64,000 bases of DNA from Dryomyza anilis (taxonomy: Eukaryota; Arthropoda; Insecta; Diptera; Dryomyzidae): the NCBI GenBank assembly GCA_951804985.1, contig OX638132.1, positions 40,582,619 to 40,646,618 on the forward strand, read 5' to 3'. Made by a program: the position numbers and the translations under genes. The notes under the pieces are model-generated. The model searched no databases, was not told the origin of the DNA, and saw only the letters and a program-made list of their open reading frames with translations. Positions 1-64,000 of this stretch are shown one piece after another (position 1 is the stretch's first letter; every line of letters starts with the position of its first letter).

Positions 1-713
1 CATGTCTGGTGACATGCTAAAATAAGTACTGCGAAAACAGCTGCAGAGTGTGTTTTTGAAATGTGCGCCATAAATAGTGCGTTTTAATAATTTCACGAAA
101 TTCGCGTAATTTTTATCGCTACTTTCGTGGAATATTTACAAAACGTTGAAAGCAGCGTATTCTTTCGCTGCCAAACATGTACCTCTGAACGAAAGTAGGT
201 CTTATTGTCATTGGATAGCATTTTCTTAAACGGTATTAAGAATTAAAACATATAAATGAAGTAATTTAGTGTATGTTATTTTATTTAGGGCTGCAAAGTG
301 AGATAATCTAACGATACAGATATGCAAGTGTTCCGAAATTTCTATAGCTTTACAAATCAGATCCACAGCTGAAGTGGCCTGCACTGGATTTGTGTTAGAA
401 TTTTATTCACTTTGCAATACTAATTCAAAGTGAACTAAAAACGCCGATGAAAATCGACATAAATTTACAATTTAGTTTTCATTCATGCACTGAAAATAGT
501 GATGAGATTTTTTTGAGTACCCAGCAAATGCTGGCTTTTTGTCGAATTTTCTAGCGAGAAATAACGCTATTGAAAAAATTATTATTTTACACACGTTTAG
601 CGTGATTTTTTTGTATATTATTGTGACGGGATTTTACTATTATAATTGTAGGTAATCTATTGCCAACTATAATAGTAGTAAATTCCCACCATTTTTGTTA
701 GAGTGTATACGCA
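1..713. other. AT-rich intergenic, nothing recognised
   Basis: No reading frame of note and no clear repeat end was found here. The base composition matches the rest of the non-coding DNA in the window. Confidence 0.5.
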
Positions 714-2011
714 CACCGAGAGCAAAACGTAGTTATTCATAACTATGTTTTCAACAACGGCGTAAATGAAAATCTTCCGTCAACGGAACGTACACCCATA
801 AAAAAATACTATATAAATAATATTTTTTTGATATTAAAAATAGTCAATAGGATAAATTATTATTTTAATCGGAAAATAACATTAAATACTAGAAAATACC
901 ATGACATTGCCATTGAGTTTATATGAGAAGATTTATTTTTGTATACTATTAAATCAATAATTGTCCTATTGACCAATTTTAATGGGATTTGAGTGAATTT
1001 TTTTCTGGGTGTAGTCAATTCTAACTACGTTTGAAAATTTACTTCAACGTAGTTACATTCAACTTCGACATAGTTAGAAAAAAAAATTGTGAACAACTAC
1101 GCCATAGTCAGGTTCAATTACTTCATAATATAAGAAAATAAATGTCATAATGTGTTAATTTTTCTTTTATTAAAAAAATATATATAGATAGGATTGTTTT
1201 CGACGGTCGTCTGGAATTGGAGTTCGAATGTTTGATTCTTCTTGTAGACAGTCACACTTCAAGCGTTGAACAACTACGGTTAGGGTTGGTAGTCGCCAAA
1301 ACTTGGATCCTTCTCATGACATTATGAATTCATTCTGGGGAGATTTAAATATTATTAAATATGTAAAATTCTAGAATTTATAAAGACATTTATATCGTTC
1401 GAACGAGCACCAGCAGTATGAGTTTTTTTTTTTAATATATCATCACCATCTTCTGATATTGCGCACTACGCATGCACTATCGTTTAACCCCTGCCCTATC
1501 AGAATTGATATTCAGACACTTTTTGAGACTTGATAGTAGCTGCCCATGTGCAAGAGCATTTGTCGACGCTTCCCAACTAGCTGGTAAACACTAGATGAAA
1601 GGTTTGCGAACACCGGTTCTTCCGGGTTGTCGGGCACTTGCGGACGGTGCAGCAAGTAGATGCACCAGCAGGCTGTATCAGCCGGAGTGTTTTGTAGTGC
1701 ATGTTTTGCATGGTATTTTTTATATTTATTTACTAATAATTGTTTGGACCATTGCACTGAAAAGATGTTAGCATTATTTATTAACTACACACCACTGTAA
1801 TTCTAACTTACCTTAGACCACCTGTTAATTCTCGTGTAACCAAATTTTGAACGAAACAAATAGTTTTGAAATTTTTTTAATTCAAATATTTTTAAACTGA
1901 CGTTTCTTTTTTTATTACGACCTAGTTATAAATTGAAACGTCGTCACTTTTTTAGAATTTTTAATTGACTACGGAAACTAGCATATAGTTAACTACGTTT
2001 TGCTCTCGGTG
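714..2011. mobile_element. TIR DNA element (family I), non-autonomous
   Basis: The ends carry a perfect 22-bp terminal inverted repeat, CACCGAGAGCAAAACGTAGT + TA at 714-735 and its reverse complement at 1990-2011. The core AACTACG of the repeat recurs near both ends (about 1020-1120 and 1975-2000), a subterminal pattern typical of transposase-binding sites. No transposase frame is present. A minus-strand frame of 81 codons (1512-1757) resembles nothing I know. A small MITE sits inside at 793-1011. The superfamily cannot be assigned from what I can see. Confidence 0.7.
793..1011. mobile_element. short palindromic MITE related to family A
   Basis: The element begins CACCCATAAAAAAATACT and ends with TTTCTGGGTG, flanked on each side by TA (791-792, 1012-1013). 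Both halves carry the family A right-end motif TCCTATTGACCAATTTTAAT in opposite directions (about 845-860 and 963-982), so it looks like two right ends joined head to head. It is nested in family I. Confidence 0.65.
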
Positions 2012-2790
2012 CAGAAAATAAACTGGTTCATAATATTAACGAATCCTGTTCATAGGGGCAAATGCATACGTTTTAATGCAAGTTACATTGTGGCAATGTA
2101 CATTGTCTTGTAACTTGTTTGTGAATTTAATGATCAGTTCATTTTCAGTAAGAATCTGCGTTCATAATGTTCGTTTTTCGTGTTCGTTTCTAGTAGCGTT
2201 AGCTGCGCTCTGCTCTTCAAAAACTTGTACAGCTACAAAAAACATTTATTTAATTCGCAAAAAGCTGCGACAAATTACAAATTAATACTTTTATATTTAA
2301 TGTATATATTAATTGAATTTACATTCAAATAATAAAATGATAAAATTACACGATCGATTTCCATTGGTTATCTATTAGGTAAATAAAAGTCGAAGAAAAT
2401 GTCAAATTTATTAATCTAGATTTTTAGATGTCAAAAAAATTGAACAATTTCAAGTACAAATTTAGCGTATCTTTGCAAAATGATATTTTAACACAAAAAA
2501 TTGATGGGATATTTATATTTGAAACAAATGACTGCGAATATTTCAAGGTGTTTTTACTTCGGTATTTCTAAATCAATTGTTGGTGCTCCAATGAGGCAAT
2601 AATTCGGTTGTTGCGCAAAATTTATATGTTCCCATCCATTTTTGAAGTAACGCAGTTCGTTTTGCTGTTCACGTTCTTGCTGAAAACGGCAATTTTTTTA
2701 ATCTGCTTCAAAGTTATTGCTGAATTTATTAATTTTTTATAATTTCAAAGTTAATTTTAAAACAAATTTCTAAAATTATAAAAATCCAAT
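2012..2790. other. AT-rich intergenic, nothing recognised
   Basis: No supported gene. Short frames here have no recognisable motifs. Confidence 0.4.
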
Positions 2791-3741
2791 AAACCAAAAA
2801 CTGGATATTAAGTGATAATCGAAGGTATATTAACATGGATATCGAAGCTTTCACTCGAGAAAAGCGTTCAACTTTTTGTAATTGTAAGCTTGAAAACCAC
2901 AGTGTTCTCCAGCAAAACTGGTAGCTTTTTATCCAATTGAATCTAGCCTTTACCTAAACTTGAATTCCGACATTCAATATACCATCGAGGTTTAACTTAA
3001 TTGTAAGCTATAAATAAAATGTGATTCGACCTTCAAATAACACTTGAATTCAAGCGCAAATATTTCCCTAATTAAAGGTTATAATATAAAATAAAATAAA
3101 ACACATATAAGTTATAATACTATATATTAAAAGGAATTAAAGTATGTTCTAAAGCTGCAACAGCACCTGCACCGGTGGCAGTGTACAGGAACTTCTTGTA
3201 AAATACACGACGTGCCTCAAAGATCAAACCAGTGAACCCAATTGCTCCACTGCGATGTATGACATTGCCAGGTTCACGTAAAATATCAATGTTGTCTGCG
3301 TATGAATGAAAATATATTAATATTTCATAAACGTATTCGTAAACCTTGGCCACTTACATTGTATAACAGGTCATCGTGCATTTTCCGTGCAGGAGAATTC
3401 TCGGGATGAATTTCATGTTTGAACCTGCACTTACATATGAATTGATTTGTCTGTTTGCTAATTCAAGCGAAAAACAATGATCTCACTGATTGTGCGAATG
3501 CAGTGGCACATATGTAGTGGTGAAAAAAATGAAAATTTTCTTGTTGACATTTAATTTATCACGTCACTGGGTTGCCACTGAGTAATTTTGTGTAGTGAAT
3601 TTCGTGTCAAGGTTTTTTAACTTCGAAAACCAACGTTGGAATAATATTCATTTCTTCGGCTTGATCATGACATTACATACACACTGGTTGTAAAAGAAAA
3701 TTCTCCAAATTTATCGAACCTTAAACTCATTGCTTATTGGG
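2791..3741 (-). mobile_element. Family D repeat, copy 1, carrying a gene fragment
   Basis: About 950 bp that recur at 39511-41820 (opposite orientation, interrupted), 47485-48302 and 48427-49330. One boundary starts at the sequence around ATAAACCAAAAACTGGATAT and the other ends at CTCATTGCTTATTGGG. I see no convincing terminal inverted repeat, so a Helitron or another rolling or foldback mechanism is possible. All copies carry the same two-exon host-like fragment in the same relative place. Confidence 0.7.
3120..3440 (-). pseudogene. MIC26/MIC27 (apolipoprotein O family) gene fragment
   Basis: Minus strand, exon about 3440-3358, intron 3357-3296 with GT...AG, then exon 3295 downwards. The second exon reads with ...GAIGFTGLIFEARR and FYKKFLYTATGAGAVAA, the glycine-rich membrane hairpin and basic loop of the inner-mitochondrial MICOS subunits MIC26/27. 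Known family members shape cristae junctions. Here only the last part of such a protein is present and it runs into an unrelated tail (LEHTLIPFNI). Because the intron is kept, the fragment came from genomic DNA and not from a processed mRNA. Assignment is by motif memory and is moderate; it could be another GxxxG-type mitochondrial protein. Confidence 0.5.
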
Positions 3742-4449
3742 AAGTCAAAAACCAATGATGCCATATTTTCGGAAGAAACACTTGGATAGAAGCACGTAGG
3801 TAAAAAACTGTTAAAATTACCGAACGAAATATATCTAGTAGGTAAAGATATCTAATGATTACGAACACCAATAGATATCTACTCGTTAAAATTACGGGCA
3901 TCATAGCGACAATGAACTCTCGCATTCAATATAGCTAATGAAATATTCATTGTAAATATGAATATTTGTCATTCTGTTTAATGATCCGTACATTGTAATT
4001 CAATGAATTTTTACATTGAAGTATTACCGAAAATTCGTTGTTACAATGAACAGTTACATTGGACCAATTTTAAAGAAATATTCTCTGTGATAATGTACTT
4101 TTTCATTGTAGATATGTACTTTTTTGGTTCAGTGTAGTAGGATCTACTTTTTTTTACTTTTTTTGTATGATTAAATCAATATTTTAAAGAAAAAAAGTAA
4201 ATGTAGGTTAATTTTATTTCCAGTTGAAAATAAGGCTAAATCTTGAGTTGAAGTAAACGTTAAAATCAATTTAAGAATTAGTGTTAATATTGATTTGAGA
4301 ATAAGGGAATTTTAAAGTTAAGGTTAAGCTACCAGTTTTTATTGAGAAAACTATGATTCTTAAATTTAGGTTAAAAGTGTTTCAAACGTTACACAGTGTC
4401 TACACCTGCCATTATTCAAAGACATAACTATGGCAAAACAAAAAATCTG
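3742..4449. other. intergenic, nothing recognised
   Basis: Contains a run of ACATTGAA/TTCATTGTA-like words (about 3940-4110), but no gene and no clear element ends. Confidence 0.35.
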
Positions 4450-4557
4450 CTAGCCATACGAATGTCTAATATTGTTGGTTGGGCATTGTATGTCTAGCCA
4501 ATAAATGGCACAAACAATTTTCAAATTTTGAAATAAATAACAAACAAAAATTGTTCA

Positions 4558-5689
4558 ATGTCTAACTCTAGACAAAAGCGTTGTATTCTTGCATTAAACG
4601 CAATAAATGAGTCAGGGAAATACGTTGAAAACAGCAAGAAACGACGATTTTGGGTAAATCCATTTTTGGAATTGATGGGACTGAATGATATAGAAGCGAA
4701 ACTGCTGAAAGACATTCTGTGGGAGGATGGAACCAATTTACACATTTTTGCAGAATGACTATCCATAACTTCAATTTTGTACTTGCACAGGTAGTAGTTA
4801 TCATTAATTTATTTACTGTAGAATTTACAGCGCAATAAAATGTTTTTGTAGGTCGAACCAAAAATCAAAAAACAAGACACGGTTATGCGTTATGCCATAT
4901 TTTCAAGACTGCGACTTGAAATTACTTTAAGATATATAGATACGGACGATTCATACAGGTCATTGGATTTTTTAACATATATTTCAAGAAAAATGATCAG
5001 TACATTTGTGCCAGAAGTACTACAGTCAATTATTGAAGCTCCTCAGACTGAATGTTTGCAAGTAAAATAATTTTAACAATTCATTGTAACAGTTGTGGGT
5101 AATATGGCATATTTGCAGACACCGCACTCGCAGAAAGAGTGGCTATTGGTAGCGAACGATTTCAATCAGTTTTGGGATTTTCCACATATGATGGGAAACA
5201 TATCCGGATAAAGGCGTCATCAAATTCTGGTTCAGATTTTTACAACTTTTTAGTATTGTCCTACTGGCGGTGATAGATGCACACAGTCGCTTCTTTAACA
5301 TTGATGTCGGTGGCAATGGACACGCGTCTGATGTTATTATTCTTAAGAATAGCAGTTTATTCCAAGGACTTAAATCCGGAACACTAAACACCACCTGCTG
5401 AACCTTTAAATGGCCACGAATATAAAACACAATTTTTTTCATTGATGACGATATCTTTGTGTTAGACCGGAACTTTATGAAAGAATACAACAGAAATTCG
5501 AACCTAACCACATCACAGGAAGTGTTTAACTACAGGTTAAGTCGTGCACGTCTTACAGTCGAAATGGCGTTTGGAAGAATGGCATCTCTATTTAGGATTT
5601 TCCATCGTCCTATAGAAATCAATTTAAAAAGCTGCGACATTTTAGTGGCAACCTGTTGTGTTTTACATAATTTTCTTACAAAAAACTAG
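4558..5689 (+). pseudogene. PIF/Harbinger (HARBI1-like) transposase, inactive
   Basis: Known members cut and paste TIR elements with a DDE active site. The N-terminal exon starts at 4558 (MSNSRQKRCILALNAINES). After an intron comes a frame ending near 5067 with LEITLRYIDTDDSYRSLDF and FVPEVLQSIIEAP, both typical of the family. A GTAAAA donor at 5068 and a TTTGCAG acceptor near 5120 give a third exon with FWDFPHMMGNISG, matching the usual FPHCxGAIDGKH segment with the catalytic aspartate altered. Stops and frameshifts follow from about 5205. The C-terminal part is readable at 5459-5689 (RARLTVEMAFGRMASLFRIF, CCVLHNFL). The gene is clearly dead. Confidence 0.85.
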
Positions 5690-5932
5690 AAACTCCAGAA
5701 AACTTTGAAAAAAAAATGTCAATCTTCGAAACTTCCTGAGACGTTAACTCCTTTGACTAACCAAGAGCACATTGCGTACAGGTACACTTTCAGAAACAGA
5801 GATAATGTATGTGCATACTGTGTAACAAATGGGGATGTTCCATATGAATGAGAAACAGTAAAAAAAAAACAAAAATAGTTTGAATTAGACAATAAAAATT
5901 CATTTAAATAACATTTAATAAAATTATGAAAT

Positions 5933-8008
5933 TTAATTGATTGCGTAATCATTGTAACATATCATTTCAAAAAGTTCATCAGTATCTACTTCTTCGTCTA
6001 ATGCTGATTGCGATTCTGATGCTGTATCTTGGGTTATAACTATATTCTCACAAATTTTTGGTGTGCTTTTTGCTTTTAAAGACCGCAGTACATTCGCTGA
6101 TAGAATTCTGTGAATTTCATCCATTGTAGAGGTTGCTTCCAGCGGCGTTAGTTGACTTAGCTGCATTGCTACTGTTTTGCCAAATGCGGTATAAACTGTT
6201 TCTATTTCCCCGTCCTTTGCAAAGGAGACAACGGCATCTACTGCATCATCAAATTTTGAAGTCGAAGCTGACGATTTTTTAACTTTTTTTAAAGTCGACC
6301 GCGATGGACCCAAGCAACAATTTACTAGGCAGCTCAAATACTGCTAAGTTTCTGGTAGGATTTTGAAGAGTATATACTCGCCGGTAAAAACTAGTCAAAA
6401 ACTGGTCGGTTACTGGTAGGGATTTGAACAGTAGTTGAAAAAGAATGGCCAAAATCTGGTCTACCAGTATAACTAGTCAAAATCTGGTCGGTTACTGGTA
6501 GGGATTTGAATAGTAGATCCTACCAGTAAAACTTGTCAAAAACTGGCTAAAAACTGGTCTCCTACCAGTAAAACTAGTCAAAAACAGGTCGGTTACTGGT
6601 AGGGAGAGTAGAGGGAGAGTATTTCCAAATATATGATAAAACAAAACATAGCAGCTTTGGCTTATCAAACAAATTTCACTTTGTGAAATTATTTGAAAAA
6701 CAAAATTAGCTTCAAATTTCTTTCCAATTCAATGAAAGGTTTGTAGTGTTAATATCTAATATATGTATAATATATTTTTCATATTTTCGTTGCAGAATCT
6801 CCTGGGTCAAGGTTGCTGATATAATGTTTATGAACGCAAAATTTCTCAAGGCAGCGAATACTACCAAATTTCAGAGTCGAATAGCGTCTGTGTATGGCAA
6901 GAATCGCGGGACGTTCGTGTTTGCATTAGAACGCAAAGCTATTCACTAAGACACCGTCGGAACCGCGTTTTTGTGTTCATATTTTATATTTTTATTTATG
7001 TTGGATTTTTTCTTTTAAATCAATAGAAACTAAAATTTTATTTATTTATTTTATTTTCTTTTTTCCAGCCAGTTTGTGGCAAATTTATCGCCAGGTTCTG
7101 GAAAGTTTTCGGCCAGTTTTAGGCCAGTTTAGGGCTAGTATACTGTCCAGAAACCGAAGAGTTTACTGGCTAGTTTCTAGTGGGAAAATGCGTGACATCG
7201 CTTGCGAGTAACTGGCATGTTTCTAACCAGTTTTTGGCCAGTTGTTGACCAGTATTTGACCAGTTACAGGCTAGTTTACCAACCAGAAACCGAAGACTTT
7301 TACTGGCCAGTTTCTGGTAGTAAAGTGCGTGACTGGTAAGTTTACTTGCCAGAAACTAGCCAAGTGAATAGTTATACTGGCTAGATACTGTTAGGAAACT
7401 GGTCGGAATTGATGCTTGGGGAGTTGCCAATGGTGGTGGCGTTGGTATTTGTGTAGGAGTAATTGGCGGTGACGAAACATTTTCCATACATACAGCATCG
7501 TTTAGATTATCAGATGCATCTGTTGGTTCTTCTGATAGATCTACATCGCATATCTAAAAGGAATTCTCGATTGTCATTTAAACTACTAATAAATTAATAA
7601 CTTACCGATCTATAATTGCTTTGAGTTTTCCTTAAAACTATTACGGAATCCAAGAAAACAAATTCATCGTAATAAAACAAATTTGGTTGGTATATTTCAT
7701 TCGCTCCTGCACCAGATTTTTTAGAATTATGCACTTTCTTTTTTTCATTCACTTACGCAGCCCGCAAATATATTTTTTTTTATTGGTTCTACATTTTTAT
7801 TAAACTGTTTTGCAAGCTGAATCCATGCATTTTTTGTAAATCAATCCTTTTGTAGGTGTAACTTTTTATTATAAATCACTTTTTTATATAAATTCCATAG
7901 GCAATCGAATTAGGAATAATTATTAATTAACTTAATTACATCACTTGGATGCATACGCCAATCCATTTTAAATGCGTTTAAAATTTCAAAAAAATTTAAA
8001 AATAAAAA
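5933..8008 (-). pseudogene. MADF-type partner protein of the Harbinger element, split
   Basis: Reads on the minus strand from about 8008. The first part resembles a MADF (Myb/SANT-like) domain, with MDWRMHPSDVIKLINNYS, a CLWN word and an AWIQLAKQFN word, broken by stops. A middle exon near 7560-7430 is proline/threonine rich. Family F (6309-7420) then interrupts the coding sequence, and reading resumes at 6308 with a lysine/serine-rich stretch. The tail (FGKTVAMQLSQLTPLEAT, MDEIHRILS) resembles the BESS motif that often ends MADF proteins. The protein would have bound the element's ends together with the transposase. It is not functional here. Confidence 0.65.
6309..7420. mobile_element. TIR element with ACCAGT/ACTGGT subterminal repeats (family F)
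   Basis: Ends are CCCAAGCAACAATTT and its rough reverse complement AATTGATGCTTGGG. About 250-400 bp inside each end are packed with many copies of AACTGGTC/TACCAGTA in both orientations, more than I have seen in standard MITEs. A plus-strand frame (6746-6949) follows a TTGCAG acceptor-like site at about 6795, ends VFALERKAIH, and could be a captured exon. The insertion lies in the MADF gene, so it is younger than the Harbinger copy. Confidence 0.7.
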
Positions 8009-8479
8009 CATTTTTACAAAAAGACACTAGAAAAAAATTGTTTATTTGACAGTTAATGGTAAAAATTTAGCCAGACATAGAAAGCAAGACATACATCTTC
8101 TTATCTATGGCTAGTACACCCAGAAAAAAATCATGGTAAATTGATAGTATTTCAATAGAAAAACAATAATTTATACCATTAAAATTGGTCAATAGGATGC
8201 GTCCCATCAGTTCAGAGTTGCCATAATAGAGGTTCGATGTATAATATATTTTCTGTAATAAATAAATATATAAATATAATTTATTTACAATAAATACATT
8301 GAGCCCTTACCAATGTCGCGTTTAATAATGTGGATTATAACAAAAAAATACATGCGACCATTTTGAGTTTTCCATTGACATGTACCTGCAAGAAATGTAT
8401 AAATGAAGAAATAAACAATAAATAAATCATACACAAGATAATGTATATATATATAATATATACTTTATTAGAAACTGGA

Positions 8480-8970
8480 TTGTTTAATCAAAATTGGATT
8501 TTATATTAAAAATTTGATTTTTAGTAAAAATGTTAAATAAAGTAAACATTTTAATTTTTGATTAAAAAAATTTAATTTTAAATTTTTAGTAATAATTTGA
8601 CTTTTAATTTTTAGTAAAAATTTAGTAAAAATTTGAATTTTTAAGTAAAAATTTGAATTTTTATGTAAAATTTTGAATTTTTTTTAGCAAAAATATGAAT
8701 TTTTAAGTAAAAATTTAAATTTTTAGTAATAATTTGAAGTGTTAGTAAAAAATTAAAAATTCAAAACAATTCAATTTGTAGAAAAAAAGGGATATTTTAG
8801 ATTTTTAATTTAGTAAAATTTTAATTTAATATAAATTTTAATTGAATATAAATTTTACTTTAATATAAATTTCAATTTAATATAAATTTGTCATACAGTA
8901 TGATTTTAATTTAGTAAAAATCATAATTTACTAAAATTTTAAATTTAAACATATAGTTTGCTAAAAATTG
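8480..8970. repeat. degenerate AT-rich tandem repeat
   Basis: Many close variants of TTTTTAGTAAAAATTTGAAT follow one another. No coding content is visible. Confidence 0.7.
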
Positions 8971-9010
8971 GAAAAAATAAAGATAATATATTGAACTCTA
9001 ATTATACACA

Positions 9011-9745
9011 CCTTAATGTCTTGGAACATGCGTACAAAGCGATTTTTATAGTCTGCAGGCATGTTGACCTCACGTAGCCACTCGACAATATCTTCCTCCT
9101 TATCGCTGTCAGATTTAGTGTCTAGAATTAATATGCGTTGGAAGCGTTTTGATAAATATTGTATAATTGTAAATAGTTAAAACATTTGCGCACCTGAGTG
9201 TAATTTTAACGATGTGATAGCGCATAAACACATCCTTGTTTTTCACATATTTCAGCACTATCAGTACATCACGCAGACAGCCGTCGATCTGCTCGTTCGT
9301 TAGCCGATTACTCACCGGCGTGCGACGCAGCGACACACGCAGTTGGCCAGCAGTTCTGGGCCTTTTCTCTTGTGATGACAAAAGGAAGTTCTTGAAGCTA
9401 ATACAAACCAAATGTTAAATATGCAATAAAATATAAAAGAAACTATATTTACCTTGACGACACTCGTATCATTAACTACGGTCTTTAATGTTGCGTGAAT
9501 CGTAATTTAATGCCTTCTTCACTAAGACACTAAACTTCTTGAAGAGCTCCAGCAGTCTGGGGCAGCACATGGTAACTGCTTGACTGCAAGTATCGTCGGG
9601 TGCGCGTCTTTTTCGCCCAGCTTGGCATCTGTGTATTTCATGAACTATTTTACACCGTTGACCTATTGCAGCTCGGACGAACGATGACGTGGCCTTCAGA
9701 TAGGACGCTTCAAATTTTCGCAAAATGTTTCAGCTTGTCCTTCAT
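9011..9745 (-). pseudogene. Cullin-5 gene fragment
   Basis: Minus strand. Blocks come in the order expected for the middle of a cullin: LLELFKKFSVLVKKALNYDS near 9550, RDVLIVLKYVKNKDVFMRYH near 9270-9220, and ILDTKSDSDKEEDIVEWLRE then NMPADY and RMFQDIKV at 9130-9012. Cullin-5 is the scaffold of a RING ubiquitin ligase; these blocks belong to its cullin-repeat/cullin-homology junction. Frames change between blocks and stops occur, so no protein can be made. GT-AG intron sequence survives (about 9414-9452, and a donor at 9011), so this is a genomic, not retroposed, copy. It lies inside the family A MITE. Confidence 0.75.
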
Positions 9746-10513
9746 GTTCGAGCATTAAATTAGCTCTCGCGCACGTTAATGACCAGAAACGAATAGTCAT
9801 ACACTATTTGCATTGCGACTCTTGTAGCCGGTCCTTGATATCTGCCACTTCTTTTACTATTGCTGCTGGCGGTTACAGGTGCGGCGAATGTTGAGGAGGA
9901 AAAAAAGTTTTATATTAATAAAAAACTTAAATTAAATAAATTACTTACAATTTCAATAAGTAATTTCTCCAGCACACTGCGTCATAAATTCTTTTTTAAA
10001 ATGAAAAGTTCTGACACAAAAGTCAGTGGTTGGTGTTCGTTTTGAACTAAACGAACAACAAAAGAAACGAACAAAAAGGCAGCCATAATTAAAAAATTAC
10101 TCTCTCAGAATAAAAGTTGAAAAAGAAAAAGTTTATTTGGCATGACGTTATTCAGAATACTTCCGAGCGGAGCTGAGAATACACTGGGTAATCACGCAGA
10201 ATGACGTACAAAACGAACATGTTTGCATTCGTTTTTATGTTCTTTTTACACCACGTTTATTATTATAGGAGGAAACCATTTAAACAACAGTATTTATTCT
10301 TTTTAAAATAATAATATTGAAATATTTAAATTTATGTTTCTGAATTTTTCAAATACTATTGAATTAATTAGAAAACTTTTGATTTAAAAAGAAAAAACTA
10401 TTAATACATGAACCATAAGATAAATGGTCGTACCATAAAGTACTTAATGGTACATTTTCTTCTGGTGGCTGGTGTAGACCCCGTGTTAACCTCAACTCTA
10501 CGACATGAAAGTA

Positions 10514-10666
10514 ATGCCCGATTTACATTGTATCTTCTGTGAGTCTCACCGTATCTCCTAGGGTTGCATTTTTTTAAATTTTTATATAAAAATAGTATTT
10601 TTTGGAACAAATGCACCCCTAGGAGATACAGTGAGACTCACAGAAGATACAATGTAAATCGGGCAT
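10514..10666. repeat. near-perfect hairpin MITE
   Basis: Arms of 58 bp (10514-10571 and 10609-10666) pair with two mismatches around a 37-nt loop. The arms begin ATGCCCGATTTACATTGTAT. TA lies directly on each side (10512-10513, 10667-10668), consistent with a Tc1/mariner-type target duplication. A transcript through it would form a long double-stranded stem. Confidence 0.85.
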
Positions 10667-10702
10667 TATGATTGATTTCAAAGCATTCGCAAGTTAATAT
10701 TA

Positions 10703-11316
10703 AGTGCAACGGCATATTGGTTTACCATTGGGTTTACTTAATTGTGATAAGGAAAAAGTACGTCATTTTCCTTTTTGTAGTAGTCTAATGTCAAAAAAAC
10801 TCAATAGTTTTGTTGCAAATGTCCAAGAACTCAGGGTGTTTCCTATCAGTCAACTGTAAATATCTCAAATTTCATTGCTGTTGTGGCAAACATCTCGTAA
10901 CTATCGGCATATATGTCATATTTAAATAATACTAAGAGTTTTGCCGCGGTAGCTCAGTGGTTAGTGCGTTGGACTGCGAGCCGAAAGGTCCCCGGTTCAA
11001 GCCTGGACTGGGGCTAACAACATCTTTTCATAGAAACATTTTTCTATACCGCACTACCTCTCAGCAATAAATGGCAAACCTACGAGAGTAAAACCATTGC
11101 CTATGAAAAGTTCTCACCCGCCGTTCGGATTCGGCAATAAACTGTAGGTCCCACCACTTTGAGTACAAATATAACACGCACAGCTCAAAATGATAAGAGA
11201 ACTCGGCCGAAGTTCTATACAGGACTGTAGCGCCAAATATTGAATATTTGCTACAATGAGTAAATTTAAACAGATAGTTGCAGCAAAACATTCATAAACA
11301 TCTTGTTTTCTTAGTG
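10703..11316 (+). mobile_element. Family C repeat, copy 1
   Basis: Shares long stretches with 42293-42652 (reversed) and 43112-44370. Marker words are CTGTAAATATCTCA, GCTGTTGTGGCAAACATCTC and the end CATCTTGTTTTCTTAGTGT. It is interrupted by a SINE at 10943-11237. No coding sequence is visible. Confidence 0.7.
10943..11237 (+). mobile_element. tRNA-derived SINE, copy 1
   Basis: The 5' head is tRNA-like: an A box TAGCTCAGTGG at about 10951 and a B box GGTTCAAGCC about 45 bases later, as needed for RNA polymerase III. The body (CATAGAAACATTTTTCTATACC ... GTAGGTCCCACCACTTTGAG ... GGACTGTAGCGCCAAA) is unrelated to tRNA. Other copies are at 56001-56303, 61728-61913 and 63669-63966. It has no protein-coding capacity and would need a LINE for mobility. 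Confidence 0.85.
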
Positions 11317-11382
11317 TATGTATTATAATTGCGTAAATATGTCGCGCACACAATTTAGAAGTATATCTACTAATCCTAGTCC

Positions 11383-11976
11383 CTGAAAAAAAACTATGAA
11401 CATTTTCATAAATAGATAGATACATGTATCTGCATGCATATTTTTTATTTCCCCATAACCAATAAATGAAAAAAACTATTTCCATTGGCACATATGGTCA
11501 CATATTTTTTATTTATATCATATTTCACTAGCTAATGAGCAATTTTCATTGAATAAATATATTATTTTATTAATATGTATATTTATTTCGCAATGTAACT
11601 TAATTAATGAATTTCCTAATGTTTTGGATATGTGAAAATTTTTGACGTTTATTTATTTCTGCATGTATCCACAATTGTTAGCAAGAAACTGGCAACCGAA
11701 CGGCTGATAGACATGAGGTTGCTGTTGCCATTTATTTTGTTGATACAACAACTTACTCAATCGTCATAACAAATGCACGAATGTCAATTTTGGCAGAATG
11801 AAAAATGCAATCGTGAGGTTACGGCAACCGAATGTGCAGTTGCGCGGACTAAAATTTCGGTTGTAGAAAAATAAGGTACTTTCATTTTAATGACATGAGG
11901 TTACAATGTACTTCGGTTGCAACACTGAAACGTTGGTTCAATTAACCTCATGCCAAAAGAGGATTTTTCTGTGTGT
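11383..11976 (+). mobile_element. Family G repeat, copy 1
   Basis: Matches, reversed, the segments 20374-20571 and 39187-39311, which flank the large nest. Several GAGGTTGCTGTTGCC-like words lie toward its right end. This copy has a single uninterrupted CTAGCTAATGAG where the second copy carries the nested insertions, so it acts as the empty-site reference. Confidence 0.65.
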
Positions 11977-12398
11977 AATCTTCAGATTGTTGTAAAAAAA
12001 AGTTTTAACAAATATAATACATACTGACTATAATAATGATATCATTCTGGATAAGACAAATATAATAGATAATCTTAAGATTTTCGTACAACACTCATTT
12101 TGGTGCAGTAAAAGTTGCAGCAAATATTGGATACACTCTAAAAACTGCGTTTAAAATTATGTGTAATAGTTACTGTAAATTTGAGAATTTTGTGCACTTA
12201 TACGCAATTGTGTGTGTAAAAAAATGGATTATACAATTATTCTTTAATATTACATCTATTTACATATACATTTTTAAACATTTGTTGTGGTTATTAAAAA
12301 CAAAATGTTTAATTATGATTTGCCTAATGTTGAAAAGTAAACACGCGTAGTACATTTACAATTCATTTGTTTAAGATTACAGACGTTTTAATATATTT
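11977..12398. other. AT-rich intergenic, nothing recognised
   Basis: No gene or repeat end recognised. Confidence 0.35.
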
Positions 12399-14061
12399 TG
12401 TTTACGTAGAACGTAAACACAGTGTGTGCGAACACGCCCGCCGGTCACACTCGTTGCAGCGATACTCGCTGCATGCTTTTTTGACGTTTTAAGTACAAGA
12501 TCGTCATTCATTACGATTTACTCTGCCGAACGTACGTACCCAAACACATCCGTCTCCGCGACAAAAGTTTAAAACCTAAAGTTAAACTATAAAAACCCGA
12601 ACCCGTCTCCGCGACAACATTTAAAAAACCCATCAAACGCGACAATTCGGTCACGGCGACATAATAAACAAACACAAGAAACAAACACAATAAACAAATC
12701 ACACAAAATCAACATTCAACTCTAAACCCAACAACAACAAGGATTTCAACGAAACACTTCTCCAAGAAGACGACACAGAAATCTACGAACATTACACCAA
12801 TTTTCATGAAGTCATCCACCCCTCGTACAATAAGGTAAATCTTTGTTATACATTTTAAATCCGCCACGCCAACCAGTTCACCACCCGAACATTTGATCCA
12901 AAAAAGCCTTTAATAAAAAAGGACAGCGTAAAGTTTTGCCGCGGATTGAACCGACCCACAAAAACATTTAAATTTTGGTACAATTTTATAATATATTGTA
13001 TTTACTCGACCCACATACAAAAGGTGATTAAATTTAGTTAATTTGGCGATTTTTTTTTTGGCAAAAATTTATTGTTTTTTGCGACCCGAACTCAAACAAC
13101 AGAGTTACACGAATTACGAAACGATCATTTCATTAAAATAATCGTGCGCCAAATAATTTTTAATCAAAACTAAAAATCACAGTTTTTACAAATGGTAATG
13201 ATTATAAATTTGAAACATATTACAATATATTTTGCCTTACAAGTGTGCACTCGTTTGTTTATTTGCTTTAGTTGCATTATTTGCTCATAAAACAAATAGA
13301 CATAAACACTAATACACTCACAGTAAAGAGCGCTGCCGTGTTTTCGTCGGAATTTTATAAATTACCCGTGGGAACCAAAAACCCATATTTTTTGGAAATT
13401 GCATATTGAGTAATATTTAACCCTTTTAAACCCGCATTAAAGCTTTTTTAAACCTTTTCGACAAAAAAATCAATTTTATTGATATTTAATAATTTTTTAT
13501 TGAAAAACTATTATAAAAAATTACCCGACCCGTTTTTTATCAAAAATATTTTTTAAGCTTAACCCATAGCGACCCCAAATCATTTAATTGATTTTTTAAA
13601 TATAGTTTAATAATTTTGTTTTACAAAATTAATTCTTTTATCGAATTATTAAAAAAAAATTGATTTATAACAAATTACGACCCAAAAAGCTTAACTGCGC
13701 TATAAAATTTTATTTGCGACCCGGTTTACCACTAAATAAAATTTTAAAGTTAACCCATTTTGACCCAAAGATACATTTTTCAAATTTTGTTGAAGTTTAC
13801 CTAAAAACGAATTGATTTAATACGTTTTTATCGTTCTATCATTGTAAACAAATCATTTTGATTTCTGTTAACCCATACACACCCAAACATAAAAATAATT
13901 TATATATTTTTTATAAGTTTAAGATTTATTTTCTGAAAAAATATTGCGACCCGTGATAATCTTTTAGATTAAGCCATCCAGACCCACTATATATTATTGA
14001 AATATTTGTGATTGTATCAAATTAGTTGAATATTTTTAAACCCTACACAATAATAAATAAT
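12399..14061 (+). other. 5' LTR/leader-like region of the BEL/Pao remnant
   Basis: Precedes the gag frame. It has a TATA-like box at 12588-12595, a doubled CCGTCTCCGCGACAA word (about 12550 and 12605), and an AATAAAC near 12664, as in an LTR. I could not fix LTR ends or a primer-binding site. The remaining leader is AT rich, and nearly all of its cytosine runs are ACCC/GACCC words on this strand (for example 13081, 13521, 13716, 13762, 13948, 13981). Confidence 0.45.
12588..12595 (+). promoter_or_regulatory. TATA-like box
   Basis: TATAAAAA upstream of the BEL/Pao leader, between two copies of CCGTCTCCGCGACAA. Its use as a promoter is an inference from position only. Confidence 0.35.
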
Positions 14062-15090
14062 ATGGCGGCTGACAGCATTTTTCAATCTGGAAACGATATT
14101 TTTGATTTTGAGCAAAGTATTTGCGAGACCCCTACCCAAGATTTAATACTTCATGCCTTGGAGTTTCATCAGAAGCAGCTTACATTTCTGGGGGATAATT
14201 TTCAAGCTTCGTATCATTCTGTACGAGGTGAAGCCGACAATCCCGATGTGGACAGAAAGAAGCTGAAGGATAAATATTCCAAAGCATACAACGCGTACAT
14301 ACGCTGTATTGCGTCAATTTCAGAAATAATGGAGACATTCAAGCACTCGGTAGAAACTCCCAAGGCAAGAGAAGAAACGACCCCGATACAATACGAACCC
14401 TGTATAACTTTACCCCCATGTGACATGGATATTTTTGATGGTGATTATGCTACATGGCCCACTTTCAGAGATCTGTTTTCGGCTATGTACATTAACAATT
14501 CCCGATTAAGTGATGTAGAAAAATTATTCTACCTTAATCAAAAGACCGGAGATGAAGCAAATGATATTGTAAAAAATGCTCCGGTTACCAATGCTAGATT
14601 CTCATTTGCTTGGTCTAATCTCGTTGAGCAATACGAGAATAAGCGGATGTAAATAAATGCGCAATTAAATACTCTTTTTAATTTGCAAGCAGTGATGTTT
14701 GAGTCAGGTTGTTCCATTAGGAAGCTATAAATGACTGTATTATGACCCTTTAAAATTTGCAATTGACACAAAGAGCTGGGATCTTTGAACGTGTTTCTGA
14801 CCCGAACATATAGGACACTCGAAGCTGTTGATGATATGAAGCCATCGACTTCAAGTCACAGCCGAGATGGTTCTGGACCCGAATCTTGGGGAGAAAATAT
14901 GAATACATATCTCATGAATGTTTCTGAGACCCATTGCGCATTTGGACCCACACATAATACAGATCCAAGACCCACATTTGCAAAGCCAACCCAATGGGAA
15001 TTTGAAGAGGACCTTTGCCCATTATGGAAAGCCCAGCACACTTTCATCGAGTGCCTGCACGGTAAAAAATGTTGGCATATTTTTAAACCC
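14026..15090 (+). pseudogene. BEL/Pao Gag (DUF1759), N-terminal part
   Basis: Structural protein of a BEL/Pao retrotransposon. An ATG at 14062 (MAADSIFQSGNDIFDFE) is as likely a start as that at 14026. The DUF1759 core is clear: LPPCDMDIFDGDYATWPTFR, DLFSAMYINNSRLSDVEKLF and NAPVTNARFSFAWSNLVEQY. The frame stops at 14650, but the expected continuation INAQLNTLFNLQAV is readable immediately after, then frame changes. A later piece from 14785 gives FLTRTYRTLEAVDDMKPSTS and the first zinc-binding unit, CPLWKAQHTFIEC, in which one cysteine is replaced by tryptophan. The gene is broken and then cut by an insertion. Confidence 0.85.
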
Positions 15091-16170
15091 TTCTTTGGAT
15101 TACAGAAGATTTCAATACTTTTATGTCTAATTTTTAAACTTACCAATAGTTTACACCTATTTTTAAACTTTTTCAGATTAAAATTTAATATATTTCTTAT
15201 TAAACATGGAAATGTAATTTCTTTAGTTTATAAAATAATCCAAATGGTTTAAAAATTTAAATTTAATCCGATTGTATTAAAAATTAAACTCAAATAGTTT
15301 ATTTTTCTATTTATTTAATATGTTTAAACCATAAATTTAAACTCAAATAATTTTATCTCAGTTTATTTAATAATTTTAAACCATAAAATTATTAAATAAA
15401 CTTACTAAATTTAGTTCAGAATCGCAGGTTCGAATCTCGGCCAGGGCAATTTTTTTTTTTTTAATTTTTTTTTATTCTTTCTGTTTTTTTTTAGTAATTA
15501 TTACTTACGAATTATAAAAATATTTATTCAAAGATAAATAAATAAAAAAGCAACTAACTTTTGTCACATTAAAAATACTTCTAGCTATTGAAATTAATAA
15601 AAAGAAAAAGAAAATAAAAAAAGTGAAGAAATAAGAATAAAAAATAAAAAAAATAAAAAAATAAATTAGGACCACGGCCGAAATTCGAACCTGTGATAAT
15701 GTCGCCATGTTAGTAACATGTAATTCAAAATTCCTTTTTCGACGACAATATCTTTAAATAGCTCTAATAGTAAATGACAGTAAAGCTAGTTGGAAGTATG
15801 TTAGTAGATCTGTAGGGGACAAGGAGTGCGCTGATGACATGAAAATAATTTCGAAAGAGATGAAAAATAATTAAAGAGTGTACAAAGTTATTAGATATAA
15901 AAATAAAATAATAATGTAAATAATAAAAATATATTATTTATAATATAAAATATATATTTTTTAAACTTTTTTTACAAAAACAAATCCGTATTTTCAATCT
16001 TTTTCAGCATTAATTTTAATTACATGCAAAGTAATACAACATGTATTATAATGTAATGCAGAGAGGTATTACAAACTTTTTTAATCTTTTAGGATTATTA
16101 CAATTTAATTTTTTTTTGGTCGAGACATAAATACAATCCAAAAAAAGTTTAAAAAATAACCCAATATTTT
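15090..16170. mobile_element. 1.1-kb insertion in BEL/Pao gag with two inverted tRNA-like segments
   Basis: Separates the first zinc-binding unit of Gag from the next, which resumes at about 16180. It holds repeated AAATTTAAACTCAAATA-type words and two inverted segments with tRNA B-box-like cores, CAGGTTCGAATCTCGGCC at 15427-15444 and, reversed, GGCCGAAATTCGAACCTG near 15677-15694, around poly(T) and poly(A) tracts. They look like the heads of two tRNA-derived SINEs facing each other. Confidence 0.55.
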
Positions 16171-16179
16171 TAACCGTGT

Positions 16180-16435
16180 GAGATTCATAGCCATGAAAGT
16201 GGATGAAAGACTCGATGTCGTGAGATAAGTAGGATTGTGCTATAATTGTTTAGCAATCACTCACGGCATTAAAAATTGTAGAAGTGAGTGTAAGTGTCAG
16301 ATATGTGGAAAAAGGCATCATTCACGTCTGCATCTGAACCCTGACTCAGAATTCAATACTCGACCCAGTACAAGTGCAGCTGCTATAACTCAAGGAGTTA
16401 CGGAGTCGAATAGGACTTTCAACGCGTGCTGTTAA
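16180..16435 (+). pseudogene. BEL/Pao Gag, zinc-binding C-terminal part
   Basis: Continues the Gag of 14026-15090 after the insertion. Reads KVDERLDVVR, a stop, then CYNCLAITHGIKNC and CQICGKRHHSRLH, the two cysteine/histidine units that end BEL Gag proteins and bind RNA. Followed by a serine/threonine-rich linker. Confidence 0.8.
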
Positions 16436-16446
16436 TGCAAAAGTGA

Positions 16447-16830
16447 GTGGTCTCAACCAATCGATTTCTGCAAAACCCATCAGAATCTTGTGAGTTGACA
16501 TTGTGTTCTCCTATTGACCCTGAGTTTAAAGTTAAAACGCATGCGCTTGTATTCAAGACCCTAACAAATGATTTACTTACCTATGCAATCGACCCGACCC
16601 TTTGCAGTAATTTGGCCAGCCTTAACCTGGCCGACCCAGAGTTCTACAAGACCCGTAATATGATCATTGGTTGTGATATATACCCAAAAATTATCCGAGG
16701 TGGTGTCCTGCACAATGTGTTGGAATCATTGTTAGCGCAGGAGACTGATTTGGATTGTTTCAGGACCCATTCCTGAAGGCAGACCCAGACCCGACAATAT
16801 TGTGTCAACGTTCAACAAGGTAATCCTTGC
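16447..16830 (+). pseudogene. BEL/Pao protease-to-RT junction fragment
   Basis: The word LADPEFYKTRNMIIGCDIYP followed by GGVLHNVLESLLAQET is a degraded form of the conserved segment between the aspartic protease and reverse transcriptase of BEL elements (usually IGADxYxxxL). SGPIPEGR-like and VSTFNKV-like words follow in another frame at about 16765-16810. No RT, RNase H or integrase is seen downstream, so the copy is internally deleted. Confidence 0.65.
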
Positions 16831-16951
16831 TGAGACCCAACCCTCTAACAGCTTTATCTAAAACAACAATGGCAGTGTTGAACAAAAAAGAGATCGACCC
16901 TCTACCCGTTCTTGTCGTCATGGACGACAATATAGACCCTCGATCCGTCCA

Positions 16952-17176
16952 ATGGCATGCGAACTTTGCCATCAGGATCATCGCTTAGCGACTTGCTCCA
17001 GATTCAAGGAGAAGAACCTGTATGAGAAAAATAACATAGTGAAGAATTTCCACTATTGCGTGAATTGCTTGGCACGATCTCATAGCACAGAAAAATGCAC
17101 TAGCAACAACACATGTGTCGTGTGTCATAAGACACCACACCACCGAGCCTGCACCCATTCAGCAGATCTGAATTGA
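16952..17176 (+). pseudogene. second, different BEL/Pao Gag zinc array
   Basis: MACELCHQDHRLATC, HYCVNCLARSHSTEKC and CVVCHKTPHHRACTH form the same three-unit array as in BEL/Pao Gag but differ in sequence from the units at 15025-16330. It therefore comes from another family or a diverged duplicate. The frame is open for 74 codons only. Confidence 0.7.
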
Positions 17177-17592
17177 AGCAATTCACGCGGCCACGGACAC
17201 ATTGTGGCCCCCGATTAAATAAGTAATCAAACCCACTTTTTGAGCCAAAAAGAATCATGTCGATGTTGGCTAATTTAGCCGACTTTTTGCTGTTTGCCTT
17301 CTCGTCACTTTGTGCAGAACTTGAAGAAGAACATTCTGTTCATTATACAAAGTGAAATTATAGGTTTAGCTAAGCACAAACTGCATACAAGACCGCTGAT
17401 GAGTATGTTTGGCTGCATCCGAAACAGCTGTACGGTCGGCCAACAAATTTTTGGTTTTTTGTCAATTTCTGCTGTTGTTTTTTTGATCCAGTGCAAAATA
17501 AATATTGCATTTGATAGACCTAGAGCCCGACAAATTAGTTTTTGCATTACTCTATTTTAAGGTCGATTAAAAACAAACAACATTAAATACAT
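17177..17592. other. non-coding tail of the BEL/Pao region
   Basis: Frames on both strands here have no recognised motif. The GACCC words stop near 17240. Confidence 0.35.
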
Positions 17593-17692
17593 ATTTAATC
17601 TTAATTTGGGAACTTAGGGTCTTCCAAATATATTCTTATTGATATCCTTAATTTGGGAATTTAGGGTCCTCCAAATATACTTAATAATATTA
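17593..17692. repeat. two-copy tandem repeat of about 47 bp
   Basis: TTAATTTGGGAACTTAGGGT and TTAATTTGGGAATTTAGGGT, each followed by C(T/C)TCCAAATATA, lie side by side just before the LTR-like segment. Confidence 0.75.
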
Positions 17693-18003
17693 TGTTGGGA
17701 ACTGCATGTTCACTAAGCTAACTACTACCTGTCCGCTTCCTTATCAGAAACGAACTGCAGAAACGTGTATTTTCTGCGACTGCGCTGCCTATGCCTCTGC
17801 GTCCCCGTCGGTAATATTTTGGCGCGAGTTCTCACACTATCCCTTGCCCACGTGCATTTGTTGTTGCGTTTAGTGGCGCAAGAGAGGGATATTCCCGTGT
17901 TTTTGTATTGCCGTATGGTTGTTGTATCTTAATGGCTTGAAATAAACTGATTAATGTTTTTTAATCGTGACGTTAATCTCTAAAATTATAATGTGTTATA
18001 ACA
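17693..18003 (+). repeat. LTR-like segment (3' or solo LTR)
   Basis: Starts TGTTGGGAAC and ends TGTTATAACA, the TG...CA ends of an LTR with an extended TGTT/AACA inverted match. It is GC richer than its surroundings and has AATAAA at about 17941 toward its end, giving plus orientation. No partner copy is in the window, so its link with the BEL/Pao remnant is a guess. Confidence 0.5.
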
Positions 18004-18164
18004 ACATCGAAATATAAATAAAAAGTCTTACATTTGTTTGCCTGAAGACGTAGATACTAACAATAATTTTCAAAATTAAAAAATATTTGACAACAAATTT
18101 CAATGAACATAAATATTAAAAAAGGAACAAGTAAAGAATCTTCCACATCTCCACCCCAATATTA

Positions 18165-18818
18165 TTATTCAATATTATTATTTTAAATAGAATAAATACT
18201 GTTGTTTTAATGGTTTCCTCCTATAATAATAACCTTGGTGTAAAAAAAGACAAAAACGAATACAAACATGTTCGTTTTGTACGTCACTCTGCATGTTTAC
18301 TCAAAATGGTCGCATGTATTAAACGGGAAATTGGTAAGGACTCAATGTATTTAATGCAAATAAATTATATTTATTTTTTTTTATTTATTACAGAAAATAA
18401 ATAATACATCGAACTTCTTTATGGCAACGGACTCAAATATAACTGCAGACTCAAGTACCATCAATTATTGGAAATCAAAGCAAACATTAAATGTGTTATA
18501 ACCTTTTGCAGCAAGAAGTGTCTTTTTATTTGTGTGTTGTAAAAGTCAATATCAATTTCGACATTTAAATAAAATAATATATACAATAAATTAACTAAAA
18601 TACATTTTTGTTTTAAAAAATTATTAGGAAAATGTAATTCGATATACCATAAAATTAATAATATGTATCATTAAATTTGTATAGGTTTTCTTATTGTAAT
18701 TAAAATATCACATTATAAAATTTATGGTAGAACCACACATTGTATTAACAGTTTCAATATTACTGAACTAATGGGACGCATCCTATTGACCAATTTTAAT
18801 GGCATAAATTATTGTTTG
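18165..18818 (+). mobile_element. Family A MITE, copy 2 (left-truncated)
   Basis: Matches the family from ATTATTTTAAATAGAATAAA to CCAATTTTAATGGCATAAAT. The left end and the last 40 bp are missing. The frame at 18210-18404 is a product of the repeat and not a gene. Confidence 0.8.
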
Positions 18819-19056
18819 TTGTATACGTTCCAAGAGTTTGGGTTGAATTGGCACACTCTAGTAAACAATGAATTGGTGTGAGTGGTTCCGGCTCTTCAAG
18901 GGTCACAGGCGTGTTAATGGTCTTGAATTGACAATATTTCCGTCTAAACGCCCATACTATCATTCGCTATCACTCGTCATCACTATTTCGCCGCCTTATA
19001 ACATGGGGGGGTTGCTGTGTATCATAATTACAGCTTACATATGATCCACTATTGTG
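18819..19056. other. spacer, nothing recognised
   Basis: Short stretch between family A copies without gene or element ends. Confidence 0.4.
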
Positions 19057-19058
19057 TA

Positions 19059-19919
19059 CACTAAGAAAAAAATGTACCATTAAGTATTTTATGGTAGGAC
19101 CATTGATCTTATGGTTCATGTATTAATAGTTTTTTCTTTTTAACTCAAAAATTTTCTAATTAATTCAATAGTATTTGAAAAATTCAGTACCATAAATTTA
19201 AATATTTCAATATTTTTATTTTAAATAGAATAAATACTGTTGTTTTAATGGTTTCCTCCTATAATAATAAACGTGGTGTAAAAAACATGAAAACAAATAC
19301 AAACATGTTCGTTTTGTACGTCATTCTGCGTGTTTACTCAAAATTGTCGCATGTATTTTCTTGAAATAATCCACATTATTAAATGCGACATTGGTAAGGA
19401 CTCAATGTATTTAATGTAAATAAATTGTATTTATATTTTTATTTATTACAGAAAATAAATAATACATCGAACTTCTATTATGGTAACGGACTCAAAAATA
19501 ACTGCAGACTCAAGTACTACAATCAATTATTGGAAACCAAAGCAAAATGTGTTATAACCTTTTGCAGCAAGAAGTGTATTTTTATGTGTGTGTTGTAAAA
19601 GTGAATATCAATTTCGACATTTAAATAAAATAATATATACAATAAATTAACTAAAATACATTTTTGTTTTAATAAATTATTAGGAAAATGTAATTCGATT
19701 ATACCATAAAATTAATAATACGTATCATTAAATTTGTATATGTCTTTCATATTGTAATTAAAACATCACATTATAAAATTTATGGTACAACCACACATTG
19801 TATTAACAGTTTCAATATTACTGAACTAATGGGACGCATCCTATTGACCAATTTTAATGGTATAAAGTATTGTTTTTCTATTGAAATACTATCAATTTAC
19901 CATGATTTTTTTCTGGGTG
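19059..19919 (+). mobile_element. Family A MITE, copy 3 (complete reference copy)
   Basis: 861 bp, from CACTAAGAAAAAAATGTACC to ATGATTTTTTTCTGGGTG, flanked by TA on both sides (19057-19058, 19920-19921). The ends form an imperfect inverted repeat of about 20 bp. TA duplication and the end sequence suggest a Tc1/mariner-type non-autonomous element. No coding capacity. Confidence 0.8.
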
Positions 19920-20045
19920 TATTATAACGAAAGATAGAAAAAGTTGAACTTTTGCTATCACTCGGTATCAGAACGAAATATTTCTGACGAGTGATTGTGT
20001 AAGATAGCATAGAAACCATACATAATGCACAGTGTCTTTTTTACA

Positions 20046-20373
20046 CACTCAGAAGAAAATATCCCAATAAGTACTTAATGGTACGAATATTGATCATATA
20101 TCATGTATTAATAGTTTTTTTTTTTTAAATAGTTTTCTAACTAATTTGATAGTATTCGAAAATTACGTACCACAAATTTAAATATATCAATTTTATTATT
20201 TTTAGTAGAATAAATACAATTGTTTTAATGGGTTTCCTCCTATAATAATAAACATGGCATAAAACACATAAACACGAATATAAACAAGTTCGTTTAGAAT
20301 GTCATTCTGCGTGTTTGTTCAAAATGGTCGAATGCTTCTTTGCAATAATCAACATTATTAAACGCGTCATTGG
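20046..20373 (+). mobile_element. Family A MITE, copy 4 (right-truncated)
   Basis: Starts CACTCAGAAGAAAATATCCC and follows the family to GTCATTGGTC, where family G sequence takes over. This could be the site where the second G copy integrated, or a later recombination junction. Confidence 0.7.
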
Positions 20374-20623
20374 TCGGCAACCTCATGTCTATCGGCAATT
20401 CGGTTGCCAGTTTCTTGCCAACAATTATGGATACATGCAGAAATAAATAAACGTCAAAAATTTACACGTGTTGAAAACATACGAAATTCATTAATTAAGT
20501 TATATTGCGAAATATATATACAAATATTAATAAAATAATATATTTATTCAATACAAATTGCTTATTAGCTACACTCAGAAGAAAATGTACCATTAAGTAT
20601 TAAATGGTAGGACCATTGATCTT

Positions 20624-20817
20624 TGTTGAAGTATATTATATGTGTTAATTAGTAGTTATTAATACTTATTTAGTTTTATTAATTTCTATATACTATATTA
20701 TAAAATACTTTAACATTTTTAGTTATTTATAAATTACAGCAACTTTTGTTTTTTCTATAATAAGTTTTCTGTACATTTATAAATTATTTTTTCACTTCGA
20801 ATAAAACTTTTCAAACA
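20624..20817 (+). repeat. copia 5' LTR
   Basis: Begins TGTTGAAGTATATTATATGT and ends CTTTTCAAACA. Polyadenylation-type AATAAA lies at about 20800. AT rich and short, as in fly copia elements. Confidence 0.9.
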
Positions 20818-20820
20818 ATA

Positions 20821-20835
20821 GGTTATGGGACCAAG
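20821..20835 (+). promoter_or_regulatory. copia primer-binding site
   Basis: GGTTATGGGACCAAG, three bases after the LTR. It resembles the copia site, which pairs with the anticodon-stem side of initiator tRNA-Met and not with the tRNA 3' end. One mismatch against my memory of that site. Confidence 0.75.
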
Positions 20836-20903
20836 TTTGCTTTCAAGTGCGTAAAAATAGTGTGTTTCAAATAGTTTGTGGTTACAGAAAATATTAGCAG
20901 TTA

Positions 20904-21398
20904 TGTTAATATCTCCAATGTTGAATTATACTTACTCCTACTTTAGTACTTTAATTATTTCCCAATAAATAATATATATTTGAATTCTTTTAATTTAAAC
21001 TTAGACTTTATTTCAACACTTTTTAGCCCAATATTTTTGGCTTGTTACACCTCTAAATTCTATTACACAACTCACTTAAAATTTAACTTAACTATTGTAA
21101 GAAGGCATGTTTCAAATCTACATGTTCCGGCAGAGTGCCGTGCGCAAATTCCACTCACTATTTGCTTCCGTAAGGGAAAAAGCCCTTAGCCAATCATGCT
21201 GCTGCTGGTTTGACCCAGCTTCGCTCATACTGTTGCTAGTTCATTGGCTTGCTGGACTATGACACATATGTCCTACGTTGCACTTTACTGCAACGTAACG
21301 ATAACTGCATGAAGTAGTCATCGCGTAAGTAGGTCACGATACGTTTATAATATCAACGTATAGTGACTTACCAAAACACACTATGTTGACTTACAACA
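20904..21398 (-). repeat. errantivirus 3' LTR
   Basis: 495 bp, TGTT...AACA ends, same length as and apparently identical to 33391-33885. The 69-codon frame inside each LTR is a by-product and not a gene. Confidence 0.92.
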
Positions 21399-21415
21399 TA
21401 CCTCCACCCTTATTT
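21399..21415 (-). promoter_or_regulatory. errantivirus polypurine tract
   Basis: On the minus strand AAATAAGGGTGGAGGTA abuts the 3' LTR, the expected position of the plus-strand primer. Confidence 0.7.
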
Positions 21416-21978
21416 TAAGAAAAAAATTATTATTAAAATGAATAATAGTTTTTTCTTTTACATAATTGATATTGCCTAAAAATTATACTCTTATCAGTTT
21501 ACTTAACAAGTCTTATCAATATATCTGAATATTATCTTAAAAAAAAAAATATAGGGTAAAAATATAACAATTTATCATATTCTATTTTAAAATGACCCCA
21601 CCACCGAACATTGTTTATAATGCACAGAACATTGCAGTTGGCAAAACAGTAGCTTCTCAGGTTACCGCTTTGTAATTGCTTTGTTTTGTTTTGTGTTATT
21701 CTGTTGTTATTCTTATTTATATGTGCGAGCAATTATGCTTTATTTTGTGCAATGAAGTGTTTACTTGAACTTAGGCATATTCGACGATATTTTAACTAAA
21801 ATACTTAATTTTTTTTTGTTTTTTTTTTCCCATTTTTTTTATTCTTATATATACTTTATTTTTTTTTTTTTTTTTTTTTGTTTTTCAATCCCTCTTTTGT
21901 TTTTCAATGCCTCATATTAATAATTCTAATTTATAATATATATTGAATTTTCTTCTTGAATCCCTCATACTCATACCC
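21416..21978. other. 3' non-coding part of the errantivirus
   Basis: Contains poly(T) tracts (about 21808-21880) and no coding sequence. It separates the env stop from the purine tract. Confidence 0.6.
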
Positions 21979-22878
21979 CTAAATCATTACATAAGCTGGT
22001 CCCAATGTCGTTATGCTTGGCTTTCGACTCTGCTCTTCGTCCTCATATTTCTGTTTAACAACTTCAGCTCGTTTACTTGTGGTTGGCCGAAATGCAATAC
22101 GCTCCGCTAACTCGTTCTCCTCAATTTTTACGCTACTGATGGCATTTACTGTTGCTACTGTCTCCCTAACCTTCAGTGACTCTGTTAATTTTAGCTTTCT
22201 CGATGATTCTACTCGAAGGTACCAAAAATACGCTAATACCACGAAGATTAACACCAACACTACCACGCCGTACGATGCTCCCATAGTCTTCATCTCGTGC
22301 TGATGCTTTAGCCATTCTAGCCGCTCCTGCTTCTGACTCATTTCCGCTTTCAGATCTTCAAAACTGCGCTGGCCATCTCTTAGTGCTGACCGTAATTTGC
22401 TGTGGTCCGACGTCTGTATTGGCAAAAGTGTGACTGACGCATTTTCTGTGCGTAACGCTCCCCATTCCCCCTTTATATTTTCGATATACAAGGTGTGCTC
22501 CTCTTTTTTATAGGTTACATTCCTGAACATTCTTGGTGCAGATTCATAAGGCAATATTAATTCTCTGTTGTGCAAGTCGCAGGCCTCATTCACTGACATC
22601 CACCCCATCCCTGCTAGCGTCAGTGTAGCCGTGTTTGTTCCGCAAATCGCTTCGAAAACCTCTGGCGTGTCAAACCTGAACAACCAGGAGTTTGAAGCCC
22701 ATAGTTTCACTACCAACCCTGAACTCTTTCTAATAGCTACATGTTCACAGGTATTCACTATATCTGTCCTTTGTTGCATTAACGTGACCTCACAAAGTAC
22801 ATTGCTGCTCGTCATAATCGTTCCCGGACGTCTACATAGCGTTATCTCCTTGTCCATCTCTTGATCACCGTAACACAT
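21979..22878 (-). pseudogene. env: Env, C-terminal part with transmembrane segment
   Basis: Continuation of the envelope protein whose first part is 22842-23996, in another frame. It contains paired cysteines in a CxxP-like ectodomain (residues about 15-100), N-glycosylation-type sites (NVT, NAS), a heptad-rich stretch (about 165-197), one strong membrane segment (GVVVLVLIFVVLAYFWYL, about 204-221) and a basic cytoplasmic tail of about 78 residues. This is the layout of errantivirus/baculovirus F-type fusion proteins. A small indel near 22880 breaks the link with the first part. Confidence 0.85.
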
Positions 22879-23996
22879 CTTAAATGATCCTCGAGCGTTA
22901 ATCCTATGAATCTACTCCGATCTTCCGCCTCAGCTATGTAGTCATACTTTGTCTTAACCAGCGAGTCCCATTCCTCATTGATGTCAATGGGGATCGGATA
23001 AATCCTGTACAACGCAAATAACACATCATCCGGCAGTGGTGTCTTAATTATGAAGATCAGACTATCCCCGTCCGGAAAAACTCGTACCTTTGACAAATGA
23101 TGCATATCAAAAGTCTGTTGAATAAACCAATTCGCTTTGCCCCTTAATTTGAGACGGGCCAACATTGCGTCTAGTTCCTTTCGGTCTATTATCGTAGGAT
23201 GCAGATCCCCCTTGTAGAGATCGTCAATTATTGCCATTTCTATTGATTGTTGTCCCTGAATCTCCATTAAATTAGCATTTATGGTTGACTGTATTTCCAA
23301 CAAATGTAACATAAACTGTACTTTGTTGAGCTTGTTATCTATATCTCTATTTATTTTCTGCTGTTGTTGTATGGTGTTGTTTAATGTCATCTGTAGTTCT
23401 TCCACCTCCCTTAGAGAATCCAGCAATGGTGCTGACAGTTTTCCAAAATTAGATGTCATCACCGTCACCTGTTTCCTCATGACGTCATAGGTTTCGCTCT
23501 CTCGGTTCTCAATGTCCTCCAGATGTTTGTATATCTTTTCTCGATCACTGTTGTCCATTACGCCGAAAGCCCAGTTAAAGCCCTCACCTACGAAATTTAG
23601 CGACCTCTTTTGGCGATTCTTTTGAATAGTTCTTTTAATAACACCCTCATTTTTCTGTAATGTCCTCATTATCGACGATGTTTCTTGCATTGCCGCTTCA
23701 CACGATCTTCCGAAATTCATTCCTGGTACGCTTGAACTCATTTTCCGGCACATTTCAATGGCTGCTTCCATATATTTTTTCGTTAGATCCAGAAAATTCG
23801 TCAACTGCAGTGGTATGAACTTAGATATCACTGTCCATTCGTCACTATAAAATAATGCCTCAGTAGTTTTCTCAAAAAATATTCTTGTCTCGTTCATCGG
23901 CGTCTGCGTGATGTTGACTGCTTCAGCTGCTGCCAACACCAGGACCAGCATAAGGATCTTATTCATAATGTCCCTAAAACAAAAATAATTATACAT
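22842..23996 (-). pseudogene. env: Env, N-terminal part with signal peptide and cleavage site
   Basis: The likely start is the methionine at 23966, followed by a hydrophobic signal peptide (MNKILMLVLVLAAAEA). A furin-type site RQKR lies at residues 128-131 of the long frame and is followed by SLNFVGEGFNWAFGVMD, which matches the fusion-peptide region of F-like errantiviral Env. A long heptad-containing region follows. The frame ends early at 22842 because of the break near 22880; the two parts together span about 670 residues, normal for this family. Env lets such elements form infectious particles in flies; with this break the copy probably cannot. Confidence 0.88.
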
Positions 23997-24303
23997 ATCT
24001 ATAATATATATAATTATTTACACTTATGTCCTAAGTTAATCTACCTTTCCCACCTTAGCATACTACATAAAATTATTCCATACACTTACATTTTAATTTC
24101 CACCTGGTTCAAATTTTTTATCTTCTTTTTTATTTACTTTAAAATTCAAAAACCTAAAGTTTCTTTATCCAAATTTAATCGTTTAATCTCAACTTTATAT
24201 TTAATATTTATTTTGTCCAAACTTAAATTTGCTATAGTCGTACACTCACCGTAGAACCTCATTTAAACAATGTGTCGTGAGTTAACGAACTGTCCTCAGT
24301 ACT
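23997..24303. other. spacer between env and the antisense gene
   Basis: AT-rich. It may hold the env splice acceptor on the minus strand and the promoter of the plus-strand gene; only the latter's TATA-like box is visible at its right edge. Confidence 0.4.
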
Positions 24304-24310
24304 TATAAAG
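24304..24310 (+). promoter_or_regulatory. TATA-like box of the antisense gene
   Basis: TATAAAG 172 bases before the proposed ATG, followed by a TTCAGT initiator-like word at 24319-24324. The spacing between the two is shorter than usual, so the start site is uncertain. Confidence 0.4.
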
Positions 24311-24481
24311 TGTCCAAATTCAGTATTTTACAAAAACGGCGCCGGCTATTTTCGGTCGAAATGCGGAGTCAAATTCGCGATTTTTTATTTTTTTATTTTA
24401 AAAATGTTCATATTTGTCTTCTATGGACGACAATCATTTAGTTGCAGTTTATTCTTTGGATATTCAACTTCAATTTTAATC

Positions 24482-25208
24482 ATGTTCCGTAAGTAAAAAT
24501 TGTATTTATTTTTGTATATATATTTATATATTTATTTATTTATATATATTTCTTGGTTATATATTCTTCAGGAAATGTTTTTAACCCTACTGCGGCCCAG
24601 GGCCTACAGGAGGACAGGCGCGAGAAACTGCGCAAGGAGCAGGATGAGCTCCGGGCTGCCCGAAGGCAGCAACCTCCTGCCGTGAGGCAGCATCCTTTAA
24701 CAATTAGCGATCTAGACGCGTTACGACAACAAGGATTAGTCATCGAGCATTCAGATGAGAACAGTTAGTAAATTTAGATTTTTAAATTACTCATTTCTAT
24801 TAAATATATATATATATATTTTTTTTAAATTAATTAATTTTTGTTTTCTTTTTTTTGTTTTGGTTCTTTTCAGACATTCTCACAAATTTTGATGATATTG
24901 ACTTCAGTGACGACAACACCGAGTATGTTCGAGGTAGGATGAGCGAACGTCAGGTTATGCTCATCTGGAACAGCAACCAACTAAAATATTTCGAGTCATA
25001 TTTGACAACGCTCAGGGCGAATTGGTGGGATGAAGGCGTTGATACACGCCTGCATCGCCTCATCGAATATTACAAGGATGATCCAACATTTGAAGTTTTT
25101 CTCATAATTTGCCGCGAAATCGTGCGTTTAGAGAAGGAAGCCGGCCCGCTGATCGGGACGCTGTTCGTCCCGCGGGTGGTCATGTACTTGGGTGCCTTCA
25201 CCCCCTAA
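24482..25208 (+). CDS. three-exon antisense accessory gene in the errantivirus, function unknown
   Basis: I do not recognise this protein. Exons: 24482-24488, 24572-24763 and 24874-25208. Introns 24489-24571 (GTAAGT...TTCAG) and 24764-24873 (GTTAGT...TTTTCAG) have pyrimidine-rich acceptors. Joining them keeps one frame, about 177 residues. Residues about 12-45 are charged and probably helical (GLQEDRREKLRKEQDELRAA), then an acidic stretch, then a globular half with NWWDEG, RLHRLIEYYKDD and a hydrophobic end. There are one cysteine and no signal peptide or membrane span. Codons are GC rich, unlike gag, pol and env. It lies between pol and env on the opposite strand, so its introns would survive copying of the element's RNA. 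It could be a host or viral capture. Confidence 0.75.
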
Positions 25209-25279
25209 AATATGTGAAATTTATTTGAAAATGATGTAAAAATGATGTGAAAAATTATATTAAAACCAAGATTAAAAGA

Positions 25280-25285
25280 AATAAA
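25280..25285 (+). terminator. poly(A) signal of the antisense gene
   Basis: AATAAA 72 bases after the stop codon, followed by an A-rich tract; completes a self-contained transcription unit on the plus strand. Confidence 0.5.
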
Positions 25286-25934
25286 ATACCCACATAAAAA
25301 AAATTACATCTATCCGTTGTTATTATTTGGAAAACAAACTGGTTATTTTCATCGTCGATTTCTACTTTTTCTTATGTTTTAACACCAATCGCTTGATATA
25401 AAAATTTATATAATTTTCATGGTCGATTTTTGTTCTTATTTTTTATTTGTATTTCTTGCTTGTATTTCTCGCTTGTTAAAAAAAAATAAAAACAGAAAAA
25501 TTGCAAAATGACAACAGAAAATTGCAAATTCTGCATTTAGTAACGCGTTTTATTTTACTTAATTATGCAAATATATATATGTATATTATATTTTTGTTTT
25601 TTTGTTCTTTTTGGTCGACCGTGATTTATTTGCTTTTACTTTTTGTTTATATATAATTGTATTTAACTATCCAATCTGCCTATGCCATTGTTTCTTGAGA
25701 TCATTTTTATTTCTTCCTATTTATTTATTCTACATTTCACTTTAGTTTATTTATCCCTATTTATTTCATTGATTTCACGATTTCATTACACATTATTTTT
25801 TTTTTATTTTTTAAATCCCATATAATTCTATATTGTTTCATTATCTTTAATTATTATTTTTCGTTTTATTTATTAATCATATTTTACCCCCTATTCCGCA
25901 ACAACTTTGGTAAGCAATTATTCTTTAATATATA

Positions 25935-25990
<56 letters not shown>

Positions 25991-25992
<2 letters not shown>

Positions 25993-26522
25993 CAATTCTT
26001 GCTACTTTGCACCTTCCCTTTACTCTACGCCGTCTCGCGCCATCTAGCCATTTATTATGATTTTAATATTTTATTTAATGCATTAACGTATCTCATTTCA
26101 TTTGTAGTGTATTAACAGCGAGCAGTGGTTCCTATCGTATGAGTCAATGCCTTTGACTGACCTATATTAATTGTAGTGACAATTCAACTTTTATTTTAGT
26201 TAATTAGTTTTATTTTATTATTATTATTTTATTTAAATTTATTCTTTTTTTTTTAAACCAATTCTTGCTACTTTGCACCTTCCCTTTACTCCACGCCGTC
26301 TCGCGCCATCTAGCCATTTATTATGATTTTAATATTTTATTTAATGCATTAACGTATCTCATTTCATTTGTAGTGTATTAACAGCGAGCAGTGGTTCCTA
26401 TCGTATGAGTCAATGCCTTTGACTGACCTATATTAATTGTAGTGACAATTCAACTTTTATTTTAGTTAATTAGTTTTATTTTATTATTATTTTATTTAAA
26501 TTTAAGTTAAATTACCTTACTC
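25991..26522. repeat. 266-bp tandem duplication
   Basis: ACCAATTCTTGCTACTTTGC at 25991 recurs at 26257, and the two units stay nearly identical (one CTCTACG/CTCCACG change and small length differences in T and ATT runs). It includes the words GAGTCAATGCCTTTGACTGA and GCGAGCAGTGGTTCC. Confidence 0.85.
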
Positions 26523-26570
26523 CCTTATCTATTTTCTTTACTCAAACTTTGTTAGAAATTAATACATAAT

Positions 26571-26741
26571 TATTTCCTTATGTATTAATTTATTTTATTA
26601 ATATTAAATCCCTATATATTTATTTTATTTAATCCCTAAAACTCTTATTTACGCGTATTTCCTTATGCACTAATTTATTTTATTAATATTAAATCCCTAT
26701 ATATTTATTTTATTTAATCCCTAAAACTCTTATTTACGCGT
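26571..26741. repeat. 85-bp tandem duplication
   Basis: TATTTCCTTATG at 26571 and 26656, each followed by ATTAATATTAAATCCCTATA and ending TTATTTACGCGTA. Confidence 0.85.
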
Positions 26742-26859
26742 ACATTGCCCCCTTTTTTTTTATTTTTTTTTTTTTTGCTCTTCACCCTTATTTGCAATAT
26801 TATGCTTTTAACATTATCTAAATTATGTGTTATGATATTTACGAATTGTTTGTTACGTT

Positions 26860-27030
26860 ATTTATTTTGTTATATTTGCTTCAAAATTATATGCTTTTAA
26901 TAAATTGTTATGGAATTTTTTCCCTTTTCCTTTGATAGAAATCATCGTCGTTACAGGACTTACTATCGAAAGTACTTCGTACGGTCCTACCCAAATGGGT
27001 GAAAATTTATTCTTTCTGTTCTGATTTTTT
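26860..27030 (-). pseudogene. pol: Pol C-terminal end (GPY/F-type), out of frame
   Basis: Directly after the stop of the long pol frame the minus strand encodes, in another frame, an integrase C-terminal module with the word FSPIWVGPYEVLSIV, the GPY/F motif of Ty3/gypsy integrases, then a short basic tail. A small deletion or frame change near 27030 separates it from pol. Confidence 0.8.
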
Positions 27031-30000
27031 AACAATATTTTATTTGTAATGTGCTATCATAGATTTGTTTAGATTTTTCTTTTGCTTTTTCTTGATTCTC
27101 TCTCACGATTTCGTGTGTGCGTTGAATTTGATATTTTAATAACTTGTTGTAATCTTCGGTATTATATACTGGTGAACATTTTCGCTTAAGATTTGTTGGC
27201 ATCTCAAATTCGTACCCGTATAAAGTACGGAAAGGTGTTTGCCCCGTGGACATATGTACTGTGTTATTGTGCACATGCATTGCTGAATTTAACCATTGGT
27301 CCCAGTTCGACCCATCTTCTTTTGCAAAACTTCTTAAATATTCTGCTAACGGTCGATGGCTTCTTTCCAAAGACCCATTAGCTTGTGGATGATATGGTGT
27401 AATATGTAATTTTTTAATTCCTAACAATTTACAAGTATCTGAAAACAGTTTTGAGACAAAGTTGGAACCATTGTCCGTTACTAATACCTTCGGTATATTA
27501 TGACGTGTAATGATTTCGTCGTAAAATGCTTTTGCTACTGTATTTGCCTCCGCATCAGGTATCGCAACGCAGCACATGTATTTTGAAAAATCATCTTGAA
27601 AAGTTAATATATATTTATTTCCAGATATAGTTTCCGGTAAAATACCTACAAGATCCATGTATACTTTATCGAATGGTCGTACAGGCGTATCAGTTAAAAC
27701 CATTGGCATTTTAGTAAGCCTAGAACTTTTATTTACTTGGCATTTTTGACAATTCTTAACGTAATCTTTTATTTGTTTCTGCATACCTTTCCACTTAAAT
27801 TGTTTTCTGATTCTAAAATATGTTTTCACTGCGCCCTGGTGACCCCCTAATGCTGAGTCATGAAAGTCTTTTATAACAGTTTTAATTTCCTCTGGGTCAG
27901 TTAATATTAGACTTGAGTTTAATTCGTTCTTGGTGTCTGTTGTTATTTCATCCAGTACTGGCGTGCTCACTTGTTGTTTGGTTTTTGAAATTTGATTATC
28001 TAATTTATTCTGTGTGGTCTTAGACCGTGTTTGGACCGCAGTAATATCTGGTTCTGGATGTGGAATTCTACTTAAAGCATCTGCGTTCAAATTCTGTTTA
28101 CCTGGTTTGTAAGATATTTCGTAATCATATTCTGATAATTTATGTCTGAAACGGGCTAACCTTGATGTTTGATATTTGAGATTTGCTGTGCTACGTAATG
28201 GTTGATGGTCTGTATAAATTTGAAAATGTCGGCCTAGAAGATAAGCTCTAAAATTTTTCGTTGCCCAGACTATAGCTAAAAATTCCTTTTCAATGGTGGA
28301 GTAATTTTTTTCTGCTCCATTTAATGCCCTACTAGCAAATGCTATTGGTCGGTCGCTCCCTACTTTGCCTTGTGACAGTACCGCACCTATTGCTTCGTTA
28401 CTGGCATCCGTTGTAAGTAAAAAAGGTTTTGTAAAATCTGGATATGCGAGAATGGGTGGTGAAATTATTGATTCCTTTAGTTTAATAAATGAATTTTGAC
28501 AATCGTCGGTCCAAGTGAATTTAACATCGTTTCTAAGTAACTTATTAATTGGTAATGATAATTTTGCCATATTGTTTATAAATTTTCTGTAATAATTAAT
28601 TAATCCCAAAAACGCTTGTACTTCTTTTTTATTTCTTGGTACCGGAATATTTTTCACGCATTCAACCTTTGAGGGGTCTGGCAGAGCACCTAGTTCCGAA
28701 CATTTATGTCCTAAATAGACAACTTCGCGGCGCAAAAACTGACATTTTTCTGTATTTAATTTTAGATTGTGTTCCCTTAATTTCTGCAATACTCTACTCA
28801 ACCTAAGCTCATGTTCAGCTAAATTCTTTCCGTACACCACTATATCATCAAGATAAACAAAGCAATCAATACCCTGTAAACCTGTTAATATGTGGTTCAT
28901 TATTCTTTGGAAGGTAGCTGGTGCACCTGTTAAGCCAAATGGCATTCTGTTAAATTCGAAATGACCCAGTCCTGTACTAAAAGCCGTTTTTTCTTTATCT
29001 CTTTCTTCTACTAAAACTTGATGATAACCGCTTGCTAAGTCTAAAGTTGAAAAATATCTACTATGTCCTAACTGATCTAATATCTCGTCTATCCGGGGAA
29101 TCGGAAATACTTGTTTTATTGTCACGTCATTTAGTTTACGAAAATCTATTACTAATCTCCATTTCTTGTTACCTTCCTTACCGCTCTTTTTTGGTACCAG
29201 CAATAATGGTGAATTCCAAGGTGAGATACTCGGCGATATAATGCCGTCATCTAACATTTTTCCTACCTGTCTATTAATTTCTTCCCTATGTGTATGGGGT
29301 AGCTTATATTGTTTCTGATTAATTGGCGGTTGGTTCCACTGTGTAATTATTTCATGTTTAAGCGCTGACGTGTATGTTAATTCATCGCCATCTAAATGAA
29401 AAACATCATGATAAGAAATACACAGATTTTGTAAAGATGTAATTTCGTCTTTATTTAAAGTCTCATCAATTTTCATTTTCTCTAATAATCTGTTAATTCT
29501 GTTTGTAATGTTTACTGAATTTATGCTGTTTATTGTAGAATTATTTGTATCCGATTCCTTATACTGGTTAAAATTTGAAAATTTTGGTTTAAAAGTACTG
29601 TCTATTATAATTTCCTTCTCTGTAGCACTTAAAACTGAGACATAAACTCTATTTTTGCTGACATTCGATATGCTTTCGCCCAAATATACTCCTGGACAAA
29701 TTTCTTGTTTATGTATTAATACGATCGGAATTTTTGTTTTTAGACGTAATGATACTATCTTTGCGGTTCTAGGTTCTATTTTTAATTCCTGATTTAAAAA
29801 AATATTTTCCATATCTGTCCGTGTCCTCATAGGTAATTGTATAGTATTGTTTTTATCTTTATCATAAAATATTAAACTCTTATCTATAGCATTTATTATG
29901 GACCTATTCCATATATTATCCCGTCCTATTATACCATCAGCGGGTATTCCTTGCTCAATTGCCACTACATGCATCTTTAAACGGAACCACTCTATACTAC

Positions 30001-30310
30001 TGTGCTGAATGTTTATTGTCCCTAATGTCCTTACGCATCCCCCAAAGGCACCACTAAAGTCCTTCTGAGTATTTTTATCAAAACCTGGAAATCTTGTCAT
30101 TGCCCCCTCCTTTACTATACTAGCATCTGCTCCCGAATCTACCAGTAATATGAGTTTTCCATTTTTAGCAGCCTCACAAGGTACTTCGATGAAAACATCA
30201 CTTACATTAGGTAGTTTGAAACAATCACCCTGCCTACTGCATATTATACCGTTCCCTCTTTTACTAAACCCACACATATTGCATCTAATCTTCTTACTAT
30301 ATTCTACCAC
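27029..30310 (-). CDS. pol: errantivirus Pol: protease, reverse transcriptase, RNase H, integrase
   Basis: Polyprotein of 1093 codons in one open frame. Order: a CxxC-bearing leader, aspartic protease (LLVDSGADASIV, residues about 56-68), reverse transcriptase (FSTLDLASGYHQV, MPFGLTGAPATFQ and the catalytic YLDD near 485), RNase H (LTTDASNEAIGAVLSQ near 630, TDHQPL), and integrase with the HHCC zinc module (HDSALGGHQG ... CQKCQ, from about 820) and the three acidic residues in MDLVG, TDNGSNF and NGSLERSH. All catalytic residues I can check are present. The annotated start is a GTG; the frame is open further upstream to about 30428 and would normally be entered from the linker. The last part of integrase is shifted out of frame at about 27030. 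Confidence 0.93.
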   Translation of the reverse strand: MVEYSKKIRCNMCGFSKRGNGIICSRQGDCFKLPNVSDVFIEVPCEAAKNGKLILLVDSGADASIVKEGAMTRFPGFDKNTQKDFSGAFGGCVRTLGTINIQHSSIEWFRLKMHVVAIEQGIPADGIIGRDNIWNRSIINAIDKSLIFYDKDKNNTIQLPMRTRTDMENIFLNQELKIEPRTAKIVSLRLKTKIPIVLIHKQEICPGVYLGESISNVSKNRVYVSVLSATEKEIIIDSTFKPKFSNFNQYKESDTNNSTINSINSVNITNRINRLLEKMKIDETLNKDEITSLQNLCISYHDVFHLDGDELTYTSALKHEIITQWNQPPINQKQYKLPHTHREEINRQVGKMLDDGIISPSISPWNSPLLLVPKKSGKEGNKKWRLVIDFRKLNDVTIKQVFPIPRIDEILDQLGHSRYFSTLDLASGYHQVLVEERDKEKTAFSTGLGHFEFNRMPFGLTGAPATFQRIMNHILTGLQGIDCFVYLDDIVVYGKNLAEHELRLSRVLQKLREHNLKLNTEKCQFLRREVVYLGHKCSELGALPDPSKVECVKNIPVPRNKKEVQAFLGLINYYRKFINNMAKLSLPINKLLRNDVKFTWTDDCQNSFIKLKESIISPPILAYPDFTKPFLLTTDASNEAIGAVLSQGKVGSDRPIAFASRALNGAEKNYSTIEKEFLAIVWATKNFRAYLLGRHFQIYTDHQPLRSTANLKYQTSRLARFRHKLSEYDYEISYKPGKQNLNADALSRIPHPEPDITAVQTRSKTTQNKLDNQISKTKQQVSTPVLDEITTDTKNELNSSLILTDPEEIKTVIKDFHDSALGGHQGAVKTYFRIRKQFKWKGMQKQIKDYVKNCQKCQVNKSSRLTKMPMVLTDTPVRPFDKVYMDLVGILPETISGNKYILTFQDDFSKYMCCVAIPDAEANTVAKAFYDEIITRHNIPKVLVTDNGSNFVSKLFSDTCKLLGIKKLHITPYHPQANGSLERSHRPLAEYLRSFAKEDGSNWDQWLNSAMHVHNNTVHMSTGQTPFRTLYGYEFEMPTNLKRKCSPVYNTEDYNKLLKYQIQRTHEIVRENQEKAKEKSKQIYDSTLQIKYC

Positions 30311-30404
30311 GAAATTCTCAAAACTTTTTGATATTCTTGATAATAAGTTGTTTACTCTATACCCTACTTTTACTACTTCCTCTCCAAATGCTCCCTTATA
30401 TTTT

Positions 30405-30880
30405 TCATATCCTGCTAGTTTTTTTTATTTTGTTCCCTAATGTAATCGACACAATACTTATAAAATATATGAAATGAATTATTATACCTGCTACTGTATT
30501 ACAAACCAAACAAGGTGGCTCAACATATGTATCAACTGTCAGTCCCGACGTTTGATGAACAATATTTTCGCCCATTTTTTCTCCCTTCACCTTCTCTTTA
30601 CAGACCAAACACGGTGGCTCAACATATGTATCAACGGTCACTCCCGACGTTTGATGAACAATATTTTCGCCCATTTTTTCTCCCTTCACCTTCTCCTTAC
30701 AGACCAAACACGGTGGCTTAACATATGTATCAACGGTCACTCCCGACGTTTGATGAACAATATTTTCGCTCACGGTTTTTTGGCTGTTATTCGCAACTTT
30801 GGTAGCAAATGTGATCACAGGCTCCCTTTGCGTATGATCCACTTTTTCTACCTTTGACCTAACTTTACTAATGTTAACGG
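30405..30880 (-). CDS. linker frame between gag and pol with three 33-residue repeats
   Basis: Lies in the -1 frame relative to gag, as expected for Gag-Pol fusion in this group, but a TAG at about 30887-30885 separates it from gag and a run of eight A at about 30421-30428 shifts it out of the pol frame. The frame codes for three near-identical repeats of 33 residues, each with the word TVDTYVEPPCLVC and a basic spacer KEKVKGEKMG. The CxxC pairs could bind metal. The opposite strand is also open here, which is a coincidence of the repeats. Confidence 0.6.
30506..30800. repeat. 99-bp tandem repeat, three copies, coding
   Basis: CCAAACAAGGTGGCTCAACA at 30506 recurs at 30605 and 30704, exactly 99 bp apart; the period is a multiple of three and keeps the minus-strand frame. 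The third copy loses similarity after about 30770. Confidence 0.95.
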
Positions 30881-30889
30881 GACCCTAGC

Positions 30890-32842
30890 TTACTGGCCTT
30901 GACTGGGCCCCTGGTAGTTTCCCTTATTGTGATTGTTACCACCGTTTGGCCCAAAATTTTGCTTAGCGTGGCAATCCGCTATCAAATGGCCAACTTGACC
31001 GCACCCATAACATGCTCTATTACTTCTGTAAGGCCTATTAGGCTTATCGTTGTTACTGTGGTTATTTCTAAAAGGATTATTATTTCCATTATTTTCATTA
31101 CCATAATTAGTATTATTATTAGTATTATTATTATAATTATTACTGTTATTTCCATGATTGGGAAAACCTCCACTACCCCCTTGATATGGCTGATTTGGTT
31201 TCTGTTGACTTTGATATTCGTTGTCCGGAAAGCCTTGGTATTGTTGATTACGATTTTGCGGCTGTTGGTAACCGTTATTTAGAAGTTCTTTGTATTGCTG
31301 ATTTTGTTGGTGCGGCTGTTGGTAACCGTTATTTTGAAGTCCTTTGTATTGCTGATTTTGTTGTTGCTCCTGGCACCCTTCCAGTCTATTTAATCCGCAT
31401 CGCCAACTCGATTCATGTCCGTACTTCTCGCATTCTCTGCAAAATGGTGTATTTTTGCGGATATAACAGTCATCCCTTGTGTGTCCTGGTCTAGTGCAAA
31501 AAGAACAGACTGGCCCTTTTTTCATGGCACCCCCTGTATACCAATTATTTTTTTGATTTTTACTCCTATCTTGTCTTAAAATTCTATTATCATTTTCTTG
31601 ATTATTTTTACTATACGAAGTTCCATTCGGTATTTTTTCCAAACTATACAGTTCCTTCGGTAGTTTCGGCCCCCTCTGTATTGTAGCCTCTGCCCTTAAT
31701 GCTTCATCTAATAAATCATTTAAATTATCCGCCCTGCTACTCAACAGTAGTATCTTTACAGTCGGGTCACTCACTCCTACTTTAAATGCAGTGAGCACTG
31801 AATTTACTAGCTCTGTGTTAAAAACGTCCGTTGGCAGGTTCTTCTTTTTGTACATTGTATCGGCTATGTCGTTTGCGTTTGACTGCAATACTTCTAATCG
31901 TCTTGCAAATGCCCTCAAACTTTCCCCTCCACCTTGATATGCTTGTCTTATGTTGTATTGTACGGAATCTAATGTAGCTACCTTTAAATATGTGTTTTTA
32001 AGCAAATCAAATAAGGATTCTAAATCATTGATTTTCTTAGTCCTCACTAATTCGTATGCATCTCCATCAAGACGCAGTTTAACGCATATCATGAATTCTT
32101 CTTGATTTTCTTCACTTATATTAAGGTTCGCTGCCTTACAACCGTCTATAAATCTAAGAAGCTCCGTTTTTAGGTACGGTGAATCTTCGCCTTTGAACAC
32201 CGGGACCAGATTTCGTATGCATTTCGAAATATCGCCTGTAGGCATTTCAATTCTTGTTCTATCTGTTGTTATGTTTTCTAAATTTTCTTCTATTCTTAAA
32301 GCTTCTTTATGGTATAACGAAGTTTCTTGTGCTAATTTTACCTCCGCCTCTAAAAATCTGATCTTTGAGTCTAATTCTCTTACTTTGTTAGTTGCCTCTT
32401 CGACTGATTCAAATTCTAATCTAGGTTGTTGATGCAGTACTCTAGCTACTGATTCATCAGAAATATCTTTTTCTTTTAACAAAGCTCTTAATTTCTCGTT
32501 TTCCGACTCTAAACCGCAGGCGTGATCTAACAACTCCTGTTTTTCTGCTAATTTATCGTTTATTTTTTTCGTTAACGCTGCAATCTCGCCTTTCCAGTTT
32601 TCTATCTCCTTTATTTTATTTTCACTCTTGTGTTCCAAGAAATATATTAGTTCTTCGAACACGACATCTACTCTTTCTACTTCGGAAAAGACCTTTGTAC
32701 TATTTACTTTATTTTTTATTAATTGTAAATGTTCTTTGTTATTTACTTCGAGGCTGATTTGAGCCCACAATTTCTCCGTAAACCTGTCCAATTGCCCTAC
32801 TATATTCCTATAAGCTAACTGTGACTGATCCAATTCCGCCAT
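30890..32842 (-). CDS. gag: errantivirus Gag, coiled-coil start and Q/N-rich end
   Basis: 650 codons. Residues about 1-195 are largely charged and heptad-like (coiled coil). The capsid-like core runs from about 200 to 400 (VPVFKGEDSPYLKTELLRFI, FARRLEVLQSNA, EALRAEATIQRGP). A zinc knuckle CSFCTRPGHTRDDC lies near 447, a second cysteine/histidine cluster CRECEKYGHESSWRC near 468, and a knuckle CYGCGQVGHLIADC near 609. Between them is a long glutamine/asparagine tract with the short repeat QQYKGLQNNGYQQP. The start ATG is the first in the frame and lies about 550 bases inside the LTR. Gag forms the particle and binds RNA. Confidence 0.92.
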   Translation of the reverse strand: MAELDQSQLAYRNIVGQLDRFTEKLWAQISLEVNNKEHLQLIKNKVNSTKVFSEVERVDVVFEELIYFLEHKSENKIKEIENWKGEIAALTKKINDKLAEKQELLDHACGLESENEKLRALLKEKDISDESVARVLHQQPRLEFESVEEATNKVRELDSKIRFLEAEVKLAQETSLYHKEALRIEENLENITTDRTRIEMPTGDISKCIRNLVPVFKGEDSPYLKTELLRFIDGCKAANLNISEENQEEFMICVKLRLDGDAYELVRTKKINDLESLFDLLKNTYLKVATLDSVQYNIRQAYQGGGESLRAFARRLEVLQSNANDIADTMYKKKNLPTDVFNTELVNSVLTAFKVGVSDPTVKILLLSSRADNLNDLLDEALRAEATIQRGPKLPKELYSLEKIPNGTSYSKNNQENDNRILRQDRSKNQKNNWYTGGAMKKGPVCSFCTRPGHTRDDCYIRKNTPFCRECEKYGHESSWRCGLNRLEGCQEQQQNQQYKGLQNNGYQQPHQQNQQYKELLNNGYQQPQNRNQQYQGFPDNEYQSQQKPNQPYQGGSGGFPNHGNNSNNYNNNTNNNTNYGNENNGNNNPFRNNHSNNDKPNRPYRSNRACYGCGQVGHLIADCHAKQNFGPNGGNNHNKGNYQGPSQGQ

Positions 32843-33370
32843 ATAATGTTCAAAAAAAAAATTTTTTTTTTTTTTATTTAATCCCTAGAACTCTCCTCAG
32901 TTCACCTGGTTTCCCAATGTTAAAAAAAAAATTTAATTCTATAATTCCAAATTCGTTCATTAAAATGTTAAATTTTAAATGAATTTGACCATGAGAGAAA
33001 TATTAAAAATATTCTACAAATTTCCAATGTTATTTTAAATGTTCTAATTATTTTAAATTTTTCTTTATTTTTAATAGAATGTTCTTAATGTTTTAAATTT
33101 TATTTTTATTTAAATTTACCATTAAAATATTATTATGAATGTTCCGAGTATTTCAAATTTTATTTAATTTTTATTTAAATTTATTCAATAAAATGAATTA
33201 TGACAAATGAATATTATTTTGTGTGACAAAAAAGATGTTCTAAATTCGGTCTATTTCTACTACAACTTTTATAATTTTCAGAAATACTCACTTAAAATTC
33301 CTTTGTAACTTCCTTTACTTAAACAAAAAAAAATGTCTCTTCCTTCCTTCTTTTCTTCTTTCTGGTTCTT

Positions 33371-33387
33371 GGTAACCGGCTGCGCCA
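33371..33387 (-). promoter_or_regulatory. errantivirus primer-binding site (tRNA-Ser type)
   Basis: On the minus strand TGGCGCAGCCGGTTACC follows the 5' LTR after three bases. It starts with TGG, the complement of CCA, and fits the 3' end of serine tRNAs, used by 17.6/297-type elements. Confidence 0.75.
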
Positions 33388-33390
33388 AAA

Positions 33391-33885
33391 TGTTAATATC
33401 TCCAATGTTGAATTATACTTACTCCTACTTTAGTACTTTAATTATTTCCCAATAAATAATATATATTTGAATTCTTTTAATTTAAACTTAGACTTTATTT
33501 CAACACTTTTTAGCCCAATATTTTTGGCTTGTTACACCTCTAAATTCTATTACACAACTCACTTAAAATTTAACTTAACTATTGTAAGAAGGCATGTTTC
33601 AAATCTACATGTTCCGGCAGAGTGCCGTGCGCAAATTCCACTCACTATTTGCTTCCGTAAGGGAAAAAGCCCTTAGCCAATCATGCTGCTGCTGGTTTGA
33701 CCCAGCTTCGCTCATACTGTTGCTAGTTCATTGGCTTGCTGGACTATGACACATATGTCCTACGTTGCACTTTACTGCAACGTAACGATAACTGCATGAA
33801 GTAGTCATCGCGTAAGTAGGTCACGATACGTTTATAATATCAACGTATAGTGACTTACCAAAACACACTATGTTGACTTACAACA
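33391..33885 (-). repeat. errantivirus 5' LTR
   Basis: 495 bp, reads identical to 20904-21398 on inspection. Ends TGTT/AACA; followed by the GTTA target duplication. Confidence 0.92.
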
Positions 33886-33891
33886 GTTATT

Positions 33892-35190
33892 ATGGATTTC
33901 GCAAAGCACATTAAGCCACTGACAGGAGAGGCAGATTGGCCAATATGGAAACGCAAGATTCGTGACTTGCTAGACTACCATGAAGGCGCCGTGGACGTAA
34001 TTGAGAAAAGGCTCGTGAGACCAGGACCCTTGGCAGAAGGGGCTACGGAAGCGCAAATTAAGCTAAACAAAGAGAAAGCTGATTTGTACCGTAAGGCAAA
34101 TAGTTACGCGAAGTCAATGATTACGAGTTCTGTTACTGATGACGTGTATCAGAAGATCATGGACAAAGAGTCTGCTTATGATGCGTGGGAAGCACTTCAA
34201 CAGCAATTCGAGGCAACATCGAAGGATCAGCTATTCAAGATATGCAGTGATTTCTTCGTTTTTCATTGGACGTCTGGGCAGGATGTTGCAATGCATATTG
34301 CTAAACTGAGAACATTGTGGAATGAACTAAACAATGGTCTTAGAGCAAAAGAAGAGAGTGCGTTGCCTGATTTAATTTTAGTGTGCAAAACGCTGAACAT
34401 TTTGCCAAGCAAGTTTGAGAGTTTCAAATCCAGCTGGATGTTACTTAACAAAGAAGACGATAAGACATTTGACGAATTGACAACGCAGTTGTGTATGTTC
34501 GAGATAAATTTCATCAAAAGTGACGATAGCGAAATAGTTCAAGAGGCACTAGTAGCTAAGTCTTTTAAGCACAAGAATGATGGTCAAGCGAAGGCTAGCG
34601 GCAAAGGATTTCGGAGAGTGGACAGCTGTAATTATTGCAACAAGAAAGGTCATTGGGTAAAAGACTGCAGGAAGTGGATCGCCGATGGACGACCATCGAG
34701 GGAAAAGTCATATAGTGGCGTAAGCAACGTTCGAGACAGCAAGTTGGCGCTAGTTTCTGAAACTACTTCGAATGAATGGTGGATCGACAATGGTGCAACA
34801 AGGCACGTTACGAATTCCTTGGATTTCTTTATCGAATTCAAGAAGTTTGCGGATCCGTGCAGCATTAAAGCAGCAGGGAAAGAAGTCCTTGACTCACTTG
34901 GCATGGGCACAATTCGTGTTTTGTCAACAGTAAATGGCAAAACGCAATTAATCACACTAACAGATGTGTGGTACGTACCGAAAGTATGCAGAAATTTGTT
35001 TTCGGTTCTAGCAGCTCAAGACAAACACCACAATAGTAAATTCGAATCTACGGTGACGAAATGCAGTTTGGTAGTTAATGGTGAAACAGTCGTGTGTGGT
35101 GTTCGAGAAGTCTGCGGAACATTGTTCAAAGTTGCCATTAAACCAATTTGTCCAGAAGATCATGGTGAGAGAGTTGGGTATAAATGTTAA
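33892..35190 (+). pseudogene. copia Gag and protease
   Basis: The ATG lies six bases after the nested element. Gag core (UBN2 type) with LTGEADWPIWKRKIRDLLDY and AYDAWEALQQQFEA, a zinc knuckle CNYCNKKGHWVKDC near residue 247, then the aspartic protease with WWIDNGATRHVT, where copia proteins normally have D-S-G, so the catalytic triplet is altered. The frame ends at 35190; the usual histidine-rich segment before integrase (LWHRRLGH-like) is missing, pointing to a small deletion near 35150. Confidence 0.88.
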
Positions 35191-36279
35191 AATTGATGCT
35201 GAAAAATGTAAGCCGTGCATTTATGGAAAGGCGCATCGTTTACCTTTTGGTACCAGGAATAAAGCAGACAAACCTGGAGAACTGATGTCAACTGATGTAT
35301 GCGGACCGTTTCCAGATTCGTTCCAAAAGTTGAAATATTTAGTTGTTTTCAAGGACAGCTACACCAAATTTCTGTATGGTTTTATTGTCCGAGAGAAATC
35401 GCAAGTTAAGAATGTGTTGGTAGAAATGATAGCACATGCGAAAACCCAAGGGCATTCTATTAAGGATCTGCTAAGTGACAACGGCGGTGAGTTTGATAAC
35501 GCAGAAGTTCGGCAAATCCTGAAGAAACATGGCATAAATCAAAGGCTAACAGCGCCATATACACCGGAGCAAATGGCGGCAGTGAACGAGAAAATCGCAC
35601 AATTGTGGAGATGGCGAGAACATTCAAATACTCGAATCCAGATGTAATATTCCCAGAAGCAATTTGGGCGGAATTAGTGAGTTCCGCAGTCTACATTCTG
35701 AATAGAGTCGGAAAATCGTCAGTGGAAAACATGAGTCCACACGAACTTTGGATGGGCAAGAAACCAAGAATCAAGCACATGCGAATAATCGGCTCGCTGT
35801 GCTATGTACACGTTCCGGCACAGAAACGAAAGAAGATGGACGTAAAAGCTGTCAAGGGATACCTTGTAGGATATGATGGCGATGAGAGATATCGCGTTTA
35901 TATAAAAGAGAAGCACAAGGTTGTATGTTCCAGAGACGTAAATTTCCAGGAGAAGCTTGGTGTATGCGAAGAGCGCGTTACATTGCCACTTCGTGATATC
36001 GAAGAAAAAGACGACATTGATTCAACAGAAAATCACCAAGAAGAGCAGGACATCATAGAAATCGACTGCAGTGACGATGAGTTTGAAACAGGCGAAGGTA
36101 CCGAAACTTCAGAAGAAGAAGTCCAACTAAATCGACGTCTTAGAGATCGTTCCACATTGAGGAAACCGCAATATTTTGTGATGTCGGCCGAAGACCTTAT
36201 TAACGAAGAAGACACTCCAGAAGATTATAAAGACGTACGCATCATACAGAATGGAAAAGAACCATGGATAGTGAAATGA
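35160..36279 (+). pseudogene. copia integrase, frameshifted
   Basis: Starts in a different frame from Gag with CKPCIYGKAHRLPF (the CC half of the zinc module), then the catalytic core with MSTDVCGPFP, LLSDNGGEFDN and APYTPEQ. At about 35570 the frame changes by one base just before the third acidic residue; it resumes in the frame 35605-36279 (EMARTFKY, WAELVSSAVYILNRV, HELWMGKKP, KGYLVGYDG). An acidic linker leads toward the RT. Confidence 0.87.
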
Positions 36280-37727
36280 ACTCATTACTCCAGAATCAGA
36301 CTTGGAAGCTCAGTTCATTGCCGACAGGTGCAAAGGCAATTCCAAGTAAGTGGGTTTTCAAGTTGAAAACGAACCCAGATGGCAGTATTGACAAATACAA
36401 GCCACGTTTGGTAGTCAAAGGCTTCAGGCAGCGTGAAGGAATTGACTACAACCAAACTTTCAGTCCAGTTGCGAAGTTAGGAACTATTCGCGCAGTGTTG
36501 AGTATAGCAGCAAGCGAGCGAGTGCATCTCGCGCAGTTCGATGTATCAACAGCATTTCTATATGGACAATTAGACGAAATTGTTTATATGAGACAACCCG
36601 AAGGATACGAAGATGGTTCAAATCAAGTATGCAAACTTATGAGAAGTTTGTACGGACTGAAGCAAGCTCCAAGATGCTGGAACAAAAGGTTTGGAAATTT
36701 TCTTACAACATTGGGATTCAAAGCCAGCGATGCAGATCCATGTCTCTATATACGTGCAAAAGATGGCAAAAAACTCATTCTAGCATTATACGTTGACGAT
36801 GGGTTGATTGCAGCAACTGATCAACAGGATTTAGAATACTTTCTTTGCGAGTTGAAGTCAGAATTCAAGATTGTCTCAAAGCCAGCAAGTTATTTTTTGG
36901 GCCTAGAGATCGAAAGACACGCAAACTACATCAAAATTGATCAGAAGGCATACGCAAGAAGGATTCTTGAGCGTTTTAACTTTTCGGAGTGCAAACCGGT
37001 TTCAAGACCAATTTTGAAGACGTCCGAATTTCCAGAATCAGGGAAAGTTGATGACAGGACTCAAAACTTTCCGTATAGGCAAGCCGTAGGCGCATTAATG
37101 TATTTAATGCTCGGAACAAGACCGGATATGGCGTTCACAGTAGGATTCTTGTCAAGGTCACTGGAGAATCCAACCACTGAAGATATTGCTCGCGTCAAGA
37201 GAGTGTTTCGATACATAGCGGGTACGATTAATCTTGGCATAGTTTATAGTTGCAAGAGAAAGGGTATCATAGAGTGCTTCAGTGATGCAGATTTCGGAGG
37301 GTGTACAAAAACTGCTCGATCGACTACTGGAGTGGTTGTTGCATATGCAGACGGAACTATATCTTGGCTAAGTCAACGACAAGCTATGGTAGCAACATCG
37401 ACAACTGAAGCAGAGATCGTGGCGGCAAATGAAGCAGCTAAAGAAATTATTTGGATCAGCCGATTATATGGAGAAATTGTGCAGCTAAAGCAAGTTCCAA
37501 TTCTTCAAGTAGACAATTTTGCAGCAGTGAAGTTAGCACAAAATCCGGAGTTTCATCGCAGAACAAAACATATTGCAATCAAACATTTCTTTATAAGAGT
37601 GAAAATTTCTGAAGGTGTTATTGAAATTCAGCAAATTTTAACCACGGAGCAAGTTGCAGACATTATGACGAAACCTTTGTCAAAGACACGACTTCAGATT
37701 CCATGCGATCGAATGGGACTTCAATAG
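36264..37727 (+). pseudogene. copia reverse transcriptase and RNase H
   Basis: 487 codons in one frame, shifted against the integrase frame at about 36260. RT motifs: IPSKWVFKLKTNPDGS, QFDVSTAFLYGQLDE, LYGLKQAPRCWNK and the catalytic YVDD in LALYVDDGLIA. RNase H: FSDADFGG, STTGVVVAYADGTISWLSQ, TSTTEAEIVAANEAAKE. The end is complete (VADIMTKPLSK, usual for copia). The domain itself is intact, but it could not be made as part of the polyprotein. Confidence 0.92.
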
Positions 37728-37741
37728 CTGATAACTCCAAA

Positions 37742-37754
37742 TAACAAGGGAAAG
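37742..37754 (+). promoter_or_regulatory. copia polypurine tract
   Basis: TAACAAGGGAAAG directly before the 3' LTR. Confidence 0.7.
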
Positions 37755-37947
37755 TGTTGAAGTATATTATATGTGTTAGTTAGTAGTTATTAATACTTAT
37801 TTAGTTTTATTAATTTCTATATACTATATTATAAAATACTTTAACATTTTTAGTTATTTATAAATACAGCAACTTTCGTTTTTTCTATAATAAGTTTTCT
37901 GTACATTTATAAATTATTTTTTCACTTCGAATAAAACTTTTCAAACA
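37755..37947 (+). repeat. copia 3' LTR
   Basis: 193 bp. Differs from the 5' LTR by two substitutions (GTTAATTA/GTTAGTTA, CTTTTG/CTTTCG) and one missing T. Its last 58 bp belong to the 405-bp duplication. Confidence 0.9.
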
Positions 37948-38699
37948 TGGTTCATGTATTAGTAGTTTTTTCTTTTTAAATCAAAAGTTTTCTTATTAAT
38001 TTGACAGTATTCGAAAAAATTCAGCACCATAAATTTAAATATTTCAATATTACTATTTTTAATAGAATAAATACTATTATTTCAATGGTTTCCTCCTATA
38101 ATAGTAAAGGTAGCAAAAAAATACATAAAAACGAATAAAAACATGTTCGTTTTGTGCGTCATTCTGCGTGTTTGCTCAAATTGGTCGCATTCATTTTTTG
38201 TGATAATCGACATTATGACGCGTTTATAATTGGTAAGAACTCAATGTATTTAATGGAATTTCATTATATTTAAACTTTTTGTTTTATTTATTACATAAGT
38301 TTTCTGTACATTTATAAATTATTTTTTCACTTCGAATAAAACTTTTCAAACATGGTTCATGTATTAGTAGTTTTTTCTTTTTAAATCAAAAGTTTTCTTA
38401 TTAATTTGACAGTATTCGAAAAAATTCAGCACCATAAATTTAAAAATTTCAATATTACTATTTTTAATAGAATAAATACTATTATTTTAATGGTTTCCTC
38501 CTATAATAGTAAAGGTAGCAAAAAAATACATAAAAACGAATAAAAACATGTTCGTTTTGTGCGTCATTCTGCGTGTTTGCTCAAATTAGTCGCATTCATT
38601 TTTTGTGATAATCGACATTATGACGCGTTTATAATTGGTAAGAACTCAATGTATTTAATGGAATTTCATTATATTTAAACTTTTTGTTTTATTTATTAC
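37890..38699. repeat. 405-bp tandem duplication across the copia LTR/MITE junction
   Basis: ATAAGTTTTCTGTACATTTA at 37890 and again at 38295. Each unit contains the last 58 bp of the copia LTR plus about 347 bp of family A. The two units differ at only a few bases. It must postdate the copia insertion. Confidence 0.92.
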
Positions 38700-39311
38700 A
38701 GAAAATAAATAATACATCGAATTTCTGTTATAGCAACGGACTCAAAAATATATGCAGACTCAAGTATTACAATTGATTAATCAATTATTGGAAACTGAGG
38801 CGAACAATAAATGTGTTATAATCTTTTGCAACGAGAAGTGTCTTTTTATGTGTGTGATTTATAAAAGTGAATTTTCATTTCGACATATAAACAAAATAAA
38901 ATATACAATAAATTAACTAAAATCCATTTTGGTTTTAATAAATTATTAGGAAAATTTAATTCGACTATACCATAAAAGTAATAATACGTATCAGATAAAT
39001 ATTTATAGGTCTTGCTTATTGTAATTAAAAGAATACATTATAAAATGTATGGTACAACATCATATTGTATTAAAAATTTGAATATTATTAAACTAATGGT
39101 ACGCTTCCTATTGACCAATTTTAATAGTATAAATTTTTGTTTTTCTATTGAAATACTATTAATTTACCATGATTTTTTTCTGGGTGTAGTGAAATATAAT
39201 ATAAATAAAAAATATGTGACCAATTGGTATAGTTTTTTTTTTTTTTTTTATTGGTTATGAGGAAATATAAAATAAATGCATGTATCTTTTCATAGTTTTT
39301 TTTTTTCAGGG

Positions 39312-39510
39312 AGCAGGAATTAGCTCACCTTTCGGAGGTTGCCACAACCACATTCTCACCGAGGTTGTTGCAACTACTTTATCAGTTGTTACCGCAATCG
39401 AATGATTCGGTAGGGTAATTTAGTGGGTTGCCGCAACAAATTAGTTCTCTGTGTGTAATAACGGACAAGTCTTAAAACATTTACAAATTTTGTTTTACAC
39501 GTGGCACGCG
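39312..39510. repeat. GTTGCCGCAAC-rich stretch next to family G
   Basis: Several GAGGTTGCCACAACC / GTTACCGCAATCG words, as in family G copy 1, ending TCTCTGTGTGTAAT. Probably more of the same repeat family. Confidence 0.4.
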
Positions 39511-39734
39511 CTGTCCCCAATAAGCAATGAGTTTAAGGTTCCATAAATTTGGAGAATTTTCTTTTACAACCAACGTTGAACCAACAAAATTACTCAGTGT
39601 CAACCCAGTGACGTGATAAATTAAATGTCAACAAGAACATTCTAATTTTTTCTGCCACTACATATGCGCCGCAGTGAGATCATTGTTTTTCGCTTGAAAA
39701 AGCAAACAGACAAATCAATTAATATATAACTGCA

Positions 39735-40035
39735 TGTCCAAACACGAAAGTCATCCCGAGAATTCTTCTGCACGGAAAATGGACGATGTGTTGAGATACA
39801 ATGTAAGTGGCCAAGGTTTACGAATACGTTTATGAAAAATTAATATATTTTCATTTATACGCAGACACCATTGATATTTTACGCGAACCTGGCAATGTTA
39901 TACATCGCAGTGGCGCAATTGGATTAACTGGTTTGATCTTCGCGGCACGTCGTGGATTTTACAAGTAGTTCCTGTACACTTCCACCGGTGCAGGTGCTGT
40001 TGCAGCTGTCTGTTATCTCACAGAAGCGAGAATCT
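39735..40035 (+). pseudogene. MIC26/MIC27-like gene fragment, copy 2
   Basis: Exon about 39735-39802 ends at GTAAGT; after a 60-odd-base intron (ACGCAG acceptor near 39866) comes DILREPGNVIHRSGAIGLTG and LIFAARRGFYK, a stop where other copies have lysine, then FLYTSTGAGAVAAVCYLTEA. This copy keeps the RRGF and CY words of the MIC26/27 family that copy 1 has lost. Confidence 0.55.
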
Positions 40036-40048
40036 AATGTAGGCATAC

Positions 40049-41435
40049 CCCAAGAAACAATTCGTTCCTCTTATGTACCGTTATTGTTACAGCAAAACGG
40101 AATCATGTTCCGGAAACGTGCCGATTTCTGAATCTGGAAACGTATTGGTGAGCGGATTTTAGGGAACTTCGAAAACGTATTCGAATCAGTTGAAAATCCG
40201 TTATGACGTGCCATAAACGTGCCAATATATCGAACTTCAAGCGGAGTACAAATATTTGTAGTACGTTTTAATCGCACCAAAAACGTGCCAATATCGTGCC
40301 ATATTTTAAAAAGCAAACCGGAGTGGAATACAACAAAACGCACCAAAAACGTGCTGTAAACTGAGTGGAAAAAATTAAGCTTACTGAAATATTTCAATAT
40401 AAATTAAAACAAGTGCATTTTTTTGTATGGTATTTTATTAATTATTAACTATTAAAAATGAGATTATAATATATTTAACATGTTTCACAAATTAAACGAG
40501 AGAAAACAATGCGGTATTTTTAATGTATTTCATTCAGACATTCGAAAAATTAGCCATTGGTCAGTATCTTTTATCATCTACAGATATATCACGACGCTCA
40601 TAAGGGTTTCAATATCTCCTCCTTGTCAGTGGGAAAACCTGTGTGAATGTTAATAAATTTAATATATTGATAAATTGTGTTTAAAATGCTTGCCTTTGTG
40701 CGGGTCACGCCGCCTGGACACTTGTATAGCTTTAATGCAGAGGTGACACTGAATCCGGCGCCAGTGTGACGATGAGTTCTTCATTATGTGTTCGACAATT
40801 TATGATGTGGGGCTTGGAGGTGCCCCACATGTTGTGCACAAATTACATTCGGGTATTTTCTGAACGTATTAAGGCTGCCTTGATGCAGAATGGCATGAAA
40901 ATCAGCTTGGAAATCATCCCTGTTTGCGCGCCACTTCTTGCAGTTTATTGCGTAATTCAGCGATTTTTTCTTTGTGTTGCAATAAGTCACTGCAGTCCTG
41001 GTTTCGCTCCACCATTAATTATAAATTGTGTCTTTTGTAAATCTTCTAAGATCAAGTTAAAAAATATGATTATTATATTTTAATTATATATGTGTAACTT
41101 ATCTGTTGATGTCTTGCAATCGTGTAACGTGTTCCTTCGTTTCCTTGCTTCACAAAAAGAAATGACTTTTGTGTTTATGTTTCAAACATTCAGGCTATAA
41201 CGGAAGAAAATCGGTACCGGCGTAACGGAGTATTAACGGAAAGAAAACGGTGTAGTCCGTATCCAACGACACGAAAACGGAACCATCGAAACGGAGTCGT
41301 GCAATTTGACGGTACGATTTCGTTCCGTTTTAGTATTTGCTTCGACGGATAGATTTTCAACGTGCCGTTAACGTACCGGCAACGACGGAATTGTGATTCC
41401 GTTTGATGCGGAGCTTTGTATAAATGTTTCTTGGG
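40049..41435. mobile_element. TIR element with ACGGA subterminal repeats (family E), copy 1
   Basis: Ends CCCAAGAAAC and GTTTCTTGGG. Both sides are dense in ACGGA/ACGTGCC and TCCGT words (for example 41200-41420). It lies inside family D, so it is younger. The middle (about 40590-41060) holds host-like coding fragments. Confidence 0.75.
40600..41020 (-). pseudogene. unidentified gene fragment inside family E
   Basis: Minus strand. One frame reads LLQHKEKIAELRNKLQEVAR (about 41005-40940), a coiled-coil-like stretch; another, without stops from about 40790 to 40600, reads NEELIVTLAPDSVTSALKLY then KCPGGVTRTK. The two are in different frames and could be exon pieces of one captured gene. I do not recognise the source. 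Confidence 0.35.
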
Positions 41436-41803
41436 ACTTTAATTCCTTTTAATATATAGTATTAAACCTTATATGCGTTTTCTTTTATTTTATATGTATA
41501 CTTTTAATTAGGGAAATATATGCGCTTGAATTCAAGTTTAATTTAAAGGTCGATTTCAAGTTCAAAATTAATTTAAACATCAAGTGAAGAACCACATTTT
41601 ATTTATAGCTTACAATTATGTTAAACCTCGAAAGTATATTGAATGTCGGAATTCAAGTTTAGGTAAAGGCTAACTTCAATTGGATAAAAAGCTACCAGTT
41701 TTGCTGGAGAACGCTATGGTTTTCAAGCTTACAATTACAAAAAGTTGAACGATTTTCTCCAGTGAAAGCTTCGATGTTCAATATACATTCGATAATCACC
41801 TAA

Positions 41804-43117
41804 TATCACAGCCCTAAATATCAAGTTATATACAAATTATTTAGATCGTCATTGAGACAACCATCTCTCAAATATTCATCAAATACGATAAATATTGCTA
41901 GCAACCATTTTTCAAATTTACGATTATTTATAGCAAACATCAATTAAACATCTTACAAATAGAAAGATAGTTGACGAATATTTGGAAAAAATACTCGATT
42001 AGAATTCGCGGAGTAATATTTATTGAATTGAAATAAAAGAAATCAAATGTATTTTTATTTATTCTAGAATTTAAACAGTATCCTGGTTACACATCGCCAT
42101 CGTCTTTATAAATCCTTCAAAGGTGAAATTGTACAACGACTTGAGACTTCTTTGCGGAATAACCAAGTCCGACCGGCGATGCTGTCATAAAAGTAAACTC
42201 TGAAAAGAAATATTTTCTACCGCGTGTTGATAATTTCAATCCCAGGATATTTTATTTTCACTTTTACCATTAAAACGAAATATTTGAGTTGGCACACTAA
42301 GAAAACAAGATGTTTATGAGAGACTTGCTGCAACCATTCTTTTAAATTTACGCCTTGTAGCAAATATTCAAACATCCGATAAGTTTCAATAACGTTACAG
42401 CAAAATTATGAATATTTTTTAAATATGACATATATGCAGATAGTTACGAGATGTTTGCCACAACAGCAATGAAAATTGGGATATTTACAGCTGACTGATA
42501 GCAAATATCATCTCAGTTCTTGGACATTTGCTGCAAAACTTTTTAGGCATTTTGACATTTGACTACCATAACAAAGGAAAATGGCGAACTTTTTCCTTAC
42601 GCTCGATTTGTCCAACAATTAAGTAAATGAAATGGTGTAAAAAGTGCAATAAGAAAACAAAGATGATTACCAATATTATCACAGCCCTAAATATCAAGTT
42701 ATTTACAAATTATTTAGATCGTACTTACGATAAATAGTGCTGGCAATCATCTTTCAAATTTACGATTATTTGTAGCAACCATCAATTAAAAATCTTACAA
42801 AAAGAAAAATAGTTGTGGAATATTTGGAAAAGGTACTCCATTAGAATTCGCGGAGTAATTTTTATTGAATTAAAATAAAATGAATTATTTATTTTAAAAC
42901 AGTATCCTGGTTATACATCGCCAACGTGTTTAAAAATTATTCGAATGTAAAATTTTTCAACGACTTGAGACTTCTTCGCGGAATAGCCAAGTTTGCCTGC
43001 GCTGCTATCATCAAAGTAAACTCTGAAAAGAAATATTTTCCATTACGTCTTGAAAATTTCAATCCCAGTAAATTATATACTCACTTTTACCTTTAAAATG
43101 TAATATTTAAGTTGAAA
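41804..43117. repeat. direct duplication, about 440-480 bp units 873 bp apart
   Basis: TCACAGCCCTAAATATCAAG at 41806 and 42679 starts two similar units ending near 42285 and 43117 (AATTCGCGGAGTAAT, CAACGACTTGAGACTTCTT). On the minus strand each unit has a TTTTCAG acceptor-like site before a short frame (VYFYDSIAGRTWLFRKEV in the first unit), perhaps another captured exon. A family C copy lies between them. Confidence 0.7.
42293..42652 (-). mobile_element. Family C repeat, copy 2
   Basis: Reversed; begins CACTAAGAAAACAAGATGTT and follows 10703-11316 minus the SINE. Confidence 0.75.
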
Positions 43118-44370
43118 CTTTTTTACACTATTGGATATACTTAATTGTTGTTGACAAATCGAACGTAAGGAAAAAGTACGACATTTTTCCTTTTTTATAG
43201 TACACACAGAAAAAAAAGTGTGTAAATATAACTAAAATGTTAATCAATCCAATTAATTTTTAATTGAAACTCAGCCGATGTAACTTTTAGTAGCATTGAA
43301 TCCCATATTCGTAATAATGAGAATATGCTAATTGGAGAAACATTAATTAATTTTTTTGTCATATTGATTATATTTTTTATTGGGTATTTTTAAATCATTA
43401 ATTAATTAATTAGTAACATCAATTAAAAATTTCATTCGATAGAAATTGGATCAATTAAATATTTTGTTAAATTAAATAAAATATTTGTCGAATATATAAC
43501 ATAAAATAAATATTAAATAAGTATTTATACGGTTTGATATGCTTTGTAAATGTTTTACCAAAGTCAGTTTTCACAACTTCTGCAGGTGGGCCAATTAATT
43601 GAGTCAAACATAAAATTTGATATTCGCTTTTTAATGATTCAATATGCAACAAAATGAGCATCATAAGCGGTTTGTTCAAATTCTTGACCTCAAAAATAAA
43701 TTGAGCCCTTTAATGCTTTAATAACATAACATACACTAAATAATGTAATATTCTGTTTTAAAACCGCAACGTAGAAGAAAATAATTTTAGAAGAAACTGA
43801 ACGACGCCGCCGACGCACGAGACGCACAAACAAAAAACAAAATGAAAGCCAGAAGAAAAAAACAGTGTTGCAATTTAAGAAAATGAATAAATCAAAAGTA
43901 ACAAATAAAAGTAGTTAATACTATTAAAGATTTAGTTGTATTGAAATTATATTAAATTAATTCCTATTAATATTTTAATTAAAAATATGTGTAAATACAA
44001 TTAATTAATTAGTAAATACATTCATATTTTTAATTGGAATACGATTTTGTTTGCTATTAATATCAATTGTTATATATACGTACAATATTTTTTTCTGTGT
44101 AGTTAAATGTCAAAATACCTCAAGATTTTTGTTGCAAATGTCCAAGAAATCAGTATGTTTGCTATCAGTCAACTGTAAATATCTCAATTATCATTGCTGT
44201 TGTGGCAAACATCTCGTAACTATTTGCATATATGTCATATTTAAAAAATATTAATAGTTTTGCTGCAACTTTATTGAAACTTATAGGATGTTTGAATATT
44301 TGCTACAAGCCGTAAATTTAAACAGATAGTTGCAGCAAGACTTTCATAACATCTTGTTTTCTTAGTGTAC
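43112..44370 (+). mobile_element. Family C repeat, copy 3, interrupted by family B
   Basis: Pieces 43112-43200 and 44102-44370 form one family C copy. The break is at a TA that is doubled around the family B element. This copy lacks the SINE of copy 1. Confidence 0.75.
43203..44099. mobile_element. Family B MITE, copy 1
   Basis: 897 bp, CACACAGAAAAAAAAGTGTG ... ATTTTTTTCTGTG, with TA on both sides (43201-43202, 44100-44101). Non-coding. Its ends are close to those of family A, so the same transposase type (Tc1/mariner-like) may move both. Confidence 0.8.
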
Positions 44371-45115
44371 AAATGAATTTCAGTTGAGGCTGACTAAATT
44401 TGGTAGATGCAAATGAATATTCGTTGAAACAACTGCACTTTAAGTTATTACATTGAAAGGTAATTAAAGTATATTGAAATAAAGTATATTGAAATATACC
44501 CAAGAAACAAAAGGGTCCGTTAACGGTGCCGTATACGGAACAGCAATGCGGAATACGATTCCGTAAACATTCCGTGTTCTGGATACGAAAACGGTCCAGT
44601 GAACGGATAAAGAGGAACATCGAAACGGATTTCGAATCCGTTGAGAGTACGTTTCGACGGTACGTTAACGGACCGTCTTACTGGATGACAAACGGAGTAA
44701 GTTCGTCGAGAGTACGTTTCGACGGTACGTTTCGGACCGTCATACTAAATGAAATACGGAGTGAATCCGTCGATATTACGTTTCGACGGTCTGTTAGCGG
44801 ACTGCCATTCTGGACAAAATACGGAATGAGTCGTTGAGATTGCGTTTCGACGGACCGTTAACGTACCGTAGTACTGTATTAAAAGCGGAGAATTACATTA
44901 AAAACACCGTTTTCGTACCATTACAAAATTATTTTTTGCTTATATTTGTTTTACAATAAATTAATTTATACCATTAAAATATTATCATAAAATGAAACAT
45001 GAAATATATAAATTGTATTAAACAAAACGAAAAAAAGATTGGAGTCTGTAAGGTTATCCTAGGCCTTGAATTAAAATATATGCGTTCAATTACTGTTTTT
45101 ATCATATGCGTCCTT

Positions 45116-46062
45116 CACACAGAAAAAAAAGTGTGTAAATATAACTAAAATGTTAATCAATCCAATTAATTTTTAATTGAAACTCAGCCGATGTAACTTT
45201 TAGTAGCATTGAATTCCATATTCGTAATAATGAGAATATGTTAATTGGAGAAACTTTAATTAATTTTGTTGTCATATTGATATTAAAGTTGTTATATATA
45301 TTATATTTTTTATTGGGAATCTTTAGATCATTAATTAATCAATTAAAATTTTCATTCGATAGAAATTGGATCAATTAAATATTTTGTTAAATTAAATAAA
45401 ACATTTGTCGAATAGAAACATATGAAAATAAAAATAATTTAATTCAATATATAACATAAAATAAATATTTAATAAGTATTTATACTGTTTGATATGCTTT
45501 GTAAAATTCTTTCAACATAACGAATGTTTTACCGAAGTCAGTTTTCACAACTTCTACAGGTGGAGGGCCAATTAATTGAGTCAAACATAAAAATTGATAT
45601 TCACTTTTTAATGATTCAATATGCCACAAAATGAGCACCATTAGCAGTTTGTTCAAATTATTGACAGCAAAAATAAATTAAGCCGTTTGCTTTAATAACA
45701 TAACATACACTAAATAATGCAATATCCTGTTTAAAAATAGCAACGTAGAAGAAAATAATGTTAGAAGAAACTGAACGACGCACGAGGACGCACAAACAAA
45801 AAACAAAATGAAATCCAGAAAAAAAATAATGTTGCAATTTAAGAAAATGAATAAATCAAAAGTAACAAATAAAAGTAGTTAATACTATTAAAGATTTAAT
45901 TGTATTGAAATTATATTAAATTTATTCCTATTAATATTTTAATTAAAAAATATGTAAATACAATTAATTAATTAGTAAATACATTCATATTTTTAATTGG
46001 AATACGATTTTGTTTGCTATTAATATCAATTGTTATATATACGTCCAATATTTTTTTATGTG
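45116..46062. mobile_element. Family B MITE, copy 2
   Basis: 947 bp, same ends as 43203-44099 with small differences; an extra stretch near 45280-45300 and 45425-45450. Confidence 0.8.
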
Positions 46063-46800
46063 TTGTTAAAAACATCTGTTAATAAATAAAAAAAAATAAC
46101 TAAATTAACAAAATTTGTTTTAAGGGTCTGTGCGAGCAAATTTATTGTCTTTTTATTATGCACTTCTTTAACGATATTTCTAATCATTTCGTCAATTAGT
46201 ACCTGTGCGAATAATGTAGACAAACCCACAATTCAGGATATACTGCTTTATCGACATTATACAGTATTTATTCAATTAGAATTAGTATATTCGCACAAAG
46301 TGTTGATTTAAATGTGTTTAGTTATAATTCTGCTTGCCCTTTTAGTTTCGCACATGCTGAATTTTCACATCACATCGTAAGTTTATGTGTTTGTCTCAAA
46401 ATTGTAACTTTCTAATTACATATATATTCTTAGAGTGGAATCTGATTGATGAAAACTCACCAACGATTACACAGCATAGCGGGTACTTCTTGATTCTGCA
46501 AATGCTCGCAGATTTTGTAATTCGCGTACTGCAAAACCGCTTCGTGAACGTTGCGTGTACTTATTGCGTGTAGTTATCGTTGTTCGTTACTACATACAGA
46601 ATGGGATATCGGGCAAGATCGTCGCAAGAAACATCTGCAGATTTAAGTTGATAAATATGTACATTACAAAAAAAAACCTTACCTACATAGTGCTTCATGT
46701 GTATTTGTATTAATATGTCTGTTGGTACAATTCTTTTATTAATTTGGTGCACACAATATCAAACAGCAGAACAAGAAAATCAAATGAATTGAAATGAAAT
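46063..46800. other. inner part of family E copy 2, unrecognised
   Basis: A possible small spliced frame starts at 46312 (MCLVIILLALLVSHMLNFHI, GTAAGT donor at 46378, TTCTTAG acceptor near 46433) but is short and unsupported. Otherwise nothing recognised. Confidence 0.25.
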
Positions 46801-47126
46801 GTACAAATGTACGGAAGAAAATCAGTGCCGTTAAGTTGAAGTATAAACGGAAAATTTACGGAGTACTCCGTTTTAACAGAAACATTACGGAGTTCTCCGT
46901 TTCAACGGTTCCGTAAACGACTACAACGAAACGGGAATCATACGGAGTTATTTAGAATTACGGAGCAAAACGGAATTCTAACGAAGTCGTCCGATTTGAC
47001 GGTACGTTAACGATGCGTAATCGTATATGCTACGACGAATACTTGCTCAATGCTCCGTAAAAATGCCGTCAATGACGGTATTGTGATTCCGTGTGTGTCG
47101 TAGGCTCCGTATAAATGTTTCTTGGG

Positions 47127-47484
47127 TATTTCTTATTTATCTATTTATATTATATATGTCATCAAAGTGAAAGGGTTCTCTGCATTAAACAAATGCATCG
47201 AGAGAAGCAAAACAAGGGCAAACAAAAGGGGTTTTAAGAGAAAATGTGAAAAGCACATATTACATTCAACACAATAAAAATTAAAATTATGGAGTTTTAG
47301 TTTTTTTTTGTTTTATTTGGTATAATTTTGCTTAGTTAGATCATTAGTGTTCTTTCTGGGTAACCCCAGTCGGTCATTTTATTGATAATTATAGGGGTAG
47401 CAATGATCAAAGTTTCGATCAAAATTTGGTCACATGTAGAATAAAGACGGGAAAAAAATGATCAAAACTTGTTTATACCCTATA
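47127..47484. other. spacer, nothing recognised
   Basis: No gene or repeat end. Confidence 0.4.
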
Positions 47485-48302
47485 AACCAAAAACCTGGAT
47501 ATAAGGGATTATCGAATGTATATTGAACATGGATATCGAAGCTTTCACTGGAGAAAAGCGTTCAACTTTTTGTAATTGTAAGCTTGAAAACTATAGCGTC
47601 CTCCAGCAAAACTGGTAGCTTTTTATCCAATTGAATCTAGCCTTTACCTAAACTTGAATTCCGACTTTCAATATACATTCAATATACATTCAAATTACAC
47701 TTGAATTCAAATTGAAGGTTTAAATATAAAATAAAAGAAAACGCATATAAGTTATAATACTATGTATTAAAAGGAATGAAATTATGTTCTACAGCACCTG
47801 CACCGGTGGCAGTGTATAGGAACTTCTTGTAAACCAGTGAATCCAATTGCGCCACTGCGATGTATAACATTGCCAGGTTCACGTGAAATATCAATGTTGT
47901 CTGCGTATGAATGAAAATATATTAATATTTCATAAACGTATTCGTAAACCTTGACCACTTACATTGTATATCAGCTCATCGTGCATTTTCCGTGCAGTAG
48001 AATTCTCGGGATAACTTTTGTGTTTGGACCTGCACTTATATATTAATTGATTTGTCTGTTTGCTAATTCAAGCGAAAAACAATGATCTCACTGAAAGTGC
48101 GAATACAGCGGCGCATATGTAGTGGTGAAAAAAATTAAAATTCTTGATGACATTTAATTTATCACGTGTCAAGTTTTTTTAACTTCGAAAACCAACGTTG
48201 GAATAACATTTATTTATTCGGCTTGATCATGATATTACATCCACACTGGTTGTGAAAGATAATTCTCCAAATTTATCGAACCTTAAACTCATTGCTTATT
48301 GG
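47485..48302 (-). mobile_element. Family D repeat, copy 3
   Basis: Same orientation as copy 1, from AACCAAAAACCTGGATATAA to CTCATTGCTTATTGGGT. The MIC26/27-like exon is shortened by an internal deletion (about 47790-47840). Confidence 0.75.
47785..48025 (-). pseudogene. MIC26/MIC27-like gene fragment, copy 3 (deleted)
   Basis: Keeps the intron and the DILREPGN-type and VIHRSGAIGFTG-type words but lacks the RRGFYK region; the remaining end matches FLYTATGAGAV. Confidence 0.45.
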
Positions 48303-48426
48303 GTACGTGTGACTTTACATCCCTGTCTTACGCACGTTTACACAGCTTTTTCTTACATGCATAAGTGAGTCGCAAACATTTTGCATTTGTGTTAAAGTTT
48401 CGGTCAGCAGTGTCTTCCTAATAAAC
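48303..48426. other. 124-bp spacer between two family D copies
   Basis: No recognised feature. Confidence 0.3.
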
Positions 48427-49330
48427 CAAAAACCTGGAAAGTGATTATCTGGAGAAAAGCGTAATTGTAAGCTTGAAAACCATAGCGTTCTCCAGCAAAA
48501 CTGGTAGCTTTTTATCCAAATGAATCTAGACTGTACCTAAACTTGAATTCCGACATTCAATATACCGTCGAGGTTTAACTTAATTGTAAGCTTTAAATAA
48601 AATATGGTTCAACCTTCAAATTACACTTGTATTCAGGCGCATTTATATCCCTAATAACAGGCTTAAATATAAAATAAAAGAAAATGCATAAAAGTTCTAA
48701 TACTATATATTAAAAGGAATTAAAATATGTCCTACATTATCCTGTGAGATAACAGACAGCTGCAACAGCACCTGCGCCTGTGGCAGTGTACAGGAACTTC
48801 TTGTAAAATGCACGACGTGTCGCGAAGATCAAACCAATGAATCCAATTGCGCCACTGTATAACATTGCCAGGTTCGCGCAAAATATCAATGGTGTCTGCG
48901 TATGAATAAAAATATATTAATATTTCATAAACGTTTTCGTAAACCTTGGCTACTTACATTGTATATCAGCTCATCGTGCATTTTCCGTGCATTAGAATTC
49001 ACTTTCGTGTTCGGACCTGCTGTTATGTATTAATTGATTCGTCTGTTTGTTTATTCAAGCGAAAAACAATGATCTCACTGATTGTACGAATACAGTGGCG
49101 CGTATGTAGTGGCGAAAAAAATAAAAAGATCTTGTTGACATTTAATTTATCACGTCACTGGGTTGCCACTGAATTTGGGTACTGAATTTTGTCTTAAGTT
49201 TTATTAACTTTGAAAACCAACGTTGGAATAACATTCATTTATTCGGCTTAATCATGACATTACATCCACACTGGTTGTAGAAGAAAATTCTCCAAATTTA
49301 TCGAACCTAAAACTGATTACTTATAGGGTT
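48427..49330 (-). mobile_element. Family D repeat, copy 4
   Basis: Same orientation as copies 1 and 3, directly repeated after copy 3. Carries the fuller MIC26/27-like exon with the VCYLTG-type end. Confidence 0.75.
48725..48985 (-). pseudogene. MIC26/MIC27-like gene fragment, copy 4
   Basis: Minus strand reads FAT RRAFYKKFLYTATGAG-type residues and ends AVVCYLTG-like before a stop (CACAGGATAATG on that strand). Frameshifts are present near 48850. Confidence 0.45.
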
Positions 49331-49601
49331 GCTGCGACAATATTAAAATATGCGTGAAGTTAACAACACGGTTTCAACAACAGGAACGGGTGGAATCAAC
49401 ATCTGCCACCAAAAGTAGGCAGATCTGATTTTCACTTCGTTCTCTTTGTAAAGAAATGTAGTTGTGTCAGTGTTGCAGTGTTGTTTGTGTAATTCCACAA
49501 AAACAGTACATTTTTGATCTCCTTGTGTATTTTTTGTGTAATTTAGAATCAAATAAAATTCTACTACAAAAGAAAAATTTAAAGAGTTTCACGAATATTT
49601 C

Positions 49602-51060
<1,459 letters not shown>

Positions 51061-51062
51061 AT

Positions 51063-51130
51063 ACTCAGAAGAAAATTTATCATCAAGTACTTAATAATAC
51101 TACCATTTGGTGTATGTATTAATAGTTCCA
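51063..51130 (+). mobile_element. Family A MITE fragment (left end)
   Basis: ACTCAGAAGAAAATTTATCA followed by TATTAATAGTTCC matches the first 70 bp of family A and stops. Confidence 0.6.
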
Positions 51131-51619
51131 TGTATTAATTTTTCCAGGTATTGTACATTTACTTTTATTCGTTTCATACTGTTTTATATGAAATATCGTA
51201 ACTGTTACCAAAATGATGGCAATGAACGATTACCGTTCCGGAATTAAAATGTTACTGGAAAAATACCAGTATGAAACGTTTTCCAAACTGTAGAAATTGT
51301 AGAAAATTATAAACTTTTTATCTTTTATTATATTTTTTATTTTGTGAAATATCCAATAATATCTTTCAACAACTATAGAGGATTTTTCATTTTAAGGATT
51401 TTCACAGCAATGCGCATACAAACAAAGAGGTTTTAATTCGTTTTACAAAAGCATTAAATAATAATGAAATAATCATTACAATGGCAAAATCAAGATTATT
51501 AATTTGGCAACTCTGCGCACTGACGTTTGAAATTTCATAGAACGGGGCGGAAACAGAGTGAAATTCAGATCTGCCTACTTTTGGTGGCAGATGTTGATTC
51601 CACCCGTTTCGTTGTTGAG

Positions 51620-52177
51620 ATGGAGTTGTTAACTTCACATACTTTGCTTCACATATGGATGCGGACAATGGCAGTTATTGCATCTATTATACCAAAACTG
51701 TATCATCAGGCACTTAAACAGATCATTCCAAATGTTCGTTCAGAGCAATGTAACTAATATTAATACTAATAACGAAAAACATCTTATTTATGATTTTTTG
51801 TAGTGATAACAAATGACAGCTTTCTCGATATTTACCTAATATTTGGTGATGTATTAATAAATGCATTGAGACTTTTAGAAACTCATCAAATATATATTTT
51901 TTGCTTGGAATCTACAGAAAGGAACATAGTGGAAATAACGGATGGTCATGAAGTTTTTAAATTATTTCCAGGAGTAAACTACTGTCAATGCCAAGTTTTT
52001 CTTCAGCATGTGCTAAAACTAATAGTATTAGATCCTTATAATCTCATCACTAAAAGCAGCAGCTACACGTGTCCTCATATACTTGCCATTCACTTGATGC
52101 AATTTTTACGTTCTCCAGCCAAAGTAATTAAAAAAAAACATTTCAATTATATGCTTCAAAAAATAAAAGAAATATAA
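51620..52177 (+). CDS. ZSWIM7/SWS1-like SWIM-domain protein
   Basis: Two exons, 51620-51749 and 51804-52177, joined across a 54-bp GT-AG intron in frame. From the ATG at 51620 the protein has 167 residues; the ATG at 51668 gives 151, closer to the family's usual 140, and may be the real start. The SWIM zinc motif is visible as CQC (NYCQCQVF) and CPH (YTCPHILAIHL). Known family members act with RAD51 paralogues (Shu complex) in homologous recombination, notably in the germ line. The second exon has the family pattern FLDIYLIFGDVLINALRLLE and a basic C-terminal end. No break is seen. It is the only host gene here that looks intact. Its 5' end is copied in inverted form at 49354-49445. Confidence 0.75.
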
Positions 52178-52188
52178 TAAAAAGTTGA

Positions 52189-52428
52189 ATGCTACACTCA
52201 AAAACGCTTTACAAAAAGGGCATTTTAAGAAATTTAAAAATGTTGACGCAAACGCAGTATTCAAGTTATAAATTTGTTGGACGCTTGGATAACATCAGAA
52301 CATTATATTCTGGCCTAAAATCACTTAATTTTGGAGAGGTAAATAAAATAAAAACTATTAGGTATCAAGAAATAAAGAAACATATTGCACCCATCTATGT
52401 TCACAACTTAAAATTAATGCACTCGTAG
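52189..52428 (+). CDS. small hypothetical protein downstream of the ZSWIM7-like gene
   Basis: 79 codons starting 12 bases after the stop of the upstream gene. Basic, lysine/tyrosine rich (MLHSKTLYKKGILRNLKM), no cysteine motif, signal peptide or membrane span. The tight spacing would allow a dicistronic mRNA. Not recognised; it may be a chance frame. Confidence 0.3.
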   Translation: MLHSKTLYKKGILRNLKMLTQTQYSSYKFVGRLDNIRTLYSGLKSLNFGEVNKIKTIRYQEIKKHIAPIYVHNLKLMHS

Positions 52429-52559
52429 AGGGTGTAAACGAAATAATTATTACATTTTCTTTTATTCATAACTTAAAAACCTAACATGGTAAAAGAAAAA
52501 ATTATATCACAAATGAAGAAGTTCTTTTTTCATAGTTTTCCTGTCGAAGTGACATAAAA

Positions 52560-53185
52560 AAAAAATTGTCACGCGCTTTATTTTTGCAAAAAAAATACCA
52601 ATATAAAAAATAAGCGACGCTCGGACCCGTGGTGACCATGAAAAATCAAAGTCTGGTGCACCCACTTAAAAGTACGTGTGGGTACTCAAATGAATTCAGG
52701 ATTCCAAATCTGTAATTATTTTTAAGGTCTGTCATTCCTAGCGGCCCCTACACCAATCTATGTTATTTCAATAAAATGTATGTGTTTTATGAGCCATTTG
52801 TATGTAATAATTGAAGTATAAAAGAATTTATAACATTCAGATTTTTAGATTTCTATAGTAGAAATATATGTGCTGCTGAAAAAAATTAAAACAATTTCAA
52901 AAAAATCTCGCGATTTTTTATGCACAAAAAAAAAGGATTACATTTTTTTAATAACGAAAAAAAAGTAAAAGCTTAAAAATGTTAAGGTTATATACTTCAA
53001 TTATTACATACAAGTGGCTCATTGAAACAACATAAATTGGTGTAGGAGCCGCTAGGAATGACAGATAGTAGCCACATGTACTTTGAAGTGGGTGCACCAG
53101 TTTTTGATTTTTCAGGTCACCACGGGTCCGAGCGGCGCTTATGTTTAATTTTGGTATTTTTTTTTGCAAATTTTGACATTTTTTT
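52560..53185. mobile_element. foldback element
   Basis: Left arm (about 52590-52815) and right arm (about 52990-53170) are imperfect reverse complements: CTCGGACCCGTGGTGACC, CTGGTGCACCCACTT, GTCATTCCTAGCGGC and TGTATGTAATAATTGAAGTA all recur inverted. The left arm has an insertion near 52690-52720. No coding content. Confidence 0.8.
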
Positions 53186-53514
53186 TTTTTCGCCGGTAAA
53201 GTGAACTTCTCTCAAGATTTATATATCTGAATAAGAATACGAATTTCCGTATTTACTCTGAAGGAATCTCTATTAAAAATGTATACTCTCTGGTTGCACC
53301 TAAAATAGTTGTGTTTTTGAACCACTTTTTAGGAATATGTCGATGTATATTTGTCCAACGTTATCTTTGAAAATATCCACGACAATCGCTATTATTTTGT
53401 TTTATTCGAACATATATCTAATTCAGAAAATAAGGTTTAATATTAATATTTAACTGATGAGTTGAAACTCAATTATTTATAATATACTAAAATTTTAACA
53501 TTATTTGTCACGAA

Positions 53515-53810
53515 TTATTACCCAAATTTGAACTGAATATCTCACGAACAGTTAAAAATAGCGTATTGTTTGTTTGCTTGTTTGGTGAAAATTTGTATGC
53601 ACGTTTATCCGGTGAAAATTTGTATGCACGTTTATCCGTGTACCATTTAATGACATTTAAGGAAATAAAGCTAATAAAAGAACTATTATTGAAAAAAAAT
53701 ATTTTTTCGAACTTGTTACGACTAATTATGATCATAACTGGTGGACCAAATATGTGAAATTTTAATGAGTTTTTAAATTGGCTAAACTTAATAGTTTAAG
53801 CCACTGGTTC
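53515..53810. repeat. dispersed repeat (family L), copy 1
   Basis: Similar over about 200 bp to 60270-60465 (ATTTGTATGCACGTT/ATTTGTATACACGTT ... AAACTTAATAGTTTAAGC/AAACTTAATACTTTAAGC). A doubled 27-bp unit GGTGAAAATTTGTATGCACG lies at 53584-53640. Confidence 0.6.
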
Positions 53811-54129
53811 CCAACCGGCGAGCCCATTTTCAGGGGGTCGCCAAAGGATATCAAATTATGTTTAAATAATGTAATTAAAAAAATTGAATTAATGAAATTT
53901 TAATTTTATCAATATGAAGCATTAAATTGTAAGGGTATTAAAAATAGTAAGAACACTAATAAGTAACAAAAGCACAACTCTTTTTTTGATATCGCCGAAA
54001 CAACTCATTATTTTTACATGTACTTTAAATCTCTGAAATTGACGTTGTCGTAAAATAAAACCGAATTTTCAAAACATTCAGATGAGTACACTGTTACAAG
54101 GATTTTAAAATAAAATGAAACCTCTCCTG

Positions 54130-55106
54130 GGGCCCTATTCTCGAGTTCATGCGAGAATTCTCACTTTCGTGTATTCTCGCTTGATCAGTGTCGTATGATA
54201 ACCAAATAAGGATTCTTGAGTTTATGCGAGATTGAATTCGATAGAACATTTTCGTTCGACCATTTTTTATAGACAATGTATGTATTGTGAAAAACAAAAA
54301 CGTTTTATTTGAAATGTTCAAATAATAATATAAACAAATGTTAAAATTAGTGCGCGTAAAAAGTGTACAAGATGCAATGTAGGAACTATGGTCGCGTCCA
54401 TCATCAATAAGGTGGTGCACGCATTTGCTGAATGATGGAGTCGTGTGAGTAGTGAATAGTGTAGCCCATATTTTTCCTCGTGCTAAATCTAATGCCGTCA
54501 ATATAATTTGCAGCTAATACATTTTTCCGTACAAAAGTTATCGGCCGGGTTGGCGAGTATACTCGTCCACAAAACCTAGCTAGCTAACGTTCAAATAATT
54601 TCAACGGATTATGAAGTTGTTCGATGCAGTGTATTTATTACTTCCGATTTCCAAGATTAATTTCTAGCGACTTTGAATCTTATAGGACTGTAGCACAAAC
54701 TATTATAATTATATTAATGTGATGCACGCACGTGGAGTTCGTAGTGAATAGTGTAGCCGATTCACTGTGCAAATTATAATGTCACAAAAGTCGCTAATAT
54801 AGCTTTCCGCCATTGCCATTTGTTTATCCAAACGGTATATTTTATTAAACATCCGTTTAATTAATTTGATAAAATGCATTTCTTTGACAAAATGCATTTA
54901 CTACTTTGATATCACTACGTTTTCAATGATTTATTTTGTGCGACTTTGAATCTCACCAGAAAAACACCATTCGTTGCAAATTCGAGAATTTCATTCGACA
55001 ATTCTCATAAACTCGAGAATGACTAATTTGTGCTTCATGCGAGAATTTACGGAAATTTTGAGAATTGTCGCATGAAAATATCTCGAATGAACTCGAGAAT
55101 AGGGCG
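54130..55106. mobile_element. TIR element with TCTCG subterminal repeats (family J)
   Basis: 977 bp. Ends GGGCCCTATTCTCGAGTTCA and, reversed, TGAACTCGAGAATAGGGCG; possible 4-bp target duplication CCTG (54126-54129, 55107-55110). TTCTCG/CGAGAA words recur many times near both ends. A word TAGTGAATAGTGTAGCC occurs twice inside (54451, 54742). No transposase. Confidence 0.75.
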
Positions 55107-56000
55107 CCTGATTCTAGAATTTTTCAGTACGAAATTTGTGTTACCTTAAAAGGGTGTCTAGAGAGTAATTTATCACAATTGGAATTGAGAAAATTACAAA
55201 TGAATACGACTCCGATTTTTGTTTCAAGACTTTAATAAAAGCGATTTCAGTTTCGACATAAAAAAAATATATTTTATTTAAAAAATATATATTTATAAAT
55301 CTCGAATTTTATTTGGAATTTTCTCTATATTAATTGTAAAATCACAATTTTATTTGGAATAATCTCAATTTGATTTGTAATTTTCTCATTTTAAACATAA
55401 TTCTAAATACAACAATAGTCACGAAATATATTTTCATACCAAATATCATATATATTTCCCCATTTCGTTTTTTTAAAATTTGATTTGTCAAATTTTCACC
55501 CAATAAACATTTGCCCTTGAATAAATGTAGTTTGCAAGTTTAAATCAAGTATTTTTCTCAATTTATTGTGTTGAGAATAGCGTAGAGAAACGTTATTTAA
55601 AAAGTTGTGAAATATAGCCTTCTCGATAAAAACGGCTTTTTGCTATCCATCATATTTATCAAATTATATTTCAAGATATAACAAACTTAAATTCTACAGT
55701 TTCCAAACATATAAGAATCTTGGTATTCAATTCGAAATACACTTACATTTCAAGCTACGGAATAAGCTTGACAATTTCTTGAATTCTACTCTATGCATGT
55801 AGTTAAGAATCACACTCATTTCTTGGTTCATTAATAGATTTTTTGAGTAGTTGATATTCATATTAAACTATATAACAAAGCTACACTCGTTTAAAACTTG
55901 TTAATCATAAAAATTCTCAACATATTCGTATATTTGTCTTGAATAGCAATGCAATAAAATAACATAAATGGAAAAGAAGAAGTCTTAAATATACACCATA
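55107..56000. other. AT-rich, nothing recognised
   Basis: No gene or repeat end. Confidence 0.4.
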
Positions 56001-56303
56001 TTAATAATAATAGTTTGGCGCTACAGTCCTGAAGAACTTAGGCCGAGCTCTCACACCATTTGATCTGTGCGTGTTGTATTTGCATTGATCTGAAATCTAC
56101 CGTTTAATTCCGAATTCAAACCGCGGGGTGAGAGCTTTTAATGGACAGTGTTTACTCTCGAAGGTTTTCCATTGTCTGTCGAGAGAACGCGTCGGATAGA
56201 AAAATGTTTTTCTATAAAATGACAGTTGACCGTCGCTGGGATCAAACACAGAACATTTCGGCTCGTAGTCCAATGCACTAACCAATCGAGCCTCCGACGC
56301 ACC
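56001..56303 (-). mobile_element. tRNA-derived SINE, copy 2 (diverged)
   Basis: Reversed. Starts (on plus) with AATAATAGTTTGGCGCTACAG, the tail and 3' body, and ends at the tRNA-like head (CACTAACCAATCGAGCCTCC). More diverged than the other copies, so older. Confidence 0.8.
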
Positions 56304-58300
56304 GTTTTCAGTAATAATTCTGTTTTCTTAAATTATGTTGTTCGATTTCTATAAACCTATAGAAGAATGCATTAGATCTCCACGTATTATTAAAGGAAGT
56401 TGTACTTATCTTAATAAAAATCTTCATTTGATGAAATCATCTCTTTAAATATTTGGTGGTGGTAGTCGCGATTGCTTATATCATTTAAACTTCAAACACA
56501 AACATTAATGAACATATTTTTTTCTGTTTGAAGTCTGAAAGCGTAATGATATTAAAAACAAAATAAAATATAGTATACAGTTTTCGTCAACCAAACCTTA
56601 TACTGTATCACAAGTGTAGAAAGTTATGTTTTTTAAATAAATATTGGGAAAGTTGTTCTCAAGCTTTTAAACAGTGTAGAATATTCAATATTTTATAATG
56701 TTGAGTATTCGAGTATATTTCAACTTTTTACAGGCTTGATTTGATATTTTTAAAATAGTTCATATAAACTATTTCTCTAGTTTAATTCAACTCTATACAG
56801 TACATGAATTTGACATTGTTATTAAAGCTTGGGGACTAGTCGAAAACAATTATTGAGAATAAGGAAAATTTAAAAAATTTCGACAGCGCTTGACGAAATG
56901 TTTATTGGGTCAAACATTTCGGTTCAGTCACTAAGAATCATTCGTTAAAGGCGGGTGTGTAATACATTTATTTTTAACCCTATTAAGCCTGCCGAGTAAA
57001 ATACACACCAGAAAGAAGCTTCCCCATAATGCAAAGAATTTTTTATGTTTTTGCACCTAGCCCCACTGCAATATTTCAGTATGCAATTGTATATCTCTGC
57101 GTGTATTTCCCTTCATTTTAATCAAATATTTAATAAACAAACTTCAAAAAATACTTAGAAAAAATTACAGTAAGATTTTTTTTTTTTGTACATTTGACAA
57201 CAAAACTACTGCGAACTTTAATCAATTTTTTTGCAAAATGTCGTAGTGGGCAAATTCTGAGTACACAGCAATAATGTTTCATTTCGGTGGAATCCAATAA
57301 CCCTCAATTTGTAGAACAGTGTAATGTCTTCAACGACATTACATATACATATATTCTCTATTTTATAATTTACTTTTTCGCATAGTTACTTTTCTAACTC
57401 CTAGACGAATAAAGATATTAAAATATATTTTATTTTGTAATTTTTTTAAGTATATTGTTCTTAAAATATTACAACAATTACATAATAATTACTCAGTGGA
57501 TGCTCCTAACACAATAAAAAAAAAATATCTCAAAACTATTTATTTAAATATATTATCCTAAGGAGAGTTTAACTTTTGTCACATAAACCTTTAAAATTGA
57601 TTTGTTTTAATATATTAAACGTTTTAAAAAAAATATATATATTAAAATATTTGGTAACTTCTTTGTAAACATCCAAAATCGTTTAAAGTGGCAACCGTGA
57701 TCCTAACTATTTTTTTTTTGTTTTTGAAAGATGAATGGCAGTAATCAAACGATTAATTGCGCCAGATCAGGAACGATGACAACAAATAACTGAAAAAGAG
57801 AAAACTGAAAAGGAGATGGTTCGTACAAATCTGTGCTTAACGAAAAAAAAAACAAATAAATTAATATGTGTTTTTCATTAATAAACGTAAACGAAAAGTT
57901 AAATTTAAATGATATCAAATATAATGATTATATATTATTAAATATTTATTATGTAAGACATCGTATCTCGTATTCAGGACGTCTTTAACGCAACTGAATT
58001 GTTAAAAAGATTATGGCCATTTCTCAGATTAGCAAATTTGCTACAATGAAAAATAAGGAGCTCACTGTCTTCAACGACATTTCATATATAAATTCGAAGG
58101 CTCCTCATTAATTATACGCAAATATTTTTGATCATAAGTATGCCACGTAGCAATCTGTTAATTATTTTTATCTCTGAAGATTTTAAACTCGATTTATAAA
58201 AGCAAGGTCGAGAAAGCACCCCACACTGGGCCGGATCACAATAAAAGCTGGCCAAAAAATCTAGCTTAGGTTCGATTTAAAAAATACCTGACACACATTT
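56304..58300. other. AT-rich, small repeats only
   Basis: GTCTTCAACGACATT occurs at 57327 and 58067, each followed by CATATA, suggesting a dispersed repeat. No gene recognised. Confidence 0.4.
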
Positions 58301-58309
58301 TTAAGTTAA

Positions 58310-58845
58310 CTGATTACATATTTGATATAAAAATGTTAAAATTCAAAATTGCGGATCCAAAATGGCGTCCTTAAATCTTAAAAAACCTTTACATCTGTAA
58401 AAAAATAAATTGTACAAGAAGGTTTTTGGACCCACTGATTACGAATTTAAAATTCAAATTTAAAATTCAAAATGGCGGATCCAAAATCTTTACATCTGCA
58501 AAAAAAACTTTGTGAAGGAGTGTTTTTGGGGCCAGTGATTACGAATATAAAATTAAAATTCAAAATGGCGGATCCAAAATGGCGTCTTTAAATATTAAAA
58601 AACCTTTACATCTGCAAAAAAAGAAAAACATTTTACATGGAGGTTATTGGGGCCAATGATTACGAATTTTTTTCAGATTCTTTATATATGAAAAAAAAAA
58701 CATTGTGCAAATGGGGTTCTTGGGGCCACTGACGAATTTGAAATTAAAATTTTAAAATTCAAAATGGCGTATCCAAATTGGGGTCCTTAAATCCTAGAAA
58801 ATATTTGTATCTGCATAAAACATTGTGCATGGCGATTTTTTTTTT
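58310..58845. repeat. degenerate tandem array, GGCGGATCCAAAATGG type
   Basis: About five units of roughly 100-150 bp. Each has AAATTCAAAATGGCG(G/T)ATCC, CCTTTACATCTGCAAAAAAA and TTTTTGGGGCCANTGATTACG. Units differ in length by deletions. Confidence 0.85.
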
Positions 58846-59248
58846 TTTTTGGTAAGGAAATGTAAGATATGGATCGTAATTGAGTACACTTTTATCTTCA
58901 GTGCTCGATCAAGTATATTTATTCGCGTACCATTTCGTTTTGCAATGACTTCTTGTACTTGTTGTTGCTGTTTATTTTTGAACTCTTCCAAGACTTCACG
59001 CATATCATTAAAAACTTAAATTCTTTAGCCAATTTAAAAAAACTTGCCATTTTTTAACACTCATTGAATTACTATCATAAAAATCACAATGATATGTCGA
59101 AAGTATTCTCAAAGAGAACTTTGTTTAATTTAATATAAAACTAATATAAAACAACATACAAATATTTATGGTTGAAGTATTCGGCTAAGTATACCATTTA
59201 ATCATACAGACCAAACAAGATGGTTTTGATTTTTTATATTTGGTCACC

Positions 59249-59298
59249 ACACGGATAGAAAAGATTTGTATATTCAAACAAATCTTTTCTATCCGTGT
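59249..59298. repeat. perfect 21-bp hairpin
   Basis: ACACGGATAGAAAAGATTTGT at 59249-59269 and its exact reverse complement at 59278-59298, loop of 8 nt. Confidence 0.9.
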
Positions 59299-59508
59299 TG
59301 AATGTAATTATAACGTAATTCGAAATCATCATATAAATATTAGGAGTAAAATCTAATTACATTATAATTAAATTGTATTATTATTAAAATATTATTATAC
59401 GATATTTAAACACACAGTGTGTGACAAAACAAAAGCAACTTTCTGGAAAAAAATTATATATGTTACGACACTATTTAATTATTTTTTTTTATATTTAAAA
59501 ATAAAAAT

Positions 59509-60993
59509 ATGTATTAGACTGATTCAAAAACCAAAAATACATAAAATATTTCTCTCCGCGTCGACTTTCTGATACTAGGACCTCTAAAACTGAGAAGAAG
59601 CTTTTAAAACACAAAAAAATAGATCCTGTTATGTTGCGCAAGGAGCTTAAAGGACATTTTTGAACTTTTAACGACTATTTTCAATAAATTTATTATGACT
59701 TCAAGTGTAAAAAGATATCACTCAAATTACATTTCTTACTGAAATTATGATTTTTTAAATTGTAAATTCTTAGTTAACTGTTACAGTTTCATGGCTTGCT
59801 AAACACGTAAAATGTAGACTATTTTTACTATAGTAATTTTTACGGTCGAGATTTTACTTCTTTTATTCTAAAGAGTTTGGGATAATATTTTTGTATTATT
59901 GCACATACAATTATTTTTGAAATCATATGTCACTCTTATATTTTTAGATATCGTATTATTACTAAACAGTAAAAGTATGCGCACCTAGCCTAAAAAATAA
60001 TATATTTTGATTGAAATCAAAAAATAAAATTATATAAAGGGTTAATTTCTGGATCAATAGCTTTGATAATATCCACGACAGGATTTAAATTTTTTTAACA
60101 AGAATGTAGCTAACAAAGTCTTATAACGTGGTTCAATAAGAATATTGATGAGTTTAAACTTCATTATTCATGGTTTACTAAAATCTTAAAATATTTTAGA
60201 CTAAATTTTCACAAAAATTGGATTTTGTATTGTAATATCTCTTCAACTTTAGAAATTAGCTGATTGATTTTTTTGTAAATATTTGTATACACGTTATTCT
60301 ATGTAAGGAACACTTAAGGATATAATGCTCATTAAAGGACTATTTTTGAAAAACAATTTTACCGCTTTTGTTACTATTTATTATGAAATGGTGAACAAAT
60401 TATGTAAAATTTTTATAAGTTTTTTTTTTGTGGAAAAACTTAATACTTTAAGCAAAGAAAAACTACATTCAACTTATTATTAAAAAAATCAAAAATCCAC
60501 AAAAAATTATTAAACCGTGATATTTAATAAAATGTGCCAACGACTTTTGATATATTTTGATCTTGAAATAATCGGGAGGGATATCCGAAACATTTTCTTG
60601 AATAATTTGGGGTGTGCATCAACTTTTGGGTTGAGAGTGTTTTCGGCAGGAGTGCAGAATTTTACTATGTACTAATAAAACGATATCTAAAAATATAAGT
60701 GTGACATATCATTTTAAAGATAATTGTATGTGCAATAATAAAAAATAGTATCCCAAACTCGAATAAAATGAGAAAAATTTCGACCGTTAAAATTACTAAA
60801 GTAAAAAAAGTCAACATTTTACGTGTTTGGAAAGCCAAGAAACTGTAACGGTTAGCTAAAAATTTAATTTTTAAAAAATCATAATTTCAGTAATTGGAGT
60901 AATAATAATTTTAGGTCCTAGTTTCAGAAAGTCGACGCGGAGCAAAAGAAAAAATATTTTTAGATTTTTCATACAAATTTGAATCAGTCTAAT
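59509..60993. mobile_element. large foldback with arms of about 340-470 bp
   Basis: 59509-59985 and 60655-60993 are imperfect reverse complements (TAGACTGATTCAAA, GCGTCGACTTTCTGA, AACACGTAAAATGTAGACT, ATACAATTATTTTTGAAATCAT and more). The centre holds family L copy 2 (60270-60465). Tc1-like end sequences TGACAAAACAAAAGCAACTT and TGACAAAATTAAAGCAACTA lie outside at 59423 and 61086 in the same direction. Confidence 0.75.
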
Positions 60994-61083
60994 GAATATA
61001 CGTTTAAAAAATAGCAAAAATATGAAACAAAAGGTTTGATACAAAAGCAAAAATGTTAAATAAAATATGTTATTATATGTTAT

Positions 61084-61380
61084 GATGACAAAATTAAAGC
61101 AACTAATTCAAAGACTCGATTTTTTATATATTTGAATAACTTTTAAGCTGAATATTTTATAACAGCTTGACACCGACAGTATAGACTCAATTAAATTGGA
61201 AATAATATTGTTTGGTATATTGTTTCATTCTCGACTTATCGCCTCTATAAGTGTATCCTTCCTTGAGTATTCATTGACTCTTATTTTTTGATCTACTATC
61301 TCCCATAGATTCTCTATGGGGTTGAGATCAGGTGACTGCGCCGGCCAATGAAGTACGCATACGTTATTTTAACATTTTTA
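61084..61380 (-). mobile_element. Tc1-like element, 3' end fragment
   Basis: Terminal-repeat-like sequence at 61084-61110 followed by the end of a transposase gene on the minus strand. The rest of the element is missing. Confidence 0.75.
61225..61356 (-). pseudogene. Tc1-like transposase, C-terminal fragment
   Basis: 43 codons with the signature WPAQSPDLNPIENLWEI, which holds the third acidic residue of the DDE catalytic domain, then KIRVNEYSRKDTLIEAISRE and a stop. Only the end of a protein of about 340 residues is left. Confidence 0.9.
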
Positions 61381-61727
61381 TTTAAACATGTTTGTTGTTG
61401 TGGCACTTTCAAACGAATCAACTGATATGTGAAAAAACAAAAACACAAAATGCAATAAAAATGTTAAATATCATTAAATAACATGTTAAATATCAATTTA
61501 TTCACAATCGACGAACGAACTAGCATGACGAAGAAATAAGAAACAACATTGTTTTGTCTATTTTATATTTAGAGTTGCATGTGCTTGTATCCAATTTACC
61601 GCTTCAAAAGTGCTTTACAGACCTTATTTTTAAGATGCTTATATTTTATAGACTTGTAAAACAAGAAAATAAAAACACATATCTTCATTAATGTCCACGT
61701 TCATAAATATATTGCGCACTTTGCATT

Positions 61728-61913
61728 GTTAATAATAATAATAGTTTGGCGCTACAGTCCTGTATAGAACTTCGGCCGAGCTCTCTCACCATTTTGAGCT
61801 GTGCGTGTTATATTTGTACTCAAAGTGGTGGGACCTACAGTTTATTGCCGAATCCGAACGGCGGGTGAGAGCTTTTTCATAGGCAATGGTTTTACTCTCG
61901 TAGGTTACTTGAT
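61728..61913 (-). mobile_element. tRNA-derived SINE, copy 3 (5'-truncated)
   Basis: Reversed; tail AATAATAATAATAG then the 3' body to CTCTCGTAGGTT. The tRNA-like head is absent, as expected for an incomplete reverse transcription. Confidence 0.85.
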
Positions 61914-62547
61914 ACTTGCATTGTTACTTGTTGTACAATATTTAGTAATATCATGAATTCTTTTAAAATTCATTATTACCTTAAAAACATAATAAATACA
62001 TTAAAATGATTAAAAAACGCAATAATTTTGCTTTTCTTGCATTTTTTGCAGTGTTAGTCAAAAAGAAATTTTTATCATCACTAACTTCTTAACACTACCA
62101 TACTAATTTTAAACATACTGTCAACATTTATCCATCAATGTCGGAATATTTTATTACTATTAGTTTTTTATATTTTATATTTAATATTCTTTTGTTCTTA
62201 TACCAACATTATTTGTTGCCCGTTCAATAATATATTTATCTAATTCTCTTACAAAGTGAAACATATCATATCTCAATATGTTAAATGATCTCATTTTTTT
62301 ATATTATAAATATTATAAATTGTGAATGTATTATTTAATTAAAATATTCTGAATCGAGAAATAAATATTTACTATACTCTAAAAAAAATATTTTTTCTTC
62401 ATATTGTTTAATGTCTTGAACAAAAACAAAGTATTTTACCAAAAGAAGAACCAATAACAATAAAGTTTTGACAAAAAAAAAAGAAAAAACTATTAATCAT
62501 GTGATGCGGTCGAGATAATTCAAAAACTCGATCGATATTGCCTTTGC
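61914..62547. other. AT-rich, nothing recognised
   Basis: No gene or element end. Confidence 0.4.
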
Positions 62548-62811
62548 TACACCCAGAAAATAAAACATAGTATAGTAAAACAATAATGTGTACTATTAAA
62601 ATTGGTCAATAGGATGCGTCCCATTAATTCAGTAATATAGAAACTATTAACACAATATGTTGTTTTCCATAAATTTTATAATGCGCTCTTTTAATTAGAA
62701 TAAGGCCTATAAATGACTTATTAAAACAAAAGTGGATTTTAGTTAATTTATTGTATAATTTATTTTATTCAAATGTCGAAATTGAAATTCACTTTAATAA
62801 ATCACACGTGT

Positions 62812-63030
62812 ACATGTCCAAAATCATTGTTATGGCATTTCAAAACATAATAAAAACAAAAAAATATACTGTCCAAGGTCATCATGGACATGTCCAGGAG
62901 CACCTCATTTTCCAGTGCACATGTCCAAAATCATTTTTATGACATTTCAAAACATAATGAAAAAAAAATGTTGTCCAAAGTCATCATGGACATGTCCAGG
63001 ATCACCTCATCTTCCAATGGACATATTCAA
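62812..63030. repeat. 109-bp tandem repeat, two copies
   Basis: ACATGTCCAAAATCATT at 62812 and 62921, each with GTCATCATGGACATGTCCAG about 70 bp later. Confidence 0.85.
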
Positions 63031-63084
63031 AACTTTGCTTACATATCATCCAGCAGCAATCGGATGTGTCCAATACCTCATTTG

Positions 63085-63420
63085 TCCTCATATTTTTCTC
63101 ATCATTTTTCTCATCATTTTTTTCATCTTTTCCCTCATCATTTATTTTCATCTTTTCTCATCATTTATTTTCATCTTCAAATGTAAGCATTCGCTACGTT
63201 CTCCTTTTTTCTCATCATTCAATGATGAGAAAAATTGAAGATACAAATTATTTTCATCATCAATGATGTTTGAAGATGAGAATTATTTCGATCATTGAGC
63301 GATATATTTATTTTCATTAATGATGAAAAAAGATATTTATCAGTAGTGAGCAAAAAATTCTCATCTTTAGTGAGGGATATAAATTGAGCGATGAGAAAAA
63401 AAAACATCTTCGAACCCTGG
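63085..63420. repeat. TCATC/GATGA low-complexity region with inverted halves
   Basis: TTTTCTCATCATT repeats (63095-63215) are followed by the complementary GATGAGAAAA/GAAGATGAGAA words (63220-63405), giving a loose foldback. Frames on both strands here come from the repeats and are not genes. Confidence 0.75.
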
Positions 63421-63655
63421 CCATTATAGAAGTTCATTGTATTATTTATTATCTGTACTAAATAGAAAAAGATTTAATATCATAAATGTACATTAAATAT
63501 ATTGAGTCCTTACCAACGTCGCGTTTAATAATGTAGATTATTACAAAACATGCATGCGACCAATTTGAGCAAACATAAACACGCAGAATGACGTACAAAA
63601 CGAACATGTTTATATTCATGTGTATGTTTTATGCCACGTATATTATAATAATAGG

Positions 63656-63692
63656 CACTAACCACTGAGCCGTGGTAGCTCAGTGGTTAGTG
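63656..63692. repeat. 13-bp snap-back at the SINE 5' end
   Basis: CACTAACCACTGA at 63656-63668 is the exact reverse complement of the SINE's own TCAGTGGTTAGTG at 63680-63692, with an 11-nt loop. It is absent from copy 1. Confidence 0.9.
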
Positions 63693-63966
63693 CGTTGGAC
63701 TGCGAGTCGAAAGGTCCCCGGTTCAAGCCTGGACTGGGGCTAACAACATCTTTTCATAGAAACATTTTTCTATACCGCGCTACCTCTCGTCAGTAAATGG
63801 CAAACCTACGAGAGTAAAACCATTGCCTATGAAAAGCTCTCACCCGCCGTTCGGATTCGGCAATAAACTGTAGGTCCCACCACTTTAAGTACAAATATAA
63901 CACGCACAGCTCAAAATGGTGAGAGAGCTCGGCCGAAGTTCTGTACAGGACTGTAGCGCCAAACTA
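63669..63966 (+). mobile_element. tRNA-derived SINE, copy 4
   Basis: A box TAGCTCAGTGG at 63677-63687, B box GGTTCAAGCC at 63720-63729. Body nearly identical to copy 1; tail CAAACTATTATTATTAT. Inserted in family A at its ATTATAATAGG word, part of which appears on both sides. Confidence 0.9.
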
Positions 63967-64000
63967 TTATTATTATATTATATTATAATAGGAGGAAACC

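Follow-up and report, generated by a model that had tools for sequence, protein, structure and literature searches.

A predicted spliced antisense gene between pol and env of an errantivirus-like provirus in Dryomyza anilis

Results

The provirus and its surroundings

The stretch of DNA analysed here, referred to as the window, comprises 64,000 nt of the Dryomyza anilis genome (contig OX638132.1, positions 40,582,619 to 40,646,618 of assembly GCA_951804985.1). It holds an errantivirus-like provirus on the minus strand, made up of gag, a pol of Ty3 type and an env of Baculo_F type between two LTRs. The interval from the end of pol to env is about 2.8 kb long (2.84 kb) and contains tandem duplications together with a plus-strand gene that is antisense to the element. 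Features are given below by their positions in the window.

20904..21398, minus strand: 3′ LTR
21979..22911, minus strand: 3′ ORF of env (Baculo_F, C-terminal part)
22842..24017, minus strand: 5′ ORF of env (Baculo_F), divergent to the antisense gene
24301..24311, plus strand: TATA motif ACTTATAAAGT, unchanged in 34 of the 35 distinct copies
24404..24488, plus strand: coding part of exon 1; ATG 24404 gives a 203-aa form and ATG 24482 a 177-aa form
24489..24571, plus strand: intron 1, GT-AG, phase 1; 57-386 nt among copies
24572..24763, plus strand: exon 2, 192 nt long, extended to 228 nt in 7 of 40 copies
24764..24873, plus strand: intron 2, GT-AG, phase 1; 97-127 nt among copies, 546 nt in the relative L071
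24874..25208, plus strand: exon 3, ending in the stop TAA; 335 nt in 34 of 40 rows
25280..25285, plus strand: AATAAA signal for 3′ end formation, unchanged in 33 of the 35 distinct copies
25980..26860, no strand assigned: AT-rich spacer that follows pol and includes two tandem duplications
27029..30424, minus strand: pol ORF (RT, RNase H, integrase; protease match weak)
30890..32884, minus strand: gag ORF, with weak zinc-knuckle matches below the Pfam cut-off
33391..33885, minus strand: 5′ LTR, 495 bp, TG..CA, same sequence as the 3′ LTR

Pfam domains along pol follow the order RVT_1, RT_RNaseH, Integrase_H2C2 and rve, which is the Ty3/gypsy order, and the F-type envelope was recognised by PF12259 with one match per env ORF (E 4.5e-22 and 2.1e-9). 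The provirus is flanked at both ends by a 4-bp target duplication, GTTA. Since its LTRs are identical at 495 of 495 bases, the insertion would be young, and the antisense gene most likely moved with the element. Despite the identical LTRs, env in this copy is spread over two frames (21979-24017) and the pol ORF ends early (27029), the result of either mutation or assembly indels.

The tandem duplications in the spacer lie at 25979-26504 (266 bp, twice) and 26571-26742 (85 bp, twice), with units 97-98% alike. A second polypurine-like tract is present on the minus strand immediately behind pol (26748-26776), well away from the 3′ LTR, with A-runs followed by GGGGG and then CAATGTA; it may be a central polypurine tract or the relic of an older 3′ end. 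A Ty1/copia-type gag (Retrotran_gag_2) directly adjoins the provirus at 33880-37727, with pol-like ORFs identified by eye next to it. The window also contains a DDE_Tnp_4 transposase fragment (5426-5686) and a DUF1759 ORF (14026-14649).

Structure and signals of the antisense gene

An earlier note on this DNA had described three exons joined in one frame by two GT-AG introns on the strand opposite to the element, with a TATA-like box in front and AATAAA behind. All of the coordinates given there were recovered: the junctions fall at 24488/24572 and 24763/24874, both introns are in phase 1, and the shorter reading frame has 177 codons. ATG 24404 lies in frame upstream of ATG 24482 and 100 nt downstream of the TATA motif, and an upstream ORF of 26 codons begins at 24361. 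The TATA motif is almost palindromic and sits inside the element, next to env. Since TATAAA and AATAAA are common in such AT-rich DNA, both signals carry weight mainly through their conservation across copies.

The coding sequence contains 50% GC and the introns 12-13%. The shift in composition is sharp at three of the five exon borders tested, namely both edges of exon 2 and the right edge of exon 3, and small at the other two. The GC-rich codons remarked on in the earlier note are evident at third positions, where GC is 0.57 in the antisense coding sequence as against 0.32 in gag and 0.27 in pol, with the two env ORFs at 0.45 and 0.47. The donors are not strong (scores of 4.92 for donor 1 and 1.75 for donor 2); donor 2, ACA|GTTAGT, is unusual, and sites of such a score occur once per 84 nt.

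By score, the strongest sense-strand donor of the element, ACG|GTGAGT, lies on the minus strand at 24244-24262, just after an ATG and below the TATA motif. It is exact in 24 of 35 copies and its GT is altered in five of the 35, which carry ACTCAACGT there. Use of this donor (24249) for an in-frame first env exon was considered and rejected, since it is out of frame with the best acceptor and has lost its GT in those five copies.

Comparison with shuffled sequence and coding signals

The 2.84-kb interval between pol and env was compared with 900 dinucleotide shuffles of itself, in which splice sites as weak as the claimed ones were permitted. In the actual interval the longest spliced ORF of the plus strand has two introns and 203 codons, as against 67 codons for the minus strand. 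Three of the 900 shuffles reached 177 codons and none reached 203, the largest being 193. The spliced coding sequence scored +11.8 bits in amino-acid log-odds, compared with −19.1 (sd 6.0) in controls, and its codon-position GC contrast was 0.224, compared with 0.007 (sd 0.045); on each measure, 0 of 500 controls reached the observed value. Taken alone, exon 2 scored −2.2 bits and exon 3 +5.9 bits on the amino-acid measure, on which a reverse frame of exon 3, containing three stops, scored +9.1 bits. Ten other long ORFs of the window were all negative.

Copies in the host genome

A search of the same genome with the gene itself as query found at least 40 copies of the gene region, the window included (46 rows at 40 distinct places). 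Forty of 173 candidates were scored, making this number a lower bound, and element copies without the gene would be missed by such a query. The 39 copies besides the window were examined together with some 1.5 kb of sequence to either side. Every one of them matched the provirus on both flanks of the gene, which is always antisense between pol and the 3′ LTR; in 19 of them the flanking stretch extends as far as the pol ORF end. The idea of a separate transposon inserted between pol and env was rejected because the 39 other copies share the same context and because AT-rich sequence makes up the 25 longest of 175 inverted repeats.

The check for the same gene in other copies of the element, proposed in the earlier note, thus returned a family in which 17 of 40 members are fully intact, with start, GT and AG of both introns, frame and stop all kept. 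The other 23 have frameshifts, stops or deletions, or have lost sites according to the alignment, which is what old copies would be expected to show. The donor GT is kept in 38 of 40 copies at donor 1 and in all 40 at donor 2, and the acceptor AG in 35 and 40, respectively; among distinct copies, donor 1 is kept in 35 of 36 and donor 2 in 36 of 36. ATG 24404 is present in 31 of 33 copies and ATG 24482 in 34 of 36. The block at 24260-24349 is among the more conserved parts of the region.

Among the intact copies the length of exon 2 is either 192 or 228 nt, and that of exon 3 is 335 nt. Exons 2 and 3 show 6.2 and 2.1 distinct indels per 100 nt, respectively, versus 22.9 and 40.9 in the introns, a contrast inflated in part by the AT repeats of the latter. 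The longer exon 2 reflects an in-frame insertion of 36 nt in seven copies (L009, L011, L012, L013, L017, L018 and L021). It requires three changes on the tree, so that exchange or loss is possible. Intron 1 is longer in four copies (386 nt in L036, 169 in L037, 199 in L038 and 153 in L040), with the length of exon 3 unchanged.

Selection on the reading frame

The comparison of nonsynonymous and synonymous change between copies, also suggested in the earlier note, gave a pooled pN/pS of 0.446 for the gene (codon bootstrap 0.305-0.672; 36 distinct copies), similar to that of env in the same copies (0.530). Wrong frames gave 1.544, 1.329, 1.147, 1.443 and, for reverse +2, 0.573. By part, pN/pS was 0.351 in exon 3 and 0.753 in exons 1-2. 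The ratio of nonsynonymous to synonymous variants was 33:22 for shared variants and 95:41 for singletons, a difference that is not significant (Fisher p 0.23). Among shared variants the ratio lies below the neutral expectation, with p of 0.002, 0.01 and 0.04 for a transition bias of 1, 2 and 4, and for all variants the nonsynonymous deficit has p of 0.0003, 0.009 and 0.08 under the same assumed biases.

More distant relatives were sought by a protein search of the genome, in which 150 of 222 candidates were scored. Among the matches listed, relatives of exon 3 extend down to 52% identity, and five of the eleven listed rows at 70% identity or less (L071-L075) were analysed. The frame stays open throughout the matched part in L071 and L072, which are about 65% identical to the window in exon 3; L071 is shifted near its C terminus, L072 is without a clear acceptor before exon 3, and L073, L074 and L075 carry stops. 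For exon 3, omega was 0.115 between the window and L072 (dN 0.21, dS 1.8), 0.140 between the window and L071 (dN 0.21, dS 1.5) and 0.133 between L072 and L071. The first two values are rough, since a dS of 1.5 or more is near saturation; the third is unaffected. Judging from these codon changes, the encoded protein is under purifying selection both within the element family and between related families.

L071 resembles the window in structure as well. Its exon 2 is 177 nt long with phase-1 borders on both sides, a GTT-type donor precedes its 546-nt intron, and the gene is antisense to a pol related to that of the window. Three blocks of the pol beside L071 (with L077) match the window pol; one contains shifts, and the other two differ from the window by a dS of 0.31 and 0.50. 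Set against a dS of 1.5 in the antisense exon 3, this suggests that the gene and the pol of L071 differ in history, unless rates differ greatly. Third-position GC in env and in the antisense gene is, moreover, above that of gag and pol, and the segment that runs from the antisense gene to env may thus move as a cassette. On the side of L071 where env would lie, the 1.7 kb covered contained no env but, by eye, a gag-like ORF of another element.

The predicted product

The predicted product is 21 kDa. In a structure model of low confidence it begins with a basic helix, followed by an acidic stretch whose net charge is −10 over residues 46-85 and by a C-terminal part that is helical. Exon 2 encodes the basic helix and the start of the acidic stretch, and exon 3 encodes the acidic stretch and the helical C-terminal part. 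Of the follow-up proposed earlier for the 177-residue product, structure prediction thus yielded the helical C-terminal part at low confidence, and the profile search came back empty: no Pfam family matched at E up to 1, and hence neither TRP28 nor bZIP. The suggestion that the gene might also be present in host or viral genomes was not borne out, sequence searches having found no host, viral or other relative of the product outside this genome.

Discussion

The number of copies, the signals kept in them, the pN/pS within the family and an omega of 0.12-0.14 between families argue for a selected antisense accessory gene over a chance arrangement. It is highly probable, on this comparative evidence, that the gene is real, that it is spliced and that it is under selection as part of the element. 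This agrees with the earlier view of it as a self-contained, intron-bearing gene; its frame, splice sites and signals recur in many copies. RNA polymerase II would start at the internal TATA motif between env and the gene, and the antisense RNA would be spliced and then polyadenylated at about 25.3 kb, with translation presumably beginning at ATG 24404 or 24482. The genomic RNA would carry the introns in reverse and leave them unspliced, allowing them to persist. That antisense introns should survive RNA-mediated copying was also argued in the earlier note, and it fits the finding that they persist and vary in length, with GT-AG kept in most copies.

Open frames and splice sites can arise by chance in AT-rich DNA, and the modest donor scores together with the frequency of TATA and AATAAA motifs would be compatible with such an origin. 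The shuffle result, the coding signals and above all the conservation across copies and families contradict it, the copies in themselves being sufficient to refute it, and we regard a chance origin as scarcely credible. A further alternative is that the gene was recently captured from a host and is now decaying as an unused passenger. Its GC-rich codons unlike those of gag and pol, its host-like introns and signals, and the 23 of 40 copies that are not intact could all be read in this way. However, relatives at 52-65% identity in exon 3 with an omega of 0.12-0.14 point to a gene that is old and selected, and none of the copies proved to be located outside such elements, although two of the five divergent ones (L072 and L075) could not be placed. 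A decaying capture is accordingly very improbable. Slightly less so, but still improbable, is a function at the level of RNA, in which an unstable or non-coding antisense transcript would tune env or genomic RNA by pairing. The better conserved block at 24260-24349 would suit such a function, and antisense non-coding RNAs of Drosophila micropia and TART are described in the available text of one report (PMC7264820). Selection between families nevertheless acts on codons, indels are rarer in exons than in introns, and the sole change in exon-2 length among intact copies is the 36-nt insertion, a multiple of three.

If a protein is made, its most likely role, by analogy with the antisense genes of plant Grande and Retand elements, is that of a regulator. 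Antisense proteins of deltaretroviruses act in trans as regulators, and the product may likewise act in trans on the expression or replication of its own element; we put this forward tentatively, at somewhat less than an even chance. The basic helix, acidic stretch and helical C terminus of the model would suit a regulator and are no proof of one. The product might instead counter a host defence such as small-RNA silencing. Counter-defence is a job of accessory genes in many viruses, and the gene is under selection and, wherever its place could be told, lies only beside element sequence. Against this, the product matches no known domain family, and nothing specific favours counter-defence, which we consider unlikely without being negligible.

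A broader reading of the regulatory proposal is that this is an insect lineage of env-bearing retroviruses with the layout of complex retroviruses, in which env and a spliced antisense regulator diverge from a shared internal promoter block and form a cassette that recombines between related elements independently of gag-pol. It is suggested by the conserved block at 24260-24349 with its almost palindromic TATA motif, by third-position GC in env and the antisense gene above that of gag-pol, and by the combination in L071 of a close pol (dS 0.31 and 0.50) with a distant antisense gene (dS 1.5). We consider it possible but doubtful.

Insect endogenous retroviruses serve as a model of the way in which retrotransposons turn infectious and small-RNA immunity responds. 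An intron-bearing accessory gene with its own signals and under selection would add a regulatory or counter-defence layer to gag-pol-env, in parallel with deltaretroviruses and the plant Retand and Grande elements. It would also illustrate a route by which introns can pass through RNA-mediated copying, namely placement on the opposite strand. The many copies in one genome make tests of expression, localisation and targets practical.

Comparison with known systems

With errantiviruses and insect endogenous retroviruses such as gypsy and ZAM the provirus shares a Ty3-type pol, a Baculo_F env and LTRs with a 4-bp target duplication. The available text of two errantivirus descriptions sets out gag, pol and a spliced env without mention of an antisense gene (PMC12992720, PMC13172572), whereas one is present here. 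Titles and abstract openings listed in searches of open-access literature likewise disclosed no spliced antisense coding gene in an insect errantivirus. In bdelloid rotifer LTR elements, captured ORF3s lie beside env (PMC5408684). The likeness is that of extra ORF types next to env in metazoan LTR elements, drawn from the description of the ORF3s, and the sole use of "antisense" in the text available for that paper refers to small RNAs.

The nearest known kinds are the antisense ORFs of plant Grande and Retand elements and the deltaretroviral HBZ and APH genes. According to the accessible parts of the plant reports, the region 3′ of pol is enlarged in Grande and Retand and carries an antisense ORF for which a regulatory role was proposed, and gene23 of maize Grande has its own upstream promoter (PMC7264820, PMC11963269); tandem repeats occupy the same region in about half of the Retand elements studied (PMC11963269). 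An antisense ORF 3′ of pol and tandem repeats in that region are thus shared with Grande gene23 and the Retand TRP28 ORFs. In contrast, the gene described here matches no TRP28 domain (no Pfam family at E up to 1), belongs to an insect-type element, in which it is placed between pol and a Baculo_F env, and has two introns; the word "intron" does not occur in the main texts on Grande and Retand (PMC7264820, PMC11963269). HBZ and APH are spliced antisense protein-coding genes that start in the 3′ LTR, as described in the available part of the source (PMC10186651), whereas the gene described here has a conserved TATA motif inside the element and may start there or in the LTR. Both are likened to it here by their descriptions. 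HBZ has a bZIP domain, for which the product gave no Pfam match at E up to 1. What the deltaretroviral genes and the Dryomyza gene have in common is a spliced antisense coding gene in an env-bearing retroelement, the splicing in the latter being predicted from conserved sites and frame.
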